Shown here: positions 1 through 64,000 of the stretch, piece by piece | Layout of the letters: every line of letters begins with the position of its first letter | How positions within the stretch are numbered: the first letter of the stretch is position 1 | NCBI RefSeq assembly: GCF_001984035.1 | Contig: NZ_CP019449.1 | Span: 4,221,027-4,285,026, forward strand | Reading direction: 5' to 3' | Source of the DNA: Sphingopyxis sp. QXT-31 | GTDB taxonomy: Bacteria > Pseudomonadota > Alphaproteobacteria > Sphingomonadales > Sphingomonadaceae | Length of the DNA: 64,000 bases | Made by a program: the position numbers and the translations under genes | The notes under the pieces: model-generated | Told to the model about the DNA's origin: nothing | The model's database searches: none | The model's input: the letters and a program-made list of their open reading frames with translations, nothing else

Positions 1-1
1 G

Positions 2-109
2 TGCGGCCTGTTCAGCACCGTGCTGTCGCCCGACTATAATGAAGCGCATGCCGACCATTTCCACCTCGACATGGCGCAGCGGACGGCCGGCTGGACGGTG
101 TGCCGCTGA
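2..109 (+). CDS. Extensin-like family protein, C-terminal fragment
   Basis: Only the last 35 codons are in the window; the 5' part lies outside. The frame ends with TGA at 107-109. It contains YNEAHADHFHLDMAQR, which matches the end of the bacterial extensin-like C-terminal domain, where conserved His and Asp residues occur in an H-x-D-H-F-H-x-D arrangement. These proteins are exported or envelope-associated and of uncertain function. Its stop abuts the end of the convergent sufA gene, so the two genes meet tail to tail. Assignment rests on this short motif alone. Confidence 0.6.
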   Translation, partial: CGLFSTVLSPDYNEAHADHFHLDMAQRTAGWTVCR

Positions 110-460
110 CTAGACGGTGAAGCTCTCGCCGCAGCCGCACGCGCCCTTGGCGTTCGGATTTTCGAACACGAAGCCCGCGGCGAAATCGTCCTCGACCCAG
201 TCCATCGTGCTGCCGATCAGATAGAGCACCGATGCGCCGTCGATGTAGAAGACCCCGCCGGGCGTCTCGATCTTCTCGTCGAATTTCGCTTCTTCGGTGA
301 CATAATCGACCGAGTAAGCGAGCCCCGAACAGCCGCGGCGCGGCGTCGACAGGCGGACGCCGATCGCGCCTTCGGGCGCCGCGGCCATCAGCGTCGCGAT
401 GCGTTCCTCGGCGTTCGGCGTCAGCATGACGGCAGCGGGGCGGGCTTTCAACATCGTCAT
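110..460 (-). CDS. sufA: SufA/IscA-type iron-sulfur assembly scaffold/carrier
   Basis: A-type carrier of about 116 residues that binds and passes on [Fe-S] clusters. The three conserved cysteines are visible: Cys44 in RGCSGLAY, and Cys108 and Cys110 in the C-terminal GACGCGESF motif. The ATG at 458-460 was chosen because GGAGTG sits about 8-10 bases upstream and because homologues start here; the open frame runs on to 592 but that extension is repeat DNA. It is the last gene of the minus-strand SUF operon, separated from the DUF59 gene by a long structured repeat that might uncouple its expression from the genes upstream. Confidence 0.93.
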   Translation of the reverse strand: MTMLKARPAAVMLTPNAEERIATLMAAAPEGAIGVRLSTPRRGCSGLAYSVDYVTEEAKFDEKIETPGGVFYIDGASVLYLIGSTMDWVEDDFAAGFVFENPNAKGACGCGESFTV

Positions 461-470
461 CTCACACTCC

Positions 471-651
471 TTCCCCTCTCCCCTTGCGGGAGAGGGATGT
501 GAAGACTTGGCAGCTTGCTGCCTAGTCGAAGCTGGGTGAGGGGTTGTGGTCGAAGACCGCGCGAGCCTGCGGCTCGCAGACCCCTCATCCAACTACGCCT
601 AGCGCCAAAGGCGCAAGGCTTCGTATCCTTCTCCCGCAAGGGGAGAAGGGG
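471..651. repeat. Family B dispersed structured repeat, copy 1
   Basis: Non-coding, about 180 bp, between sufA and the DUF59 gene. The outer arms are pyrimidine/purine rich (CCCCTTGCGGG at the left, CCCGCAAGGGGAG at the right). Two inner hairpins are visible: GGCAGC-TT-GCTGCC at 509-522 and GCGCC-AAA-GGCGC at 602-614. Close relatives occur at about 6604, 14496, 39626, 41556, 47176 and 60922. It lies inside the SUF operon, so it is transcribed. Confidence 0.85.
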
Positions 652-656
652 TTAAT

Positions 657-1127
657 TCACAACATCCCCAGTTCGAGGCGCGCTTCGTCGCTCATATTCT
701 GCGGCGACCACGGCGGATCCCAGACGAGATTGACCTCGGCATCGCCGACGCCGGGCACCGCGCCGACGCGCAGTTCGACCTCGGCAGGCATCGATTCGGC
801 GACCGGACAGTGCGGCGTGGTCAGCGTCATCGTGACCATAACATGGCCTTCGTCGATCTCGACATTGTAGATCAGGCCGAGATCGTAGATGTTCACAGGG
901 ATTTCGGGGTCGAAAATCTCCTTGAGCGCGTCGATCACCGACTCATAGAGGTCGCCGCCGACCGCGCCGGGCGCGACCTCGGCGGGCTTGGCCGCAAGGA
1001 AGCCTTCGAGATAGTCGCGCTTGCGCTCCAATTTCTCGGGTGCACTCTCGGCATCGTCGACGCGTGCCTTGGGCGGGGCTTCGACGCTCGCCACTTCTTC
1101 CACCTTGATCATGCGATCCTCGCTCAT
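657..1127 (-). CDS. SUF-associated DUF59/MIP18 family protein
   Basis: Protein of 156 residues. The C-terminal two thirds is a DUF59 (MIP18-like) domain with DPEIPVNIYDLGLIY at about 73-87 and the conserved TTPHCPVAE segment containing the only cysteine (Cys107). The family takes part in Fe-S cluster assembly or transfer and is regularly found in alphaproteobacterial suf operons (often named SufT-like or 'SUF system Fe-S assembly protein'). The first ~50 residues are charged and probably disordered. The start at 1127 overlaps the sufS stop as ATGA, which supports it and suggests translational coupling. A later Met at codon 6 is a weaker alternative. Confidence 0.88.
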   Translation of the reverse strand: MSEDRMIKVEEVASVEAPPKARVDDAESAPEKLERKRDYLEGFLAAKPAEVAPGAVGGDLYESVIDALKEIFDPEIPVNIYDLGLIYNVEIDEGHVMVTMTLTTPHCPVAESMPAEVELRVGAVPGVGDAEVNLVWDPPWSPQNMSDEARLELGML

Positions 1128-2362
1128 CCGAAAATCCTCTCGACGCGGGCGAGGCCGTCTATCAGCGTCGCCACATCGTCGTCATTGCTATACACACCGA
1201 AACTTGCGCGCGCGGTCGCGGGCACCCCCAGATGCTCCATCAGCGGCTGCGCGCAATGGTGCCCGGCGCGGATCGCGACCCCGCTTTCGTCCAAGATAGT
1301 GCCGATGTCGTGCGGATGAACCCCCGCCATCGAAAAGCTTACAATTCCGGCACTGTTTTCAGGACCATAGAGCGTGATGCTGTTCTTGCGCGAAAGCTGC
1401 TCGCGGAGCCTCGCAACCAGCGAACACTCATGCGCGTGGATCGCATCGATCCCGATCGCATCGACATAATCGACCGCCGCCGCGAGCCCGATCGCCTCGA
1501 TGATCGCGGGGGTTCCCGCCTCGAAGCGCGTCGGGGCGGGGGCGTAGGTCGTGCGTTCGAAAGTGACCCGGTCGATCATCGACCCGCCGCCCTGCCACGG
1601 CGGCAGCCTGTCGAGCTTGTCGCTCCAAAGCACGCCGATGCCCGTCGGGCCGTAAAGCTTGTGCCCCGAGAAGGCATAATAGTCGCAGCCGAGCGCCGCG
1701 ACATCGACGGGCAGCCGCGGCACCGCCTGGCAGCCGTCGATCAGCAGCTCGGCGCCGACGCGGTGCGCGATCTCGGCGGCGCGCGCGACGTCGAGCGGGC
1801 TGCCGAGCACGTTCGAGACATGCGCGAAGGCGACCATATTATGCTCGGGAGTCAGCAGTTTCTCGGCCGCATCGAGGTCGATGCAGCCGTCGGCGGTCAG
1901 CGGGCACACATCGACCTGCCACCCGGCGAGCTGCCAAGGCACGATATTGCTGTGATGCTCGAGCATCGACAGCAGCACGCGGCCCTTCTTCGGATGCGAG
2001 TAGGCGACGAGGTTGATCGCCTCGGTCGCGCCGCGCACGAAGGCAATCTGCTCTTCCTTTGCGCCGATGAACGCCGCGATCCGCCGCCGCGCGGCCTCAT
2101 AGGCGAGCGTCATGTCGGCCGAGCGCGCATAGACGCCGCGGTGCACCGTCGCATAATCGCGTCCCATCGCGTTGACGGTCGCGTCGATGACCGCCTGCGG
2201 TTTCTGCGCGGTCGCGGCGGTATCGAGATAGTGCCAGCCGGGGTTGAGGCCGGGGAATTGGTCTCTAATCCCGTTTGTGTCGAGCGAAGTCGAGACACGT
2301 TGGCGCCCAGCTTCACGTCCCTCAACTTCGCTCGGGACGAACGGGGAAGAGAGGCTGCTCAC
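1124..2362 (-). CDS. sufS: SufS-type cysteine desulfurase (repeat-derived N-terminus)
   Basis: PLP-dependent group II cysteine desulfurase that releases sulfur from cysteine for SufBCD. The PLP lysine is in SGHKLYGPTG (Lys235) and the persulfide cysteine in RAGHHCAQPL (Cys370); the rest matches the family to its usual C-terminus. The family body begins at about residue 32 (IRDQFPGL). The first ~30 residues are encoded by a family A repeat (positions 2270-2345). I see no ATG, GTG or TTG between the repeat and the conserved body. The GTG at 2360-2362 overlaps the sufD stop as GTGA and is therefore the likely start, so the repeat is translated. Confidence 0.93.
   Translation of the reverse strand: MSSLSSPFVPSEVEGREAGRQRVSTSLDTNGIRDQFPGLNPGWHYLDTAATAQKPQAVIDATVNAMGRDYATVHRGVYARSADMTLAYEAARRRIAAFIGAKEEQIAFVRGATEAINLVAYSHPKKGRVLLSMLEHHSNIVPWQLAGWQVDVCPLTADGCIDLDAAEKLLTPEHNMVAFAHVSNVLGSPLDVARAAEIAHRVGAELLIDGCQAVPRLPVDVAALGCDYYAFSGHKLYGPTGIGVLWSDKLDRLPPWQGGGSMIDRVTFERTTYAPAPTRFEAGTPAIIEAIGLAAAVDYVDAIGIDAIHAHECSLVARLREQLSRKNSITLYGPENSAGIVSFSMAGVHPHDIGTILDESGVAIRAGHHCAQPLMEHLGVPATARASFGVYSNDDDVATLIDGLARVERIFG
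2270..2345. repeat. Family A dispersed palindromic repeat, copy 1 (inside sufS)
   Basis: About 76 bp with inverted ends: CCCGTTTGTGTCGAGCGAAG at the left and CTTCGCTCGGGACGAACGGG at the right. It lies within the 5' end of sufS and is read in frame, giving a peptide containing PFVPSEVEG and VSTSLDTNG. Other copies are at about 5804, 25687, 52635, 58018 and 61893. Confidence 0.9.
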
Positions 2363-3090
2363 ACCAGTTCCCCCAGCTTCGCGAGCGCGAGCGCCTGCAA
2401 TTTTTCCTCATCCTCGGCGCCGTCGAAGACGCCCGCGACGAAGGCTTGCAGCAGGATCTTCTTCGCCTCGCCGGGCGGCAGCCCGCGCGACTGGAGATAA
2501 TAAAGACTCATCGCGTCGAGTTCGCCGATCGCGCAGCCGTGCGCGCATTTGACGTCGTCGGCGAAGATTTCGAGCTCTGGTTTGGCGTTCGCGGTTGCGC
2601 TGCGCTCGAGCAGCATCGCCTTCACATCCTGTTCGCTGTCGGTCTGCTGCGCATCGCGCGCGACGGCGACCTTGCCGAGATAGGTGCCGGTGGCATGGCC
2701 GCCGAGGACCGACCGCACAACCTGCCGCGACGTCGCGCCGGGTTCGGCGTGGGTAACCGAGGTGACGATCTCGAGGTTCTGCGCGGCTCCGCCGATCTGC
2801 GCGGCGCCGAGATGGAAGTCGGCGCCCTCGTGCAGGATCACGTTGAGCTCGATACGGCCATAAGCGCCGCCGATGTTGAGAACATGCAGCGACGCGGTCG
2901 CGCCCTTGCCGAGCACCAGCTCGATCTGACGGATCACACCTTCGTCTTGCACGATCGCACGGCGGAAATCGCCACCCGCCGGCACGACGATGGCCTCGGG
3001 CGCGGGCAACGGCCATAGGCGCGCCAGCGCATCCAAATCACTGTATCGCCAGGCCTCATCGCGGCGCGTCGGGAGGACCGCCGTGCTCAC
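2359..3090 (-). CDS. sufD: SufD, Fe-S scaffold complex subunit
   Basis: SufD forms the SufBC2D scaffold with SufB and the ATPase SufC. The protein is about 243 residues, short compared with E. coli SufD (about 420) but typical of the short sphingomonad form that keeps the beta-helix core and C-terminal helices. It starts with TRRDEAWRYSDL, a typical SufD N-terminus, and carries the conserved CAHGC motif near residue 190 together with the following helix (SLYYLQSRGL). The start is a GTG at 3088-3090, preceded by GGAGGGAGG. Its stop overlaps the sufS start by four bases. Confidence 0.9.
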   Translation of the reverse strand: MSTAVLPTRRDEAWRYSDLDALARLWPLPAPEAIVVPAGGDFRRAIVQDEGVIRQIELVLGKGATASLHVLNIGGAYGRIELNVILHEGADFHLGAAQIGGAAQNLEIVTSVTHAEPGATSRQVVRSVLGGHATGTYLGKVAVARDAQQTDSEQDVKAMLLERSATANAKPELEIFADDVKCAHGCAIGELDAMSLYYLQSRGLPPGEAKKILLQAFVAGVFDGAEDEEKLQALALAKLGELV

Positions 3091-3101
3091 GGCCTGCCTC
3101 C

Positions 3102-3167
3102 CTCCGCGTCTCCGCGTCTCCGCGCGAACAAAATAAATGACTCACGCGGAGACGCGGAGACGCGGAG
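3102..3167. repeat. Perfect 23-bp inverted repeat between sufC and sufD
   Basis: The left arm at 3102-3124 is three tandem CTCCGCGT-type units, and its exact reverse complement lies at 3145-3167, with a 20-base AT-richer loop between. The 112-base gap holds no gene. Neither side has the T-run of an intrinsic terminator, so it may be an mRNA-stability or processing hairpin inside the SUF transcript, or a separate dispersed palindrome. Confidence 0.85.
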
Positions 3168-3202
3168 AAAATAAGAGATTGCGCCTTCGGCGCGGAGATG
3201 GG

Positions 3203-3946
3203 TCACGCCGCGATCTCCGCATAGCCTTCGCGTTCGAGTTCGAGCGCGAGTTCGGGGCCGCCCGACTTGACGATGCGGCCGGCGGCGAGGACGTGGACGA
3301 AATCGGGCTGCACATAGTCGAGCAGGCGCTGGTAGTGGGTGATCAGCAGCACCGCCTTGTCGGGGCGGCGCATGATGCTGTTGATCCCGTCGCCGACGAC
3401 GCGCAGCGCGTCGATGTCGAGACCCGAGTCGGTCTCGTCGAGGATCGCGAGCTTGGGATCGAGAATGCCCATCTGCACCATCTCGTTGCGCTTCTTCTCG
3501 CCCCCCGAAAAGCCGACGTTCACGGGGCGCTTGAGCATGTCCATGTCCATCTTGAGCAGCCCCGCCTTCTCGCGCGCCAGCTTCAGGAAGTCGCCGCCCG
3601 ACAACGGCTCTTCTCCGCGCGCCTTGCGCTGGGCGTTCAGGCTTTCGCGCAGGAACTGCACGTTCGACACGCCCGGAATTTCGACCGGATATTGGAAGCC
3701 GAGGAACAGGCCGGCGGCGGCGCGCTCGTGCGGGTCCATGTCGAGCAGGTCGTGCCCGTCAAAAGTCGCCGAACCTTCGGTGACCTCATAGCCAGGGCGT
3801 CCGCCGAGGACATAGGAGAGCGTCGACTTGCCTGCGCCATTGGGGCCCATGATCGCATGGATTTCGCCCGCATTGATGGCGAGCGACAGGCCCTTCAGGA
3901 TCGGCTTGTCGGCAACGGTGGCGTGGAGGTTTTCAATTTTGAGCAT
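3203..3946 (-). CDS. sufC: SufC, Fe-S assembly ATPase
   Basis: ABC-type ATPase of 247 residues that drives the SufBC2D scaffold. Walker A is GPNGAGKST at about 34-42, the ABC signature SGGEKKR at about 147-153, and Walker B LAILDETDSGLD at about 166-177; the ETDSGLD form is characteristic of SufC. ITHYQRLLDY supplies the switch histidine. It is soluble, with no membrane segments. The ATG start lies 12 bases after the stop of the small secreted protein gene. Confidence 0.96.
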   Translation of the reverse strand: MLKIENLHATVADKPILKGLSLAINAGEIHAIMGPNGAGKSTLSYVLGGRPGYEVTEGSATFDGHDLLDMDPHERAAAGLFLGFQYPVEIPGVSNVQFLRESLNAQRKARGEEPLSGGDFLKLAREKAGLLKMDMDMLKRPVNVGFSGGEKKRNEMVQMGILDPKLAILDETDSGLDIDALRVVGDGINSIMRRPDKAVLLITHYQRLLDYVQPDFVHVLAAGRIVKSGGPELALELEREGYAEIAA

Positions 3947-3957
3947 TTATAGTCCGT

Positions 3958-4311
3958 TCAGTTTCCGCCGCGTCGCTGGCGGTCGGTACGTATCTTCTGC
4001 AATAATTTCATGAAGTTCGGCTTTTCCGCGGTATCGAGCTGCGACTTCAGGCCACTGGCCTGATCAACCGGATATTCCTTGTCGATTGCGCCGAAGAGCT
4101 GGGACTTCAGGTCCTTGCAGCCCTCGGTCGCCGCGGCAAAAATCGCATCGTCGGCCACATCGGTCTTGGTCATGCGCACTGCATAAGTCGTCATGCAGCG
4201 GTCGTTGGCCTGCGCGAGCATCATCGCATTGGCCTGCGCTGGCTGCGCATGAACCGCTCCCGCGACAAGCGTCGGGCTCAAAAGGAGGCTGGTGATTAAG
4301 GTTCTGATCAC
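3958..4311 (-). CDS. Small secreted protein embedded in the SUF operon
   Basis: Protein of about 117 residues that I do not recognise. It begins with a clear Sec signal peptide ([18 protein letters not shown], likely cut after AHA near residue 22). The mature part is helical and charged, with two cysteines (RCMTTYAV and [10 protein letters not shown]) that could form a disulfide. It starts with GTG at 4309-4311 overlapping the sufB stop as GTGA, and it ends just before sufC, so it is co-transcribed with cytosolic Fe-S genes although it should be periplasmic. The signal peptide and operon position are seen; the function is unknown. Confidence 0.75.
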
Positions 4312-5795
4312 CCCACGCTCCCCTCAAGGCTGATCCCCAACAACTTCTGCGCCTCGACGGCAAATTCCATCGGCAGCTGCTGCAGCACTTCCTTCGCAAA
4401 GCCGTTGACGATCAGCGCCACCGCCTCTTCCTGCCCCAACCCGCGCTGCATCGCGTAGAAGAGCTGGTCGTCGCTGATCTTGCTCGTCGTCGCTTCATGC
4501 TCGACCGTCGCGGTCGGGTTGCGGACTTCGATATAGGGCACGGTGTGCGCGCCGCATGAGCTGCCCAGAAGCAGGCTGTCGCACTGGGTGAAGTTGCGCA
4601 CGCCCTCGGCGTTGGGCGCGACGCGGACGATGCCGCGATAGGTGTTGTTCGACTTGCCCGCGCTGATCCCCTTCGAAACGATGGTCGAGCGCGTGCGCTT
4701 GCCATTGTGGATCATCTTGGTGCCAGTGTCGGCCTGCTGGTAATTGTTTGTCACCGCGACCGAATAGAATTCGCCGACGCTGTCGTCGCCGTTGAGCACG
4801 CAGCTCGGATATTTCCACGTGATCGCGCTGCCGGTTTCGACCTGCGTCCACGACACCTTGCTGCGCTTGCCCTGGCAGAGCGCGCGCTTGGTGACAAAAT
4901 TATAGATGCCGCCAAGCCCTTCGGCATTGCCGGGATACCAGTTCTGCACGGTCGAATATTTGATCTCGGCATCGTCGAGCGTCACCAGTTCGACCACCGC
5001 CGCATGAAGCTGGTTCTCGTCGCGCATCGGCGCGGTGCAGCCTTCGAGGTAGCTGACGTACGCGCCCTTGTCGGCAATGATCAAAGTCCGCTCGAACTGC
5101 CCCGTATTCTCGGCATTGATGCGGAAATAGGTCGACAGCTCCATCGGGCAGCGCACGCCCTCGGGCACGTAAACGAATGTCCCGTCCGAAAAGACCGCGC
5201 AATTGAGCGTCGCGAAATAATTGTCGTGCATCGGCACGACCTTGCCGAGCCACTTCTTCACCAGCTCGGGATATTCGCGGATCGCCTCCGAAATCGACAG
5301 GAAGATCACCCCCGCGCGCTTCAATTCCTCGCGGAAGGTCGTCGCGACGCTGACGCTGTCGAACACCGCGTCGACCGCGACCTTGCGCGCGCCCTCGACG
5401 CCCGCGAGCACCTTCTGCTCCTCGATCGGGATGCCGAGCTTCTTGTACACCTCGAGGATTTCGGGATCGACCTCGTCGAGGCTGGAGAGCTTCGGCTTCG
5501 CTTTGGGCGCGGCGTAATAATAAGCGTCCTGATAGTCGATCGGCGGGACGTTGAGCTTCGCCCAGTCGGGGGTCTCCATCGTCAACCAGTGGCGGAACGC
5601 CTTCAGCCGCCAGTCGAGCATCCATTCGGGCTCGTTCTTCTTAGCCGAAATGAAGCGGACCGTGTCCTCGGTCAGCCCCTTGGGAGCGAAGTCGGTCTCG
5701 ATGGCCGAGGACCAGCCATGCTCGTAGTCGGCGACCTTCGCCGCGGCGTCGTGCGCGGCCTGGTCCTTGATGCGGGTTTCGGTGTTGTCGGTCAT
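4308..5795 (-). CDS. sufB: SufB, Fe-S scaffold complex subunit
   Basis: Large scaffold protein of 495 residues on which the [Fe-S] cluster is built. Conserved SufB stretches are present: [15 protein letters not shown] near the N-terminus, YLEGCTAP in the middle, [16 protein letters not shown] and [18 protein letters not shown] toward the C-terminus. Length equals the family norm. The ATG at 5793-5795 overlaps the sufR stop as ATGA. An upstream in-frame extension to 6446 exists but runs through sufR on another frame and is not credible. Confidence 0.96.
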
Positions 5796-6301
5796 GCTGA
5801 AATTCCGTTCGCCTCGAGCGAAGTCGAGAGGCCCCTCGGTCGTGCACTGTCGAGGGGTGTCTCGACTTCGCTCGACACGAACGGGTTCAATTTGTGGGGT
5901 GTCACGCTCAAACTCGCCAAACTGATCTCCGCCAACGCCCCGCGCACCGCGCCGTTCACGACGCCCCAATGCGGCTGCACCTTGCAGCTGCCTTCGAGCG
6001 AACAGTCGTGGCGTCCTTCGGCGACGCAGGCGGTGAGCGCGATCGGGCCTTCGACGGCTTCGATGATATCGGCGACGTTGATCGCCGCGGCAGGGCGCGC
6101 GAGGCGGATGCCGCCGCCGCTGCCGCGCGAGGCGACAAGCAGGCCCGCGCGCGCGAGCTGGCTCACCAGCTTCTGCGCGGTCGGCCCCGGAATGCCCGTC
6201 TGCTCGGCGAGCATGCCGGCGCTGAGCGCGACCGACCCGCACTGGCGGGCGGCGGCGCTCATCAGCACCACGGCATAATCGGCAAGGTTGGACAGGCGCA
6301 T
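5792..6301 (-). CDS. sufR: SufR-type Rrf2 family regulator (repeat-derived C-terminus)
   Basis: Rrf2-family regulator of 169 residues heading the SUF operon. The N-terminal winged helix ([17 protein letters not shown], then a helix-turn-helix at about 25-60) is typical. Three cysteines at about 92, 100 and 106 ([16 protein letters not shown]) are the expected [Fe-S] ligands that let it sense cluster supply. The family body ends near residue 138. The last ~30 residues, including [10 protein letters not shown] and LSTSLEANG, are encoded by a family A repeat. A palindrome overlapping its own promoter suggests autorepression. Confidence 0.93.
5804..5885. repeat. Family A dispersed palindromic repeat, copy 2 (inside sufR)
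   Basis: About 82 bp; the ends read TCCGTTCGCCTCGAGCGAAG and CTTCGCTCGACACGAACGGG. It occupies the 3' end of sufR and is read in frame to the stop codon. The frame used is the same as in the sufS copy (S-E-V-E near the left end of the peptide, S-T-S-L-x-x-N-G at the right). Confidence 0.9.
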
Positions 6302-6342
6302 CGCGGCTTTCTATCGTGCGCGAATTGCGAACGATTATTAAC

Positions 6343-6359
6343 TGGAGTAAATTACTCCA
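6343..6359. promoter_or_regulatory. Palindromic operator of the SUF operon
   Basis: TGGAGTAA-A-TTACTCCA is a perfect 8+1+8 palindrome. It begins right after the proposed -10 box of sufR and so covers the transcription start. The obvious candidate ligand is the Rrf2 regulator encoded immediately downstream. The palindrome is seen; the binding is inferred. Confidence 0.75.
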
Positions 6360-6361
6360 CT

Positions 6362-6390
6362 TATATAGGCGCGCTGTCCGCGCGGCGCAA
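6362..6390 (-). promoter_or_regulatory. Predicted SUF operon promoter
   Basis: Read on the minus strand: TTGCGC (-35, 6390-6385), 17-base spacer, TATATA (-10, 6367-6362). It lies about 60 bases upstream of the sufR ATG with the palindromic operator just downstream. Confidence 0.6.
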
Positions 6391-6416
6391 GCAAGCCGGT
6401 TTTGCGGAGGCCCAAG

Positions 6417-6455
6417 AAAAAAAGGCACCCATCTGGCCGAAGCCAAATGAGTGCC
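6417..6455 (-). terminator. Strong intrinsic terminator with UUCG tetraloop
   Basis: On the minus strand the arms GGCACTCATTTGGC and GCCAGATGGGTGCC pair over 14 bp (two G-U pairs) around a UUCG tetraloop, followed directly by seven U residues. It ends about 27 bases before the sufR -35 box, so it also shields the SUF promoter from upstream transcription. Confidence 0.9.
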
Positions 6456-6580
6456 AAGATGAAGGTCTCGGTCCCCTGAAAGGGGCGAGCTCTTCTGGGT
6501 CGCAGCACCCGATTATGCCGGGGCGGCGATTCGCGATTGGATGGAAACGCCAAAACGACGGTGTATGAAATTTTTGGTGG
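6417..6580 (-). ncRNA. Candidate small RNA upstream of sufR (boundaries uncertain)
   Basis: The 487-base gap between sufR and the AraC-type gene has no credible ORF. The minus-strand region from about 6580 to 6417 holds several hairpins (for example CCCCT-TTC-AGGGG and GGGT-GCTGCG-ACCC) and ends in a textbook intrinsic terminator. A long repeat separates it from the upstream araC-type gene, so it is probably its own transcript of about 150 nt. I found no convincing promoter, and it does not match 4.5S, tmRNA, RNase P or any 6S RNA I can recognise. The 5' end is a guess. Confidence 0.4.
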
Positions 6581-6603
6581 TTAATCGGGGATTTGGGCAA
6601 AAT

Positions 6604-6782
6604 CCCTTCCTCCTTGATGGGGGAAGGATACGCAGCCTTGCCGCCAGAGGCGGTTAGGCGAAGTTGAATGGGGGTGATCGCGCGTCCTTGCATCGTCGCT
6701 TCAGGCCGAGACCGCACCCCCACCGCTGCGACTAACGAACAAGTTCGTAAGTCTCGCTGCCTCCCCCATCAAGGGGGAGGGA
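6604..6782. repeat. Family B dispersed structured repeat, copy 2
   Basis: About 180 bp directly downstream of the AraC-type gene. Outer arms are CTCCTTGATGGGGGAAGG and CTCCCCCATCAAGGGGGAGG. The variable inner hairpins here read CCGCC-AGA-GGCGG (6641-6653) and ACGAAC-AA-GTTCGT (6735-6748), different in sequence from other copies but still self-complementary. Confidence 0.85.
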
Positions 6783-6788
6783 TAGGCA

Positions 6789-7676
6789 TCAGGTCTCAGA
6801 CACCATCGGGCTGACCTTGCCTGCCATCTGCTTGCGGCCCTTCGCGGTCGCCTCGACATAGCTCGACGGTTTCGCGAGCTGGCCGGGGGTGGAGCCGGCG
6901 AAGCGCTTGATCTCGCGAATCAGGTGCGACTGGTCGTAAAACGCATTGCCGAGCTCGGCATCGTCGAGCTTTTCGCCGCGCGCGAGCGCCGACGCCGCGC
7001 GCACCGCGCGATATTTGCGCGCCAGCATCCGCGGCGACAGGCCGTAATAATGTTTGGTCATCCGCTCGACCGAGCGGATCGACATGCCCGTCGCCTCGAC
7101 CAGTTCGGGCACCTGCGGATTGGCCGATCCGGTCAGCCACTGGTCGACGGTGCGCGTGAACCACACCGGCGCGGGCTCGTTCTTCTTGAGGATCTCGCGC
7201 ACGAAATTATTGCCGATCACCAGCCGCTCGGCGGTGTCGGCGGCGTTGCCGATCGCGTCGACGACTTCCTCGATCCAGTCGCCGAACAGGTCGGCGGCGT
7301 CGATCGCGCGGTCGGTCAATTTGTCGGCGTGTGCGCCCATCAACGTCGCCCAGCCCGCGGGCATCAGCCCGAAGCCGCACATGCGCAGCGGCCCCGGCGC
7401 GATCGCGCGTACGCTGCCGCTGGTCGGGCCGATGATCGTCGCGCGCCCCGCGGGAAAACGATAACCGTCGGGGAAGACATATTCGCCCTTGGGCACGTCC
7501 ATGATGCGGAATTGCGGGCGGTCGGCCCGCTCGCTCTCGTCGAACAAGGGCATGTCGACGCGCACGAAATAGAAGCTCGACACCATTTCCGCGAGGTCGG
7601 GATCGGGCGGGAAATATTGCAGCTCGAACGGCGCATCGCCGTCCGCGCCCGCTGGCGTGGATGAAGCTTCCGTCAT
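6789..7676 (-). CDS. AraC-family transcriptional regulator
   Basis: Protein of 295 residues. The C-terminal part (about 185-275) carries the two-helix-turn-helix AraC DNA-binding domain, with MSIRSVERMTKHYYGLSPRM in the first half and YDQSHLIREIKRFAGSTPGQ in the second. The N-terminal ~170 residues form an unclassified sensor domain. It stands alone on the minus strand with the SUF region downstream and a DUF885 gene upstream, so no target is apparent. Confidence 0.88.
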   Translation of the reverse strand: MTEASSTPAGADGDAPFELQYFPPDPDLAEMVSSFYFVRVDMPLFDESERADRPQFRIMDVPKGEYVFPDGYRFPAGRATIIGPTSGSVRAIAPGPLRMCGFGLMPAGWATLMGAHADKLTDRAIDAADLFGDWIEEVVDAIGNAADTAERLVIGNNFVREILKKNEPAPVWFTRTVDQWLTGSANPQVPELVEATGMSIRSVERMTKHYYGLSPRMLARKYRAVRAASALARGEKLDDAELGNAFYDQSHLIREIKRFAGSTPGQLAKPSSYVEATAKGRKQMAGKVSPMVSET

Positions 7677-7774
7677 GACGAGACCCGACCCCCGGCGGCT
7701 GGTCCACCGCCTGTTTAACTAGGCCAAATCATTTGCCTTTTGGTGCGGCGCGTCAAGCCGCAAAACGCCGGACG

Positions 7775-9595
7775 TTAACTCTTTTGGGTCGCGATCCACG
7801 CATCGACGCGGCGTTCGAGGACGTCGAGCGGCACCGGACCTGATTCGAGCACGACGTCGTGGAAAGCGCGATAGTCGAACTTCTCGCCCATCGCCTTCTG
7901 TGCGCGGGTCCGCAATTCCATGATCTTGAGCTTGCCGATGAGATAGGCAGTCGCCTGTCCCGGATAGACGACATAGCGCTCGATCGCCTTTTCGATGTCG
8001 CCCTGCGGGTTCGGGGTGTTGTCCTTCAGATACTGGATCGCCTGCTCGCGGGTCCAGCGCTTGTCGTGGATGCCGGTGTCGACGACGAGCCGCGTCGCGC
8101 GCCACAGCTCCATGCCCAGCCGCCCGAAATCGGCATAGGGATCAGTGTAGAAACCCATGTCCTTGGCGAGTTCCTCCGAATAGAGACCCCAGCCCTCGGT
8201 ATAAGCGGTGAAGCCGCCGAAGCGGCGGAAGGGCGGCAGGCCGGTGAGTTCGGTCTGCACCGCGCGCTGGAGATGATGGCCGGGCACGCCCTCATGATAG
8301 GCGAGCGCTTCGAGCTCGGTCTTGGGCATATCGCGCAGGTCGTAGAGGTTGACATAATAGATGCCCGGGCGCGAGCCGTCGGGGGCGGGCGAGGAGTAGA
8401 ACGCCTTTCCGGCGGACTTTTCTCGGAACGCCTCGACCGCCTTCACCTGCAGCGCCGATTTGGGGATGGTATTGAAGAAGGCGGGGAGGCGCGCCTCCAT
8501 CGCCTTCACATGCGTGTCGACATCGGCGAGATAGGCCTCGCGCGTCGTGTGATAATATTGCGGGCTGGTGCGCAGATGCTCGAAGAACTGGTTCAGCGTG
8601 CCCTTGAACCCGACCTTGGCCATGATCGTCTTCATCTCGCCGTGGATGCGCGCGACTTCGGACAGCCCGAGGTCGTGGATCTGCGTCGCGGTCATGTTCG
8701 TCGTCGTGTAGTTGGCGAGCAGCGCCTCGTAATAGGCCTTGCCGCCCGGCATGCGCCACACGCCGTCCTGCGTCGGCGCCGTCGCCTGCTGGCGCGCCAT
8801 TTCGGCGGCGAGGCGGGTGTAGGCGGGGCCCGCGCTCTCCGCCCAGGCGGCCTTGGCGGCGGCGATCAGCCGTGCCTTTTCGGCGGCGTCGATCGCCAGC
8901 TTGTTCACCTTGGCGCTGATGTCCTCGATCACCGCATTGTCGGGCTTGGTGAGGTTGCCGATGTCCGAGATGACATAGGGATAGACCCACTTCGGCGGCG
9001 CAAAGCCCTTGGCGGCGCGCTCGGCGGACTGCACCGACAGCGCGTCGAGGATCGGGCCCAATTCGCGGATGCGCGACACATAGGCTTCGGCCTCGGCGAC
9101 ACTTGCGACGCGGTGGATGTTGATCAGGAAGGCGGGCATCTGGCTCTGCGCGCCGTTCATCTGGTCGAAGACATAGCCATGGTCGCGGAAGGGGAAGAGC
9201 CGTTCGGCGCGCGCCGCCTGCGCGTTGAACAGTTCGAACGACAAAGCCTCGTCGGTCGACAGCGCGCCGGGGTCGAAGCTCCCGCGCATCGCCTCGGCGG
9301 TCGCGGTCTGCAGCTTGAAGCGCGCGACCGCGGCCTCGTCGCTGACATCGTCCCATTTCCCGTAATCGCCGTCGCGCACGCCGCGCCGCGCCTTGGTCTC
9401 GGGCGAGAGCGACAGCTGCGCCGCATCATATTTGTCGAAGAATTCGCCGAGGTTCGCGCCCGCGGGTGCAACTTCGGCGGCAGGGGGCGCCGCGACGGTG
9501 GCGGGGGCCTGCTCGGTGGCGGCCGGCGCGCAACCCGCGACGGCGAGCGCGATCAGGCAGGTGGACAGGCTGGCGGCGAGGCGAGGGTGCGACAC
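7775..9595 (-). CDS. DUF885 family lipoprotein, putative metallopeptidase
   Basis: Protein of 606 residues. The N-terminus is a lipoprotein signal with lipobox LAVAGC (Cys22), so the mature protein is probably membrane-anchored in the envelope. A long DUF885 domain follows, with YHEGVPGHHLQ near residue 433 and EGWGLYSEELA near 470. The HExxxGHH-like motif and the downstream glutamates are typical zinc-peptidase-like features of this family; substrate unknown. The start is GTG at 9593-9595 with GGAGA upstream. It is divergent from pyrD with about 80 bases between the two starts. Confidence 0.9.
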   Translation of the reverse strand: MSHPRLAASLSTCLIALAVAGCAPAATEQAPATVAAPPAAEVAPAGANLGEFFDKYDAAQLSLSPETKARRGVRDGDYGKWDDVSDEAAVARFKLQTATAEAMRGSFDPGALSTDEALSFELFNAQAARAERLFPFRDHGYVFDQMNGAQSQMPAFLINIHRVASVAEAEAYVSRIRELGPILDALSVQSAERAAKGFAPPKWVYPYVISDIGNLTKPDNAVIEDISAKVNKLAIDAAEKARLIAAAKAAWAESAGPAYTRLAAEMARQQATAPTQDGVWRMPGGKAYYEALLANYTTTNMTATQIHDLGLSEVARIHGEMKTIMAKVGFKGTLNQFFEHLRTSPQYYHTTREAYLADVDTHVKAMEARLPAFFNTIPKSALQVKAVEAFREKSAGKAFYSSPAPDGSRPGIYYVNLYDLRDMPKTELEALAYHEGVPGHHLQRAVQTELTGLPPFRRFGGFTAYTEGWGLYSEELAKDMGFYTDPYADFGRLGMELWRATRLVVDTGIHDKRWTREQAIQYLKDNTPNPQGDIEKAIERYVVYPGQATAYLIGKLKIMELRTRAQKAMGEKFDYRAFHDVVLESGPVPLDVLERRVDAWIATQKS

Positions 9596-9677
9596 TTGGT
9601 TCTCCGGGCGTTATCGTTGGACTTTGCTGGCCTGGCAGGGGCTTGCCATAGCGCCCCCCGGCGCGCAATGGCGGGCC

Positions 9678-10748
9678 ATGTCGCTCTTCGCTTCCCTGAC
9701 CGATGCCGCCTATGCGCTCGTCCGCCCGATCGTCCATGCGACCGACGGCGAAGCGGCGCATAATTTGACCATCGCCGCGCTCGAACCGCTGCCGCGGGCA
9801 CGCACCGCGCTGACCAGCCCGATATTGGCGACCGAGGTGGCGGGGCTGCATTTCCCGAATCCCGTAGGGCTCGCGCCCGGCTTCGACAAGGATGCGCGCG
9901 CCGCCGCGGTGATGCCGCGTTTCGGTTTCGGCTTTGTCGAGGTCGGGACGCTGACCCCGCTGCCGCAGGAAGGCAATCCGCGGCCGCGGCTCTTCCGGCT
10001 GGTCGAGGACGGCGCGGTGATCAACCGCATGGGGTTCAACAACGGCGGGCAGGCCGCGGCGGCCGAACGTATCGCGAAGCTGCGCGCGTGCGGCATGGCG
10101 GTGCCGCTGGGCATCAACATCGGCGCGAACAAGGACAGCGACGACCGCATCGCCGACTATGCCAAGGGCGTCGCGGCGATGGCGCCGCTCGCCGATTATC
10201 TCACGGTCAACATCAGCTCGCCCAATACCCCGGGGCTGCGCGCGCTGCAGGACAAGGGCGCGCTCGAAGGATTGCTCGACGCGGTGAACGCAGCGCAGCC
10301 CACGGGCGGGGCGAAGCCTGTGTTCCTGAAGGTCGCGCCCGATCTCGAGCCCGCCGACATCGACGATCTCGTCGCGGTGGCGCTCGACAAGGGGCTGGCG
10401 GCGCTGATCGTGTCGAACACGACGATCGGGCGGCCGGCGTTGAAGTCGATTCATGCGCAAGAGGCGGGCGGGCTGTCGGGCGCGCCGCTCCGCAACCTCG
10501 CGCTCCAGCGGCTCAAGGATTTCCGCGCCGCGAGCGGCGGCACGCTGCCGCTGATTGGGGTCGGCGGGATCGCCAATGCCGATCAGGCCTGGGCGCGCAT
10601 CCGCGCGGGTGCGAGCCTGGTGCAGATCTATTCGGCGATGGTCTTTGCCGGCCCCGGCCTCGCGCAGCGCATCGCGCGCGGGCTCGAGGACCTCGCGGTG
10701 CGCGACGGCTTCACCCGCGTGGCGGATGCGGTCGGGGTGGGGGACTGA
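9678..10748 (+). CDS. pyrD: Quinone-dependent dihydroorotate dehydrogenase (class 2)
   Basis: FMN enzyme that oxidises dihydroorotate to orotate in pyrimidine synthesis, passing electrons to the quinone pool at the inner membrane. It is about 356 residues. Diagnostic segments are NPVGLAPGFDKDA, INRMGFNNGG and TVNISSPNTPGLR (with the class 2 catalytic serine), and the C-terminal phosphate-binding GVGGI. The N-terminal helices (LVRPIVHATDGEAAHN) are the class 2 membrane-association region. The ATG at 9678 was chosen because the family starts there; the frame stays open upstream to 9393. Confidence 0.96.
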   Translation: MSLFASLTDAAYALVRPIVHATDGEAAHNLTIAALEPLPRARTALTSPILATEVAGLHFPNPVGLAPGFDKDARAAAVMPRFGFGFVEVGTLTPLPQEGNPRPRLFRLVEDGAVINRMGFNNGGQAAAAERIAKLRACGMAVPLGINIGANKDSDDRIADYAKGVAAMAPLADYLTVNISSPNTPGLRALQDKGALEGLLDAVNAAQPTGGAKPVFLKVAPDLEPADIDDLVAVALDKGLAALIVSNTTIGRPALKSIHAQEAGGLSGAPLRNLALQRLKDFRAASGGTLPLIGVGGIANADQAWARIRAGASLVQIYSAMVFAGPGLAQRIARGLEDLAVRDGFTRVADAVGVGD

Positions 10749-10864
10749 ACCGAATGATGGCGGGGCGGGCCGCGTCGGCGCCATAACCCCTCTGCATCGC
10801 TTCGCGACGAGTAGGAATAGGGATGGGGTTGCGCCATGCGCGCCCCCGCGCCAATGTCCCGCGC

Positions 10865-12556
10865 ATGACCAAGAAGCTTCTCACCGCCTTCGCCCTTTTC
10901 CTCACCGCCATTCCTTCGCTCGCCGCGGCGCAGGGCGTCACCTCGACCGCCGATCCGCGCGCGACCGAGGCGGGGCGGCAGATCCTGCACGACGGCGGCT
11001 CGGCGGCCGATGCCGCGATGGCGATGATGCTGGTGCTGACGCTCGTCGAGCCGCAGTCGAGCGGCGTCGGCGGCGGCGGTTTCCTCGTCTATCACGACGC
11101 GAAGACCGACACGATCGGCACGGTCAACGGCCGCGAGATGGCGCCCGCCTCGGCGAAGCCCGAGCGTTTCCTCGGCCCCGACGGCAAGCCGCGCGGCTAT
11201 AGCGATGTCATCCCCGGCGGGCTGTCGGTCGGCGTGCCCGGCAATGTCCGGCTGATGGAAATGGCGCACAAGAAATGGGGCCGGCTCGAGTGGAAGGCGC
11301 TGTTCCAGCCCGCGATCAAGCTCGCCGACGAGGGGTTCCAGGTGACCCCGGCGCTCTATGGCTGGCTCGACCGCTTCCAGGACACGTGGAAGGATTTCCC
11401 CGCGGCGCGCGCGCTCTATTATGTCGACGGCAAGCCCGCGCCGGTCGGCACGGTGATCAAGAACCCCGCCTATGCCAAATTGCTGCGCGACATCGCCGCG
11501 CGCGGCCCCGACGCCTTTTACACCGGCGCCAACGCCAAGGCGATCAGCGACGCGGTGGCGAAATCGGTGCGCAACCCTGCGGTGCTCACGGTCAAGGACA
11601 TCGCGGCGTACAAGGCGCAGGACAAGCCCGCGGTCTGCACCACCTACCGCGTCTACAAGGTGTGCGGCATGGGCCCGCCCTCGTCGGGCGCGACCACCGT
11701 CTTCGGCATCCTCGGCCTGATCGAGGGCTGGGACATGAAGGCGATGGGCAAGGACAATCCGATGAGCTGGCATCTGCTGTCCGAGGCGATGCAGCTCAGC
11801 TACGCCGACCGTGAAAAATATCTCGGCGACGGCGATTTCGTCGACGTCCCGGTCGCCGGGCTGCTTGACAAGAAATATCTTTCCGAGCGCCGCCAGCTGA
11901 TCTCGCCCTTCGGCCGCGCCGCCGCTTACCCTGCGGGCAACCCGCCGGGCGCGCAACCGCGCACGCCGTCGGGCCCGGTGCCCGAAGCGGGCACGACGCA
12001 TTTCGTCGCGGTCGACAAGGAGGGCAATGTCGCGTCGATGACCTCGACGATCGAGAGCATCTTCGGCAGCAATCTCAACGCCAACGGCTTTTTCCTCAAC
12101 AACGAGCTCACCGATTTCGACCTCAATCCGGTGCAGGGCGACGCGCCCGGCGCGAACCGCGTGCAGGCGGGCAAGCGCCCGCTGTCGTCGATGTCGCCGA
12201 CGATCGTCTATGGTCCCGACGGCAAGGTCGTGCTCGCGGTCGGTTCGGCGGGCGGCAAGCGCATCATCATGCACGTCACCAAGACGCTCGTCGGGGTGCT
12301 CGACTGGGGGCTGTCGGCCGAGGATGCGATCGCACTGCCCAATCTCTATTACGGCCAGCAGGGCGTGCTGATCGAGGACGACGCCGCGGGCAAGGCGATC
12401 GCCGACAAGATGAAGCCCTTCGGCTATCGCTTCGTACCGACCAGCCTCGGCTCGAAGCTCAACGCCGCGCAGCGCGTCGGTGAGGTCTGGCACGGCGCCG
12501 CCGACCCGCGCGGCCCGGGCAGCTCGTCGGTCGACGGCGCACCGCCGCAGGGGTGA
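10865..12556 (+). CDS. ggt: Gamma-glutamyltransferase
   Basis: Periplasmic Ntn-hydrolase of 563 residues that cleaves or transfers the gamma-glutamyl group of glutathione. It has a signal peptide (KKLLTAFALFLTAIPSLAAA). GGSAADAAMAMMLVLTLVEP and SSGVGGGGFLVY match the large subunit. EAGTTHFVAVDKEGN near residues 374-388 holds the threonine that becomes the new N-terminus after self-cleavage, and PLSSMSPTIV and GSAGGKRI mark the small subunit. It follows pyrD by about 115 bases and may have its own promoter. Confidence 0.95.
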   Translation: MTKKLLTAFALFLTAIPSLAAAQGVTSTADPRATEAGRQILHDGGSAADAAMAMMLVLTLVEPQSSGVGGGGFLVYHDAKTDTIGTVNGREMAPASAKPERFLGPDGKPRGYSDVIPGGLSVGVPGNVRLMEMAHKKWGRLEWKALFQPAIKLADEGFQVTPALYGWLDRFQDTWKDFPAARALYYVDGKPAPVGTVIKNPAYAKLLRDIAARGPDAFYTGANAKAISDAVAKSVRNPAVLTVKDIAAYKAQDKPAVCTTYRVYKVCGMGPPSSGATTVFGILGLIEGWDMKAMGKDNPMSWHLLSEAMQLSYADREKYLGDGDFVDVPVAGLLDKKYLSERRQLISPFGRAAAYPAGNPPGAQPRTPSGPVPEAGTTHFVAVDKEGNVASMTSTIESIFGSNLNANGFFLNNELTDFDLNPVQGDAPGANRVQAGKRPLSSMSPTIVYGPDGKVVLAVGSAGGKRIIMHVTKTLVGVLDWGLSAEDAIALPNLYYGQQGVLIEDDAAGKAIADKMKPFGYRFVPTSLGSKLNAAQRVGEVWHGAADPRGPGSSSVDGAPPQG

Positions 12557-12658
12557 CGCCGTCCGCCCGCGCTCTCGGGGCTTATTGACTTCAATCGGGC
12601 ATGATTTGACCCTAAGGATGGGCAAAATAGTCAAACCCTCCCCGGGAGAGCAAGAGGC

Positions 12659-14488
12659 ATGAAGCTGGAAAACCCCCATCTCGACCATTTCCCGAGCCTG
12701 GTCGCGATGTTCTTCGACCGCGCCGAAAAGGGCGACGACGATCCCTTCCTGTGGCGCAAGGCCGACCGCGCGTGGCAGCCGCTGAGCTGGCGCGAGGTCG
12801 CCGAACAGGTCTCGGCGCTCGCGCACAACCTGCGCAAGCTGGGGCTGAAGGAGGGCGACCGCGTCGTGCTGGTCAGCGAGAATCGCCCCGAATGGTGCAT
12901 CGCCGACCTAGGCATCATGGCCGCGGGCTGCATCACCGTGCCGACCTACACCACCAACACCGAACGCGACCACCAGCATATCCTCGACAACAGCGGGGCG
13001 AAGGCGGTGATCGTCTCGACCGCCAAGCTCGCGCGCGCGCTGATGCCCGCGGTGATGCGCTCCGATGCCAATCTGGTCGTGACGATGGAGAATCTGCGCG
13101 TCGGGCAGCAGGGCGATGTGCGCGTCCACGACTGGGCGCCGCTCGTCGCCGATGGCGCCACCTATGTCGAGGAGACCAAGGCGCGCGGGCTCGGCGTCAA
13201 GCGCGAGGACACCGCGTGCCTCATCTACACCAGCGGCACCGGCGGCGCGCCGCGCGGGGTGATGCAGCACCACGGCGCGATCCTGCACAATGCCGCGGGC
13301 GCGGCCGAGGTGCTGGTCAATGATTTCGGCATCGGTGAGGACGAAGCGTTCCTGTCCTTCCTGCCGCTCAGCCACGCCTATGAGCATTCGGGCGGGCAGT
13401 TCCTGCCAATCATGGTCGGCGCGCAGATCTATTACAGCGAAGGTCTCGAAAAGCTCGTCTCGAACATCGAGGAAACCAAGCCGACGATCATGGTCGTGGT
13501 GCCCCGGCTGTTCGAGGTCATCCGCGCGCGGATGATCAAGTCGGTCGAGAAGCAGGGCAAGCTCGCGAACTGGATGCTGGGGCAGGCGCTGCGCGTCGGC
13601 GAAAAGGATTATGAGCGCCGCATGGGGCTGCTCGACCGGCCGGTCGACCTGCTGCTCGACAAATTGTTCCGGCCCAAGATCGGCAAGCGTTTCGGCGGGC
13701 GGATGAAGGCGCTGGTATCGGGCGGCGCGCCGCTCAATCCCGAGATCGGCGTGTTCTTCCACTCGATCGGGCTGACCCTGCTGCAGGGCTATGGCCAGAC
13801 CGAGGCGGGTCCGGTGATCAGCTGCAACCGCCCGAGCGCGGGGATCAAGATGGACACCGTCGGCCCGCCGCTGATGAACACCGAAGTGAAGATCGCCGAC
13901 GATGGCGAAATCCTCGTCCGCGGCGAACTCGTCATGAAGGGCTATTGGCGCAACCCGTCGGAGACCGAGCGCGTGCTCGTCGCCGACCCCGCCGAGCCCG
14001 ATGCGGGGCCGTGGCTCCACACCGGCGACATCGGCCATATCGACGAGGCGGGCCGCATCGTCATCACCGACCGCAAGAAGGATTTGATCGTCAACGACAA
14101 GGGCGACAATGTGTCGCCGCAGCGGGTGGAGGGTATGCTGACGCTCCAGCCCGAGATCCTGCAGGCGATGGTCTATGGCGACAAGCGGCCGCACCTCGTG
14201 GGCATCCTCGTGCCCGACCCCGAATGGGCCAACGAATGGGCCGAGGCCGAGGGATTGCCCAAGGATATCAAGCTGCTGCGCGAGCACGACAAGTTCCGCT
14301 CGGCGCTGCGCGAGGCGGTCGACCGGGTCAACGGCCAGCTGTCGGTGATCGAGAAGGTGCGCAAGTTCGACCTGGCCGACGAGGCGTTCACGATCGAGAA
14401 TGAGCAGATGACCCCGTCGATGAAGATTCGGCGCCACATATTGCGCGACGTCTACGCCGACAGGATCGCGGCGATGTACAAGGGGTGA
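12659..14488 (+). CDS. AMP-dependent long-chain fatty acid--CoA ligase
   Basis: Acyl-adenylate-forming enzyme of 609 residues that activates fatty acids with ATP and CoA. The AMP-binding P-loop is YTSGTGGAPRGVM at about 191-203, the A5 motif GYGQTEAGPV, and the A7-A8 region WLHTGDIGHIDEAGRIVITDRKKDLI. It belongs to the large 'long-chain' branch similar to FadD15 types. A GGGAG-rich leader (CCCGGGAGAGCAAGAGGC) precedes the ATG. The exact chain-length preference cannot be read from sequence. Confidence 0.93.
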   Translation: MKLENPHLDHFPSLVAMFFDRAEKGDDDPFLWRKADRAWQPLSWREVAEQVSALAHNLRKLGLKEGDRVVLVSENRPEWCIADLGIMAAGCITVPTYTTNTERDHQHILDNSGAKAVIVSTAKLARALMPAVMRSDANLVVTMENLRVGQQGDVRVHDWAPLVADGATYVEETKARGLGVKREDTACLIYTSGTGGAPRGVMQHHGAILHNAAGAAEVLVNDFGIGEDEAFLSFLPLSHAYEHSGGQFLPIMVGAQIYYSEGLEKLVSNIEETKPTIMVVVPRLFEVIRARMIKSVEKQGKLANWMLGQALRVGEKDYERRMGLLDRPVDLLLDKLFRPKIGKRFGGRMKALVSGGAPLNPEIGVFFHSIGLTLLQGYGQTEAGPVISCNRPSAGIKMDTVGPPLMNTEVKIADDGEILVRGELVMKGYWRNPSETERVLVADPAEPDAGPWLHTGDIGHIDEAGRIVITDRKKDLIVNDKGDNVSPQRVEGMLTLQPEILQAMVYGDKRPHLVGILVPDPEWANEWAEAEGLPKDIKLLREHDKFRSALREAVDRVNGQLSVIEKVRKFDLADEAFTIENEQMTPSMKIRRHILRDVYADRIAAMYKG

Positions 14489-14495
14489 AAACCGG

Positions 14496-14672
14496 CCCCT
14501 CCCCCTTGATGGGGGAGGCAGCGAGACTTGGCAGCTTGCTGCCTAGTCGCAGCGGTAGGGGTGAGCTATCTGCCTGAGATGAAGGTTTGAGGACGCTCCA
14601 TCACCCCCATCCAACTTCGCCTAGCCGCCGACGCGGCAAGGCTGCGTATCCTTCCCCCATCGAGGGGGAAGG
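14496..14672. repeat. Family B dispersed structured repeat, copy 3
   Basis: Sits between the acyl-CoA ligase and a lipoprotein gene that converge here, and fills most of the gap. Inner hairpins are GGCAGC-TT-GCTGCC and GCCGC-CGAC-GCGGC (14624-14637). The outer arms could act as a bidirectional transcription barrier. Confidence 0.85.
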
Positions 14673-14748
14673 TTGAATCATGACAGGCGGGGGTGCGACC
14701 CGAGAGCTCGGCGCAAACCGGACCCCGCCTGTCGCCGAACCCAAAGGT

Positions 14749-15183
14749 TCAGCCCTTGTCCCCATCCGGTTTGCGATAGGGGACGAAGTCGCCGAGCACG
14801 CAGGTCGGGCCGCGGATGCCGCTCGACCGGTCGACCAGATGGAAAAAATCGCCGCTGCACGTCGAGCTGCCGAACTGGCGCACGACCATGATGTCGCTGT
14901 CGCGACCCAGCCCCGGGCAACTGCCCTTGAGATCATTGCGGTACACGACTCGGCCCGATTGGCGGTAGAGCAGGATATCGTCGGAGATGCGGATGGTGTC
15001 GATACTCGCAGTGGTGGGAAGGCAGCGCACCGGTTCGCCGGCAATCTTGCCGGCGAGCTGCTTGTCGAGCCGCTCGGCCTGTTTGGGGGTCAGCGCCTCA
15101 GCGCGCGGCGCGCCGCTGTCGCTCGCCGCGCAGGAGGCGAGCAAGGGCGCGAGCGCCAACAAAAGAGTGATAGACTTCGCCAT
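14749..15183 (-). CDS. Hypothetical lipoprotein
   Basis: Protein of 144 residues that I do not recognise. It starts with a lipoprotein signal (ITLLLALAPLLASC, lipobox Cys18), followed by a mature part with cysteines in VRCLPTTA, GSCPGLG, SSTCSGDFF and GPTCVLGDF that may form disulfides. The start was placed at the ATG 15181-15183, which gives a normal signal peptide; the frame continues upstream without a family match. It is downstream of the glyoxalase II gene on the same strand. Confidence 0.8.
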   Translation of the reverse strand: MAKSITLLLALAPLLASCAASDSGAPRAEALTPKQAERLDKQLAGKIAGEPVRCLPTTASIDTIRISDDILLYRQSGRVVYRNDLKGSCPGLGRDSDIMVVRQFGSSTCSGDFFHLVDRSSGIRGPTCVLGDFVPYRKPDGDKG

Positions 15184-15245
15184 GGGGCGGGCTCCTGCGA
15201 CCATTTCAACTACGGACGAAGCGATGAATGGTTGCTGAAGCCTCC

Positions 15246-15968
15246 TCAGGCCGCGTCCTTGAGCGCACGGATGCGGCCGAGTTCGGCGGCAGTCGCGGCG
15301 CGCAGGAAGGGATTGGTCGCACGCTCGGCGCCGATCGTCGTCGGCACGGTCGCCTCGCCCGCGGCGCGCGCCGACTCGACCGCCGCAAGCCGCGCCGCGA
15401 GCGCTTCGTTGTCGGGCTCGACGGTCACCGCGAAGCGCGCGTTCGCCAGCGTATATTCGTGCGCGCAATAGACGCGGGTCTTATCGTCGAGCGTGCCGAG
15501 CTGCTGCATGTTCGCGAACATTTGCTCGGCGGTGCCCTCGAACAGCCGGCCGCAGCCCATCGCGAACATCGTGTCGCCGACGAAGATCGCGGCGTCATCG
15601 GCGAAGTGATAGGCGATATGCCCCGCGGTGTGCGCGGGCACATCCCAGACCGCGGCCTCGATGGTGCCGAGGCGGACGGTGTCGCCGCCCTTGACCTGCT
15701 TATCGAGCGTCGGGATGCGCGCAAATTCGGCCGCGGGGCCGGTGATCGTGCAGCCGGTCGCCTCCTTGATCGCGGCGTTGCCGCCGGTGTGGTCGGGGTG
15801 CCAGTGGGTGTTCCAGATGTCGCTGATCGTCCAGCCGCGCGCCGCCGCCGCCTCGAGCACCGGCTCGGCGACCGCGGGGTCGACGACCATCGTCGCGCCG
15901 CTTGTCGGTTCGTGGACCAGCCAGACATAATTGTCGCTGAGGACGGGGATACGGACGATTTCGAGCAT
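15246..15968 (-). CDS. gloB: Hydroxyacylglutathione hydrolase (glyoxalase II)
   Basis: Metallo-beta-lactamase fold enzyme of 240 residues that hydrolyses S-lactoylglutathione to lactate and glutathione. The metal-binding motif THWHPDH is at 54-60; further ligands are the histidine in HTAGHIAY, the aspartate in GDTMFAMGCGR and the histidine in YCAHEYTLANARF. All are family hallmarks. The start is the ATG at 15966-15968; a TTG two codons upstream is possible. Glyoxalase I lies about 3 kb downstream on the same strand but is not in the same transcript. Confidence 0.95.
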   Translation of the reverse strand: MLEIVRIPVLSDNYVWLVHEPTSGATMVVDPAVAEPVLEAAAARGWTISDIWNTHWHPDHTGGNAAIKEATGCTITGPAAEFARIPTLDKQVKGGDTVRLGTIEAAVWDVPAHTAGHIAYHFADDAAIFVGDTMFAMGCGRLFEGTAEQMFANMQQLGTLDDKTRVYCAHEYTLANARFAVTVEPDNEALAARLAAVESARAAGEATVPTTIGAERATNPFLRAATAAELGRIRALKDAA

Positions 15969-16069
15969 GGCCAAGAATAACCCGCGCGGGCCCCGCCGTC
16001 GACCGCCAAGTTAACCATGTCGAAAAGCCTTGGCACTAGCATCGCGCGCGGCGGTACGGGGAAGAATCG

Positions 16070-17776
16070 TTGCAGCGTCTACTATTGATCCTGTTGGCGA
16101 TGGCCCTGTTCGCGGGCTGGACCCCCGCCGAGGCGGCGCCGCGATCGGCGCCGTGCACGCTGCAAACCGACCCCGCTACGGACTATGAAACGGTGTCGCA
16201 GGCCCGCGCGACGCGCGATTGCGACGCCGACCGCTGGTCGCTCGCAGGGCCGCGAAGCTGGCTTTTCTTCGACGCCCATACCATCGCAGCGGCCGGCGCA
16301 GGCCCGATCGAGTTCAACGCGCGCACCAGCCGCTTCCACCGCATCGCGCTGTTCGTCCGCTACGCCGACGGCAGCGTCGCGCGCATTGTGCGGAGCGGAC
16401 ATCAACCGATGCCCTATCGCCTCGCAGGCCCCGATTTCTACCTCGCCGTGCCGCAGCGCGCCTCGCGTCCGGTCGAGATCGCGGTCGCCTTCGACCGGCT
16501 GAGCTATCTCACCACGCTGAAGACCGCTCGGCTGGCGCCCGCGGGCGAAGGCGGCTGGTCGACGGGGACGATACTGCTGATCGCGCTGTTCACCGGGCTC
16601 GCGCTCGCGCCGATCGTGTTCAACATCGCCTTCTTCCGCGTGCTGCGCGAGCGCTTCCTGCTGTGGCACATGACGCTGGCAACCTGCATCATCCTCCACA
16701 CCAGCCTGTCGTCGGGGCTCGCCTTTGCCGTGGTGCCCGGGATCAGCGCGCTCGCTTACGGCTATCTGTCGCAGATCAGCTTCAGCCTGGGCATCGTCGC
16801 GGCGACGATGTTCTGCCTGAACTTCGTCGAGCCCGACAAGATCACCCGCGGCGAGCGGCGCGCGCTCTTTGCCTGCGTGCTGTGGATCCCGCTGTTCGGT
16901 GCGGTCGCGATGGCGCCCGTCGAGGCGATCCGGCCATGGGGCGGCCAAATCTATTTCGCGGCCTATCTGCCGGTGCTGCTGACTTATGTCGTCGTGCTGA
17001 CGCGCACCTGCCGCCGCGGCAGCCGCGCGGCGATGTATCAGGCGGCCGCCTGGGCGCCGATCATCGCCTGCGGGTTCGAGCGCGTCGCGCGCGGGGTCGG
17101 CCTCTATGTCGGGCCGCTCTGGCTCGACCAATTGCTCTATCTGGCGATCGCGCTCGAACTCGTGATCACCGCGCTCGGCGTCGCCGACCGCTTCATGATC
17201 ATGCGGCGCGAGCGCGACCGCGCGCAGGCGCTGGCGGGCGCGATGGAGGATGCCGCGCAGACCGACCCGCTGACGCGGCTCAGCAACCGCCGCGGGCTCG
17301 AAAATCTGCTCGCAACCGATACGCGGCGCTTCACCGCGGCGGCACTGATCGACATCGACCATTTCAAGTCGGTCAACGACCGCTATGGCCACCAGGTCGG
17401 CGACGCGGTGCTGTGCGCCGCCGCGGCGGGGCTGCGCGAAGGCCATGGCGGTATCGTCGCGCGCATCGGCGGCGAGGAATTTTTCCTGCTGATCGACCGC
17501 CCCGACGCCGCGGGCACCGCCGAGCGCTGCCGCCAGGCGATCGCGCGCCGCATCGCCGCCGACGTGCCGCAGATCCCGCATCCGGTGAGCGCCAGCGGCG
17601 GGCTGCTGATCTTCGAGGCGCGGACCGACGGCGCGGCGCTCGATTTCGACCGGCTGTTCGCCGAGACCGACCGGCTGCTCTACGCCGCCAAGCACAGCGG
17701 GCGCGATTGCATGGTCGCCGATCGCTGGCAGCAGCCCGAGCCGCCGGCCGCGGGCAGGGTGGGCGCGGCGGCCTAA
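16070..17776 (+). CDS. Membrane diguanylate cyclase with 7TM-DISM sensor
   Basis: Protein of 568 residues. A signal peptide (LLILLAMALFAGWTPAEA) is followed by a periplasmic 7TMR-DISM-like domain, then about seven membrane helices (roughly 165-380), then a GGDEF domain from about 395. The active-site motif is GGEEF near residues 467-471, preceded by TDPLTRLSNRRGL, so it should make cyclic di-GMP. No EAL domain is present. The start is TTG at 16070 with GGGGAAG upstream; the signal peptide supports it. Its stop overlaps the convergent VOC gene by four bases. Confidence 0.92.
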   Translation: MQRLLLILLAMALFAGWTPAEAAPRSAPCTLQTDPATDYETVSQARATRDCDADRWSLAGPRSWLFFDAHTIAAAGAGPIEFNARTSRFHRIALFVRYADGSVARIVRSGHQPMPYRLAGPDFYLAVPQRASRPVEIAVAFDRLSYLTTLKTARLAPAGEGGWSTGTILLIALFTGLALAPIVFNIAFFRVLRERFLLWHMTLATCIILHTSLSSGLAFAVVPGISALAYGYLSQISFSLGIVAATMFCLNFVEPDKITRGERRALFACVLWIPLFGAVAMAPVEAIRPWGGQIYFAAYLPVLLTYVVVLTRTCRRGSRAAMYQAAAWAPIIACGFERVARGVGLYVGPLWLDQLLYLAIALELVITALGVADRFMIMRRERDRAQALAGAMEDAAQTDPLTRLSNRRGLENLLATDTRRFTAAALIDIDHFKSVNDRYGHQVGDAVLCAAAAGLREGHGGIVARIGGEEFFLLIDRPDAAGTAERCRQAIARRIAADVPQIPHPVSASGGLLIFEARTDGAALDFDRLFAETDRLLYAAKHSGRDCMVADRWQQPEPPAAGRVGAAA

Positions 17777-18183
17777 TCGTCGATCAGCGCGTCGTAACCG
17801 CGGTCGTTGAATTCGATCAGGCAGAAGCCGTTGCCGAAAGGGTCGGCGAACATCGCCTGCCGCCCATAGGGCAGGTCGAGCGGACCATCTTCTAGAATTG
17901 CGCCCGCCGCCAATGCGCGCGCGACCGCGGCGCCGAGATCGTCGACGGTGAAATCGGGATGCACCGGGGTCCAGTGCCGGCCGTAGTTTCGCGCGCCGCC
18001 GCCCGCGGGTCCGATGCTCGACCCGTCGGGTTTGACGATCAGATAGATGGGCACGCCGCCGCCGAGCAGTTCGACGATATCCGCGTCGAAACGCCGCGCG
18101 GCGGTGAGGCCGAGGCCTTGCGTGTAGAAAGCTTCGCCCGCGGCAAGGTCGGGCACGTCGATGTTGATCAGCAGACCCGGCAT
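17773..18183 (-). CDS. VOC (glyoxalase/bleomycin resistance) family protein
   Basis: Protein of 136 residues with one vicinal-oxygen-chelate domain: paired beta-alpha-beta-beta-beta modules, start INIDVPDLAAGEAFY and end MFADPFGNGFCLIEF, the latter containing the usual DPxGN motif. Such proteins bind a metal and act as lyases, dioxygenases or drug binders; this one cannot be assigned further. It starts 4 bases after the cupin gene stop and is the last gene of a compact minus-strand run containing glyoxalase I. Confidence 0.85.
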   Translation of the reverse strand: MPGLLINIDVPDLAAGEAFYTQGLGLTAARRFDADIVELLGGGVPIYLIVKPDGSSIGPAGGGARNYGRHWTPVHPDFTVDDLGAAVARALAAGAILEDGPLDLPYGRQAMFADPFGNGFCLIEFNDRGYDALIDD

Positions 18184-18187
18184 CGTG

Positions 18188-18610
18188 TCAGCCCGCGCCG
18201 GGCGCCAGCCGCGCGTCGCGCGGTCCCGACCAGTGGATGACCATCAGGCATTCGTCGCGGAGACAGGTGTCGGCATGCGCCTGTCCGCCGGGCTGGAACC
18301 AGTGGCCGCCGGGGCCGACGACGGGCGCCGCGGCTTCGCTGCCGCCCGCGTCCCAATGCTTCATCTCGCCGCGGATGACGGTCAGCCGATAGTCGGCGCT
18401 GTGGATGTGGAGCCGCCCGGGGCCGCGGCCGAAACGCATCAGCATAACCGAGGGGCCGGTCGCGGGGTCGCCCGACAGCAGCGCGATCGCGGGTCCGGCG
18501 GGATTGGCCGGGTTCACCGGCTCGAACTTGGCGTCGCCGAGCGGGGTGACGACCGACGCGCCCGCACCCCCATCCGACGCCGCGGCGAGGAGGGCGAGCG
18601 CGAGCAGCAT
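18188..18610 (-). CDS. Exported cupin-domain protein
   Basis: Protein of 140 residues. It starts with a short hydrophobic export signal (LLALALLAAA). The rest is a cupin barrel: metal-binding histidines are visible in GRLHIHSADYRLTVIRGEM and GQAHADTC. It resembles the DUF4437/ChrR-type cupins. The ATG at 18608-18610 lies only one base after the glyoxalase I stop, so the genes are translationally linked. No enzymatic role can be inferred. Confidence 0.75.
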   Translation of the reverse strand: MLLALALLAAASDGGAGASVVTPLGDAKFEPVNPANPAGPAIALLSGDPATGPSVMLMRFGRGPGRLHIHSADYRLTVIRGEMKHWDAGGSEAAAPVVGPGGHWFQPGGQAHADTCLRDECLMVIHWSGPRDARLAPGAG

Positions 18611-18611
18611 C

Positions 18612-19049
18612 TTACCAGACGCCGGTGTTCGGCATCGACGACCACGGCTCCTGCGGCGGCAGATGGCCGTCCTGCAGCAGCTCGATGGAGATGCCGTCGG
18701 GCGAGCGGACGAAGGCCATATGTCCGTCGCGCGGCGGACGGTTGATCGTCACCCCGGCGTCCATCAGCCGCTGGCAGGTGTCGTAGATATCGTCGACGCG
18801 GTATGCCAGATGCCCGAAATTGCGCCCGCCGCCATAGGTTTCCGCCGCGCTACCGTCTTCGGGCGGCCAATTATAGGTCAGCTCGACCTCGGCGACGCCG
18901 GCCTGTCCGGGCGGGGCGAGGAAGATCAGCGTGAAACGGCCGGCTTCATTATCGAAGCGGCGCACTTCCTCGAGCCCGATCAGCTTGAAGAAATCGACGG
19001 TGGCTTGCGGATCCGTCACGCGGATCATGGTGTGGAGATATTTTGTCAT
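18612..19049 (-). CDS. gloA: Lactoylglutathione lyase (glyoxalase I) family protein
   Basis: VOC protein of 145 residues close to bacterial glyoxalase I, which isomerises the methylglyoxal-glutathione adduct. It opens with [18 protein letters not shown] (first metal histidine), then EVELTYNW (glutamate ligand), [13 protein letters not shown] (second histidine) and [11 protein letters not shown] (second glutamate), which are the four expected metal ligands. It lies in a run with a thioesterase upstream and cupin and VOC genes downstream. Confidence 0.88.
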
Positions 19050-19058
19050 GGCGCCAAT

Positions 19059-19496
19059 CTAGGCGCGCAGCGACGTTTGTTCAAACGCCTCGAACAGGTT
19101 TACGAATTCATCGGGCACCGGCGCGGGCGCACCGCGCGCTTCGGCGACGTGGACGCTGACCTCCAGCCCCGTCGCGCGCAAATCTTCGGCGCCCTTGCCG
19201 TGCAGTTCGAACAGGAAGGTCATCGAGCTGCGGCCCACGCGCGAGCAGCGCACGCAAATGTCGATCTCCTCGTCGAGCAGGATCGGCACCTTATAATCCA
19301 CCTCGGCGCGCGCGACGTGGAATTCGGGGCTCTCGCGCTCGGGCCAGCGGTCATAGACCCCCGCGGCGCGCCAATATTCGGTGATCCCGATGTCGAAATA
19401 TTCGAGGTAGCGGCTGTTGAACACGACCGCCTGCGCGTCGATCTCGGCATAGCGGACGCGCTTGGTGAGGTGGAATTTGAAGTCGCTGCGCGGCAT
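19059..19496 (-). CDS. 4HBT-family acyl-CoA thioesterase
   Basis: Hot-dog fold thioesterase of 145 residues. RVRYAEIDAQAVVFNSRYLEYFD matches the 4-hydroxybenzoyl-CoA thioesterase signature, in which the aspartate acts as catalytic residue; here the position is D in EIDAQAVV. Such enzymes hydrolyse acyl-CoA or acyl-ACP. The ATG at 19494-19496 was chosen on family length. It is spaced 9-14 bases from its neighbours, consistent with an operon. Confidence 0.88.
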   Translation of the reverse strand: MPRSDFKFHLTKRVRYAEIDAQAVVFNSRYLEYFDIGITEYWRAAGVYDRWPERESPEFHVARAEVDYKVPILLDEEIDICVRCSRVGRSSMTFLFELHGKGAEDLRATGLEVSVHVAEARGAPAPVPDEFVNLFEAFEQTSLRA

Positions 19497-19510
19497 GGGA
19501 ATCCTCGGAT

Positions 19511-20263
19511 CTAGTCGGTAAGCCGCGCCACGCTGTCGATCAGCAGCGCGATGTCGGTGCCCCGCGACAGCCGGTGGTCGCCGCCCTTGACCAGCGTCAC
19601 CTGGACATCGTCGCTGGCGAGCGCTGCGGCGAGGCCCAGGCTGATGTCGGGCGGGACGTCGCCGTCCTCCTGCCCATGCAGCAGCCGCACCGGGCAGGCG
19701 AGCGGGATGGGCGCTTCGAGCAGGCGGTTCGCTTCGCCCGACTGCCAGAAGGCGCGCGTCGTGACATAGGGCTGGTCGCTGTACGGCGTGTCTTCGCGCA
19801 GTTCGCCCTCGGCGAGGATGATCGCCTTCTCCTCGGGCGTGAAACCCCAGTCCGTGAAATCGGGCGCCGCGGCGATGCCGATGAGCCCCGCGACGCGGCC
19901 GGGCCCGTCGCGCTGGACGAGAGCGAGCGCGGTGAGCAGCATCAGCCAGCCGCCCATCGACGATCCGACGATCACGACCGGGCCCTCGATGCGGGCATCG
20001 ATCAGGTCGAGGACGTCGCCGCGCCAGTCGAGCAAAGTCTGCTCGGCAAACAATCCGTCCGACAGCCCGCATCCGGCATAGTCGAGCAGCAGGCACGCGC
20101 GGCCCTCGCTCGCGGCCCAGTCGAACAGCGCGGTCGCCTTGCCCCCCGCCATGTCGGACATATAGCCGGGCAGGAAGACGATCGTCGGGCCGGTCCCCGC
20201 GACATGGCGATGGGCGAGCCGCGGGCGGGCTTTGCGTTCGAGATACTCGACTGCGTCGCTCAC
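19511..20263 (-). CDS. Alpha/beta hydrolase
   Basis: Hydrolase-fold protein of 250 residues. The nucleophile elbow is GSSMGGW near residue 100, preceded by the oxyanion segment FLPGYMSDMAGGK. The catalytic aspartate and histidine are probably in LLHGQEDGDVPP and GGDHRLSRG. The start is a GTG at 20261-20263, five bases after the DUF6356 stop; the long upstream frame has no family match. It resembles the small PHB-depolymerase-like or palmitoyl-thioesterase-like (ABHD10) hydrolases, but the substrate is unknown. Confidence 0.85.
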   Translation of the reverse strand: MSDAVEYLERKARPRLAHRHVAGTGPTIVFLPGYMSDMAGGKATALFDWAASEGRACLLLDYAGCGLSDGLFAEQTLLDWRGDVLDLIDARIEGPVVIVGSSMGGWLMLLTALALVQRDGPGRVAGLIGIAAAPDFTDWGFTPEEKAIILAEGELREDTPYSDQPYVTTRAFWQSGEANRLLEAPIPLACPVRLLHGQEDGDVPPDISLGLAAALASDDVQVTLVKGGDHRLSRGTDIALLIDSVARLTD

Positions 20264-20268
20264 GCCGC

Positions 20269-20523
20269 TCAGATCACCCAGTCGATGGTGCTCATCTGCA
20301 TCACCGCCTGCCCCTTGGCGCGGCGCTGTTCGACCATGATCTTGTTGAGCCGCGCGATGGTGTCGCTGCCGGTGGTGATGCACCAGCCGGGGACCACCGC
20401 ATGCGCCAGCGCGCACATCCCGCCCCAGATCATCGTCACGCCGAATTTCGACGCGACGCCGAAATGTTCGATGTAATTTTCGTCGACGCTCTTGGGGTGG
20501 TCGACGAACAGGCGCTTGAACAT
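20269..20523 (-). CDS. DUF6356 family protein
   Basis: Small protein of 84 residues with one probable membrane segment (FGVTMIWGGMCALAHAVVPG). The N-terminal FKRLFVDHPKSVDENYIEHF is characteristic of a small family (DUF6356) common in sphingomonads. Function unknown. It lies five bases upstream of the hydrolase gene and about 65 bases downstream of the XRE regulator gene. Confidence 0.8.
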   Translation of the reverse strand: MFKRLFVDHPKSVDENYIEHFGVASKFGVTMIWGGMCALAHAVVPGWCITTGSDTIARLNKIMVEQRRAKGQAVMQMSTIDWVI

Positions 20524-20588
20524 GGGGGATGCTCCTTTCCGGCTGCCGCCGCCCTAGCGGGGCGGGGGCGGGGGAGCAAGGTTGCCGG

Positions 20589-20780
20589 TCAATCGCGCAG
20601 GAAAATCTCTTCGATGGACATCGCGAACAGGTCGGCGATGCGAAAGGCGAGCGGGAGCGACGGGTCGTATTTGCCGGTCTCGATCGCGTTGACCGACTGG
20701 CGCGACACTTCGAGCCGTTCGGCGAGGTCCTGCTGGCTCCAGTCTCGCTCGGCACGCAGGACCTTCAGGCGGTTTCTCAC
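20589..20780 (-). CDS. XRE-family HTH regulator (63 aa)
   Basis: A minimal HTH_3 protein of 63 residues: NRLKVLRAERDWSQQDLAERLEVSRQSVNAIETGKYDPSL is a complete helix-turn-helix of the YozG/Cro type. Its start is GTG at 20778-20780, overlapping the stop of the upstream membrane-protein gene as GTGA. Such pairs, a small XRE regulator behind a multi-helix membrane protein, are frequent in proteobacteria and are probably autoregulated. Confidence 0.9.
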   Translation of the reverse strand: MRNRLKVLRAERDWSQQDLAERLEVSRQSVNAIETGKYDPSLPLAFRIADLFAMSIEEIFLRD

Positions 20781-21397
20781 GACCCCTCCGCGCGCCGCTC
20801 GGCCGCCGCCATGATCATCTGACCAATCCCCAGCCCGATCGCCCAGACCGGCACCACCCACCAGGCGGGCACATGCGGCGCGACGCCGAAGGTTTCGAGA
20901 AAACCCCAAAGGGTCCCGACGAGGAGGACCAGCGCGAGGCCGACCAGCGCGGCGCTGGTCTGGCGATAGCGCAGATATTCATCCTCTTCCTCGACGACGT
21001 AACGCGCCAGCGTCCACACGAAGAAGACCATCGGCACCGAGGGCAGGAGCGCGATCGCCCATAACAGCGCGCCTTGCGGATCGAGATAGTTGCGAACGGT
21101 CATCGCGGTCCCCAGGCACAGGACATAGCCGACCGACCAGATCAGCATGCGCCGGTTGTACCGCCGCGTCGCGGGCGACAGCGCGCCGGCCGCGGCTTGC
21201 CGGTTGTTCGCTGCTTTCGTCATCGGGACGAGCAGCAGCGCTGCCGCCGCGACGAAGGGGAGCGAACGCCAGCCGCCCAGCACGCCGCGATGCTCGAAAT
21301 AGGCGATGGCACACAGCGCCAGCGCAAAGGCCGCCGCCCACAAGCCCGGCTGGCGGCCCGCGAAGCCCGTTTCGGTTTTTGCAGCCTGCTCGGCCAT
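20777..21397 (-). CDS. Integral membrane protein paired with XRE regulator
   Basis: Protein of 206 residues with about five hydrophobic helices: two near the N-terminus (LWAAAFALALCAIAYF, LPFVAAAALLLVPM), then IWSVGYVLCLGTAM, LWAIALLPSVPMVFFVW, and a late pair (LVGLALVLLVGTLWGF, WWVVPVWAIGLGIGQMIM). No catalytic motif is visible. It is coupled to the XRE gene by a GTGA overlap. Function unknown; possibly a sensor or a partner controlled by the XRE protein. Confidence 0.85.
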   Translation of the reverse strand: MAEQAAKTETGFAGRQPGLWAAAFALALCAIAYFEHRGVLGGWRSLPFVAAAALLLVPMTKAANNRQAAAGALSPATRRYNRRMLIWSVGYVLCLGTAMTVRNYLDPQGALLWAIALLPSVPMVFFVWTLARYVVEEEDEYLRYRQTSAALVGLALVLLVGTLWGFLETFGVAPHVPAWWVVPVWAIGLGIGQMIMAAAERRAEGS

Positions 21398-21427
21398 GTC
21401 AAACTTCCTTATCCGATAGACAAGGGA

Positions 21428-21456
21428 GCTTTACATCGGCTTCTATACAAAGTCAA
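21428..21456 (-). promoter_or_regulatory. Possible promoter of the membrane protein-XRE operon
   Basis: On the minus strand: TTGACT (21456-21451), 17 bases, TAAAGC (21433-21428), about 30 bases before the ATG. The -35 box overlaps an imperfect palindrome GTCAA-tgtcac-TTGAC that could be the XRE operator. Confidence 0.4.
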
Positions 21457-21498
21457 GTGACATTGACATAATGACAAGGATGCTATCGGGAGTGTCGC

Positions 21499-21897
21499 TT
21501 AGCCTTTATGGCTCAACCGCCAGTTGGCGAGATGCGCTGCCGCGAGGCCGAGCGCGCCGAGCGTGGTCAGCAATGTGTCGGCGGACGCGTTCGCGGTCGC
21601 GATCCATCCTTCATGCGCGACGAGCCCCGCTGCGAGCAAAACCAGCCCGATCACCGCGACCACCCCCGGCGCCGACCGTTGGTGCCGCGCCCAGCCGCCG
21701 CGCATCGCGACGAATGCCGCGGGCAGCGCGAGCGTCAGGATCGCGGCATGCGTCCATTCGGGCAGCGCGATCCAATGGCCGAGCGCGGGGGCGAGCAGGA
21801 GCAGCATCGGCAGCGCGAGGCAGTGGAGCAGGCAGGTCGCCGACAGCGCCAGGCCGGCAAGGTCGGCGAGGCGCGGGTGCGCGGCGGGGAGGGGCAT
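21499..21897 (-). CDS. MerC-domain membrane protein
   Basis: Protein of about 132 residues with four hydrophobic segments and the MerC-type cysteine motif in the first helix (SATCLLHCLALPMLL). MerC proteins carry metal ions such as Hg or are found next to zinc regulators (Zur) as putative zinc-related membrane proteins. No mercury-resistance genes are nearby, and a strong palindrome lies 37-55 bases upstream of the chosen ATG (21895-21897). The open frame extends to 21951, inside the palindrome, which is less likely as start. Confidence 0.8.
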   Translation of the reverse strand: MPLPAAHPRLADLAGLALSATCLLHCLALPMLLLLAPALGHWIALPEWTHAAILTLALPAAFVAMRGGWARHQRSAPGVVAVIGLVLLAAGLVAHEGWIATANASADTLLTTLGALGLAAAHLANWRLSHKG

Positions 21898-21933
21898 GGA
21901 GGAACTTTCGCAAGGCAGTTGGTCCGCCCAGAT

Positions 21934-21952
21934 AATGATACATTGTATCATT
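21934..21952. promoter_or_regulatory. 19-bp palindrome upstream of MerC, possible Zur/Fur-type box
   Basis: AATGATACA-T-TGTATCATT is a perfect 9+1+9 palindrome in an AT-rich island of otherwise GC-rich DNA. Its length and form match Fur-superfamily operators. It lies between the divergent MerC and thrS genes, closer to MerC. Regulator identity is an inference. Confidence 0.6.
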
Positions 21953-22055
21953 GCAAGCGCTATTGCCGCCGCCGTTGCGAATCCGCCCCTTGCCGCCCAT
22001 ATCGCATGCTGGCAAAGGGGCGCTCTTTACCCCGCCAGAAAGGCCGATTTTTCCA

Positions 22056-24059
22056 ATGTCCCAGATGATCCGCGTCACCCTTCCCGATGGCTCTGCCCGT
22101 GAAGTCGCGCGCGGGACTACCCCGGCCCAGATCGCGGCCGACATCGGACCCGGCCTCGCCAAGGCCGCGCTCGCCGCGAAGATCGACGGCGAGCTGCGCG
22201 ACATCATGCGTCCGCTTGAGGAAGACACGAACCTCGCGCTGGTGACCAGCCGCGACGAGACCGACGCGCTCGAACTCGTCCGCCACGACTTTGCGCATGT
22301 GCTGGCGGAGGCGGTGCAGAACCTGTTTCCGGGCACGCAGATCACTTTCGGCCCCTCGACGAACGACGGTTTCTATTACGACTTCGCGCCGACCGCCGAC
22401 CATGGCCCGTTCCGCGACGAGGAATTGCCGCTGATCGAAGAAGAGATGCGCAAGATCATCGCCGCCGACCTGCCGCTCACGCGCGAAGTGTGGGAGCGCG
22501 ATGCGCTGATCGCCAAGTGGCAGGCAGATGGCGAGAGCTTCAAGGCCGAATGGGCGCATGAACTGCCCGAGGGCGAGGAACTCACGGTTTACCGCAGCGG
22601 TGACGGCTGGATGGATATGTGCCGCGGGCCGCATCTGGCATCGACGGGCAAGCTCGATCCCGCCGCGTTCAAGCTGACGCGCGTCTCGGGCGCCTATTGG
22701 CGCGGCGACCAGAAAAATGCCCAGCTCAGCCGCATCTATGGCACCGGCTGGCTCAACAAGAAGCAGCTCGCCGAACATCTCGTCCGGCTCGAGGAAGCGG
22801 CCAAGCGCGACCATCGCAAGATCGGCCGCGAGATGGACCTGTTCCACCTGCAGGAAGAAGCGCATGGCAGCGTCTTCTGGCATCCCAAGGGCTATCGCAT
22901 CTACCGCGAGCTCGAGGCCTATATGCGCCGCGCGATCGACGGCGCCGCCTATCAGGAGGTCAAGACCCCGCAAGTTATGGATGCGAAACAGTGGGAGCAG
23001 TCGGGCCACTGGGGCAAATATCGCGAGAATATGTTCGTCATTCCCGACGAGGTGCCGAACATCGAAGACGAAGGCCCGCTGGTCTCCGACGGCGCCGAGT
23101 GGATGGCGCTCAAGCCGATGAACTGCCCCGCGCATGTCCTGATCTTCCGCCAGGGCATGAAGTCGTATCGCGACCTGCCGCTGCGCATGGCCGAAATGGG
23201 CTGCTGCCACCGCAACGAGCCGCATGGCGCGCTGCACGGCATCATGCGCGTGCGCCAGTTCACGCAGGACGATGGCCATATCTTCTGCCGCGAGGACCAG
23301 ATCGTCGAGGAAGTGCGGTCTTTCTGCGAACTGCTCGACCGCGTGTACAAGCAGCTCGGTTTCGAAAAATATGCGGTCAAGCTCGCGCTGCGCCCCGAGA
23401 TGCGCTTCGGCACCGAGGAGATGTGGGACAAGGCCGAGGCGGAGCTGCGCGAAGCGGTCGAACGCGCCGGCATGGCGACCGAAGATTATGGCTGGGAAGA
23501 ATTGCCGGGCGAGGGCGCCTTTTACGCGCCGAAGTTGGAATTCCACCTGACCGATGCGATCGGCCGCACCTGGCAGTGCGGGACGATCCAGTCCGACCGC
23601 GTCATGCCCGAACGACTCGATGCGGCTTATGTGGGCGAGGATGGCGAAAAGCACCGCCCGGTGATGCTCCACCGCGCGATCCTCGGCACCTATGAGCGCT
23701 TCATCGGCATCCTGATCGAGCATTTCGCCGGCCGCTTCCCGACCTGGCTCGCGCCGGTGCAGGCGGTGGTCGCGACGATCGTCAGCGACGCCGACGATTA
23801 TGCGAAGGACGCGCTCGCGCAGCTCACCGCCGCGGGCATCCGCGCCGAAAGCGACCTTCGCAACGAGAAGATCAACTACAAGGTCCGCGAGCACAGCCTG
23901 CAGAAGGTCCCGTACCTGCTCGTCGTCGGCAAGCGCGAGGCCGAGGAAGGCAGTGTCGCGATCCGTACCCTCGGCCAGGACGGCCAGCGGATCATGCCGC
24001 TCGCCGAGGCGATTGCGATGCTCAAGGGCGAGGCGACCCCGCCCGACCTGCGCGGTTGA
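22056..24059 (+). CDS. thrS: Threonyl-tRNA synthetase
   Basis: Class II synthetase of 667 residues that charges tRNA-Thr. Domain order: TGS (1-65), editing domain with [10 protein letters not shown] and a C-terminal-side [13 protein letters not shown], catalytic core with the zinc cysteine in [10 protein letters not shown] and motif 2 [20 protein letters not shown], then the anticodon-binding domain from about 560. Length is normal. The ATG at 22056 was chosen over in-frame upstream codons on family length. Its TGA overlaps the next start. Confidence 0.97.
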
Positions 24060-24922
24060 GCGCGGCCGCGGACAAGCCGCGCCGCCGGTGGCGGCGCTGG
24101 CTGTTACTGCTCATCCTCTTGGGTGTCGCGCTCGTCGGTAAGGGGCTGTGGAACGCCGGCGCCGATCCGGTCATCCGAACCGCGAGCGTCGAGCTCGCCG
24201 ACTGGCCGGCGGGCGCGCCGCCGATGCGTGTGCTGCTCGTCTCCGACACGCATGTCGCGGGCCCCGACATGCCGCCCGAGCGGCTCGCCGCGCTGATGCG
24301 CCGTTTCAACAAGCTCAAACCCGACCTGATCCTGCTCGCGGGCGATTTTCACAGCGGCAAGACGCTGGCGACGCGCCATTATTCGGCCGCCGAACTCACC
24401 GCCCCCTTTGCCGAGGCGAAGGCCACCTATGGCGTGATCGCGGTGCTCGGCAATCACGATTACTGGTTTCAGCCCGAGCCGATCGCCAAGGGCATGAAGG
24501 CGGCGGGGGTGACCGTGCTGCGCAACCAGGCGGTGCGGCGCGGGCCGCTGATCGTCGGCGGGGTCGATGACGAGGTTACCAACCACGACAATCTGAAACG
24601 CACCTATGCCGCGATGGACGCGCTCGGCCCCGGGCCGCGCATCCTGACGACGCACAGCCCCGACATCGTCCCCGACCTGCCCGCACCCGTCGATGCGGTG
24701 TTCGCGGGCCACACCCATTGCGGCCAGATCGCGCTGCCTTTCGTCGGCGCGCTCAGCTATGCCTCAGCCTATGGCGACCGCTTCGCCTGCGGCGACATGA
24801 CCGACGGGATGCAGCGGCTGTTCGTCGGCGCCGGGCTCGGCACCAGCATCCTGCCGCTGCGCTACGGCGTGCCGCCCGATGTGTGGCTGGTGACGCTGGG
24901 GCCGAGGTCCGCCACGCCATGA
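24056..24922 (+). CDS. Membrane-anchored metallophosphoesterase
   Basis: Calcineurin-like phosphoesterase of 288 residues with an N-terminal membrane anchor ([18 protein letters not shown]). Metal-binding motifs are in order: [25 protein letters not shown] and GHTHCGQ. It resembles the YkuE/YaeI family of membrane-associated phosphoesterases; the substrate is unknown. The start is TTG at 24056, overlapping the thrS stop as TTGA, so it depends on coupling; no other start fits. It overlaps the next gene as ATGA. Confidence 0.9.
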
Positions 24923-25680
24923 CCGGCACCTGGCATGCGGTCGGGCTGCCGCCTTTGCTCTTTGCCATCGCCGCGGCGATGACCTTTGGCGCCGCGCTGG
25001 TGCGCGGGCTTACCGGGTTCGGCATGGCGATCATCCTCGTGCCCTTGCTCGGCATGATCGTCGCGCCGGGCGAGGCGGTGGTGCTGGGTATCATCCTTCA
25101 GCTGCTGATCGGACCCGTCGGGTTTCGGCGCATCGCCGCTGATGCTGATCGGCAAAGCGCGGGGCCGGTCGCGCTGCTCGCGATGCTCGCGACGCCGCTC
25201 GGCATGGTCGCCCTGAAGGCGGTGACGCCCGACGTCGCGCGCCTGCTGATCGCGGCGGTGGCGATTGGCGCCTTTCTCATTCTCTTCCTGCCGCAACACC
25301 CCGATGGCCATCGGCCGGGGCGCCTCGCGGTTGCTCTCACCGGCCTGTGGTCGGGCATCCTGACCGGCTTCGCCGCGATGCCGGGGCCGCCGGTCGTGCC
25401 TTTCTATCTCCGCCAGCGCATCGCCCCGGCGGTCGCGCGCGCGTCGATGATGCTGATCTTCTTCGCGACCGCGATCGCTGGGACGCTCGCGTCGCTGTGG
25501 CTCGGCCTTGCAACGCACAAGCTGTTCCTGCTGTCGCTGCTGCTCTTCGTGCCGATGTGGCTCGGCGACCATCTCGGCACCCGCGCCTTCGGGCGGGTGC
25601 CCGATCCGGTCTGGCGCAGCATCGTCGCGGTAGTGCTCGGGCTGGCGGGCTTGTCGGCGGTGGCTCGGCTCCTCAACTGA
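24919..25680 (+). CDS. TSUP (TauE/SafE) family membrane transporter
   Basis: Membrane protein of 253 residues with about seven to eight helices. It has the two-half TauE/SafE pattern: GLTGFGMAIILVPLL in the first repeat and GFAAMPGPPVVPFYL in the second. The family exports sulfite, organosulfonates or similar anions. The ATG overlaps the upstream phosphoesterase stop (ATGA), forming a thrS-phosphoesterase-exporter transcript. Substrate unassigned. Confidence 0.88.
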   Translation: MTGTWHAVGLPPLLFAIAAAMTFGAALVRGLTGFGMAIILVPLLGMIVAPGEAVVLGIILQLLIGPVGFRRIAADADRQSAGPVALLAMLATPLGMVALKAVTPDVARLLIAAVAIGAFLILFLPQHPDGHRPGRLAVALTGLWSGILTGFAAMPGPPVVPFYLRQRIAPAVARASMMLIFFATAIAGTLASLWLGLATHKLFLLSLLLFVPMWLGDHLGTRAFGRVPDPVWRSIVAVVLGLAGLSAVARLLN

Positions 25681-25686
25681 TCCCAC

Positions 25687-25762
25687 CCCGTTTGTCCCGA
25701 GCGAAGTCGAGGGACGCAACTGCCGGCGCTAGCGTGTCTCGACTTCGCTCGACACGAGCGGG
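25687..25762. repeat. Family A dispersed palindromic repeat, copy 3
   Basis: Fills the gap between the convergent exporter and ABC permease genes. Ends: CCCGTTTGTCCCGAGCGAAG and CTTCGCTCGACACGAGCGGG. Here it is outside both reading frames. Confidence 0.88.
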
Positions 25763-25772
25763 AAGGGGGTCG

Positions 25773-28274
25773 CTACAGGCTCCGGAGCGCGCTTGCCGGC
25801 CGCACCGACAGCAGCGGCCAGCTTCCGGCGATCCCGATCAGGAATGCCAGCCCCGCGCCGCCGAGCAGGGTCATGCCGACGACGAACGGGTCGGGCGCAA
25901 AGCTGAAGTCGAAAATCTGCGTCACCACATACCAGCCCGCACCGAGCCCCAGCCCGAGCGCCAGCGCGGCGAGGATCAGTGCGAGCACCGCATATTCCAG
26001 CCCCTGCGCGCCGAGAATCTGCCCGCGCGTCGCGCCGAGCAGCTTCAGGATCACGCTGTCGTAGACGCGCCGCTCGCGGCTCGCCGCGATCGCGCCGATC
26101 AGCACCGCGATGCCGGCGAGGATCGCGATACTCGCCGCCGCGGCGATCGCCTGGCTCATCTGGGTCAGCAAGGTCGTGACCTGGCCGATCACGTCGCGCA
26201 CCGCGATCAGCGAGGCCGAAGGGAAGGCGCGCGGGATGCTGCGCGCCAGTTCGGCTTCGGCCGCCGGCGGCACTGCGACCGTCGCGACCATATTATGCGG
26301 CGCGGCGTCGAAGCTGCCCGGCGAGAAAACGAGCACATAGTTCAGCCCGAAATTGTCCCATTCGACGGTGCGGAAGGAGGCGACCTTGCCCTGTACCTCG
26401 ACCCCCAGCACATTGACGGACAGCGTGTCGCCGATCTTGAGGCCCAGCGTCGTCGCGACCTCCTGCTCGACGCTGACCAAGGGCGGGCCTTTGTAATCGG
26501 CCGCCCACCACTGGCCCGCGGTCAGCGCGCTGCCATTGGGCAGTGTAGGGCTATAGGTCAGCCCGCGGTCGCCGCGCAGCACCCATGCGCCCTCGGGCAA
26601 TTGTTCGAGCTCGTCGACGCGCTGGCCCGCATATTCGGTGACGCTGCCGCGCAGCGCCGGGATTAGGTTGATGTCGGCATCGGGCGCGGCCTGGGTGATC
26701 ATCGACCGGAACTGGCCAGCCCCGTCGCGCGGGATGTCGAGCACGAAAAAGCTCGGTGCACGCTGCGGCACGGTGCGCGATATTTCGGCGGTGATGCTCG
26801 TCTGGATCGCGGCGAGCGTCACGAACAGCGTGAGGCCCAGACCCAGCGCCACCACCAGCGCGCCCGTCGCCGCACCCGGCCGGTGCAGATTCGCGACCGC
26901 GAGGCGCAGCAGCGGCTGTTTGGGCCGCGGAACGAGGCTCGCGCCGATGCGCACAAGCCAGCCGATGCCGACGAGCAGCAGCAGCAGTCCCGCCGCCGCG
27001 CCGACGAAGCCGAGCGCGAACCAAGGCTCACGCGCGGTGCCGACCGCCAGCGCCACGATCGCCGCCAGCGCCGCGCCGACCGCGAGGATCGTGCGAGTCT
27101 CAGGCCGCCCCGCACCGTCGATCGTCGCCCGGAAAAGCCCCGCTGCGGGCACGCGCCGCGTCGCCGCGAGCGGGGGCAGGGCAAAGGCGATGGCGATGAG
27201 CAGGCCGTACGCCGCGCTGATCGCCAGCGGCAGCGGATAGATGGCGACGCCGGGCTTCACCGGCAGCACGTCGCCCGCGATCGCCGAAATCGCCGCGGGC
27301 GCGAGCGCGCCGACGACGAGTCCCGCAAAGATCGATACCGCCGCGACCGCGAGGATCTGCAAGCCATAGATGCGCATCACCGTACCGCTGTCGGCGCCCA
27401 GCACCTTCAGTGTCGCCAGCCCCGGCCGCTTGCCCGCGAGGTAACTCGCGACGCCGTTGCCGACCCCGATCCCCGCGATCACCAGCGCGGCGAGCCCGAC
27501 GAGCGACAGGAATTGCCCCATTCGCTCGATGAAGCGCCGCGTCCCCGGCGCGCCGTTGCTGCGGTCGGTGATCTCCCACCCCGCCTCGGGGAATTTTTCG
27601 GTCAGCGCTTTGCCGACTGTTTCGGGATTGGCGCTATCGGGAAGGCGGACGCGATATTTGCTCTCGTAGAGGCTGCCAGGCTGGATCAGCTTCGTCGCTT
27701 CGAGATCGCCGAGCCCGATGATCGCCACCGGGCCCAGCGTGAAACCTTCGCCCAAGCGGTCGGGCTCCTCGGCGATAATGCCGTCGATAAGAAAGTTCTT
27801 GTCGCCAAACTTGACCTGCTCGCCGACCTTGAGCTGGAGCCGCGAGGCGAGGTCGGCGCCGATCCAGATCGCCCCCGCAGGCGGCGGACCGCGCCGCACG
27901 CCGCTCTCGAGCCGCATCGTGCCGTAGAGCGGATAGGCGCCGTCGACCGCCTTGAGCTCGGACAGCAGCGCCTCGCCATCGGGATCGTTCGCCATTGCGC
28001 GCATCCGCACCGTCGCCGATGCCTGACCGAACTCGCGAAACGCCGCCATCTCGGCGTCGCTCGCCTGCCGCTGCGGCAGGGCGAATTCGATATCGCCGCC
28101 GAGGATCGTCTGCCCGCGCACCTCGAGTTCCGACGTGATGCCGCGCGTCAGGCTGCCGATCGCCGCTAGCGTCGCAACGCCGAGGAACAGGCATACCGCG
28201 AGCAATCTCAGCCCGCGGATCCGCGTCGCGAGGTCGCGCCTTGCGATGCGCCAGAGGGCGGCGAGGGGCAACAT
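25773..28274 (-). CDS. ABC transporter permease, YbbP/FtsX-like
   Basis: Protein of 833 residues. An N-terminal helix (GLRLLAVCLFLGVATLAAIG) precedes a periplasmic domain, then three helices in the middle (about 245-400), a second helix bundle, a second periplasmic domain and three C-terminal helices. Such a tandem FtsX (MacB-like) arrangement is that of E. coli YbbP, thought to move lipids or lipoprotein-related substrates rather than to import solutes. Its ATG shares the TGATG junction with the stop of the ATPase gene. The upstream frame to 28343 is ATPase sequence. Confidence 0.9.
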   Translation of the reverse strand: MLPLAALWRIARRDLATRIRGLRLLAVCLFLGVATLAAIGSLTRGITSELEVRGQTILGGDIEFALPQRQASDAEMAAFREFGQASATVRMRAMANDPDGEALLSELKAVDGAYPLYGTMRLESGVRRGPPPAGAIWIGADLASRLQLKVGEQVKFGDKNFLIDGIIAEEPDRLGEGFTLGPVAIIGLGDLEATKLIQPGSLYESKYRVRLPDSANPETVGKALTEKFPEAGWEITDRSNGAPGTRRFIERMGQFLSLVGLAALVIAGIGVGNGVASYLAGKRPGLATLKVLGADSGTVMRIYGLQILAVAAVSIFAGLVVGALAPAAISAIAGDVLPVKPGVAIYPLPLAISAAYGLLIAIAFALPPLAATRRVPAAGLFRATIDGAGRPETRTILAVGAALAAIVALAVGTAREPWFALGFVGAAAGLLLLLVGIGWLVRIGASLVPRPKQPLLRLAVANLHRPGAATGALVVALGLGLTLFVTLAAIQTSITAEISRTVPQRAPSFFVLDIPRDGAGQFRSMITQAAPDADINLIPALRGSVTEYAGQRVDELEQLPEGAWVLRGDRGLTYSPTLPNGSALTAGQWWAADYKGPPLVSVEQEVATTLGLKIGDTLSVNVLGVEVQGKVASFRTVEWDNFGLNYVLVFSPGSFDAAPHNMVATVAVPPAAEAELARSIPRAFPSASLIAVRDVIGQVTTLLTQMSQAIAAAASIAILAGIAVLIGAIAASRERRVYDSVILKLLGATRGQILGAQGLEYAVLALILAALALGLGLGAGWYVVTQIFDFSFAPDPFVVGMTLLGGAGLAFLIGIAGSWPLLSVRPASALRSL

Positions 28275-28984
28275 CAGCGCGGCGTCCTGCCGGCGCGTTC
28301 CTCGTCGATCCGTCCGTCGTGCATCACCAGCACCCGGTCGCAATGCTCGGCGAGCTCGGGGTCGTGGGTGATGACCAGCAGGGTCGCGCCCAGCGCCTTG
28401 CCGCGCGAAAAGAGCAGGTCGACGATCGCATGTCCCGTCGCGGTGTCGAGATTGCCCGTGGGCTCGTCGGCGAACAGGATCGCGGGCTCGCCGGCCATCG
28501 CGCGCGCGATCGCGACGCGCTGCTGCTCGCCGCCCGACAGCTGCGCGGGATAATGGGTGAGGCGGTGACCGAGGCCGACGGCTTCCAGCTCGGCGGCGGC
28601 GCGTCCGAAGGGATCGGCATGGCCCGCCAGTTCGAGCGGCACCGCGACATTCTCCAGCGCGGTCATCGTCGGCAGCAGGTGGAAGGCCTGCAGCACGATG
28701 CCGATCCGCCCGCGCCGCGCGCGCGCGAGGCCATCCTCGTCGAGCGTCGTGAAGTCGGTTCCCGCGACATGGATCGTGCCGCCGCTCGCGCGTTCGAGCC
28801 CTGCGAGCACCGCCATCAGCGAGCTTTTGCCCGACCCCGACGGCCCGAGCAGCGCCACCGATTCCCCCGCGGCGACGCTGAGGTCGATGCCGCGCAAAAT
28901 TTCGACGGGGGCCTTGTCGGTGCCCAGCGTGAGCGTCACATTATGGGCGGCGATCGCGGCGTCAGCCGACGGTCGGGAGAGCAT
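28274..28984 (-). CDS. ABC transporter ATP-binding protein, YbbA-like
   Basis: ATPase of 236 residues of the LolD/MacB type. Walker A GPSGSGKSS near residue 43, signature LSGGEQQRVAIARA near 146, Walker B ILFADEPTGNLD near 167, and switch ITHDPELA. It pairs with the permease that follows directly. The ATG at 28982-28984 gives the normal family start; the longer frame upstream would read through the divergent arylesterase gene. The arrangement ATPase-permease divergent from an esterase mirrors ybbA-ybbP/tesA of E. coli. Confidence 0.92.
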   Translation of the reverse strand: MLSRPSADAAIAAHNVTLTLGTDKAPVEILRGIDLSVAAGESVALLGPSGSGKSSLMAVLAGLERASGGTIHVAGTDFTTLDEDGLARARRGRIGIVLQAFHLLPTMTALENVAVPLELAGHADPFGRAAAELEAVGLGHRLTHYPAQLSGGEQQRVAIARAMAGEPAILFADEPTGNLDTATGHAIVDLLFSRGKALGATLLVITHDPELAEHCDRVLVMHDGRIDEERAGRTPR

Positions 28985-29006
28985 GGTCAAGAAGGGACCC
29001 TTTGGA

Positions 29007-29720
29007 ATGATCAAGGCCGGATGGCGCTCGTTATTGGTATATGGTTGCGTCGCTGCGCTTTGCCAACCGCTCGCGGCGTGCGGATCGGCGGAAAATGGCG
29101 CGGCTTCGACGAAGGAGGGTCCCGCTTCGACCAAGACCGCCGCGGTCCCCGCCGATGCGCCGCTGGTGATCGCTTTCGGCGACAGCCTCTATGCCGGCTA
29201 CCAGCTCGGCCCGAAGGAAGGCCTCGCGCCGCAATTGCAGGCCGTGCTCGCTGCCGATGGCGTCGTCGCGCGGGTGCAGAATGCGGGCGTCTCGGGCGAT
29301 ACCACCGCGGCGGGGCGCCAGCGCCTCAGCTTCGTGCTCGACAATGCCAAGGTAAAGCCCGCGGTCGTGCTGCTCGGGCTCGGCGGCAACGACATGCTGC
29401 GCGGCATCGACGCCGCGCAGACCCGCGCCAATCTCGACGCGATGCTCGCCGAACTCAAGAAGCGCGAGATCCCGGTCGTCCTTACCGGCATGATGGCTTC
29501 GCCGAACATGGGCCCCGACTATGCTGCGAAGTTCAACCCCATCTACCCCGAACTTGCCGCCAAATATGACGCGAGCCTCTATCCCTTCATCCTCGACAAT
29601 GTGGTGACGAACAAGGCGCTGATGCTCGGCGACAATGTCCATCCCAATGCGAAGGGGGTGGCGGTCATGGCCGAAGCGCTGGCGCCGCTGGTCGAGGAAG
29701 AATTGCCGGGCGCGGACTAA
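29007..29720 (+). CDS. TesA-like GDSL arylesterase/lysophospholipase
   Basis: SGNH hydrolase of 237 residues. The GDSL block is FGDSLYAGYQL, block II contains the glycine (AGVSGDTTAAGR), block III LGGNDMLRG holds the asparagine, and DNVHPNAKG supplies the catalytic aspartate and histidine. It has a lipoprotein-like signal with LAAC, so it is exported and may be lipid-anchored. The ATG at 29007 has AAGGGA nine bases upstream; an in-frame ATG at 28983 is possible. Homologues are thioesterase I/protease I (TesA). Confidence 0.9.
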   Translation: MIKAGWRSLLVYGCVAALCQPLAACGSAENGAASTKEGPASTKTAAVPADAPLVIAFGDSLYAGYQLGPKEGLAPQLQAVLAADGVVARVQNAGVSGDTTAAGRQRLSFVLDNAKVKPAVVLLGLGGNDMLRGIDAAQTRANLDAMLAELKKREIPVVLTGMMASPNMGPDYAAKFNPIYPELAAKYDASLYPFILDNVVTNKALMLGDNVHPNAKGVAVMAEALAPLVEEELPGAD

Positions 29721-30379
29721 CCCGCGAGCTTCTCCGCGCGCACGCGCCAGGTCGCGGCGAGCGCATCCATGTTCGCGAGGTCGCGCAGCGCCGCGGGCTC
29801 GCGCTTGCCCGCGCCGCCGATCAGCAGGGCGAACACCCGCTCGACGCTCCATTCGGGCTGCGGCCGCTTGACCAGTTCGAGGCTGTCGCCTGCTGCCGCC
29901 GCGCCCTCCTCGACCACACGGTAATACCAGCCGCTGCGCCGCGTCGTGACGACCGTGGCGGGTACGGTCGCAACCCCGAATCGGTGCCCCAGTTTCCAAC
30001 ACGGTTGGCGCCCTTGGCTGATCTCGACCAGCGCGCTGCCGAGGCGATAGCGGTCGCCGATGCACGCCTCGGTCTCAAGCAGCCCTTCGGTCGACACATT
30101 CTCCCCGAACGCGCCGGGCGTCTCCAGCAGCGCGTGGCCGCCGAGCTTCTCGGCCCACCAGCGATAATGGTCGCGCGGATAATGGTGGATCGCCTTGTCG
30201 GTGCCGCCATGCACGCTGAGGTCGGCCTGCTCGTCGCCCGCGATGCCGAGGAAACCGACGCGCTGCGGTCCGGCGACGGGGGTCTTGGCGATGGCGCTGG
30301 TCTCGTCGCCGCGAAAATGGCGGGCCTTGCCGGTCAGGATGGCGTCGATAGGGATGGGCATGGGATGCGGTTTAGCCAT
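29717..30379 (-). CDS. MOSC domain protein, YiiM-like
   Basis: Protein of about 220 residues. The MOSC core is visible with HGGTDKAIHHYPRDHYRWW, the conserved FGENVSTEGLLE and the cysteine-containing ISQGRQPCWKLGHRF; this cysteine is the sulfur-carrying residue of molybdenum-cofactor sulfurase C-terminal domains. YiiM-type proteins reduce N-hydroxylated compounds or bind molybdenum cofactor. Start is either the ATG at 30379 or that at 30361 (MPIPIDAIL); neither has a clear ribosome site. The stop overlaps the convergent esterase gene. Confidence 0.88.
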   Translation of the reverse strand: MAKPHPMPIPIDAILTGKARHFRGDETSAIAKTPVAGPQRVGFLGIAGDEQADLSVHGGTDKAIHHYPRDHYRWWAEKLGGHALLETPGAFGENVSTEGLLETEACIGDRYRLGSALVEISQGRQPCWKLGHRFGVATVPATVVTTRRSGWYYRVVEEGAAAAGDSLELVKRPQPEWSVERVFALLIGGAGKREPAALRDLANMDALAATWRVRAEKLAG

Positions 30380-30430
30380 TTGGGGGCCGTGCGGGAAGCG
30401 TCTGCTTTGGGGTGGAGAGCGGACGTCGCC

Positions 30431-30563
30431 GATCCTCCCCCGCAGGGGGAGGGGGACCACCCGAAGGGTGGTGGAGGGGTACGTGCAGTCGAGCGCGGTG
30501 CATGATCTCTCGTACCCCTCCACCATGCTTCGCATGGTCCCCCTCCCCGTTCCGGGGAGGATC
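30431..30563. repeat. Family C dispersed structured repeat, copy 1
   Basis: About 133 bp with complementary ends (GATCCTCCCC at the left, GGGGAGGATC at the right) and two inner hairpins, ACCACCC-GAA-GGGTGGT and ACCATGC-TTC-GCATGGT. It separates the MOSC gene from the outer-membrane protein gene; both are on the minus strand. A second copy is at 63316. Confidence 0.85.
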
Positions 30564-30607
30564 GGCTTTGGCAGCAAACGCCCGAAGTCCGCCGCCGCCG
30601 CCCAAAC

Positions 30608-30639
30608 GAAAAAGGGCGACCCTTTCAGGCCGCCCTTTC
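30608..30639 (-). terminator. Intrinsic terminator of the outer-membrane protein gene
   Basis: On the minus strand AAAGGGCG and CGCCCTTT pair around a short interior, followed by a TTTTT-containing tract. It lies about 22 bases after the stop codon. Confidence 0.8.
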
Positions 30640-30661
30640 CCTTTACCGTCAGGCCTTCAAA

Positions 30662-31117
30662 TCAGAAGGCGAAGCCGAGACCGGCAACCGCGGTGTTGAT
30701 GTCGGTGCCGTTCAGCAGGAAGCGGCGGTACTCCACCTTCCCGTAAACGTTCGAACCGAACTTGTGCTGATAACCGGCGCCGATGTGCGCGGCGTCGCCG
30801 TCGTTGAAGCTGTAACCGGCGGCGGCATAGAGCTTGCCCTGCTCGCCGATCTTGGCGCCGACGCGGCCGGTCAGGCCGAACACGACGTCCGTGCCACCGA
30901 CGAGAATCTTGTCGGCCGAAGCTTCGACGCCGGCAAAGGCGCTCGAACCCAGGTCGAAATCATAACCAGCGGCGACACCGGCCACGGCTTCTTCGCTACC
31001 ACCGGCCCAGGCGATACCGCCGCGGGCTTCGATACGGCCTTCGCCGCCTTCGGCAGCGAACGACGGGGTGGCAACGACGGCCGAGAGGAGAGCGGCTGCA
31101 ACTGCGAACTTCTTCAT
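30662..31117 (-). CDS. Small outer-membrane beta-barrel protein
   Basis: Protein of 151 residues with a classic signal peptide (MKKFAVAAALLSAVVATPSFA, cut after SFA). The mature part consists of alternating aromatic and glycine-rich beta strands and ends in phenylalanine (GLGFAF), as expected for BAM-dependent porin-like barrels. It is an opacity/OmpW-like small barrel without an assigned function. Ribosome site AAAGGAAAAG precedes the ATG; a promoter and a terminator can both be seen, so it is probably monocistronic and well expressed. Confidence 0.88.
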   Translation of the reverse strand: MKKFAVAAALLSAVVATPSFAAEGGEGRIEARGGIAWAGGSEEAVAGVAAGYDFDLGSSAFAGVEASADKILVGGTDVVFGLTGRVGAKIGEQGKLYAAAGYSFNDGDAAHIGAGYQHKFGSNVYGKVEYRRFLLNGTDINTAVAGLGFAF

Positions 31118-31172
31118 TTTCTTTTCCTTTGCTTTGCGGGATCACTTCTTTTTGTCGATCGCGACCCGGGGC

Positions 31173-31201
31173 CTAAATGGCGTTCGAAGCTGTCGCGTCA
31201 A
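31173..31201 (-). promoter_or_regulatory. Predicted promoter of the outer-membrane protein gene
   Basis: Minus strand: TTGACG (31201-31196), 17-base spacer, ATTTAG (31178-31173), about 56 bases from the ATG. A further small stem-loop (TGTGTTG/CAACACA) lies upstream near 31236-31256. Confidence 0.5.
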
Positions 31202-31345
31202 TGAATGGACCCTTCAAAATGTGACAATTTTCTTACCTGTGTTGTTTTTGCAACACACGGCGCCGCAGGCGCGACGAGGGGCGGGGCGTGGCTGGGCGTC
31301 CCGAACGATCAATATCGGTGGAGAGGATTGCGGCGCGTGCGCCCG

Positions 31346-32596
31346 TCAGCCGAGCGCCGCCTGCTTTTCCTCGGCGATGCGGTCGAGTTCGGCGCGGGTC
31401 GGCTTCGTCGCGGCGCTTTTCAGCTGCCCGCACGCCGCCATGATGTCGCGCCCGCGCGGGGTGCGCACCGGCGCCGAGATGCCCGCCTTGAAGATGAGGT
31501 TGCTGAAAGCCTTGACGCGTTCGGGCGTCGAACATTCGTAAGGCGCGCCGGGCCAGGGGTTGAAGGGGATGAGGTTCACCTTTGCGGGCAGCTTATATTG
31601 CTTGATCAGCCGGACGAGTTCGCGCGCATCGTCGTCGCTGTCGTTCTTGTCCTTCAGCATCACATATTCGAAGGTGATGCGCCGCGCATTGTTCGCGCCC
31701 GGATAGTCGGCGCACGCCTGCAGCAATTCCTCGATGCCGTATTTGCGGTTGAGCGGCACGATCTCGTCGCGGATTTCCTTGCTGACCGCGTGGAGCGACA
31801 CGGCAAGGTTTACGCCGATCTCCTCGCCCGCGCGCGCCATCATCGGCACCACGCCGCTGGTCGACAGGGTGATGCGGCGCTTCGACAGCGCCAGCCCGTC
31901 GCCGTCCATCACGATCTTGAGCGCGCCCTTGACCTCGTCGAAATTATAGAGCGGCTCGCCCATGCCCATCATCACGATGTTGGTGAGCATCCGGCCGTCG
32001 GCGGTATAGTGCCCGACCGCATCGTCGTCGGCATCCTCGTCCTCGGGATCGGCGCCGAAGCCAGCCATCGTGCCCTTCGGCCATTCGCCGAGCGCGTCGC
32101 GCGCCAGCAGCACCTGTCCGACGATCTCGCCCGCACCCAAGTTGCGGACGAGGCGCATCGTGCCGGTGTGACAGAAACGGCAGTTCAGCGTGCAGCCGAC
32201 CTGGCTCGACACGCACAGCGTTCCCCGATCGGCGTCGGGGATGAACACCATCTCATATTCCTGGCCGTCGGCGGCGGCGAGCAGCCATTTGCGCGTGCCG
32301 TCGCTCGACACCTGCGCCTCGCGCACGGTGGGGCGGCCGATGATGAACCGGTCGGTCAGCCAGGGGCGCATCGTCTTGGCGATGTCGGTCATCGCCTCGA
32401 AATCGGTGACCCCGCGGTGATAGATCCAGTGCCAGATCTGCTTGGCGCGCAGCTTCGCCGCCTTGGCGTCGAGCCCGGCCTCGACGAGCACGCCGCCGAT
32501 GGCTTCGCGGGTCAGCCCGACCAGGTCGATGCGGTTGCCCCCGCGCAAGGGAACGGTGCCCGTGGTAACGGGGTCGATATGGCCGGGGATCTGCAT
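31346..32596 (-). CDS. rlmN: Dual-specificity 23S rRNA/tRNA adenine-2 methyltransferase RlmN
   Basis: Radical SAM enzyme of 416 residues that methylates C2 of A2503 in 23S rRNA and A37 in some tRNAs. The radical SAM cluster motif is CTLNCRFC (CxxxCxxC). [10 protein letters not shown] is the SAM-binding GEP motif. The catalytic cysteine pair is in SSQVGC and near the C-terminus (MAACGQLK). A species-specific acidic insert ([12 protein letters not shown]) lies after the cluster motif. The start ATG at 32594-32596 was preferred to an upstream TTG. Confidence 0.95.
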
Positions 32597-32646
32597 GATG
32601 CGCGGCCATATAGGGGGGAAGGGCGACTTGTTCAATCTATGCTCAT

Positions 32647-32668
32647 CCCCTCCCGCCTGCGGGAGGGG
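32647..32668. repeat. Short perfect palindrome of the repeat family
   Basis: CCCCTCCCGC-CT-GCGGGAGGGG, 10-bp arms, between a small hypothetical gene and rlmN. It resembles the outer arm of family B elements on its own and could be a minimal remnant. Confidence 0.75.
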
Positions 32669-32677
32669 AGAGAAAGG

Positions 32678-33022
32678 TCAGTGCGCCCGCGCCTCGCCCA
32701 GCGCTTCGCCGAAGGGTTCGGCGCAGCCCACGGCTTCCTCGGGCGGCACGCCCGCGCATTTGGGGAAGATCGCGTCGAGGCGGCGCTTCAGCGTGTCGTC
32801 GAAGGTCGGCTGGTTCGAGATTCGCGCGTTGCACACGGTGAGTTCCGACCGGATCGCACCCTTGATCCGCTCGAGCCCGTCGGGGGTCAGGATACCCGCG
32901 TTGAGCAATTCCTCGCACAGCTGGATCAGCCCGACGGTGGTGGCATGCGCGCGCAGGCCGATGAAATCGAGCGTCCGGTGCCGCTCGCGGGCTTCCGCAT
33001 CACAGCGGCTTGTACCAGTCAT
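32678..33022 (-). CDS. Conserved-looking hypothetical protein
   Basis: Soluble protein of 114 residues that I do not recognise. It is largely helical, with TVGLIQLCEELLNAGILTPDG in the middle and two cysteine-containing segments (AIFPKCAGV, AVGCAEPFG). There is no signal peptide. The ATG at 33020-33022 has GAGGGAG upstream. It precedes rlmN on the same strand with a palindrome in between. Codon use matches the neighbours, which supports a real gene. Confidence 0.65.
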   Translation of the reverse strand: MTGTSRCDAEARERHRTLDFIGLRAHATTVGLIQLCEELLNAGILTPDGLERIKGAIRSELTVCNARISNQPTFDDTLKRRLDAIFPKCAGVPPEEAVGCAEPFGEALGEARAH

Positions 33023-33172
33023 TCCGGCATCTCCCTCTCCGTTGCCGTTTGCGACCGCACGGCGCGCTTGAGGGCGTCTGTCCGTATCGTTCGGGAGGGA
33101 TCATGCGCTGAGTCGGGGCCATCGGCAAGCGCTTATGTAACTAAGTGTCTCCACGCGGGCCGCGAACGCAAT

Positions 33173-33309
33173 TTCCCCTCCCGCAAGCGGGAGGGGCAGC
33201 GAGACTTGCGAACTTGTCCGCTAGTCGCAGCGGGGTGGGCATCGCAGCGGCCGGTGCTCGCCACGCTCGCGCCCACCCCCCGACCCCCTCCCGCTTGCGG
33301 GAGGGGGAA
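33173..33309. repeat. Family B-related structured repeat (short form)
   Basis: About 137 bp: outer arms CCCCTCCCGCAAGCGGGAGG and CCCCTCCCGCTTGCGGGAGG, each itself a palindrome, and a middle with GCAGCGAGACTTGCGAAC as in the long copies. It lies between the SDR gene and the 114-residue hypothetical gene. The remaining gap (33023-33172) shows no other feature. Confidence 0.8.
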
Positions 33310-33313
33310 TCCA

Positions 33314-34057
33314 TCACAGCGACTTCAGCATCGCCAGCACCTGCGGCACATTGCCGTTCGCCTCGGCATTGCGGAGCGGCAGGACATTCTGCACCAGGAT
33401 CTCCTCGGGCGTCGGCTGCTGCGCGAACAGGGTCATCACCTCGTCGGCGAAGTCGCCCAGCGGCATATAGCCCTCGCGTGTCGACTGGCCGGGGGTCAGG
33501 TCGGTGCGCACCGCGGGCGGCGCCAGCTCGATCACCTCGACCTTGCCCGCGAGCTGGATTCGCAGCGCAACCGAATAGCTGTGCATCGCCGCCTTGGTCG
33601 CCGAATAGGTCGGCGCCCCCGGCAGCGGCACAAAGGCGAGGCCCGAGGTGACGTTGACGATCGCCGCGCCCTCCTGCGCCGCCAGATGGTCGACCAGCGC
33701 GTCGATCAGCCGAATCGGGCCGAGGATATTGGTCACGACCGTCGCCTCGGCATGATCGAGGTCGCGCTTCGCGCTGGCATCCTCGGTCGCCATGATGCCT
33801 GCATTATTCACCAGCACATTGAGATCGGGATAGCGCGCGACGATGTCCTTGGCAAAGGCTGTGATCGCATCGGCGTCGGTGACGTCGAGCGCCACGGCCG
33901 TCATATTCGCGCGTCCCGCGATCGCGGCGTCGAGCTTCGCGGCGTTGCGCCCGGTGACGATTACGCGGTTGCCCGCGTCGTGCCAGCGCAGCGCCAGCGC
34001 CAGTCCGATGCCCGAGCCGCCGCCGGTGACGAGAATGGTGTTGCCTGTGGTCTTCAT
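33314..34057 (-). CDS. SDR family NAD(P)-dependent oxidoreductase (DltE-like)
   Basis: Short-chain dehydrogenase of 247 residues. Cofactor motif TGGGSGIG at the N-terminus, NNAG near residue 88, catalytic serine in NVTSGLAF and YSATKAAM (Tyr/Lys pair) near 155. It belongs to the DltE-like subgroup annotated as oxidoreductases of unknown substrate. It is transcribed divergently from an HxlR regulator that probably controls it. Confidence 0.9.
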   Translation of the reverse strand: MKTTGNTILVTGGGSGIGLALALRWHDAGNRVIVTGRNAAKLDAAIAGRANMTAVALDVTDADAITAFAKDIVARYPDLNVLVNNAGIMATEDASAKRDLDHAEATVVTNILGPIRLIDALVDHLAAQEGAAIVNVTSGLAFVPLPGAPTYSATKAAMHSYSVALRIQLAGKVEVIELAPPAVRTDLTPGQSTREGYMPLGDFADEVMTLFAQQPTPEEILVQNVLPLRNAEANGNVPQVLAMLKSL

Positions 34058-34116
34058 GGTCGTTCCTCCATTGGGGGTGGTGAGACCGTCGAGATATCGC
34101 TATACTCTCCAAAAGG

Positions 34117-34143
34117 AAGTAGGCACCCGAAAGTGCTGTACTT
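34117..34143. promoter_or_regulatory. Imperfect inverted repeat between SDR and hxlR genes
   Basis: AAGTAGGCAC (34117-34126) faces GTGCTGTACTT (34133-34143), giving matching AAGTA/TACTT and GCAC/GTGC half sites. HxlR proteins bind such dyads between themselves and a divergent target. A TATACT -10-like hexamer lies just upstream at 34101-34106. Confidence 0.5.
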
Positions 34144-34172
34144 ACCGCAAAGAGAGATTTGGATTTTCAGCG

Positions 34173-34565
34173 ATGCACAGCCCCGAAAAAATTTCCTACG
34201 ATCCCGATGCGCCCGGCGACCCGCGCGTCGAGGCGCTGGTCAACGAACTCATCGGCCGAGTCGCCGACAAATGGACATTGCTGCTTTTGGAGGCGCTGGA
34301 GGAGTATGGCGAGAGCCGTTTCACACGGCTGGCGCAGCTCGTGCCGGGGATCAGCCAGAAGATGCTGACGCAGACACTGCGTGCGATGGAGCGCGACGGG
34401 CTGGTCCACCGCACCGTGCATCCGGTGATTCCGCCCAAGGTCGAATATCGGCTGACCGGGCTGGGGCACAGCCTCGGCGAGGCCTTTTGCGGGGTCTGGC
34501 AATGGGCCGAGGCGCATCTGTGCGAAGTCGAGGAAGCGCGCGCCGAATTCGACGGCCGTGGCTGA
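34173..34565 (+). CDS. HxlR-family transcriptional regulator
   Basis: Winged-helix regulator of 130 residues. The family hallmark is the helix-turn-helix run ADKWTLLLLEAL, FTRLAQLVPGISQKMLTQTL and MERDGLVHRTVHP followed by the wing PKVEYRLTGLG. No cysteine in the redox-sensing N-terminal position is seen; the cysteines are near the C-terminus. The ATG at 34173 was chosen over the long upstream frame. It is divergent from the SDR gene. Confidence 0.92.
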   Translation: MHSPEKISYDPDAPGDPRVEALVNELIGRVADKWTLLLLEALEEYGESRFTRLAQLVPGISQKMLTQTLRAMERDGLVHRTVHPVIPPKVEYRLTGLGHSLGEAFCGVWQWAEAHLCEVEEARAEFDGRG

Positions 34566-34575
34566 CGGCAAAAGG

Positions 34576-34607
34576 CCGTGTTTCCCCGCCGGGGCGGGGA
34601 AACACGG
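34576..34607. terminator. Bidirectional hairpin between hxlR and urcA-type genes
   Basis: CCGTGTTTCCCCGCC and its exact reverse complement form a 15-bp palindrome with almost no loop. It sits where two genes converge. No T-run follows on either strand, so it would be a weak or Rho-assisted terminator. Confidence 0.6.
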
Positions 34608-34639
34608 AATCGCCTGGAGTGCCTTCAGGCTTTGGTGGA

Positions 34640-34981
34640 TTATTTCGCGAGCGCGCTCACGCGGATCGGCTCGGCGCGCGCCGCGCTGGCGATGACCGCG
34701 TCGGCCTGCGCCGTCGCAAGCTGCCGCGTGTCGCGGCGGCACTGGCGCACGTCGTTGGTGCCCGCGAAGTCGAAGTTCGACACCGGGCCGCAGACTTCGA
34801 CGACCGCGCGCCAGATGCGCCGGTCGAGCGCCTTCGCGCCCGCCTTGGTCGCGAGGTCGAGATCCTTGTGCTGGACCACCACGCTGGGATTGGCGGGGAG
34901 ATTGGCGGGCGCGTCCTGGGCGAATACGGGCTGGCCGACCGAGGCGGTGGCGAGCGCGGCGAGGATCAGAAGCTTTTGCAT
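34640..34981 (-). CDS. UrcA family protein
   Basis: Small exported protein of 113 residues. Signal peptide KLLILAALATASVGQPVFA, then the UrcA-type core: VVQHKDLDLATKAGAKALDRR, and a cysteine pair in VEVCGPV and VRQCRRDT that probably forms a disulfide. UrcA proteins are widespread in sphingomonads and of unknown function. The start ATG at 34979-34981 gives the proper signal peptide. Confidence 0.88.
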   Translation of the reverse strand: MQKLLILAALATASVGQPVFAQDAPANLPANPSVVVQHKDLDLATKAGAKALDRRIWRAVVEVCGPVSNFDFAGTNDVRQCRRDTRQLATAQADAVIASAARAEPIRVSALAK

Positions 34982-35080
34982 CTTGTGTCTCCTTCGTCCG
35001 GCTGAAGAGGAGGGGAGGAAGCCGGTAGGCGACAGATAGGCTGCACGCGAACGCCACGGGAGCAACGATGTTGCCGGACT

Positions 35081-35100
35081 ATTCTGCAAAATTGCAGAAT
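35081..35100. promoter_or_regulatory. LysR-type palindromic box
   Basis: ATTCTGCAA-AA-TTGCAGAAT has perfect 9-bp arms and contains the T-N11-A form of LysR boxes. It lies 33 bases upstream of the lysR-type start and 100 bases upstream of the divergent UrcA gene; either or both may be controlled. Confidence 0.7.
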
Positions 35101-35132
35101 GGCGCAGGGGCGATTATGGCGCACAAGACGCC

Positions 35133-36014
35133 ATGTACGACTGGAACGACCTCAAGGCCTTTCTCGCGGTCGCCGAGACCGGCAGCACGCTGGCGGCGGC
35201 GCAGGCGCTGCGCGTCAGCCAGACCACCGTCGCGCGCCGAATCGCCGCACTGGAGGAAGCGACCGGGCTCAATCTGTTCGAGCGGCGCCAGGCGGGCTAT
35301 GCGCTGACCCCGGTGGGCGAGGCGATGATGGCGAGCGCGCTCGCGGTGCGCGACGCCGCCGACCGCTTCGGCGACGCCGCGGGCGCCAAGTCGCGCGATG
35401 CCGGCGGCACGGTGAGCCTGACGACGATGGAAATCTTCGCGGTGACGATCCTGCCGCCGATCCTCCGCGACCTGCGCGCCGAGCATCCCGGTATCCACAT
35501 CCATCTCGAGACGACCGACGAGCCGCGCGACCTCGCGTCGGGTGCCGCCGACATCGCGATCCGCAGCACCAAGCAGCCGTCGGGCGGCGGGCTCGTCGGG
35601 CGGCGCATCGCCGACAATCCCTGGACCGTCTATTGCAGCCGCGACTATGCCGACCGCCACGGCATCCCGCACACGCGCGAGGAACTGGCGGCGCACCCGT
35701 TCATCGGCGGCGGCGGCTATGTCTGGGAACCCTATCAGGCGTGGCTGCGGCGGCATGGCCTGGAGAATTCGGTCGTCATGCAATATGACAGCGCTTCGGG
35801 CCTGCTCGCGGGCGTGCGGTCGGGCATGGGGCTCAGCGTCCTGCCGGCCTTTCTCGCCGACCGCGAGCCCAGCCTCGTCCGCTGTATTCCGGCGATGAGC
35901 GAGGACACAACCGGGCTGTGGCTGTTGACCCACGAACGGCTCCGGCATGTGCCGCGCGTGCGGCTGGTGCTCGACTTCCTCGCTGCCGCGCTGACGCGGC
36001 TGGCGCGGAGCTAG
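35133..36014 (+). CDS. LysR-family transcriptional regulator
   Basis: Protein of 293 residues. The N-terminal helix-turn-helix (DLKAFLAVAETGSTLAAAQ, then VSQTTVARRIAALEEATG) is canonical; a type 2 periplasmic-binding-like effector domain follows from about residue 88. The target is probably the divergent UrcA gene or itself, given the palindrome between them. The effector is unknown. Confidence 0.92.
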   Translation: MYDWNDLKAFLAVAETGSTLAAAQALRVSQTTVARRIAALEEATGLNLFERRQAGYALTPVGEAMMASALAVRDAADRFGDAAGAKSRDAGGTVSLTTMEIFAVTILPPILRDLRAEHPGIHIHLETTDEPRDLASGAADIAIRSTKQPSGGGLVGRRIADNPWTVYCSRDYADRHGIPHTREELAAHPFIGGGGYVWEPYQAWLRRHGLENSVVMQYDSASGLLAGVRSGMGLSVLPAFLADREPSLVRCIPAMSEDTTGLWLLTHERLRHVPRVRLVLDFLAAALTRLARS

Positions 36015-36024
36015 GCGGCGCCGC

Positions 36025-37593
36025 TCAATCCAGGCGATGATTGCCGTCGAGCGAGTCGGCCAGCGCCTTCACCAGCGCGGCTTCCTCCGGCCCCAGTGCG
36101 GCAAACCTCTTGTAGAGCCGTGGGTGGTGAAGCGCGAGGCCATAGCCGGCGAACCGGCCGAAACTGGGGCAATCCCTGGGGAGCGACTCGCGGTCGAGAT
36201 CGGGCCCGGCGCGCCACTCGCCGGCGAGAATACGGCTGTTGACGATGTCGAACAACGCCGGGCCGGTCGCGGCAAACTCGTCTTCGGGCAACGCCGCGAG
36301 CATCATCGCGGCGTCGCGGACACGATAATATTTGCCGCCCGCGCGCGCCGCCTTCAGCCAGGTGACCAGCCTTTGCCCGTCGCCGGGACGGAACAGCCTT
36401 GGCGTGTCGCACATCCGCTGAAAGATGTTGCCATCGTTCGGCTCCAGCGGCGCCTCGGCGACGTTGCGCCAGAAGGCCGCGATGCGTTCGCGCTCGTCCG
36501 CCGCCGCTGCGGCCAGGCTCGCCGCGAGCAGCCCGCTTTCGCCATCGGCTCCGAACAGCGTCGTATCGTCGTTGCGCCCGCCATCCTCCGCCCGCGCGGT
36601 GAACAGCCGTGGCAGCATATGATAGTCGTTGCTCCACTCCGGCCCCAGCCGCACCGTCTTGTCGGGCGCAAAGCCGATATGCCATTCGCTCTTGCCGCCG
36701 AAGATCGCGGTCCAGTGAAAGACGGTGAAGATCGGTACGGGCGCGACGATATGCGCATGGCCCCAGACCACCACGCGCTCGCCCGCGCCATCGGTGAGGC
36801 TCAGCCGGTGCAGGTAGCCGCCCACCAACAGCGAGCGATAGCGCGCGATCGTCGCGGTCAGCCCCTCGACCGGCTCATCGTCGGCGGGGCGTTGCAGCAC
36901 CGGCTTGGCGTCGGCACGCGGCAGGTGCCAGCCGGCGGGGCCGACATCCTTGCACGCCGCGCGCAACCGCGTCATGCCCTCTGCCGACAATCGGTGCAGC
37001 ATCACTGGCTGCGCCGGGCGCTGGCCGCGCAACGGCGGGCCGGGCAACGACAGGACACGCGCGATATCGGCGCTGTCGATCAGGGTGCGCGCTTTCGACG
37101 CGGTATGCACTTCACCCGTCACGATCACCGTCGCGTCGCCGGGATCGACCGGCGACCAGCTGTCGGCCGCCGCCCGCAAGTCGGCCAGCTTCCTCTTGCC
37201 GCCGATCCGCTGCACCGCATAGAGCAGCACGAACCCCGCCGGCAGCGCCGCCCACCACGGCGCGACACGCCCCATCGCCACGTCGATCGTCAGCAGCAGC
37301 ATCGACCCCGCGATCAGCACGCCCTGCGCCAGCGGCGCGCGGAACGCCATCATCCCCCAGGCGACGATCGGGATCGACATCGGGATGCCGAGCATCAGCG
37401 CGGCCACGAGGGGATGCCACCAGGCGAGGCCGCTCCCGGGCGCGGTCGCCGCCGACAGCGCCAGCCGCGTCACCCACAGGATCGGGCCGAGCAAAAAGGC
37501 GATACCGATCAGCGGGTGATAGGGGATCGGCATCGTAGCGATCGGGAAGATCCAGCGAAACCCCAATGTTCGCAAAACACCGCCGATCGCCAT
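36025..37593 (-). CDS. Large membrane-anchored protein of unknown function
   Basis: Protein of about 522 residues that I cannot place in a family. The first ~150 residues hold four hydrophobic helices (for example LIGIAFLLGPILWVTRLAL, MSIPIVAWGMMAF, LIAGSMLLLTIDVAM). A large soluble part follows with ATVIVTGEVHTASKARTL, WGHAHIVAPVPIFTVFHW and a C-terminal helical region. No catalytic motif stands out. The start is uncertain: ATG 37593 has GGAG upstream, and ATG 37611 or GTG 37644 are in frame. It converges on lysR. Confidence 0.75.
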   Translation of the reverse strand: MAIGGVLRTLGFRWIFPIATMPIPYHPLIGIAFLLGPILWVTRLALSAATAPGSGLAWWHPLVAALMLGIPMSIPIVAWGMMAFRAPLAQGVLIAGSMLLLTIDVAMGRVAPWWAALPAGFVLLYAVQRIGGKRKLADLRAAADSWSPVDPGDATVIVTGEVHTASKARTLIDSADIARVLSLPGPPLRGQRPAQPVMLHRLSAEGMTRLRAACKDVGPAGWHLPRADAKPVLQRPADDEPVEGLTATIARYRSLLVGGYLHRLSLTDGAGERVVVWGHAHIVAPVPIFTVFHWTAIFGGKSEWHIGFAPDKTVRLGPEWSNDYHMLPRLFTARAEDGGRNDDTTLFGADGESGLLAASLAAAAADERERIAAFWRNVAEAPLEPNDGNIFQRMCDTPRLFRPGDGQRLVTWLKAARAGGKYYRVRDAAMMLAALPEDEFAATGPALFDIVNSRILAGEWRAGPDLDRESLPRDCPSFGRFAGYGLALHHPRLYKRFAALGPEEAALVKALADSLDGNHRLD

Positions 37594-37836
37594 ACCGCTC
37601 CGCCCCGCCATCTGAGGGGGAATAATAACCGCCTTTCCTTTCACTTGCGTTAGGGAAAGCGGGTTCGCAAAAAGCGCCTTCCCAAGGATTCACATGTGAT
37701 CCAAGCTGGAGGATGAAGACTCGTCCAAGCCGTTGCGCCCGCGCGCTGCCGATCGCCGCCCTCAGGCGGCGCCTATGCGCCGAACCGCGATTCCAGTGTG
37801 ACGTTGCGCAGTTTTGGGTGCTTTTTCGGCCGGGCC

Positions 37837-38334
37837 TCACCCCAGCCTTGCGCACCCCAATGCCGCCGCGTCGATCGCCGTCGCCGCCCCGCGCAGGCGG
37901 TAGGTATCGGCGATCGAGCCGCCGCTCGTGCTGGTGCTTTCGACGCTCATGCTCGGTGCCGACCGCATCGCGGCGACGATCGCCGCGTCCATCCGCGCGT
38001 CGCTGGCCCAGCCGTGCGCGCCGTTGCCCGTCAGGATGAAGCGGCGGCTGCCGATCGTCAGCCGCAGTTCGGCGCCTTCGCGGCGCGCCTTCGACAGCCG
38101 GATGTAGAATTGCCCGCGGATGCGCGACTTGGGCCAATAACCGACGCTGGCATAGGCTTTGACCTGCGGCGTGCCGATCGTCGCCGCGGGCGCGGCGATC
38201 GCATAGCAGCGCGGCGTGCCGGGATCGCGAAATGCGCCCCAGCCGTCGAAGATGCCGAGCGCGGTGCGCGGCGCCGCGAGCGCCACGGCGGGGGCCGCCG
38301 CCAGCAGGAGCAAAAGGGGGAGGGCGCGGCGCAT
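37837..38334 (-). CDS. Exported hypothetical protein (IalB-like?)
   Basis: Protein of 165 residues with a signal peptide (LPLLLLLAAAPAVALA). The body, with FDGWGAFRDPGTPRCYAIA, AYASVGYWPKSR and a late SMSVESTSTSGGSIADTYRL, resembles the alphaproteobacterial invasion-associated IalB-like or related envelope proteins; this is a weak resemblance. Two cysteines (PRCYAI and ALGCARLG) could form a disulfide. The start ATG 38334 was chosen for the signal peptide. The 240-base gap downstream shows nothing else. Confidence 0.65.
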   Translation of the reverse strand: MRRALPLLLLLAAAPAVALAAPRTALGIFDGWGAFRDPGTPRCYAIAAPAATIGTPQVKAYASVGYWPKSRIRGQFYIRLSKARREGAELRLTIGSRRFILTGNGAHGWASDARMDAAIVAAMRSAPSMSVESTSTSGGSIADTYRLRGAATAIDAAALGCARLG

Positions 38335-38507
38335 CGCGCCTCGATTGCGCGATTGGTCCGCCTTTGCAAGCATGGCTTGCACGCCGCCACGCGCACGTTA
38401 AGGATGGGTGACATTTTCGGGGGCAGGGAATCGGGGTCTTTGGGCCCGCAGTGCCCTTGACCCTCCAGGGGCTTCTCCCGCACGAGCATTAGGATGGCGG
38501 AATACAA

Positions 38508-39623
38508 ATGAAAGCGACGATCGAACGCGCGGTACTTCTGAAAAGCCTCGGCCACGTCCAGTCGGTGGTCGAACGGCGCAACACCATCCCCATCCTATCG
38601 AACGTGCTGATCGAGGCCGACGCCACCGGTCAGTTGAAACTCATGGCGACCGACCTCGACCTGCAGGTGGTCGAGACGATCGCGGCGAAGGTCGAAACCG
38701 CCGGCACCACCACCGTGTCAGCGCATACCCTGTTCGAAATCGCCCGCAAGCTGCCCGAGGGCGCCGAGGTCAGCCTCGCCGCCGCCGAGGGCAAGATGCA
38801 GGTCAAGGCCGGCCGCTCGAACTTCAACCTGCCGACGCTGCCGCGCGACGATTTCCCGGTGATCGCCGAGGGCGACCTGCCGACCAATTTCGAACTGCCC
38901 GTCGCCGAGCTGATCGAGATCATCGACAAGACGCGCTTTGCCATCTCGACCGAGGAAACGCGCTATTATCTGAACGGCATCTTCTTCCACGTTGCCGAGG
39001 ATGCGACGGGCCCGGTGCTCAAGGCCGCGGCGACCGACGGCCACCGCCTCGCGCGCTACACCGTGACGCGCCCCGACGGCGCGGCGTCGATGCCCGACGT
39101 CATCGTGCCGCGCAAATGCGTCGGCGAAATTCGCAAATTGCTCGACGAGGCCGAGGGTAATGTCGAGATCAGCCTGTCGGCGACCAAGATCCGCTTCCAG
39201 CTGGGCAACGCCGTGCTCACCTCGAAGCTGATCGACGGCACCTTCCCCGATTACAGCCGCGTCATCCCGACCGCGAACGACCGCCTGCTCAAAGTCGATC
39301 CGAAGAGTCTTTTTCAGGGCGTCGACCGCGTCTCGACGATCGCCAGCGAAAAGACCCGCGCGGTCAAGGTCGGGCTCGACAAGGACCGCATCACGCTCAG
39401 CGTCACCAGCCCCGAAAACGGCACCGCCGCCGAGGAACTCGCCGCGGCTTACGACAGCGAGGCGATGGAGATCGGCTTCAACGCGCGTTATCTCAGCGAC
39501 ATCCTCGGCCAGGTCGACGGCGACAATGTCGAGCTGCACTTGGCCGACGCCAACGCCCCGACGCTGATCCGCGAAAGCGAGAAGAGCCCGGCGCTGTACG
39601 TGCTGATGCCGATGCGGGTCTAA
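38508..39623 (+). CDS. dnaN: DNA polymerase III beta subunit (sliding clamp)
   Basis: Clamp protein of 371 residues made of three topologically equal domains; it tethers the polymerase to DNA. Hallmarks are MKATIERAVLLKSLGHVQSVVERRNTIPILSNV at the start (given here only as family pattern: VVERRNTIPILSNVLIE), ATDGHRLARY in the middle and the C-terminal YVLMPMRV. It is not flanked by dnaA, recF or gyrB, as is usual in sphingomonads. The preceding 170 bases contain a small palindrome GCAAGC-ATG-GCTTGC but no clear promoter. Confidence 0.96.
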   Translation: MKATIERAVLLKSLGHVQSVVERRNTIPILSNVLIEADATGQLKLMATDLDLQVVETIAAKVETAGTTTVSAHTLFEIARKLPEGAEVSLAAAEGKMQVKAGRSNFNLPTLPRDDFPVIAEGDLPTNFELPVAELIEIIDKTRFAISTEETRYYLNGIFFHVAEDATGPVLKAAATDGHRLARYTVTRPDGAASMPDVIVPRKCVGEIRKLLDEAEGNVEISLSATKIRFQLGNAVLTSKLIDGTFPDYSRVIPTANDRLLKVDPKSLFQGVDRVSTIASEKTRAVKVGLDKDRITLSVTSPENGTAAEELAAAYDSEAMEIGFNARYLSDILGQVDGDNVELHLADANAPTLIRESEKSPALYVLMPMRV

Positions 39624-39625
39624 TT

Positions 39626-39804
39626 CCTTGTCCCTTGATGGGAGAAGGATATGAAGCCTTGCGCCTTTGGCGCTAGGCGGAGTTGGATGAGGGTGATGGT
39701 GCGTCCTTGCACCGTCCCGTTCAGGCCGAGACCCCACCCCTACCGCTGCGACTAAGCGACTGCGTCGCCAAGTCTCGCTGCCTCCCCCATCAAGGGGGAG
39801 GGGG
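39626..39804. repeat. Family B dispersed structured repeat, copy 4
   Basis: Between convergent dnaN and the PQQ-type dehydrogenase gene. Inner hairpins: GCGCC-TTT-GGCGC and GCGAC-TGC-GTCGC (39756-39768). The second replaces GGCAGC/GCTGCC of other copies while staying complementary. Confidence 0.85.
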
Positions 39805-39821
39805 TTTATTGGTGTTCAGCC

Positions 39822-41165
39822 TTACCCCGCCTTCGCCACCCGCCAGATCACCCCGCCGGTGTCGTCGGCGATCAGCGCGCTGCCGTCCTTGGCGACCTTC
39901 ACATCGGCCGGGCGGCCGCGGGTCGTCTTGCCGTCCTTGCCCAGGAACTGGTCGAGCAGCGCGATCGGCAGCGCCTCGGCGGGTTTGCCGTTGGCGCCGA
40001 ACTTCACGAACACGACGTCGTATCCCGACACCGGCTCGCGGTTCCACGAGCCGTGGCGGGCGATCAGCGCGCCATTGGCGAAACGCTCGCCGAGGTCGAG
40101 CCCTTGGGTGAAGGTCATGCCGAGCGGCGCGGTGTGGGCGCCCAGCGCATATGCGGGGCGCCGGACATATTGGCGGCGATCCTCGGCCTCGGGCTCGACC
40201 CGTGGGTCGACGAAGCCGCCCCAATAATACCAGGGCCAGCCATAGAAATCGCCCTCGTCGACTTCGGCCAGATAGTCGGGGACCAGGTCGCTGCCGAGCA
40301 TGTCGCGCTCGTTGACCACGGTCCACAGCTGGTCGCTGCCGGGGTAGAAGGCGACGCCGACGGGGTTGCGGATGCCCGCGGCGAAGGTGCGCATATATTT
40401 ATTCTCGGGCCGCACCTCGAGCACCGCGGCGCGGCGGAACTCGCGATTCATGCCCTTTTCGCCGATGTTCGAATCGGCGCCGACGCCGATGTACAGCCAG
40501 CCATTGGGCGCCGCGGCCAGGCTCTTGGTCCAGTGGCGGTTGGTGCCCTTGGCGGGCAGGTCGACGATCTTGACGGGCTTGCCGCTCATCTTGGTCTCGC
40601 CCGCAACATAAGGGAAAGCGAGCAGCGCGTCGGTATTGGCCACATAGAGCGTGTCGCCGACCAGCGCCATGCCATAGGGCGAGTTGAGGCCGGTGATATA
40701 CGCGCTCTTGACCTCGGCCTTGCCGTCGCCGTCGGCGTCGCGGAGCAGGGTGATGCGGTTCGCCGACGGGCGGCGGCCGGTGCCGCCCTTGGTCATCAGC
40801 TTGCTCATCACCGCGCCCTCGATGCCCGATGTGTCGCGCGGCGGGCTCTGGCTCTCGGCCGTGAGCACGTCGCCGTTCGGGAGCACGAGGATGGTGCGCG
40901 GATGGTCGAGCCCCTCGGCGAAGCGCTGGACGGTCAGGCCGGCGGCGGCGCGCGGCGCCTGGCCTGCGGGCCAGCTCGTCGCCTCGGGCACATTGATCGT
41001 CGGGATGGTCTGCGCGTCCTGCGCGCCCATCACCGGCACCCGGCCGCTCGTCTCGGCGGTCGAGAAGCGCGCCACATCGGGTCGCGACATGATGTAGAGC
41101 GTGATGCCCCCGACGATCAGGATCAGCAGCAGGGCGAGGAGGACATATTTCAGGATCTTGCGCAT
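39822..41165 (-). CDS. PQQ-dependent sugar dehydrogenase family protein
   Basis: Protein of 447 residues with an N-terminal membrane anchor (YVLLALLLILIVGGITLYIM) and a six-bladed beta-propeller of the soluble glucose/sorbosone dehydrogenase type. Propeller and PQQ-site segments: GLDHPRTILVLPNGDVL, NSPYGMALVGDTLYVANTD, GTNRHWTKSLAAAPNG, and AAGIRNPVGVAFYPG. Such enzymes oxidise sugars in the periplasm using PQQ and calcium; the substrate cannot be told. No pqq biosynthesis genes are in the window. Confidence 0.9.
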   Translation of the reverse strand: MRKILKYVLLALLLILIVGGITLYIMSRPDVARFSTAETSGRVPVMGAQDAQTIPTINVPEATSWPAGQAPRAAAGLTVQRFAEGLDHPRTILVLPNGDVLTAESQSPPRDTSGIEGAVMSKLMTKGGTGRRPSANRITLLRDADGDGKAEVKSAYITGLNSPYGMALVGDTLYVANTDALLAFPYVAGETKMSGKPVKIVDLPAKGTNRHWTKSLAAAPNGWLYIGVGADSNIGEKGMNREFRRAAVLEVRPENKYMRTFAAGIRNPVGVAFYPGSDQLWTVVNERDMLGSDLVPDYLAEVDEGDFYGWPWYYWGGFVDPRVEPEAEDRRQYVRRPAYALGAHTAPLGMTFTQGLDLGERFANGALIARHGSWNREPVSGYDVVFVKFGANGKPAEALPIALLDQFLGKDGKTTRGRPADVKVAKDGSALIADDTGGVIWRVAKAG

Positions 41166-41334
41166 GGCATCCTGTCTACACATGCGGCGGGCCGTGGCAA
41201 AGGGGCGAAAAGCGGAGGCGCCATGGTTAACCGATGGTACCCTGCGATTAACCTTACCCGCTCGTTCAGCACTATTGGGAACGGCGCGGTGAGGCGACGC
41301 GCGTAGAGCGGGCCCCGACATGATCGGGGACACC

Positions 41335-41550
41335 ATGGAACTGCCGGCACCTTATCTGCCCGACCGCGCCGCGGTTGACGAGGCGCACGCGCTGATCGCG
41401 CGCCACGGCGACGAGGCGGGCTATGCCGCGGCGGCGCGCGCCGAGCAGTATCGCGTGCTCGGCAACCACATCCACTTTGCGCGCTGGCGCCAGATCGAGC
41501 GGCTGATCACCTATCTCTCGATCGAGGACGTGCTCGGCACGGTGCACTGA
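41335..41550 (+). CDS. Small hypothetical protein
   Basis: Protein of 71 residues, soluble and helical: EAHALIARHGDEAGYAAAAR then FARWRQIERLITYLS. It looks like the short sphingomonad proteins of the HGDEA/YAAARAE type that carry no known function. The ATG at 41335 is preceded by GGGGA; an ATG at 41320 is in frame. It stands alone and is divergent from the dehydrogenase gene. Confidence 0.7.
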   Translation: MELPAPYLPDRAAVDEAHALIARHGDEAGYAAAARAEQYRVLGNHIHFARWRQIERLITYLSIEDVLGTVH

Positions 41551-41555
41551 CCCAT

Positions 41556-41733
41556 CTCCCTCCCCCTTGATGGGGGAGGCAGCGACACTTGGCAGCTTGC
41601 TGCTTAGTCGCAGCGGTGGGGGCGCGGCCTCGGCCTGAAGCGGGCGGCGCTATGGCGCACCCTCACCCTCATCCAACTCCGCCTAGCGCCAGAGGCGCAA
41701 GGCTCCGTATCCTTCTCCCATCGAGGGAGAAGG
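41556..41733. repeat. Family B dispersed structured repeat, copy 5
   Basis: Between the 71-residue gene and argC, which converge. Outer arms CTCCCCCTTGATGGGGGAGG and CCTTCTCCCATCGAGGGAGA; an inner GCGCC-AGA-GGCGC hairpin is near the right end. Confidence 0.85.
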
Positions 41734-41736
41734 AAT

Positions 41737-42657
41737 TCAGAGGCGCAGCCCCGCGGTCTCGGGCAAGGCCGCCATGATGTTGAGGTTCTGCACGCAGGCG
41801 CCGCTCGCGCCCTTGCCGAGATTATCGAGCCGCGCGACGAGGCGCAGCTGGGTGCCGTCGGCACTGGCGTAGAGCATCAGCTCCATCGCGTCGGTCGCGG
41901 CGTCATCCTTGCGCAGCAAGAGCTCGCTCTCGTCGCCCGCGCGGCGCACGCTGACCAGCGGCGACCCGGCATAATGCGCCGCGAGCGCGTCGTAGGCGGC
42001 ATCGGCGGCCGGCGTATCGACCGCCAGCGGCACCTCGACCAGCATCCCGCGGTAGACCGGCACGACCGCCGGCGCGAACAGCGGGGGATGCGTCAGGCCT
42101 GCGCCGACCTGCATCTCGGGCACATGTTTGTGCGCCAGCGACAGCCCATAGCTGCGAAAGCCGATGTCGGGTTCGGCCTCGAAGCGCGCTATCAGCTCCT
42201 TGCCGCCGCCCGAATAGCCCGACACCGCATTGATGCTGAGCCGCGCGTCGCTGGCGACGATGCCCGCCGCGACCAGCGGCGCGACCAGCGCGAGGAAACC
42301 GGTCGGATAGCAACCGGGGTTGCTCACGCGCGTCGCCGCGGCGATCGCCTCGCGCTGCCCCGCGCTGAGCTCGGGAAAGCCATAGGCCCAGCCCGGCGCG
42401 ACGCGGTGCGCGGTCGAAGCGTCGATCACCTTGGTGCGGTCGTTCGCAATCATGCCGACCGCCTCGACCGCCGCGGCGTCGGGCAGGCAGAGGATGACGA
42501 AATCGGCATCGTTGAGCGCTTCGCGCCGCGCGCCCGCATCCTTGCGCCGCGCTTCGTCCAGCGTCAGCAGCGAGAATTCGGCCCGTCCTGCGAGCCGCTC
42601 GGCGATTTCGAGGCCCGTCGTTCCCGCCGCGCCGTCGATGAATACCGTCTGTGTCAT
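41737..42657 (-). CDS. argC: N-acetyl-gamma-glutamyl-phosphate reductase
   Basis: Arginine-biosynthesis enzyme of 306 residues that reduces N-acetylglutamyl phosphate to the semialdehyde with NADPH. It is the short (type 2) ArgC. The N-terminal nucleotide motif is IDGAAGTTGLEI, and the catalytic cysteine is in SNPGCYPTG (Cys116). GYSGGGKELI and the C-terminal DNLGKGASGACVQNLN are family-conserved. It starts four bases after the NlpC/P60 gene stop, so the two form an operon. Confidence 0.96.
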   Translation of the reverse strand: MTQTVFIDGAAGTTGLEIAERLAGRAEFSLLTLDEARRKDAGARREALNDADFVILCLPDAAAVEAVGMIANDRTKVIDASTAHRVAPGWAYGFPELSAGQREAIAAATRVSNPGCYPTGFLALVAPLVAAGIVASDARLSINAVSGYSGGGKELIARFEAEPDIGFRSYGLSLAHKHVPEMQVGAGLTHPPLFAPAVVPVYRGMLVEVPLAVDTPAADAAYDALAAHYAGSPLVSVRRAGDESELLLRKDDAATDAMELMLYASADGTQLRLVARLDNLGKGASGACVQNLNIMAALPETAGLRL

Positions 42658-42661
42658 GATG

Positions 42662-43603
42662 TTATGTCAGTCTTTTATAACCGCTCACCGGCGGCGCATG
42701 TCCCTTGGCGGCCGATCGTGCGATGACGTCGGCCAGCGGCTCCACCTTCACCGCCATCCATCGTCGGCTGGCGTGGATGATGTTGCTGGCGTCGGCCATG
42801 ATCCCGACATGGCCGGGGAAAAAGACGAGGTCGCCGCGCTGGAGCGCCGCTGGATCGACATCCTTGTCGGCGCCGAGCGAGGCGAGCTGCAGGTCGCTGT
42901 CGCGCGGCAGCTGCACGCCGGCCGCGGCCCAGGCAAGCTGGACCAGCCCCGAACAGTCGATCCCCGCGGCGGTGCGCCCGCCCCACAGATAGGGGGCGCC
43001 GACCAGTTCATCGGCGACCGCGGCGGCATCCTTCGCTTCGGCATCGGCCTCGACCAGCGCCGCGAGCGGCAGATAGCCGTGCGCGGTTGCGAGCCATTCG
43101 CGCTCGGGCTCGCCCATCACCAGCGCGCCGCGCGGCAGCACCGCCGACCCGCCGCTCGCGGCGTCGGGCGCGCTGTGGAGCAGGGCTTCGCTGGCGCGCA
43201 CGCGGTGCGTCGGGGCGATCGGAGCGCCGAGCGCGTCGGCGGCGAGATAGCCGACATAATGGTCGGCGAGGCAATAGCCCCACGCCCAGCCGCCGGTCAG
43301 GTCGAGCAAGGCAAAGCCTTCGCCGAACAGGAGCTCGCTCGTCTGGTCGGCATCGACCGACGGCGCGCTGCGCAGCACCGCGGAGGGCAGGACGCAGCTG
43401 CTCATCATCGGCGCGGCATAATGCGGTGCGAAATGCTGCCCCGCGACCGTGATATCGGCGAGGTCGGGGCGGATCGCGACGACGCGCGGGTCGTAGCTTT
43501 GCGAGGTCCCACTCAGCCCGAAACGGTCGCGCCCCGCGCCGGCCGCGCCGGGGCGTCCCATGCGGATGCGACCCGCCGCCAGTTGTTCGCCCTCTGCTGT
43601 CAC
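42662..43603 (-). CDS. NlpC/P60 family peptidoglycan endopeptidase
   Basis: Protein of about 313 residues. SH3-like domains (about 60-185) precede a C-terminal NlpC/P60 domain with catalytic cysteine in GIDCSGLVQ near 216, histidine in PGHVGIM and a third polar residue in NIIHAS. It should cleave peptidoglycan stem peptides (gamma-D-Glu to diamino acid). No signal peptide is visible, as is common for the cytoplasmic recycling branch. The start is GTG at 43601-43603 or ATG at 43561; neither has a strong ribosome site. Confidence 0.9.
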   Translation of the reverse strand: MTAEGEQLAAGRIRMGRPGAAGAGRDRFGLSGTSQSYDPRVVAIRPDLADITVAGQHFAPHYAAPMMSSCVLPSAVLRSAPSVDADQTSELLFGEGFALLDLTGGWAWGYCLADHYVGYLAADALGAPIAPTHRVRASEALLHSAPDAASGGSAVLPRGALVMGEPEREWLATAHGYLPLAALVEADAEAKDAAAVADELVGAPYLWGGRTAAGIDCSGLVQLAWAAAGVQLPRDSDLQLASLGADKDVDPAALQRGDLVFFPGHVGIMADASNIIHASRRWMAVKVEPLADVIARSAAKGHAPPVSGYKRLT

Positions 43604-43678
43604 TCGATGTTCCGATATGTCGTCAAAACCGCCGTCCGGCGCTCAATCGCGGCGCATTAGACCGCGCTGGCCCTGCGA

Positions 43679-45091
43679 TCAAGACGCATCGCCCTTGCGC
43701 CGCCGGTCATAACGCGCTTGCAGCATCGCCCAGGTTGCGCGCAGCCCGAGCGCCGCGCCCCCTTTGGGCCGACCGTGCTTCGCCGAGGGGCGCCAGGCGA
43801 AGGTGTCGATATGCGCCCAGGCGATACCGTCGCCGACGAAGCGTTTGAGAAACAGCGCCGCGGTTATCGTCCCGGCGAAGGCCGACGAACCCGCGTTGCC
43901 CAAGTCGGCGATGTCGGTTTCGAGCAGGTCCGCATAACCGTCCCACAGCGGCATGCGCCACAAGGGATCGTCGCGCTCGATGCCGCCCGCCAGCATCGCC
44001 TCGGCCAGGCCATCGTCATTGGCGAAGAGCGGCGGCAGGTCGGGGCCGAGCGCGACGCGTGCGGCGCCGGTGAGCGTCGCGAAATCGACGATCAGCTCGG
44101 GCTTGTCCTCGCTCGCCTTCGCCAACGCGTCGCCGAGCACCAGCCGCCCCTCGGCGTCGGTGTTGCCGATCTCGACCGTGAGCCCCAGTCGGCTCTTCAG
44201 CACGTCGCCGGGGCGGAAGGCGTCGGCCGAAATCGCATTTTCCGCCGCCGCGACCAGGCAGTGCAGCCGCACCGGCAGCCCGCTCGCCATCACCAGCTCG
44301 GCAAGCGCCAGCACATGCGCGGCGCCGCCCATATCCTTCTTCATCAGCCGCATGCCCGCCGACGGCTTGATGTCGAGCCCGCCGCTGTCGAAGCTGATCC
44401 CCTTGCCGACGAGCGCGACCTTGGGGTGGTTGTCCTTGCCCCAGACGATCTCGATCAGTCGCGGGGCATGATGCTTCGCCGCCGCGCGCCCGACCGCGTG
44501 GATCATCGGATAACCCTGCTCCAGCGCCTCGCCCTTGGTGACGGTCAGCTTGGCGCCATGCGCCTTGGCGATGCGCTCGGCTTCCTTCTCGATCGCCGCG
44601 GGGCCCATGTCGGCGGCCGGCGTGTTCACCATGTCGCGCACCAGCGCGGTAGCGCGCATCTCGGCGACCACCGCGGCGATTCCGCCGACGTCGCTGGTCA
44701 GCAAGACGCGCGGCGCGCGCGGCTCGGCCTTGGGGCGGTAGCGGTCGAAGCGATATTGGCCGCTCATCCAGCCGAACGTCGCCTTGCCCGGCTGCGCGCC
44801 TTCGACACGGTAGCGACCGTCGGGGAGGATCTGGCCCAGCTTGGCGAGGCACCAGGCCGACAGGCTGTCGACATTGGCGACCGCGGTGACGACGCCCCAT
44901 TTCTCCGGATCGTCGCCGGGCAATATCGCATGGACAAAGGCATCGGGCTTGAAGCCGACCGCGGCGAGATGCGCGCGTTCGCGGGCGCTGCGGCTCTTGA
45001 GCCAGCCGTCGTAGTTCTTTTTGTCGACGAGGTGGATCGGGCGCGCCTCCTGCCCCTTGTCGGGCTGGATCAGATCGGAATAGTCGGTCAT
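43679..45091 (-). CDS. Leucyl aminopeptidase (M17)
   Basis: Zinc aminopeptidase of 470 residues. The M17 core is complete: LVGKGISFDSGGLDIKPSAGM (lysine and aspartate metal ligands), the MKKDMGGAA arginine-side segment, and NTDAEGRLVLGDAL near residues 303-316, the family signature. It lacks the longer N-terminal domain of PepA-type enzymes only in part. It frees N-terminal residues from peptides in the cytosol. The start ATG at 45089-45091; the frame open to 45316 gives no family match. Confidence 0.93.
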   Translation of the reverse strand: MTDYSDLIQPDKGQEARPIHLVDKKNYDGWLKSRSARERAHLAAVGFKPDAFVHAILPGDDPEKWGVVTAVANVDSLSAWCLAKLGQILPDGRYRVEGAQPGKATFGWMSGQYRFDRYRPKAEPRAPRVLLTSDVGGIAAVVAEMRATALVRDMVNTPAADMGPAAIEKEAERIAKAHGAKLTVTKGEALEQGYPMIHAVGRAAAKHHAPRLIEIVWGKDNHPKVALVGKGISFDSGGLDIKPSAGMRLMKKDMGGAAHVLALAELVMASGLPVRLHCLVAAAENAISADAFRPGDVLKSRLGLTVEIGNTDAEGRLVLGDALAKASEDKPELIVDFATLTGAARVALGPDLPPLFANDDGLAEAMLAGGIERDDPLWRMPLWDGYADLLETDIADLGNAGSSAFAGTITAALFLKRFVGDGIAWAHIDTFAWRPSAKHGRPKGGAALGLRATWAMLQARYDRRRKGDAS

Positions 45092-45146
45092 GTGCGCGGT
45101 GCTAGGCCGACGCGGAAACTTTGTCGATTCCCGGCGTTGTTCGGGC

Positions 45147-45983
45147 ATGGCTATCCTATTCCCGCACCGCTTCGCCGCCGCGTTCGTCCCGGCGATCTTG
45201 CTCGTCGCGGCCTGCTCGGCCGAGCCGGAACCGACCCAGGCCCAGAAGGAGGCCGCGGCCAAAGTACCGGGTGCGCCGCCGGGGGCGATCGACGATGTGA
45301 AGGTCGCCAACGCCACCGCGTCGAATGTCGAGGAAAAAAGCGATCTGATGGAGTTCGCCTACAGCTATCCGCTCGAAGCCGCACAGATCCCGCGGATCGC
45401 CGAATGGCTCGACAACGACCGCGTAACCAAGCGCGATGCGCTGATCGCCGAATCGCGCCGCGATCAGGCGCTAATGAAGCAGGAGGGCTTTCCCTACCGC
45501 GCGCACAGCCACCTCCAGACATGGCAGCGGGTGTCGAACACCCCGCGTTTCCTCTCCCTGTCGAGCGGGATCGATACCTATACCGGCGGCGCGCACGGGA
45601 TGACCAACTTCGACACGCTGATCTGGGACCGCAGCAATGCGGTGAAGCTGGCGCCACTCGACCTGTTCACCAGCGGCGAAGCTTTCGACGCCGCCATTGG
45701 CGAAGATTTCTGCGCCGCGATCCAGCGGGCGAAAGCCGCCAAGGGCATCCAGCCCACAGACGAACCCGACGGGATGTTTGCGAAATGCCCGCCAGCCTCG
45801 GCGCAGACCGTCTGGCTCGGCTCGTCCGACGGGCGCCACATCGACCGCATGACGATCGCGATCGCGCCTTACGAGATCGGCGCATATGCCGAGGGCGACT
45901 ACCGGATCAACCTGCCGGTGACGGCGAAGCTCGTGGCTGTGGTAAAGCCCGAATATGCGCGCGACTTCAAAGCGGGAAGATAG
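45147..45983 (+). CDS. DUF4163/DUF3298 lipoprotein
   Basis: Protein of 278 residues with a lipoprotein signal (AFVPAILLVAACS, lipobox Cys near 21). The middle holds a DUF4163-like stretch (LMEFAYSYPLEAAQIP) and the C-terminal half a DUF3298 domain with SSGIDTYTGGAHGMTNFDTLIWD. These domains also occur in RsiV and PdaC. The role here is unknown. The ATG at 45147 gives a good signal. It precedes the SDR gene by four bases, so they are co-transcribed. Confidence 0.87.
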   Translation: MAILFPHRFAAAFVPAILLVAACSAEPEPTQAQKEAAAKVPGAPPGAIDDVKVANATASNVEEKSDLMEFAYSYPLEAAQIPRIAEWLDNDRVTKRDALIAESRRDQALMKQEGFPYRAHSHLQTWQRVSNTPRFLSLSSGIDTYTGGAHGMTNFDTLIWDRSNAVKLAPLDLFTSGEAFDAAIGEDFCAAIQRAKAAKGIQPTDEPDGMFAKCPPASAQTVWLGSSDGRHIDRMTIAIAPYEIGAYAEGDYRINLPVTAKLVAVVKPEYARDFKAGR

Positions 45984-45987
45984 GATC

Positions 45988-46923
45988 ATGGCCAAGCAAC
46001 CCAAGGCCGGCAAGGTCGGCGAAACGATCGCGGAGAAGAAAGGCAAGAAGCGCGCCGCGGCGAAGCTCAAGCAGGAGGTCGGCGCAGGCAAGACGATCGC
46101 CAAGCCGCCGAAGGGTCGCGAGGCCGACCTCGACCGCGCGCCGAAATGGCAGCCGCGCTATCCGGGATCGGGGCGGCTGCACGGCAAGGTCGCGATCGTC
46201 ACGGGCGGCGACAGCGGGATCGGTCGCGCGGTGTGTGCACTATTCGCACGCGAGGGCGCCGATGTAGCGATCGTCTATCATGAGAATCGCGCCGATGCGG
46301 TGGAAAGTGCGGCGATCGTCGAGGCTGAGGGGCGGCGCGCCATCACGATCAAGGCCGACGTCGGCAAGATCGGCGCGGGGGAAAAGATCGTCGCTCAGGC
46401 CGTGGAGAAGCTCGGCCGCCTCGACATCCTGATCAACAATGCCGGCGAGCAGCATCCCGCGGAGGATATTCGCGACATCAGCCCCGAGCAATTGCAGCGC
46501 ACCTTTGCGACCAACATCTTCGGCATGTTCTATCTGGTGCAGGCGGCGCTGCCGCACCTGAAGAAAGGCGCGGCGATCGTCAATTGCACCAGCGTCACCA
46601 TGTATCAGGGGTCGGGCGGGCTGCTCGATTACAGCGCCACCAAGGGCGCGATCACCGCCTTCACCCGTTCGCTCAGCGAAAACCTGGTGGAGAAGGGCAT
46701 CCGCGTCAACGGCGTCGCGCCCGGGCCGATCTGGACCCCGCTCAACCCGCGCGGCGGGGCGCCCGCCAAGAAGGTCGCGACCTTCGGCGAAAGCACGCCG
46801 ATGAAGCGCCCCGGCGAACCCAATGAGGTCGCGCCCTGCTTCCTGTTCCTCGCATGCGAAGACAGCAGCTATATGTCGGGCCAGGTGCTGCATCCCAACG
46901 GCGGCACGATCGTTAATGGATGA
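45988..46923 (+). CDS. SDR family oxidoreductase, YghA-like
   Basis: Short-chain dehydrogenase of 311 residues. A lysine-rich disordered N-terminus (KKGKKRAAAKLKQEVGAGK) precedes DLDRAPKWQPRYPGSGRL, then TGGDSGIG, NNAG, and YSATKGAITAF (Tyr/Lys). The body matches the YghA glucose/ribitol dehydrogenase-like group, often stress-linked. It is downstream of the lipoprotein and upstream of the DUF3008 gene; both SDR and DUF3008 tend to be stress-induced. Confidence 0.9.
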   Translation: MAKQPKAGKVGETIAEKKGKKRAAAKLKQEVGAGKTIAKPPKGREADLDRAPKWQPRYPGSGRLHGKVAIVTGGDSGIGRAVCALFAREGADVAIVYHENRADAVESAAIVEAEGRRAITIKADVGKIGAGEKIVAQAVEKLGRLDILINNAGEQHPAEDIRDISPEQLQRTFATNIFGMFYLVQAALPHLKKGAAIVNCTSVTMYQGSGGLLDYSATKGAITAFTRSLSENLVEKGIRVNGVAPGPIWTPLNPRGGAPAKKVATFGESTPMKRPGEPNEVAPCFLFLACEDSSYMSGQVLHPNGGTIVNG

Positions 46924-46946
46924 CGGGGACGGGCAGGAGAAAGACG

Positions 46947-47129
46947 ATGCCAGCCAAGTCGAAAGCGCAGCAGAAAGCCGCAGGCGCGGCGCTCAGCGCC
47001 AAAAGGGGCGATACGCCCGAATCGAAGCTCAAGGGCGCGTCTAAAGAAATGGCCGAGAGTATGACCGAAAAACAGCTCGAGGAGTTTGCGAAGGGTTCGA
47101 CCAAGGGCAAGCCCGAGCATGTGGATTGA
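46947..47129 (+). CDS. DUF3008 family protein
   Basis: Very small basic/acidic protein of 60 residues. PAKSKAQQKAAGAALSAKRG is the typical start of the DUF3008 family, followed by LKGASKEMAESMTEKQLEEFA and KGKPEHV. Hydrophilic and probably unfolded alone; the role is unknown. An AGGAGA ribosome site lies 6-11 bases upstream of the ATG at 46947. Confidence 0.9.
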   Translation: MPAKSKAQQKAAGAALSAKRGDTPESKLKGASKEMAESMTEKQLEEFAKGSTKGKPEHVD

Positions 47130-47175
47130 GGGAGGTGGCCGGTATCGGGCGTTAGTTGCCGTTCGCAGGGTTATG

Positions 47176-47333
47176 CTCTCTTCCCTTGAGGGGAGAGATA
47201 CGCAGGCTTGGCAGCTTGCTGCCTAGCCGGAGTTGAGAGAGGTTTCCGATCGCCGGTGTCCAAGCACCCCTCTCCAAGCTTCGCTAGCTCCTGACGGAGC
47301 AAGCTGCGCTATCCTCTCCCCTCAAGGGCAAAG
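47176..47333. repeat. Family B dispersed structured repeat, copy 6
   Basis: About 158 bp between the DUF3008 gene and the cytochrome lipoprotein gene, which converge. Inner hairpins: GGCAGC-TT-GCTGCC and GCTCC-TGAC-GGAGC (47287-47300). The 307-base gap 47130-47436 otherwise holds only the hairpin at 47383. Confidence 0.85.
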
Positions 47334-47382
47334 GGCCTTACGGCCGCTCTCCACCCCGAAACCGCCATCTGCCCAAAAGACA

Positions 47383-47413
47383 TAACCCCGGGCCTTATTC
47401 AGACCCGGGGTTA
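47383..47413 (-). terminator. Hairpin downstream of the cytochrome lipoprotein gene
   Basis: TAACCCCGGG and CCCGGGGTTA form a 10-bp perfect stem with an 11-base loop, 24 bases after the stop codon of the minus-strand gene. A T-rich stretch (CTTTT) follows at some distance, so it is a plausible intrinsic terminator. Confidence 0.65.
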
Positions 47414-47436
47414 CGCGACTGCGACCCAGTGCAGCT

Positions 47437-48918
47437 CTATTTTTTTGGTGGTGCTTTCGCGGCTGGCGCCGGTGCGGCTCCGCCCGCTTTCACCGGCAGC
47501 GTGTTCGGCACCTCATAGGGCGATCCCATCGCGACCATGTGGCTGATCGCGACGCGGCGCGGCGTCAGCGGCTTGGGCTGGATGCCGTTGTAGGAGAAGC
47601 TCGTCGCGCTGTGGCATTCGAAGCAGTTGTTGCCCTGTTGCCCCTTGGCGCTCTGCAGGAAGGTCTCCGCCGTGCTGTTCATCAGGCTGATCGCGCCGAC
47701 CGCGTTGGTCTGATTGAGGCTCGCCCAATTGGCGTTGGTGGTGACGTAAGTGTTGGGCTTGAACCAGGCGGTGCCGATCAGATTGTAATTCTGCAGCGGC
47801 GAATTGTTCGGGAAATTCTTGGCCGCGCCCTGCGACGCGGTGTTGATCGCGGCGATGTTCGCGGGGCCGTTCGGCTGGGTGTCGCCGCCGGTCTGGTTCA
47901 TCTGCACGACCTGCGTGATCGGCGAGAATTTGCCCGTCGCCGCGTCGAAGCTGACCGTCGCCGGGTTGGTGTTGGTCTCGACCAGCAAGGCGGCTTGCGA
48001 ATAGGGCGTCCCCGCCTTGTAGAAGGTGAAGTCGTTCGGGTTGCTCTGGCTCGCGTCGAACACAAATGTGTTGTCGGGGAACATCGGCGCATTGAGCTTG
48101 TGCTCGAAGGTCGCCCAGACGAATTCGGGATGGTTCTCGGTATAGCCGACGACGTGCATGCCGACGAGCGCGACCGTCACCGTCTCATATTTGCCGCTCG
48201 GCACCACGGCGCAGGCGCCGCCGGTGCAATTGTTCTGCAACACCGGAACCTCGGCCTGCGTCGTATAGGCGCCCATGGGCGCGGCCTCGCCCGCGGCGAG
48301 CCGGTACCAGGTCGCCTTCACGATCGCGTCGCCGACGCTGAAATAATCGTCCTGGTTCGGGTTGTTCTGATAGGCGCCGGTGGCGATCAGATTGCGTTTG
48401 ACGGTGTCGAAATAATTCGAGGTCATGTGGCTCGACGCATAGACCGGATAGCCGTTGGGCCCGATCAGCATGCTGCCGTCGGCCTCGACGATCGCGCCGT
48501 CCTGGCTGGGGGCGTTGGCGCCCATGTGGATCGGCTTCATATGCGCGTCGAGCCGTAGCAGCGAGGTGCGCGGGACGTCGCCGGTGTTGGTCAGCAGGTC
48601 GTCGGGCACCTGCCAGGTCAGGAAGCGCGGCGTGCCGTCGATCGGCGCATTGGCCCAGACGAAAGCCTCCCACGACCATTGGTTGAACAGGCAGTCGTCG
48701 GCATCGGCGCTCATCGCGGTCGGCAGCGTCGCGGTCGGGTTCAGATAGCCCTGCAGCCCCTCGGCCCAGCCGAAGCCCTCGGGACAGCTGCCCGCGGCGG
48801 CGACTTCCTTCTCTCCATAGCCGCTGTCCTGACAGCCGACGAGAAGCAGCGGTGCCGCCAGCGCGAATGCGACGGCGCGAAGCGGTAACCGACAAAATAG
48901 CGTTTCCGAAAATGTCAT
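47437..48918 (-). CDS. Putative c-type cytochrome lipoprotein
   Basis: Protein of 493 residues. It starts with a lipoprotein signal (VAFALAAPLLLVGCQDSG). The long middle part is rich in N, T and P and has no recognised domain. Near residue 435 it has one heme-c motif, NCFECHSAT, and a methionine-containing tail (ISHMVAMGS) that may supply the sixth ligand. So it is probably an envelope-anchored monoheme protein of unknown partner. The start ATG at 48916-48918 is preceded by GGGGGAGG. The 235-base gap upstream shows no further gene. Confidence 0.8.
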   Translation of the reverse strand: MTFSETLFCRLPLRAVAFALAAPLLLVGCQDSGYGEKEVAAAGSCPEGFGWAEGLQGYLNPTATLPTAMSADADDCLFNQWSWEAFVWANAPIDGTPRFLTWQVPDDLLTNTGDVPRTSLLRLDAHMKPIHMGANAPSQDGAIVEADGSMLIGPNGYPVYASSHMTSNYFDTVKRNLIATGAYQNNPNQDDYFSVGDAIVKATWYRLAAGEAAPMGAYTTQAEVPVLQNNCTGGACAVVPSGKYETVTVALVGMHVVGYTENHPEFVWATFEHKLNAPMFPDNTFVFDASQSNPNDFTFYKAGTPYSQAALLVETNTNPATVSFDAATGKFSPITQVVQMNQTGGDTQPNGPANIAAINTASQGAAKNFPNNSPLQNYNLIGTAWFKPNTYVTTNANWASLNQTNAVGAISLMNSTAETFLQSAKGQQGNNCFECHSATSFSYNGIQPKPLTPRRVAISHMVAMGSPYEVPNTLPVKAGGAAPAPAAKAPPKK

Positions 48919-49153
48919 GATGCGACCTCCCCCTGATCGCATGCAGACTATTATAGTTTGTGAATAGAGTAAATATCGTTGGTGCATTCGGAAAGTCGGG
49001 AGCCCGATAATATTACTGTCAATATGGTTGGATCGCGCACCCGCCTGTGCGCCGCGGCACAGCACAGCGCGGCGGACCGGGTACAAAGGCGCTGGATTCA
49101 CCGGCCGCGATTCGTCATCATGGATAGGGGTCGGGCATCAGGGGGAGGTTGCG

Positions 49154-49723
49154 ATGCGGACGATTTTTACAGGCTTTCTGGGGCTGCTGGCGCTGCTGCT
49201 GGCGGGATGCAGCTTCCAGGCGACGCTCGACAAGCTGGTCTCGCCCGAACGGCAGAAGGAGATCATCGGCATCGCCGAGCGCTTCTGCACCGATCCCGCG
49301 AGCACGGTGAGCCTGCTCCATCCCGAGATCGCGAACACTGCGGTCGCGGCCGCGTCGCAGTTGCAGCGCGAATGCCCCGAAGGGAAAGCGACCTGGCAGC
49401 TCGCTTCCTATGAGTGGAAGACCAATGCCGAGCCGGGGATCAAGCAAAGGCAGGAGGAGGTGGTCGTCGTCGGCCATTCGGGTGCCAAATGGACGACGGT
49501 GTCGCTGCGCTTCTTTGCCGAGAATGATGCGCCGCTGCAGATCGTCGAGTGGAATGTCGTCGGCAGCTCGACCAAGCCCGATGCGCTGACCTTCATCGAA
49601 AGCTATGAGGCGGGCGCCAAGACCATGCGGATCGCCGTGCCGTTGCTGCTGCTGGCGATCGGCGGGCTGATCTTCTGGCTGGTCAGGCGGCGCCGCGCCA
49701 AGCGCGCGGCCCCGCCCGCCTGA
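49154..49723 (+). CDS. Hypothetical membrane-anchored lipoprotein
   Basis: Protein of 189 residues. Lipobox LLLAGC at the N-terminus, a central extracytoplasmic part (ERFCTDPASTVSLLHPEI) and a C-terminal membrane helix (RIAVPLLLLAIGGLIFWLV) with a basic tail. No known domain. The ATG at 49154 follows GGGGGAGG. It ends exactly where the convergent monooxygenase gene ends, stop against stop. Confidence 0.75.
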   Translation: MRTIFTGFLGLLALLLAGCSFQATLDKLVSPERQKEIIGIAERFCTDPASTVSLLHPEIANTAVAAASQLQRECPEGKATWQLASYEWKTNAEPGIKQRQEEVVVVGHSGAKWTTVSLRFFAENDAPLQIVEWNVVGSSTKPDALTFIESYEAGAKTMRIAVPLLLLAIGGLIFWLVRRRRAKRAAPPA

Positions 49724-51283
49724 TCATTCGGCGGCTTCGAGCGCTGGGGCTTCGGCCTCGGCGGCTGGAGCGCGCGCATTGCCGAAGCTCAGCACGCCGT
49801 CCTCGATCGCACCGGTGCGCATGTCGACGCGGTCCTGCAGATAATTCTGGTTGAGCCGCCACGGCAGCTTGTCGGCATTTTTCGGCATGATGTGCAGCGA
49901 GCGCTGGATATAGCCCGACGAGAAGTCGAAGATATTCTCCTCGGTCAGGCTGGCCGGATCGGCGAGCACGGGCGTCGCCACCGTCGTGCCGGTCGCCTGC
50001 ATATGGTTGAGCACGCGGCAGACATATTCGGCGACGATGTCGGCGCGCAAAGTCCAGCTGGCATTGAGATAACCGAACACCGCCGAGAAATTCGGGACGT
50101 TCGAGAACATGCACGCCTTATAATAATAATGCTCGCTCCAGTCGACGATATCGCCGTCGACGCGCACCGGAATCTTGCCCGCGACCGCGAGGCTGAGCCC
50201 CGTCGCGGTGACGATGATGTCGGCGTCCAGATGCTTGCCCGATTTGAGCTGGATGCCCGTCGCGTCGAAGCGCTCGATATGGTCGGTAACCACCGACGCC
50301 TTGTCGCGCTTGATCGCCTCGAAGAAATCGGCGTCGGGGACCAGGCACAGCCTTTGTTCCCACGGATTATAGGGCGGAGTGAAGGCTTCGGCATCGTAAC
50401 GATCGCCCAGCGTCTTCTGGACCTGCTTGGTCAGGAAGTCGCGGACCTTCTCCGGCTTGGTGCGCGCCTTCTGGAAGACGATGTCCTGCATCTTCACATT
50501 CTTGAAGCGGGTGATCTTGTACGCGAGTTGCTCGGGCAGGATCTTGCGCAGGAAATTGGCAAGGCCGTCCTTGGCGGGGCGGATCGCGAACCAGGTCGGG
50601 GTGCGCTGCAGCATGGTGACATGCGCCGCGCCGGGGCCGTTCTTGGGATCGGTCATCGCCGGGACGATCGTCACCGCGGTCGCGCCCGACCCGATCACCA
50701 CGACCTTCTTGCCCGTATAATCCAGGTCCTTGGGCCAGAATTGCGGATGCACGATCTGCCCCTGGAAATCGTCGCGCCCGGTGAAATTAGCGTCGAAGGG
50801 GGAGTCATAGTCGTAATAGCCCGCGCCGAGGTATAGCCAGCGCGCGGTGGTGGTCGACGTGCCGCCCGAGGCGTCCTCCATCGTCACCGTCCAGCGCGCC
50901 GCCGCGCTGTCCCAGTCGGCGCCCACGACCTTGCGGTCGAAACGGATGCGCTCGCGGATGTGCCGCTCGTCGACGATGCGGTTGAGATAGTCGAGGATCG
51001 CGGGGCCGTCGGCGATCGACTTCTCGTGCTTCCACGGCTCGAAGACGAAACCCAAAGTGTGCATGTCGCTGTCCGAACGGATGCCGGGATAGCGGAACAG
51101 GTCCCAGGTGCCGCCGAGGTCGGCGCGGCGCTCGACAAGCGCAAAGCTGCGGTCGGGGCTATGCGCCTGCAGATGCACGGCCATGCCGATGCCCGAAATG
51201 CCCGCGCCGACGATCAGCACATCCTGATCGACCGGGGCAGCCGCCGTGCCGCTCGCGCGTTCCATGGTCGCACTGTCTGCCAT
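49724..51283 (-). CDS. Baeyer-Villiger-type flavin monooxygenase
   Basis: FAD/NADPH monooxygenase of 519 residues. The FAD motif GAGISG lies near residue 26, the type I Baeyer-Villiger fingerprint FQGQIVHPQFWP (FxGxxxHxxxW) near 165, and the second nucleotide motif GSGATA near 187. It may oxidise ketones, cyclic ketones or steroid-like compounds. The start was chosen as the ATG at 51281-51283 with GGAG eight bases upstream. It is divergent from the phosphate operon. Confidence 0.9.
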   Translation of the reverse strand: MADSATMERASGTAAAPVDQDVLIVGAGISGIGMAVHLQAHSPDRSFALVERRADLGGTWDLFRYPGIRSDSDMHTLGFVFEPWKHEKSIADGPAILDYLNRIVDERHIRERIRFDRKVVGADWDSAAARWTVTMEDASGGTSTTTARWLYLGAGYYDYDSPFDANFTGRDDFQGQIVHPQFWPKDLDYTGKKVVVIGSGATAVTIVPAMTDPKNGPGAAHVTMLQRTPTWFAIRPAKDGLANFLRKILPEQLAYKITRFKNVKMQDIVFQKARTKPEKVRDFLTKQVQKTLGDRYDAEAFTPPYNPWEQRLCLVPDADFFEAIKRDKASVVTDHIERFDATGIQLKSGKHLDADIIVTATGLSLAVAGKIPVRVDGDIVDWSEHYYYKACMFSNVPNFSAVFGYLNASWTLRADIVAEYVCRVLNHMQATGTTVATPVLADPASLTEENIFDFSSGYIQRSLHIMPKNADKLPWRLNQNYLQDRVDMRTGAIEDGVLSFGNARAPAAEAEAPALEAAE

Positions 51284-51393
51284 GATCTCGTCTCCCATAT
51301 GTCTTTACGGTCCAGCTTACGCACCGCGTTGCATTTTGCAATCGAATTGACGTTTACGGAAAGTGGCGCTAGCGCAACCGGCTTCGCTTGTGA

Positions 51394-51433
51394 CTGTCAC
51401 AAAATCGTCATAGAGGCGAAACCAATTTGTAAC
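51394..51433 (+). promoter_or_regulatory. Pho-box-like repeats upstream of the Nudix-DUF47-pit genes
   Basis: CTGTCAC (51394-51400), AAAA, TCGTCAT (51405-51411): two 7-bp half sites with the 11-base period of PhoB boxes (consensus CTGTCAT). A further TTGTAAC at 51427-51433 is in phase. It lies 48-87 bases before the TTG start. The binding regulator (PhoB) is inferred. Confidence 0.6.
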
Positions 51434-51480
51434 CATGCGGCCGCGACCCGCCTCAAGCCCACTGGAAAGGGATCGAATAA

Positions 51481-52605
51481 TTGCGCCAAATTGCCGTCCT
51501 GCCCTATCGGTTCAGCGGGCCCGCGCAGGACGGGCCGACCGAGATCCTGCTGATCACCTCGCGCGAGACCAAGCGCTGGGTGGTGCCGAAGGGCAATCCG
51601 CTGACCGGCATGGAGCGCCACGCCGCCGCGGCGATCGAGGCCGAGGAGGAAGCGGGGGTGATCGGCGCGGTCTGCCCGACGGCGATCGGCAGCTATGAAT
51701 ATCGCAAGCGCCGCGCCAATGGCGCGTCGATCATGTACCAGGTCGAGGTGTTTCCGCTCGCGGTGACCAACGAACTCGCCGAGTGGAAAGAAATGGACGA
51801 ACGCGACCGCCGGTGGTTCGCGTTCCACGAGGCTGCTGCGGCGGTCGAGGAACCCGACCTGCAGGCGCTGATCCGCTCGTTCGGCGACGGCGGTTTCCGC
51901 GCCGTCGCTCAGCCGCGCGGCGCCGTTCAGAATGTAGCCGACAAGACAGGGGTGAGCTGGATGTTCGCATGGTTTCAGCGTTTGCTGCCGCGACAGGGAA
52001 ATTTTTTCGAATTGTTCGAAAGCCACGCCGCGACGCTGGTCGCGGGCGCCAACGCGCTGTCGCGCATGCTGCAGGGCGGCGAGGGCATGGGCGACCATGT
52101 CCGCGAGATCATCGAGCGCGAGCATGACGCCGACGCGATCACCCGCGAAGTGCTGCAGACCGTCCGCCGCACCTTCCTGACCCCGTTCGACCGCAGCGCG
52201 ATCACCAGCCTGATCGCCTCGATGGACGATGCGATCGACGAGATGCAGAAGACGGCGGGCGCGGTCGACCTCTATGACGTCACCGAATTCGAACCCGAGA
52301 TGCGCGACATCGGCGGCATCATCGTCGACGCCGCGCGGCTGACCGCCGAGGCGCTGCCGCTGCTGCGCAACATCGGCGCCAACGGCCCGCGCCTCCACGA
52401 GCTGACCGAGCGGCTGGTGCGGATGGAGGGCCATGCCGACGAGATCCACGCCGCGGGGCTCAAGCGCCTGTTCCGCGAGCATGGCGAGGCGAACCCGACG
52501 CGCTTCCTGATCGCGCGCGAATTGTTCCGCCACCTCGAACGCGTCACCGACAGCTTCGAGGATGTCGCGAACGAGATCGACGGCCTGGTCATCGACCACG
52601 CGTAA
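51481..52605 (+). CDS. Nudix hydrolase-DUF47 (PhoU-like) fusion protein
   Basis: One uninterrupted frame of 374 residues. Residues 1-140 are a Nudix domain of the diphosphoinositol/dinucleotide polyphosphate type (KRWVVPKGNPLTGM, then IEAEEEAGV at 52-60). The usual REUxEE arginine is isoleucine here. Residues 161-374 form a complete DUF47 domain (FAWFQRLLPRQGNFFELFE onward), the PhoU-like helical partner of PiT transporters. Met161 could serve as an internal start. Start TTG at 51481 follows AAAGGGA. It precedes pit. Confidence 0.88.
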   Translation: MRQIAVLPYRFSGPAQDGPTEILLITSRETKRWVVPKGNPLTGMERHAAAAIEAEEEAGVIGAVCPTAIGSYEYRKRRANGASIMYQVEVFPLAVTNELAEWKEMDERDRRWFAFHEAAAAVEEPDLQALIRSFGDGGFRAVAQPRGAVQNVADKTGVSWMFAWFQRLLPRQGNFFELFESHAATLVAGANALSRMLQGGEGMGDHVREIIEREHDADAITREVLQTVRRTFLTPFDRSAITSLIASMDDAIDEMQKTAGAVDLYDVTEFEPEMRDIGGIIVDAARLTAEALPLLRNIGANGPRLHELTERLVRMEGHADEIHAAGLKRLFREHGEANPTRFLIARELFRHLERVTDSFEDVANEIDGLVIDHA

Positions 52606-52634
52606 GCGGATGGTTCCAATGTGCTCCCATCAAT

Positions 52635-52766
52635 CCGTTCGCATCGAGCGAAGTCGAGATGTCCATCGGCGTTGCGCAAGGTCGAAGGGTGTCTCAACTT
52701 CCACCAAAGGGGGAAGTTTATCCCGAGCGCCTGCCAAGGCAGTCGAGGGGCTCGACACGAACGGGG
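52635..52766. repeat. Family A dispersed repeat, copy 4 (enlarged)
   Basis: Between the Nudix-DUF47 gene and pit. The left end CCGTTCGCATCGAGCGAAG and the right end CTCGACACGAACGGGG are as in other copies, but about 50 extra bases sit inside (CACCAAAGGGGGAAGTTTAT region), suggesting insertion or two merged copies. Confidence 0.75.
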
Positions 52767-52790
52767 CTATAGGGTCGGAGCGAACTATCC

Positions 52791-53804
52791 ATGCATGAAC
52801 TCGCTTTCCCGCTGCTCGTCGGCCTGGTCATCCTGGCGCTGGCGTTCGACTTCCTGAACGGGCTGCACGACGCCGCGAACAGCATCGCGACCGTCGTTGC
52901 GACGCGGCTGTTGAAGCCCGTCCATGCGGTGCTGTTCGCCGCTTTCTTCAACTTCGCCGCCTACTTCTTGTCGATCATCTTCCCCGAACTGCACAAGGTC
53001 GCCGAAACGATCGGCAAGGGCATTATCGACAAGGATCTGGTGACGCCCGCGGTCGTCTTCGGCGCGCTGGTCGGCGCGATGTTCTGGAACGTCGTGACCT
53101 GGCTCAAGGGCATTCCCTCCTCGTCGAGCCACGCGCTGGTCGGCGGCATCGTCGGCGCGGGCGTAGCGCATGCGGGGTTCGAGGGGATCGAGTGGACCGG
53201 GCTCAACAAGACCGTCATCGCGATCTTCCTGTCGCCGATGCTCGGCATGCTGCTCGCGATGCTGGTGATGCTGGTCAGCAGCTGGGCCTTGCACAGGGCG
53301 ACCGCCAAATTCGCTGAAAGGACGTTCCGCCGCCTCCACCTGCTGTCGTCGGCCGCCTATTCGGTCAGCCACGGGCTGAACGACGCGCAGAAGACGATGG
53401 GGATCATCGCGGTGCTGCTCTATTCGACCGGCTATCTGCAGGGCGAATTCCATGTGCCGCACTGGGTGGCGTTCAGCTGCTATGTCGCGATCGCGCTGGG
53501 CACCCTGTCGGGCGGGTGGAAGATCATCGAGACGATGGGCGGGCGCATCACCAAGCTGTCGCACCACCAAGGTTTCGCCGCCTCGACAGGCGGGTCGATC
53601 ATGGTCTTCACCGCCAGCCTGCTCGGCATCCCGGTATCGACGACGCACACGATCACCGGCAGCATCATCGGCGCCGGCGTCGCGCGCCGCGCGAGTGCGG
53701 TGCGCTGGGGCGTCGCGGGCAATGTCGTCGCGGCGTGGTTCATTACCATCCCGGCGAGCGCGGTGGTCGCGGCGCTCTTCTACGCGATCACGCGGCCGTT
53801 CTAG
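52791..53804 (+). CDS. pit: PiT family inorganic phosphate transporter
   Basis: Phosphate symporter of 337 residues. Both PiT repeats are present: FLNGLHDAANSIATVVATRL with SSSSHALVGGIVG in the first half, and SHGLNDAQKTMGI with VSTTHTITGSIIG in the second. About ten membrane helices. It imports phosphate with a cation at low affinity. It follows the DUF47 fusion gene by 185 bases, a common pairing in which DUF47 modulates the transporter. The ATG at 52791. Confidence 0.95.
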   Translation: MHELAFPLLVGLVILALAFDFLNGLHDAANSIATVVATRLLKPVHAVLFAAFFNFAAYFLSIIFPELHKVAETIGKGIIDKDLVTPAVVFGALVGAMFWNVVTWLKGIPSSSSHALVGGIVGAGVAHAGFEGIEWTGLNKTVIAIFLSPMLGMLLAMLVMLVSSWALHRATAKFAERTFRRLHLLSSAAYSVSHGLNDAQKTMGIIAVLLYSTGYLQGEFHVPHWVAFSCYVAIALGTLSGGWKIIETMGGRITKLSHHQGFAASTGGSIMVFTASLLGIPVSTTHTITGSIIGAGVARRASAVRWGVAGNVVAAWFITIPASAVVAALFYAITRPF

Positions 53805-53805
53805 C

Positions 53806-55280
53806 TCATTTGACCGGCCGGTAGTCGACCGCCGCCCCGCCGGTCATCTGGACGGGCAGGTAGAGGCCATTGCCATAGGCCTTGATCTCGCCGATCGCGA
53901 AGCCGTCGATTTTCGTGCGGATCACGAACGCGCCCTCGCGCCGCTGGTCCACCGCGCGTTTGATCTGGCCCTGCAGCTTTTCGAGGTCGCCGGCGAAATT
54001 CTGGGTCAGCGCGTCGGCGATCAGGGGCGCAAAGCCCGGACTCTGGCCGAGCAGAATAAGCAGGTCGCCGCCGACCCCGTCGCTGTCGCCGTTGATCACC
54101 ATGTCGGTGAAATGAACCTCCGCCGATCCCGCCTTGTTGCGCGGGATCGCGGTCATCCAGATGCGCCCGCGCGTCGGCTCGCCCTTGCGGCTCGCGAGCC
54201 GTGCCTCGACATCGACCCCGACCGCGATCCGCCCGCCGGGGGCGCCATAGATGGTCGATTTGCCGAAGGCGACGTCCATGGCGCCGAGTTCGGGCAGCAC
54301 GAACGGCCGCGCCGCGCGCTTGGTCAGCGCGCGGTCGACCACGGGCTGGAGCTGCGCATAATCGGCGATCACGGGGACGCGTATGTCGAGATGCGGCTTG
54401 GGCGCCTCGCGCACCAGCCTGGGCAGCGGGGTGGGCGCAGGATCGGCGGGGCGATCCGACACGAAGGTTTCGGTCACGCCCTCGATCCCGAGGTTGAGGT
54501 TCAGCTTCTGCCCGTTCAGGCGATAGCCGCCATAGAGGATGCGCTGCGGCGTGACGCGCATCCACACCGGCGGGTTCTCGCGGTTTAGTTCGAGCGTGGT
54601 GAAGCTCTGCCGCCAGACCTCGGCGGCCTGTTTTCGGATGTCGAGTTTGGCGATCTCGCGGTTCACTTCGCGCTCGACCCCGGCGACGACGGGCTTCAGC
54701 TTGGCGTCGGCCTCGTCGGTGAAGGTGATGCGCTTGCCAGGAAATCGATGCCCGGCGCTTTGGTCCAGCCATAGGTGATGCGCGCGCGGCCGCGGGTCTT
54801 CCAGTCGGGGGTCAGCTCGATCCGCACCCGCGCATGCGCCAGCGCGGCGCCGGTCGCGGTCTCGCCCTTCAGCACCCCGCCAACGTCGCGCGCGCTGATC
54901 GTCGCGTTGATCGGGACGTCGACGACGATCTCGTCGCCCTCGCCGCGCAGCCGCAGCGGTCCGCGCGTCACCTGCCCGACGATGGTGCAGGGGATGGCGG
55001 GGGTGACCTTGACGCGCTTGCCGAAAACCTTGACCCGCTGCGGCGCGACGCACGCCTTCTCGCGGCGGTTGATTGTCCACAAGGTCCGCGGCACCGCTTG
55101 CTCGAGTTCGCGCTTGAGCGGGCCGATGTCGGCGTCGATCGGCACCGCAATCAGCGATGTCTGCGACGGCGAGGGCGCCTTATCGGTCGCGCGGGGCGGC
55201 GCCTCGTCGCCGCCCTTTGCAGGATCGCAGCCGGTCAGGGGCGCGATCAGCAGCAGTGTGGCGAAGGCCTTGATATACAT
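53806..55280 (-). pseudogene. DUF4403 family lipoprotein, disrupted by a frameshift
   Basis: The gene starts at 55280 with a lipoprotein signal (ATLLLIAPLTGC) and reads to YGWTKAPGIDFL. There the frame breaks and the rest, beginning GKRITFTDEADAKLKPVV, is found in another minus-strand frame down to 53806. A single missing base near 54737 (one C of a CCC/GGG run on the plus strand) explains it: DFL-GKRITF becomes continuous if it is restored. The two parts together form a normal DUF4403 protein. It could be a real mutation or a sequencing error. Confidence 0.85.
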
Positions 55281-55344
55281 GACACAGCCCCTGTTCGATG
55301 CCCCTAAGTAACATCGAACGGTAAATGCCGTTCCCTATAAAGCG

Positions 55345-56715
55345 TTAGCCCGTCACCACCCCGAACAGGTCGTGCTCGTCGGCATCCTCGATTTCGACAT
55401 CGACGATGTCGCCGGCTTTCAGCGTCGCCGCCACGTCGCGCAGATACACATGGCCGTCGATCTCGGGCGCATCGGCCTGTGACCGACCCGTCGCGCCGAT
55501 GCTGCCGTCCCCGTCCGCCTCGCCAACCTCGTCGATGATCACGGGCAGCGTGCGGCCGATCTTGGCTTCGAGCTTCGCGGCGCTGATCGCGGCGGTCTTG
55601 TCCATGATGCGCTGGTAGCGTTCTTCCTTGAGCGCTTCGGGCACCGGATTGTCGAGGGCGTTCGCTTGCGCGCCCGCGACGGGTTCGAAGCGGAAGGCGC
55701 CGACGCGGTCGAGCTGGGCTTCGTCGAGCCAGTCGAGAAGATATTGGAAATCCTCTTCGGTCTCGCCGGGGAAGCCGACGACGAAGCTCGAGCGTATCGC
55801 GATGTCGGGGGCGATCGCGCGCCAGTTCTTGAGCCGTTCGAGCACCTTCGCTTCGTTCGCGGGGCGCTTCATGCGCTTGAGCACGCTCGGGCTCGCGTGC
55901 TGGAAGGGGATGTCGAGGTACGGCGAGAGCAGCCCTTCGGCCATCAGCGGGATGACCGCGTCGACGTGCGGATAAGGATAGACATAGTGGAGGCGCACCC
56001 ACGGGGCGCGGCCTTCGCTCGTCCGAAGCTGGCCGAGTTCGCGCGCGAGGTCGGTCATATGCGCGCGCACCTCGCGGCCGTGCCACTGGCGCGGGTCGTG
56101 GCGGATATCGACGCCGTAAGCCGAGGTATCCTGGCTGATGACCAGCAATTCCTTCGTCCCCGCGGCGACGAGTTTTTCGGCCTCGCGCAGCACCGCGTCG
56201 ATGCGGCGGCTGACGAGTTTGCCGCGAAGGTCGGGGATGATGCAGAAGGAGCAGCTGTGGTTGCAGCCTTCGCTGATCTTCAGATAGCTGTAGTGGCGCG
56301 GGGTGAGCTTCAGCCCGCCCTCGGGCACCAGGTCGACGAACGGTCCTTGCGTCGGCGGCGCGGCCTCGTGCACCGCATCGACGACCTGCTCGTACTGATG
56401 CGCGCCGGTGACCGCGAGGACGTTCGGGAAGCGGGCGCGGATGACTTCGGCCTCGTTACCCATGCAGCCGGTAACGATGACGCGGCCGTTCTCGGCCATC
56501 GCTTCGCCAATCGCCTCGAGGCTTTCTTCCTTCGCGGAATCGAGAAAACCGCAGGTGTTGACGAGCACGACGTCGGCGCCGGCATAGTCGGGCGACAGGC
56601 CATAGCCGTCGGCGCGCAGCTTGGTGAGAATCCGTTCGCTGTCGACCAAAGCTTTCGGACAGCCGAGCGAGACCATGCCGACCTTCGGCTGGGTGGGGAG
56701 GGTTTTGGTTGCCAT
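55345..56715 (-). CDS. rimO: Ribosomal protein S12 methylthiotransferase
   Basis: Radical SAM enzyme of 456 residues that adds a methylthio group to an aspartate of ribosomal protein S12. N-terminal cluster cysteines in [21 protein letters not shown] and TGCMGNEA; radical SAM motif [11 protein letters not shown]; a C-terminal TRAM domain. It carries two [4Fe-4S] clusters, so it is a client of the SUF system. The ATG at 56713-56715. Confidence 0.96.
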
Positions 56716-56763
56716 GATTGGCGGGGCGCATAGGCGATTTTTTGCGGTTTGTCACGCCCGACT

Positions 56764-56880
56764 GCTCCCCTCCCTGCAAGGGAGGGGCTGGGGGTGGGTT
56801 GCCGCCGAAGGGCGGCGATCTTTCTTTGGGCTCGCTGCGCTCGCACCCACCCCCGACCCCTCCCTTGCAGGGAGGGGAGC
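56764..56880. repeat. Large inverted repeat of family B type
   Basis: Left arm from GCTCCCCTCCCTGCAAGGGA and right arm ending TCCCTTGCAGGGAGGGGAGC are complementary over about 36 bp with one small mismatch. The middle has GCCGCCGAAGGGCGGC, another hairpin. It lies between the hydrolase gene stop and rimO. Its last base is also the first base of the hydrolase stop codon. Confidence 0.85.
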
Positions 56881-57587
56881 TATGTCTTCCCCGCCAGCGT
56901 ATCCGCCACAATCCGCCACACCTTCGGGTTAATTCCCAAACCCAGATGCGTGCCGTCGACCTTTATGTTGCGGGCCTGTGGATTATAGGTGTCGACCGCG
57001 ATATCGGGGCCGACGATGCCGTCGCGATCCGAGTAGATCACCGTCAGCGGCTGGGTCAGGCCTTGCAGATTACGGGCATGGATTTCGCGCTCGATCGCGT
57101 CGAAGTCGCGGCCCGCGAAGCGCTGCGCCAGCGCGGTATATTTGGGACCGCCGATGATCGGCGTGCCCATGGTGACGATTTCGCGGACGAGGTGAGGGTA
57201 AGTGCGCGCGGTTTCGCGGGCGATCACGCCGCCGAGGCTCCAACCGATCAGCGTCAACGGCGCGCCGTCGGCCTCCACCCACGCCGCGGCCTGCGCGGCG
57301 AAGCGTTCGACGTCGGCGACCACGCGGCCCTGGTTGCGGCCCATGCCCCAGTCGCGGACCTCATAGCCGAGATGGCGGAGATACGCCTCGAGCGGGCGCA
57401 TCGACAGCTCGCTGGCGCCATAGCCGGGGAGCAGCGCGACCGGACGCCCGTCGCCGCGCGGCGCGCCAATCAGAAGATAGCCGCCGAGGCCGAAACGGAT
57501 CATGTCGAACGGCAGCGCGAGCTCGCCGAGCGTCGCGAGCCGGCTCGGCGGTTTCAGTCCGGTGGGAAGCGGTGTGTCGCGGGCCAT
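56880..57587 (-). CDS. Alpha/beta hydrolase (lipase-like)
   Basis: Protein of 235 residues. The nucleophile elbow is GWSLGGV near residue 116, with the oxyanion region LLPGYGASE, the acid in YSDRDGIV and the histidine in DGTHLGLG. It looks like the esterase/lipase type lacking a signal peptide. The gene ends in the edge of the large repeat. It is divergent from the DUF423 gene with 65 bases between. Confidence 0.88.
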   Translation of the reverse strand: MARDTPLPTGLKPPSRLATLGELALPFDMIRFGLGGYLLIGAPRGDGRPVALLPGYGASELSMRPLEAYLRHLGYEVRDWGMGRNQGRVVADVERFAAQAAAWVEADGAPLTLIGWSLGGVIARETARTYPHLVREIVTMGTPIIGGPKYTALAQRFAGRDFDAIEREIHARNLQGLTQPLTVIYSDRDGIVGPDIAVDTYNPQARNIKVDGTHLGLGINPKVWRIVADTLAGKT

Positions 57588-57652
57588 CGCCTTCGCCCTC
57601 CTGTCCTTCTATAGTTCGTCGCATCGGCGCGGCATTGCAAGGATGGTAGAGC

Positions 57653-57979
57653 ATGATTGGCGTATTGGCAGCGATTTCGGCGGCGATCGCCGTCGCGGCG
57701 GGCGCGTTCGGCGCGCATGGCGCGGCGGGGCCGCAGCAGGCCGAATGGCTGCGCACGGGCGGGCTCTACCAGTTGATCCACGCGGTCGCGGCGCTGGCGA
57801 TCATGGGTTTTGCGCGCGGGCCGGCGATGCTGTTGCTGGCGGGCGGGGCGATTTTTGCGGTGACGCTCTACGCGATGGCGCTCGGCGCGCCGAAATGGCT
57901 GGGCGCGGTGACGCCGATCGGCGGGACTTTGCTGATCGTCGGTTGGCTGTGGGCGGCGTGGATGTACTGGCGGGCGTAA
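57653..57979 (+). CDS. DUF423 family membrane protein
   Basis: Membrane protein of 108 residues with four helices. The family pattern is [20 protein letters not shown] followed by [13 protein letters not shown] and the last helix [15 protein letters not shown]423 (YgdD/TMEM256-like) has no known function. ATG at 57653. Confidence 0.92.
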
Positions 57980-58017
57980 TCGCGGCGGCGCTCCGCTGTT
58001 GAAACCGTCCTATAATC

Positions 58018-58096
58018 CCGTTCGTGTCGAGCGAAGTCGAGACATCTTTGGGAAGCGCCAGCTTTCGCGTGTCCCGACTTCGCTCGATACGAACGG
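58018..58096. repeat. Family A dispersed palindromic repeat, copy 5
   Basis: Between the DUF423 and K+ channel genes, which converge. Ends: CCCGTTCGTGTCGAGCGAAG and CTTCGCTCGATACGAACGG. Confidence 0.9.
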
Positions 58097-58140
58097 AAAG
58101 AGGTGTGGGCTTGAAACAACCCGAGCTCACGTGCCGAAGC

Positions 58141-59196
58141 CTAATCGGCCTCGCACACCTCGCACGGGATGACCTCGACCACCACGTCGCCCGCCTGCAG
58201 CACGCGCACTTCCTCTTCCCAGAAGCCGTAAGGCGTGCCGCCGCGATAGATGCGCAGGCCGCGGCCGCCGCTCGCGAGCTGGTCGAGGCTGTGGCCGACC
58301 TCCTCGGCGCTGACCGGGCGTTCACGCAGCTGCACCTTGCCGCCGACCGCGGCGAGGTCGGCCATATAGCTCGCGACATGCTCGCCCTGTGCCGATCCGG
58401 CGAGCAGTAGCCCGGTGAAGCTGACGGGGTTGATGACGTTGCTGGCGCCCGCCTGGCGCGCGAGCAGTTCATTGTCCTTGGCGCGGATCACGACGCTGAT
58501 CGGCACATGCGGCGCCAGATGGCGGACGGTGAGCACGATCAGGATCGAGCTGTCGTCGCGGCCCGCCGACACCAGCACGTTGCGCGCGCGCGCGATCTGG
58601 ACGTCGATCAGCGTGTCGTCGTTCGAGGCGTCGCCCTGGAGGACGTTGCAACCCATTGCCTCGGCCTCGGCGATGCGATTGCCCGACTGGTCGATGACGA
58701 CGATGCACGACGGATCGGTGCCGCGCGCGATCAGTTCGCGAACCGCCTCGGCGCCGCTGGTGCCGTAACCGAGCACGACGCAATGATCGGTGAGCTTTGC
58801 CTGGATGCGGGCCATACGCCATTTTTCCCATGTGCGCTTGAGGACGAAATTATAAGCGGTGCCGACGAAGATGAAGAGCACCGCTATGCGGATCGGGGTG
58901 ACGATCACCGCCTCGATCAACCGCGAGCGGTCCGACACCGGGGCGATGTCGCCGAAGCCCGTCGTGGTGACCGAGATCATCGTGAAATAGACGACGTCGA
59001 GAAAGCTGATCTGGCCGTCGTGGCTGTCCTTGAGGCCGGCGCGGTCGATCCAGTGGACCAGCACGACGATGCCGATCAGGAAGAAGGCGACGCCGAGCCG
59101 CGCGAGCACATCGGCCCAGATCGGCCATTTGCTCGCGCGCTTCAGCGGGCGGAAGATATGCTGCAGGTGCAGCTTGTCGTTCGGCTTGCGGCTCAT
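58141..59196 (-). CDS. Two-helix potassium channel with TrkA-N/RCK domain
   Basis: Protein of 351 residues. Two membrane helices flank the pore; the selectivity filter is TTTGFGD near 76-82 (GFG in place of the usual GYG). Cytosolic part: NAD-binding Rossmann domain with GYGTSGAEAV (TrkA-N, RCK type), then a TrkA-C-like region. It should be a ligand-gated K+ channel. Its start overlaps the M23 gene as ATGA (the channel's stop side is downstream), so they are coupled. Confidence 0.9.
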   Translation of the reverse strand: MSRKPNDKLHLQHIFRPLKRASKWPIWADVLARLGVAFFLIGIVVLVHWIDRAGLKDSHDGQISFLDVVYFTMISVTTTGFGDIAPVSDRSRLIEAVIVTPIRIAVLFIFVGTAYNFVLKRTWEKWRMARIQAKLTDHCVVLGYGTSGAEAVRELIARGTDPSCIVVIDQSGNRIAEAEAMGCNVLQGDASNDDTLIDVQIARARNVLVSAGRDDSSILIVLTVRHLAPHVPISVVIRAKDNELLARQAGASNVINPVSFTGLLLAGSAQGEHVASYMADLAAVGGKVQLRERPVSAEEVGHSLDQLASGGRGLRIYRGGTPYGFWEEEVRVLQAGDVVVEVIPCEVCEAD

Positions 59197-60254
59197 CGCG
59201 CGGGCAATTGCTTGAGCGGATCGACGGGGATACGGTTCTTGCGCAGCTGGAAATGCAGCTGCGGCGTCTGGACCTGTCCGCTGGCGCCCGCCAGGCCGAT
59301 CACGTCGCCCGCCTTGACCGCCTGGCCGCGGCGGACGTCGATCTGCTGCGCATGGCCATAGGCGCTGACCCAGCCGCTGCCATGGTCGATCAGGATCAGC
59401 CCGCCATAGACCGCGATCTGGTCGCCGGCATAGGAGACGACGCCATTCGCGGTCGCATGGATCGGGGTGCCCGCGGGCGCGGCGATGTTGATGCCGTCGC
59501 TAACCTTGCCCGGCGCGAGCGGGCCGAAGCGCGCGATCACCTTGCCCGGCAGCGGCCAGACGAAGCGGCCGGTGAAGGCGGCGGGGGTCGCGATCGCGGC
59601 GGTGACGGGCCGGCGCGGCGCGGCGCTGGCGGCGGCCGGCGCCCTGTTCGCGGCGAGCGCGGGCTGGCTGCCCGTCGCGATATCGTCGATGTCGAGCGTG
59701 AAGGCGGCGGCGCGCGCGGCGATGTCGACCTCCTTCTTCGGCAGCGGGCGCGCCTCGGCGGGCAGGCGCAGCCGCTGGCCGACGCGGAGGATATAGGGTT
59801 CGCTGAGCGCGTTGATCGTGACGATCTCGCCCCAGTCGGCGCCATAGGCGCTCGCGATGCCGATCCCGGTCTCGCCCGCCGCGACGCGGTGATAGAGGCC
59901 GGCGGGGATGCGCAGCCGCTGGCCGGGGACGAGCGTATAGGGCGGCGCGAGGTCGTTCTCCATCGCGATCGCCTCGGACCCCGCGCGCGTCATCTCGCCG
60001 ATCGCGCGCAGCGTGTCGCCCGAGCGGACGGTGTAGGTGGAGGCCGTGACCGTGGCGGCGTTGGTCGCCACAGGCTTGAGCGTCCAGGTCGGCTGGACGT
60101 CGCCGCCCGTCACATCGTCATAGGCGAGCGGGGCGGTGGGGGCGGGCGTAATGGTCGCCGGCGCGGGCCGCTGCGGCGGCGCCGAGGCGGGGATGCAGGC
60201 GGCGAGCGGCGCCGTCAGCAGCAGGATCGAAACTATGCGGCGCGGGTCCCCCAT
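59193..60254 (-). CDS. LysM/M23 peptidase, NlpD-like lipoprotein
   Basis: Lipoprotein of 353 residues (lipobox LAAC near residue 20). It has two LysM peptidoglycan-binding domains (YTVRSGDTLRAIGEMTRAG and YHRVAAGETGIGIASAYGA) and a C-terminal M23 domain. In that domain GPLAPGKVSDGINIAAPAG shows N where active LytM enzymes have the first metal histidine. The later HGSGWVSAYGHAQQ and LHFQLR segments keep histidines. So it may be an NlpD-like, catalytically inactive amidase activator. Its stop overlaps the channel start (ATGA). Confidence 0.88.
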   Translation of the reverse strand: MGDPRRIVSILLLTAPLAACIPASAPPQRPAPATITPAPTAPLAYDDVTGGDVQPTWTLKPVATNAATVTASTYTVRSGDTLRAIGEMTRAGSEAIAMENDLAPPYTLVPGQRLRIPAGLYHRVAAGETGIGIASAYGADWGEIVTINALSEPYILRVGQRLRLPAEARPLPKKEVDIAARAAAFTLDIDDIATGSQPALAANRAPAAASAAPRRPVTAAIATPAAFTGRFVWPLPGKVIARFGPLAPGKVSDGINIAAPAGTPIHATANGVVSYAGDQIAVYGGLILIDHGSGWVSAYGHAQQIDVRRGQAVKAGDVIGLAGASGQVQTPQLHFQLRKNRIPVDPLKQLPAR

Positions 60255-60302
60255 GCGCCTTCTCTGCCAAAGCCTTGTCCGCTTGACCAGCCCGTCAAGA
60301 CG

Positions 60303-60893
60303 TCATGAGAGCGGCGGCGCGTCCGAAACCGTCATCGCCTGGCTGGGAAAGGGGGTGACGAGGCCCTGCGCGTCCTTCCAGTCGGCGGTCAGCCAGCGTT
60401 CGTGCGCGTCGGCGGGCAGCACCAGCGGCATCGCGCCCGGATGATGATGCGCGACCAGCCGGTTGGGATCGGTCGTCAGCATCGCGAAGGTCGGGATCTC
60501 GTCGGCGAAACGGACGATGCCCGCCATCGCGACGATCGGCTGGTCGGCAACCGCGAACCAATGCTGGCGCCGCGCGCCCGTGGGACCCGACCATAGGGCA
60601 AAGCTCGTCGCGGGGACCAGACAGCGGAACTCGGTGTGGCGCAGCGTGCCGATCCAGAAGGGGCTGTCGAGGTTGCGCACGCTGGTGATCGGGTCGGTGC
60701 CGCGCGGCGGCGGCGGTACGCCCCAGAACATCGGCCGCACGCGGCGCACGCTCGATTTCGCGTCGCGGATCACGATGGGCGCGGGGCGGCCGGGGGCGAC
60801 ATAGTCGCCGGTCCACGGATCCTTGCCCGCCTCGGCGCCGAAACGCGCCGCGATATCGGCGGCGGGGGCGTCGATGCGATAGAGGCGGGTCAT
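60303..60893 (-). CDS. Degenerate SRAP (YedK/HMCES-like) protein
   Basis: Protein of 196 residues of the SOS response-associated peptidase fold. The family normally starts MCGR, with Cys2 forming a covalent bond to abasic DNA. Here it starts MTRLYRI with no Cys2. The usual NARxE motif is replaced by SVRNLD, and the glutamate of the GFYEW segment by SFALW. The HxRMP-like histidine region (AHHHPGAMPLVLP) is kept. It may bind DNA without the covalent chemistry. ATG at 60891-60893. Confidence 0.8.
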   Translation of the reverse strand: MTRLYRIDAPAADIAARFGAEAGKDPWTGDYVAPGRPAPIVIRDAKSSVRRVRPMFWGVPPPPRGTDPITSVRNLDSPFWIGTLRHTEFRCLVPATSFALWSGPTGARRQHWFAVADQPIVAMAGIVRFADEIPTFAMLTTDPNRLVAHHHPGAMPLVLPADAHERWLTADWKDAQGLVTPFPSQAMTVSDAPPLS

Positions 60894-60921
60894 GGGATGG
60901 TATTGCCGCCAGTGTCCTTGT

Positions 60922-61097
60922 GCCTTCCCCCTTGATGGGGGAGGCAGCGAGACTTGGCAGCTTGCTGCCTAGTCGCAGCGGTGGGGGTGCGGTCTCGGCC
61001 TGAAGCCTTGGTCGAAGGACGCACCATCACCCCCATCCAACTTCGCCTAGCGCCAAAGGCGCAAGGCTGCGTGTCCTTCCCCCATCGAGGGGGAAGG
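60922..61097. repeat. Family B dispersed structured repeat, copy 7
   Basis: Nearly identical to the copy at 14496: outer arms CCCCCTTGATGGGGGAGG and CCTTCCCCCATCGAGGGGGA, inner hairpins GGCAGC-TT-GCTGCC and GCGCC-AAA-GGCGC. It lies between the SRAP gene and surE on the minus strand. Confidence 0.88.
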
Positions 61098-61105
61098 TTC
61101 TGGTT

Positions 61106-61873
61106 TTACTGCGCTCCGTACGCGCTCCGCAACGCCGCCAGCGACGCGTCGTGCGTCAGGTCGAGCTGGAGCGGGGTGACCGAGATATACTCGTCGTCGA
61201 TCGCCTCGAGGTCGCTGTCGTGGCCCAGGCTGTGCTCGATGCCGTGCAGCCCGAACCAGTAATAGCGATAGCCGCGCGGGTCGGTGCCCTCGACGATCGA
61301 CCCGCGGCCGTAATCGTGGAAACCCTGGCGCGTGACGCGAATGCCCTTCACCGCGTCGGCGGCTATCGCGGGGAAATTGACGTTCACGAGCGTGCGCGGC
61401 GGCATGTCCATGTCGAGGAGCGGGCGCAGCACCTTGGCGCCCCACGCCTCGGCGGCTTCGAAGGGCACGCTGTCGCCCATGCCTTCCTTGGCATAGACTT
61501 GGCTCAGCGCGATCGAGCGGATGCCCGCGAGCGCGCCCTCGATCGCGGCCGAGACGGTGCCCGAATAGGTGATGTCGTCGCCCAGGTTCGCGCCGCGGTT
61601 GACCCCCGAGAGGATCAGGTCGGGGTTTTCGGGCATCAGCTTGCCGATCGCCATCATTACCGAATCGGTCGGTGTGCCGGTGCACGACCAGCGCCGCTCG
61701 GCGTGCTGGCGGATGCGCACCGGGCGCGACAGGGTCAGCGAGTGGCCCGCGCCCGATTGCTCCTCGGCGGGGGCGCAGACCCAGATATCGTCGCTGAGCT
61801 GGCGCGCGATCGCTTCGAGGACCGCGAAGCCGGGGGCGTGATAGCCGTCGTCGTTGGTGAGGAGGATGCGCAT
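61106..61873 (-). CDS. surE: 5'-nucleotidase SurE
   Basis: Metal-dependent nucleotidase/survival protein of 255 residues. It starts MRILLTNDDGYHAPGF with the metal-binding DD pair; SGVNRGANLGDDITYSGTV and the serine/asparagine ligands are intact. Length is normal. It removes phosphate from nucleoside monophosphates and possibly short polyphosphate. It is downstream of serS; the usual surE-pcm-nlpD order is not kept, although an NlpD-like gene lies 0.9 kb away. Confidence 0.96.
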   Translation of the reverse strand: MRILLTNDDGYHAPGFAVLEAIARQLSDDIWVCAPAEEQSGAGHSLTLSRPVRIRQHAERRWSCTGTPTDSVMMAIGKLMPENPDLILSGVNRGANLGDDITYSGTVSAAIEGALAGIRSIALSQVYAKEGMGDSVPFEAAEAWGAKVLRPLLDMDMPPRTLVNVNFPAIAADAVKGIRVTRQGFHDYGRGSIVEGTDPRGYRYYWFGLHGIEHSLGHDSDLEAIDDEYISVTPLQLDLTHDASLAALRSAYGAQ

Positions 61874-61892
61874 TTTTTGTTCTTTCTCAATT

Positions 61893-61975
61893 CCGTTCGC
61901 ATCGAGCGAAGTCGAGATGCCCCTCGTTGCTGCGCAAGGGCGATGAGTGTCTCGACTTCGCTCGACACGAACGGG
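61893..61975. repeat. Family A dispersed palindromic repeat, copy 6
   Basis: Between serS and surE in the same transcript direction. Ends: CCGTTCGCATCGAGCGAAG and CTTCGCTCGACACGAACGGG. It is outside both reading frames but probably within the serS-surE mRNA. Confidence 0.9.
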
Positions 61976-62001
61976 AAAATAACGTCAGTCTAACCGCAAC
62001 C

Positions 62002-63276
62002 TCAGGGCACGAGCTTGGTGATCCCGCCCATGTAGGGCAGCAGCGCCTCCGGAATCGTGACACTCCCGTCGGCCTGCTGGTAATTCTCCAGGATCGCGAC
62101 AAGCGTACGCCCGACCGCGAGCCCCGAGCCGTTGAGCGTGTGCACGAACTCGTTGCCCTTGACGCCTTCCCTGCGGAAGCGCGTGTTCATACGCCGCGCC
62201 TGGAAATCGCCGCAGTTCGAGCAGCTCGAAATCTCGCGGTAGCTGTCCTGCCCGGGCAGCCAGACCTCGAGGTCGTAGGTCTTGCGCGCGGCGAACCCCA
62301 TGTCGCCCGCGCAGAGCAGCATCTTGCGATAGGGCAGGCCGAGCCCCTCGAGGATCAGTTCGGCGGCGCGCGTCTTGCGCTCGAGTTCGGCGTCGCTGTC
62401 CTCGGGCCGCACGATCGAGACGAGCTCGACCTTCCAGAACTGGTGCTGGCGGATGTAACCGCGCGTGTCGCGCCCCGCCGACCCCGCTTCGGAACGGAAG
62501 CAGGGGGTGAGCGCGGTCATGCGGACCGGTAGCTGGTCCTCGGGCAAAATCTCTTCGCGCACCGCGTTGGTCAGGCTCATCTCGGCGGTTGAGATCAGCC
62601 AGCGGCCGTCGGTGGTCTGGAACAGATCTTCGCGGAACTTCGGCAGCTGCGTCGTGCCGAACGCCGCCTCGTCGCGCACCAACAGCGGGGTCGCGCATTC
62701 GGTATAGCCCTGCTCGATCGTCTGGCGGTCGATCATATATTGGCCGAGCGCGCGTTCGAGGCGTGCCATCTGGCCCTTCAGGAAAGCGAAGCGCGCACCC
62801 GACATCTTCGCCGCGGTCTCGAAATCGAGGCCCAGCGCGGGCGCGAAATCGGCATGCTCCTGCGGCTTGAAATCGAAGCTGCGCGGCGTGCCCCAGCGGG
62901 CGATTTCGACATTGCCGTCCTCGTCCTCGCCATCGGGGACGTCGGCGGCGGGCAGGTTGGGCAGCGCGGCGAGCTTGTCGTGCAGCGCGGCGAGCTGCTC
63001 GCGTTCGGCTTCTTCCTGCGTGGGGAGCGCCGTCTTGAGGTCCGCGACCTCGGCCTTCAGCGCTTCGGCCCGATCCTTGTCGCCCTGCGCCATCGCCTGG
63101 CCGATCAGCTTCGACGCTTCGTTGCGGCGCGCGAGCGCGGCCTGCATTTCGGTCTGCAGCGCGCGCAGCGACGCGTCCATCGCCAGGATTTCGGCGGACA
63201 GGGGCGCGAGCCCGCGGCGGGCGAGGCCGGCGTCGAAGGCTTGCGGGTTTTCGCGGATCAGGCGGATATCGTGCAT
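62002..63276 (-). CDS. serS: Seryl-tRNA synthetase
   Basis: Class II synthetase of 424 residues charging tRNA-Ser and tRNA-Sec. The N-terminal 110 residues form the long coiled-coil arm ([18 protein letters not shown] at the start). The catalytic core has motif 2 [20 protein letters not shown] and motif 3 [19 protein letters not shown]. Length is normal. ATG at 63274-63276. Confidence 0.97.
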
Positions 63277-63315
63277 GCGCGCGCTATGGCGTCGGCGCTG
63301 GCGCGGCGCAACCCT

Positions 63316-63463
63316 GATCCTCCCTGCGGCGAAGCCGTGGGGAGGGGGACCGCCGAAGGCGGTGGAGGGGCCGGAGCCCCAAAAACCGTCCGCTTGAGGC
63401 CGCTACCCCTCCACCATGCTTCGCATGGTCCCCCTCCCCATCGCTGCGCGACAGGGAGGATTA
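63316..63463. repeat. Family C dispersed structured repeat, copy 2
   Basis: About 148 bp with ends GATCCTCCC and GGGAGGATTA and inner hairpins ACCGCC-GAA-GGCGGT and ACCATGC-TTC-GCATGGT. It separates serS from the PEP-CTERM-like gene terminator. The 298-base gap 63277-63574 contains this repeat and the terminator only. Confidence 0.85.
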
Positions 63464-63502
63464 AGAACTTCCGCTCCCCACCCCAAAGCCGCCGTTCGGA
63501 CC

Positions 63503-63531
63503 AAAAAAAAAGGCCGCCCCGTGGGGCGGCC
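63503..63531 (-). terminator. Intrinsic terminator of the poly-serine protein gene
   Basis: Minus strand: GGCCGCCCC and GGGGCGGCC pair in a 9-bp stem, followed by nine U residues. It is about 44 bases past the stop codon. Confidence 0.92.
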
Positions 63532-63574
63532 CTCGAGAGGTGGCCGGCATAAAGCCAGCCGCCAGCGGATAGGC

Positions 63575-64000
63575 TTAAGCCGCGTCCTGGTCCTGGTCGT
63601 TGCGGTTGGCCGCGCGGCGGCGCGCGACGAGCGCGGCGGCGGCGGCGCCAAAGAGCAGGAGCATCGGCGGCGCGGGAACCGGCGTCGGGGTGCCCGACGA
63701 GGTGCCGCTGCTGCCGCCCGAGCTCGACGAGGACGAGGAGCTCGACGACGAGCTGCTGCTCGACGAGGACGACGAGCTGGTGCTGCCGGTCGAGCCGAAG
63801 CTGCTGGTGCCGCCGGTGGCGCCCGACGAGGTCGCGCCCGAAGAGGTGCTGCTGCTCGACGAGGAAGACGACGAGCTCGACGAGGACGAGCTGCTGCTAC
63901 CCGACCCGCCGCTCGACGACGAGCTGCCGCCCGAACCGCCCGAGCCGCCGTTCGAACCGTGCGACGATCCGCCCCAGCTCGAGCTGCCATGCGACGAACC
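63575..64000 (-). CDS. Poly-serine protein with PEP-CTERM-like sorting signal (5' end outside)
   Basis: The last 141 residues of a minus-strand gene that runs past the window edge; stop TAA at 63575-63577. The visible part begins with Gly/Ser/His-rich sequence (SSHGSSSWGGSSHG), continues into long runs of serine broken by G and T, and ends with TPTPVPAPPMLLLFGAAAAA-LVARRRAANRN. The PxP motif, membrane helix and basic cluster match the PEP-CTERM exosortase sorting signal, followed by an unusual NDQDQDAA tail. Probably a secreted surface or extracellular-matrix protein. Confidence 0.8.
   Translation of the reverse strand, partial: GSSHGSSSWGGSSHGSNGGSGGSGGSSSSSGGSGSSSSSSSSSSSSSSSSSTSSGATSSGATGGTSSFGSTGSTSSSSSSSSSSSSSSSSSSSSGGSSGTSSGTPTPVPAPPMLLLFGAAAAALVARRRAANRNDQDQDAA

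Follow-up and report, generated by a model that had tools for sequence, protein, structure and literature searches.

The question raised by the sufR locus of Sphingopyxis sp. QXT-31 is how a dispersed palindromic repeat came to encode the C-terminus of a conserved regulator, directly in front of the next gene of its operon, and what accounts for its retention and reading frame there: the repeat itself, the RNA hairpin that it can form, or the site into which it was inserted. To answer it, the element was followed through the genome of QXT-31, the sufR-sufB junctions of the genus, other coding sites and predicted proteins at large.

The T1 repeat in the suf operon and genome of QXT-31

The window, i.e., the whole stretch of DNA that was analyzed, comprises the last 64 kb of the single-contig 4.285 Mb genome of Sphingopyxis sp. 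QXT-31. The sufR gene (positions 5792-6301, minus strand) encodes an Rrf2-type SUF regulator of 169 amino acid residues and was identified from its open reading frame (ORF) and from TIGR02944, which matched residues 1-130 with 114.4 bits (cut-off, 110.65). Because this match stops at residue 130, the repeat, named T1, encodes only the tail of SufR. Found by an arm search, it is an inverted pair of REP-like arms (5805-5828 and 5861-5884) with a short spacer between them, about 80 bp in all (5805-5884), and it supplies most of the tail. The sufR TGA (5794-5792) and the sufB ATG (5795-5793) overlap by 4 nt in the sequence ATGA (5792-5795, minus strand), and the statement of the first-pass annotation that the SufR stop codon directly overlaps the sufB start is thus correct. 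The operon continues on the minus strand with sufB (4308-5795) and sufC (3203-3946), both deduced from ORFs and a gene caller, the latter being a putative sufC named from its sequence. These are followed by sufD (2359-3090; an ORF of uncertain start, placed at 3036 by the gene caller), the stop codon of which overlaps the GTG of sufS (1124-2362; ORF and TIGR01979).

Another T1 copy (2271-2344; arms 2271-2294 and 2321-2344) encodes an N-terminal extension of SufS in a phase identical to that of the sufR copy. Both arms of each copy are in one common phase (0/2 and 0/2), and the arms and the phase agree with the earlier claim that sufR carries a second T1 copy encoding its C-terminus in the frame used in SufS. 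The TIGR01979 match (score 469.4, slightly below the curated cut-off of 475.1) begins at residue 32 of SufS, past the repeat. Since the GTG at 2362 is not followed by any further in-frame ATG, GTG or TTG ahead of the SufS body, translation must begin upstream of the repeat unless ATT serves as the start codon.

In total, the window contains 10 matches to the 15-mer core of T1 (at most one mismatch), whereas dinucleotide shuffles gave 0.02 on average. Intergenic T1 pairs were located by arm search at 25688-25761, 58018-58096 and 61893-61974, together with a single intergenic arm at 52635-52658 (minus strand). An Rfam search of window positions 2100-6600 returned nothing at the gathering score. 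As a separate observation, three palindromes of another family, T4 (CCCTCCCGCNNGCGGGAGGG), lie in a segment of less than 660 bp inside the window (32648-32667, 33176-33195 and 33286-33305), around the sites where two genes of the minus strand end.

A T1 pair consists of two arms with the consensus CCGTTCGTGTCGAGCGAAGTCGAGACAC, inverted around a short spacer. In the genome, the 15-base core (at most one mismatch) occurs 97 + 100 times, and a reversed control pattern occurs 1 + 0 times; the exact core is present in 75 of 80 Sphingopyxis genomes, including QXT-31. Among the matches listed, 83 sites were covered by 74 stretches and the window, which yielded 87 pairs and five single arms; with one poor pair at 2606486 (3 + 3 mismatches) left out, the genome holds at least 86 T1 pairs. 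Genes were predicted with a purpose-built gene caller (coding density, 0.89), and 76 of the 86 pairs were found outside called genes. Of the other 10, four overlap doubtful ORFs of 35-36 amino acids and two coincide with the start of a gene; these six were excluded from the in-gene count, which leaves four copies in convincing genes. The convincing copies are those in sufR, sufS, ubiG (L210:2575-3390, minus strand; genome position 2000504) and a gene of 241 codons with T1 at its N-terminus (L248:2396-3121, minus strand; genome position 3913641). P0048, a relative of the 241-residue protein, is annotated with PF13761 (DUF4166). Further matches to family cores in QXT-31 numbered 135 for T1, 10 for T2-like sequences, 19 for T3 and, in the window only, six for T4.

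A RAYT transposase was considered as the mover of T1 and rejected, as PF01797 has no match in QXT-31. On plasmids, T1 was found in one record (81% identity), with no annotated gene beneath it. A possible strand bias of T1 was dropped, the underlying site listing omitting exact arms.

Palindromic families at the sufR-sufB junction and at other coding sites

SufR was found in 76 of the 80 genomes of the genus, and all 76 junctions were read. At least four palindromic families have occupied the sufR-sufB junction in Sphingopyxis: T1 in 13 genomes, T2 in 25 (two of them, G035 and G097, assigned by eye after the pattern had missed them), T3 in four and T4 in 13, the remaining 21 junctions being free of repeats. 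In every genome the SufR frame reaches a stop codon between 4 bases inside and 11 bases before the sufB ATG, the nearest ATG being taken where the first pass had missed it. The distance from stop codon to ATG is -4 in 12 of the 13 T1 junctions and -1 in the other, -4 in all 13 T4 junctions, +1 in all four T3 junctions, and +2 to +11 in all 25 T2 junctions. It had been proposed that the repeat also sets the coupling distance between the two genes; this is not sustained, as different families give different distances and 19 of the 21 repeat-free junctions also overlap by 4 nt. Beyond Sphingopyxis, 10 of the 21 SufR proteins read are at most 138 residues long, several of them with ATGA, which implies that the overlap predates the repeats.

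Each family encodes a tail of its own: APAKAG..APAFAGATS or similar for T2, RPELVEG..STSSARTG for T3, and KPLPxAGGVWGG..PSPNPSRKREGRIEA for T4, the T4 copies at sufR having GAGGATAGAAGCATG in common, or nearly so. The T2 junctions, e.g., that of G033, read CGTCATCCCAGCGAAAGCTGGGAT, which was compared by eye with the CGTC-type tag and stem-loop of known REPs. An extra in-frame stretch of 15 nt is present in three of the T1 copies, and 45 nt are missing from another. Repeats within repeats were also seen. The right arm of the sufR-tail T1 of L106, L109 and L113 (G062, G064 and G078) holds an in-frame insert resembling the T3 core (SNPERVEG), and the left arm of the sufR-tail T2 of L140, L145, L160 and L123 (G060, G079, G074 and G081) holds another in-frame palindrome of the GTGCCGGGAGTCACGTGCCTCCCGGCAC type.

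The same behavior was observed in other core proteins. At the head of SufS (21 loci of the genus read), T1 was found in nine loci, a T4-like element in three, another palindrome in one and none in eight, all inserts being in frame. In the CarA linker, between two blocks aligned with structure 1t36, T1 occupies five of the 52 loci read and T4 eight, the latter in two phases; 39 loci, including that of QXT-31, are empty (the 52 come from 73 matching genomes, and ten of the unread ones, which match the query over its full length, may also have an insert). In TrpD, the site of which was read in few of 12 loci, T1 in P0017 and T3 in G082 lie at the identical place. UbiG, identified by TIGR01983, carries T1 in QXT-31 in frame between conserved methyltransferase blocks; in an alignment with structure 4kdc, the block before the insert extends to residue 114 and the one after it begins at residue 125. 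In the 30 UbiG loci read from 72 matching genomes, the loop holds T1 in 13, a small remnant in one and another long sequence in one, and is short in 15. Thus, one site is occupied by different families in SufS, CarA and TrpD, and is filled or empty in UbiG. A 17-base palindrome (CCGTTCGACACGAACGG) was seen in ubiG of L268 (G031) where relatives carry T1, as if the arms had recombined with loss of the center, the frame being intact.

The junction state hardly tracks the local phylogeny. On a tree of the sufR body and sufB for 67 of the 76 genomes (23 of 64 inner branches below 80% support), it requires 34 changes against a mean of 37.0 in shuffles, 22 of 200 shuffles being as low, and the T1 state by itself requires 13 changes for its 13 rows. 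On the UbiG tree, the 10 changes of insert state equal the shuffled mean of 10.0. The 13 sufR copies of T1 nevertheless share a mark: 11 of them end one arm in exactly GCTCGAGGCGAACGG, against one of 123 comparable arms in QXT-31. Because of this common arm variant the 13 copies count as one insertion, and the independence of copies assumed by the first-pass annotation falls away. Taken together, these sequences suggest that one sufR T1 allele may have moved between species or persisted as variation common to them, and that recombination may have occurred near the junction.

Flanking sequences were compared in 70 of the 76 genomes. Genomes with the same junction state are more alike over the final 30 nt of the sufR body (z 2.3; 2.9 without T3), and there is no signal further up. 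In the first 60 nt of sufB, the same-state likeness (z 3.6-3.8) falls to z -0.9 without the four T3 genomes; the linkage of junction class to the sufB start was accordingly withdrawn as general evidence. At the UbiG site, no linkage of state to the adjoining sequence was found, and a weak signal appeared 240-360 nt downstream. A filled and an empty locus (G030 and G029, respectively) have UbiG flanks that differ by less than 3%, the bases adjoining the insert differing as well. Imported flanks are therefore visible only on the sufR side, in those last 30 nt, and in this UbiG pair, since linkage on the sufB side needs T3.

These patterns would fit a cross-species pool of repeat alleles, in which modules of different families are swapped at the SufR tail, the SufS head, the UbiG loop and the CarA linker along with a few tens of bases; orthologous core proteins would then differ in peptides that are encoded by repeats and can replace one another. 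We put this forward tentatively, as somewhat less probable than not, its weight being reduced because the sufB-side linkage depends on four T3 genomes. The scattered copies might instead be independent insertions into a favored target sequence, in which case species would not have exchanged alleles. The absence of class linkage to sufB beyond T3, the lack of linkage next to the UbiG site, and the T1 elements with different arms in the SufR tails of other genera are what such insertions would leave behind. However, separate insertions would hardly bring the same rare arm end to 11 of 13 sufR copies or the same GAGGATAGAAGCATG, or nearly so, to the T4 copies, and no target motif was found; we consider this the best of the alternatives to our reading of the locus, albeit an unlikely one.

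RNA folding, reading frame and survival of the repeat in genes

The RNA of the QXT-31 junction was predicted to fold with -64.2 kcal/mol (z -8.6). Median energies for 74 of the 76 junctions were -51.8 (T1), -61.2 (T2), -77.2 (T4) and -44.5 kcal/mol (T3), all stronger than the -16.5 kcal/mol of junctions without a repeat, although the stretches folded measured 118-130 nt with a repeat and 80 nt without, and T3 is unremarkable relative to shuffles (median z -1.5). The end of the T4 arm, moreover, reads GGAGGGGAGGAT, which is a good Shine-Dalgarno sequence and immediately precedes the start codon of sufB. An effect of the hairpin on sufR-sufB coupling is possible on these grounds. That the palindrome is retained for such a hairpin, which would tune coupling or mRNA stability with translation as a by-product, is improbable: 21 of the 76 genomes manage without any repeat, and the same families lie within UbiG, CarA and TrpD, away from such junctions.

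The three frames of T1 were designated phase A, which encodes the PF[AV]-type peptide and is used at sufR and sufS, and phases B and C. Of the four convincing in-gene copies in QXT-31, three are in phase A and that of the 241-residue protein is in phase C, against the favored frame; a frame bias drawn from QXT-31 by itself was dropped, four copies being too few. Subsequently, the T1 element in its three frames, each with identical filler, was compared with 5.8 billion predicted proteins (E <= 0.01). Matching proteins numbered 36 for the favored frame and 3 and 11 for the others (out of 670, 328 and 88 candidates, respectively). Adapter-like ends, recognized by motif, account for 5 of the 36, 2 of the 3 and 7 of the 11, leaving 31, 1 and 4.

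When counted as gene families, 10 of 14 use phase A, three phase C and one phase B (p = 0.004 against one third and about 0.012 for any one frame, the families having been picked post hoc). The phase A families are UbiG, SufR, SufS, an IscS/NifS-type cysteine desulfurase with an internal T1 copy, TrpD, CarA, PAPS reductase, a GIY-YIG protein, and pieces of ValRS (P0024) and Fmt (P0028), which appear truncated and were kept in the count. Phase C comprises DUF4166, the N-terminus of MurB, and SufC. The last was deduced from P0009 and P0012, which resemble antisense ORFs over sufC (window 3137-3952, plus strand) containing T1, and which would place T1 in frame in sufC of other species, in phase C of the sense strand. 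The single phase B family consists of P0038 and P0039, which we take to resemble RluA-type enzymes. Proteins without a recognized domain were left out, as was NuoK (P0049 and P0050), where the repeat presumably precedes the true gene start. P0032, a GIY-YIG protein, ends with two tandem T1 pieces, of which one is in phase C and the next in phase A. In other genera, the right arm of a T1-like element is read in phase A at five SufR loci (L424, L431, L432, L437 and L438); the left arm has decayed at these loci and can be assigned clearly in L438, to phase B. The excess of one frame among in-gene copies that the first-pass annotation had led one to expect was therefore found in QXT-31, among database proteins and among families, with exceptions in both other frames.

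For the sufR copy of QXT-31, the three phases have different consequences. Phase A ends after 30 codons at ATGA, phase B would extend for 80 codons, and phase C, which has no stop codon in the examined stretch, is the SufB frame and would fuse SufR and SufB. Because phases B and C overrun into sufB or fuse with it, an intact operon allows phase A at this position.

The same annotation had read the common frame as a sign that the element is adapted to be translated harmlessly, that is, that selection keeps T1 itself free of stop codons and its peptide innocuous in one frame. In accordance with this, none of the six frames contains a stop codon in 38 of 86 T1 copies, whereas the same is true of 6% of palindromic shuffles, 9.7% of 80-mers from the genome and 2.5% of those from intergenic DNA; one frame is favored among database proteins; and all four convincing in-gene copies, against 33 of 86 overall, have a core length of 2 modulo 3, so that their two arms remain in a common phase. 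However, the copies are related, and the openness of their arms is a single observation; 76 of 86 lie outside genes; the T4 inserts in CarA use two phases; and filtering among insertions makes the same prediction. Six-frame openness makes T1 survivable in genes without demonstrating adaptation, because T1 copies share ancestry and the loss of frame-breaking insertions yields the same picture. We doubt that T1 was adapted in this way, and the frame excess is best explained by selection among insertions.

That SufR ends before the repeat and SufS starts after it, as an artefact of annotation, is highly improbable: many N-terminal in-gene REPs have been ascribed to wrong start sites in the available text of Di Nocera et al. 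(2013; PMC3733652), but in QXT-31 the SufR domain runs on into the repeat without a stop codon, SufS has no ATG, GTG or TTG past it, and the copies in UbiG, CarA, TrpD and the cysteine desulfurase are internal.

Proposed origin of the SufR tail and comparison with known systems

We consider it likely that T1 is a dispersed REPIN-like element that was absorbed into the coding sequence of SufR at a permissive site, its phase kept by selection among insertions, and that the junction alleles of the genus probably spread from one species to another or are old variants that several species have retained. As the conserved domain of SufR ends before the element, the tail and the junction would form the permissive site. 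A palindromic element could persist there if its frame stays open to a stop codon at or just before the sufB start, the pattern seen in all 76 genomes, and such a frame would keep the translation of sufR and sufB coupled. Once formed, junction alleles were probably exchanged between species or retained as shared variation, which we infer because each class has common marks and yet scatters over the local tree. The preference for phase A would reflect selection among insertions: at sufR of QXT-31 it is the sole phase that ends at sufB, and elsewhere its peptide may be the least harmful. Tails, loops and linkers would tolerate such elements, and frame-breaking insertions would be lost. DUF4166 in QXT-31, MurB, probably SufC, and the SufR left arm of L438 are counter-examples to phase A.

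Among closely related genomes, the same positions of several core proteins either lack a repeat or hold palindromes of different kinds, which constitutes a natural experiment. It maps protein positions that tolerate 20 to 40 foreign residues, indicates that coupling within the operon persists when the junction is replaced, and offers a way to test if transposition or the exchange of alleles spreads coding repeats. There is also a warning that identical short peptides in unrelated proteins may be derived from repeats and not from a shared domain.

In-gene REPs and Rickettsia palindromic elements (RPEs) are already known; it is the turnover of several families at coding sites that we regard as new. 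In the openly accessible literature on Sphingopyxis and Sphingomonadaceae, one relevant paper was found. The available text of that paper describes GTAG and CGTC REPs, short palindromes that are mainly intergenic, with some in frame within known genes, and includes S. alaskensis (Di Nocera et al., 2013; PMC3733652). T1 is likewise a short, mostly intergenic palindrome with some in-frame copies. According to the same text, CGTC REPs are without a dedicated transposase and are characterized by a CGTC-type tag, a stem of 8-9 bp, a loop of 4-5 bases and a CCA-like tail, and two Xanthomonas recB genes carry different REPs at about one site. T1 was not assigned to the CGTC REPs, as its arm consensus, judged by eye, does not show this set of features. 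The part of the paper available describes no frame preference, genus-wide scatter or serial occupation by four families, and an overlap of its intragenic REPs with the genes treated here is possible.

By its inverted arms with a short spacer, its repetition in the genome (86 pairs) and its mostly extragenic position (76 of 86), T1 agrees with REPINs, which in the available text are pairs of REPs in inverted orientation, closely spaced, located mainly outside genes and accompanied by RAYT transposases (Bertels and Rainey, 2011; PMC3116915). It differs from them in that the RAYT model PF01797 has no match in QXT-31 and has matches in 15 of the 80 genomes of the genus, against 75 of 80 for T1. 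Intragenic enterobacterial MITEs (ERIC and others) are small mobile repeats translated in frame in genes (reviewed in PMC2229807); they have other sequences and hosts than T1, and serial occupation of one coding site is not described in the part of the review available. Similar to T1 in behavior, and in behavior only, are the RPEs, the classic example of palindromes that lie in frame within alphaproteobacterial core genes, where each family encodes a peptide of conserved sequence (PMC10969869; PMC2229807); like T1, they lie in frame in conserved genes and encode a conserved peptide. As far as the available texts go, however, RPEs are longer (105-150 bp), and every ortholog of an RPE-bearing gene in Rickettsia has the insert at one locus (PMC3767692), whereas the Sphingopyxis repeats are patchy and the family at a site changes.
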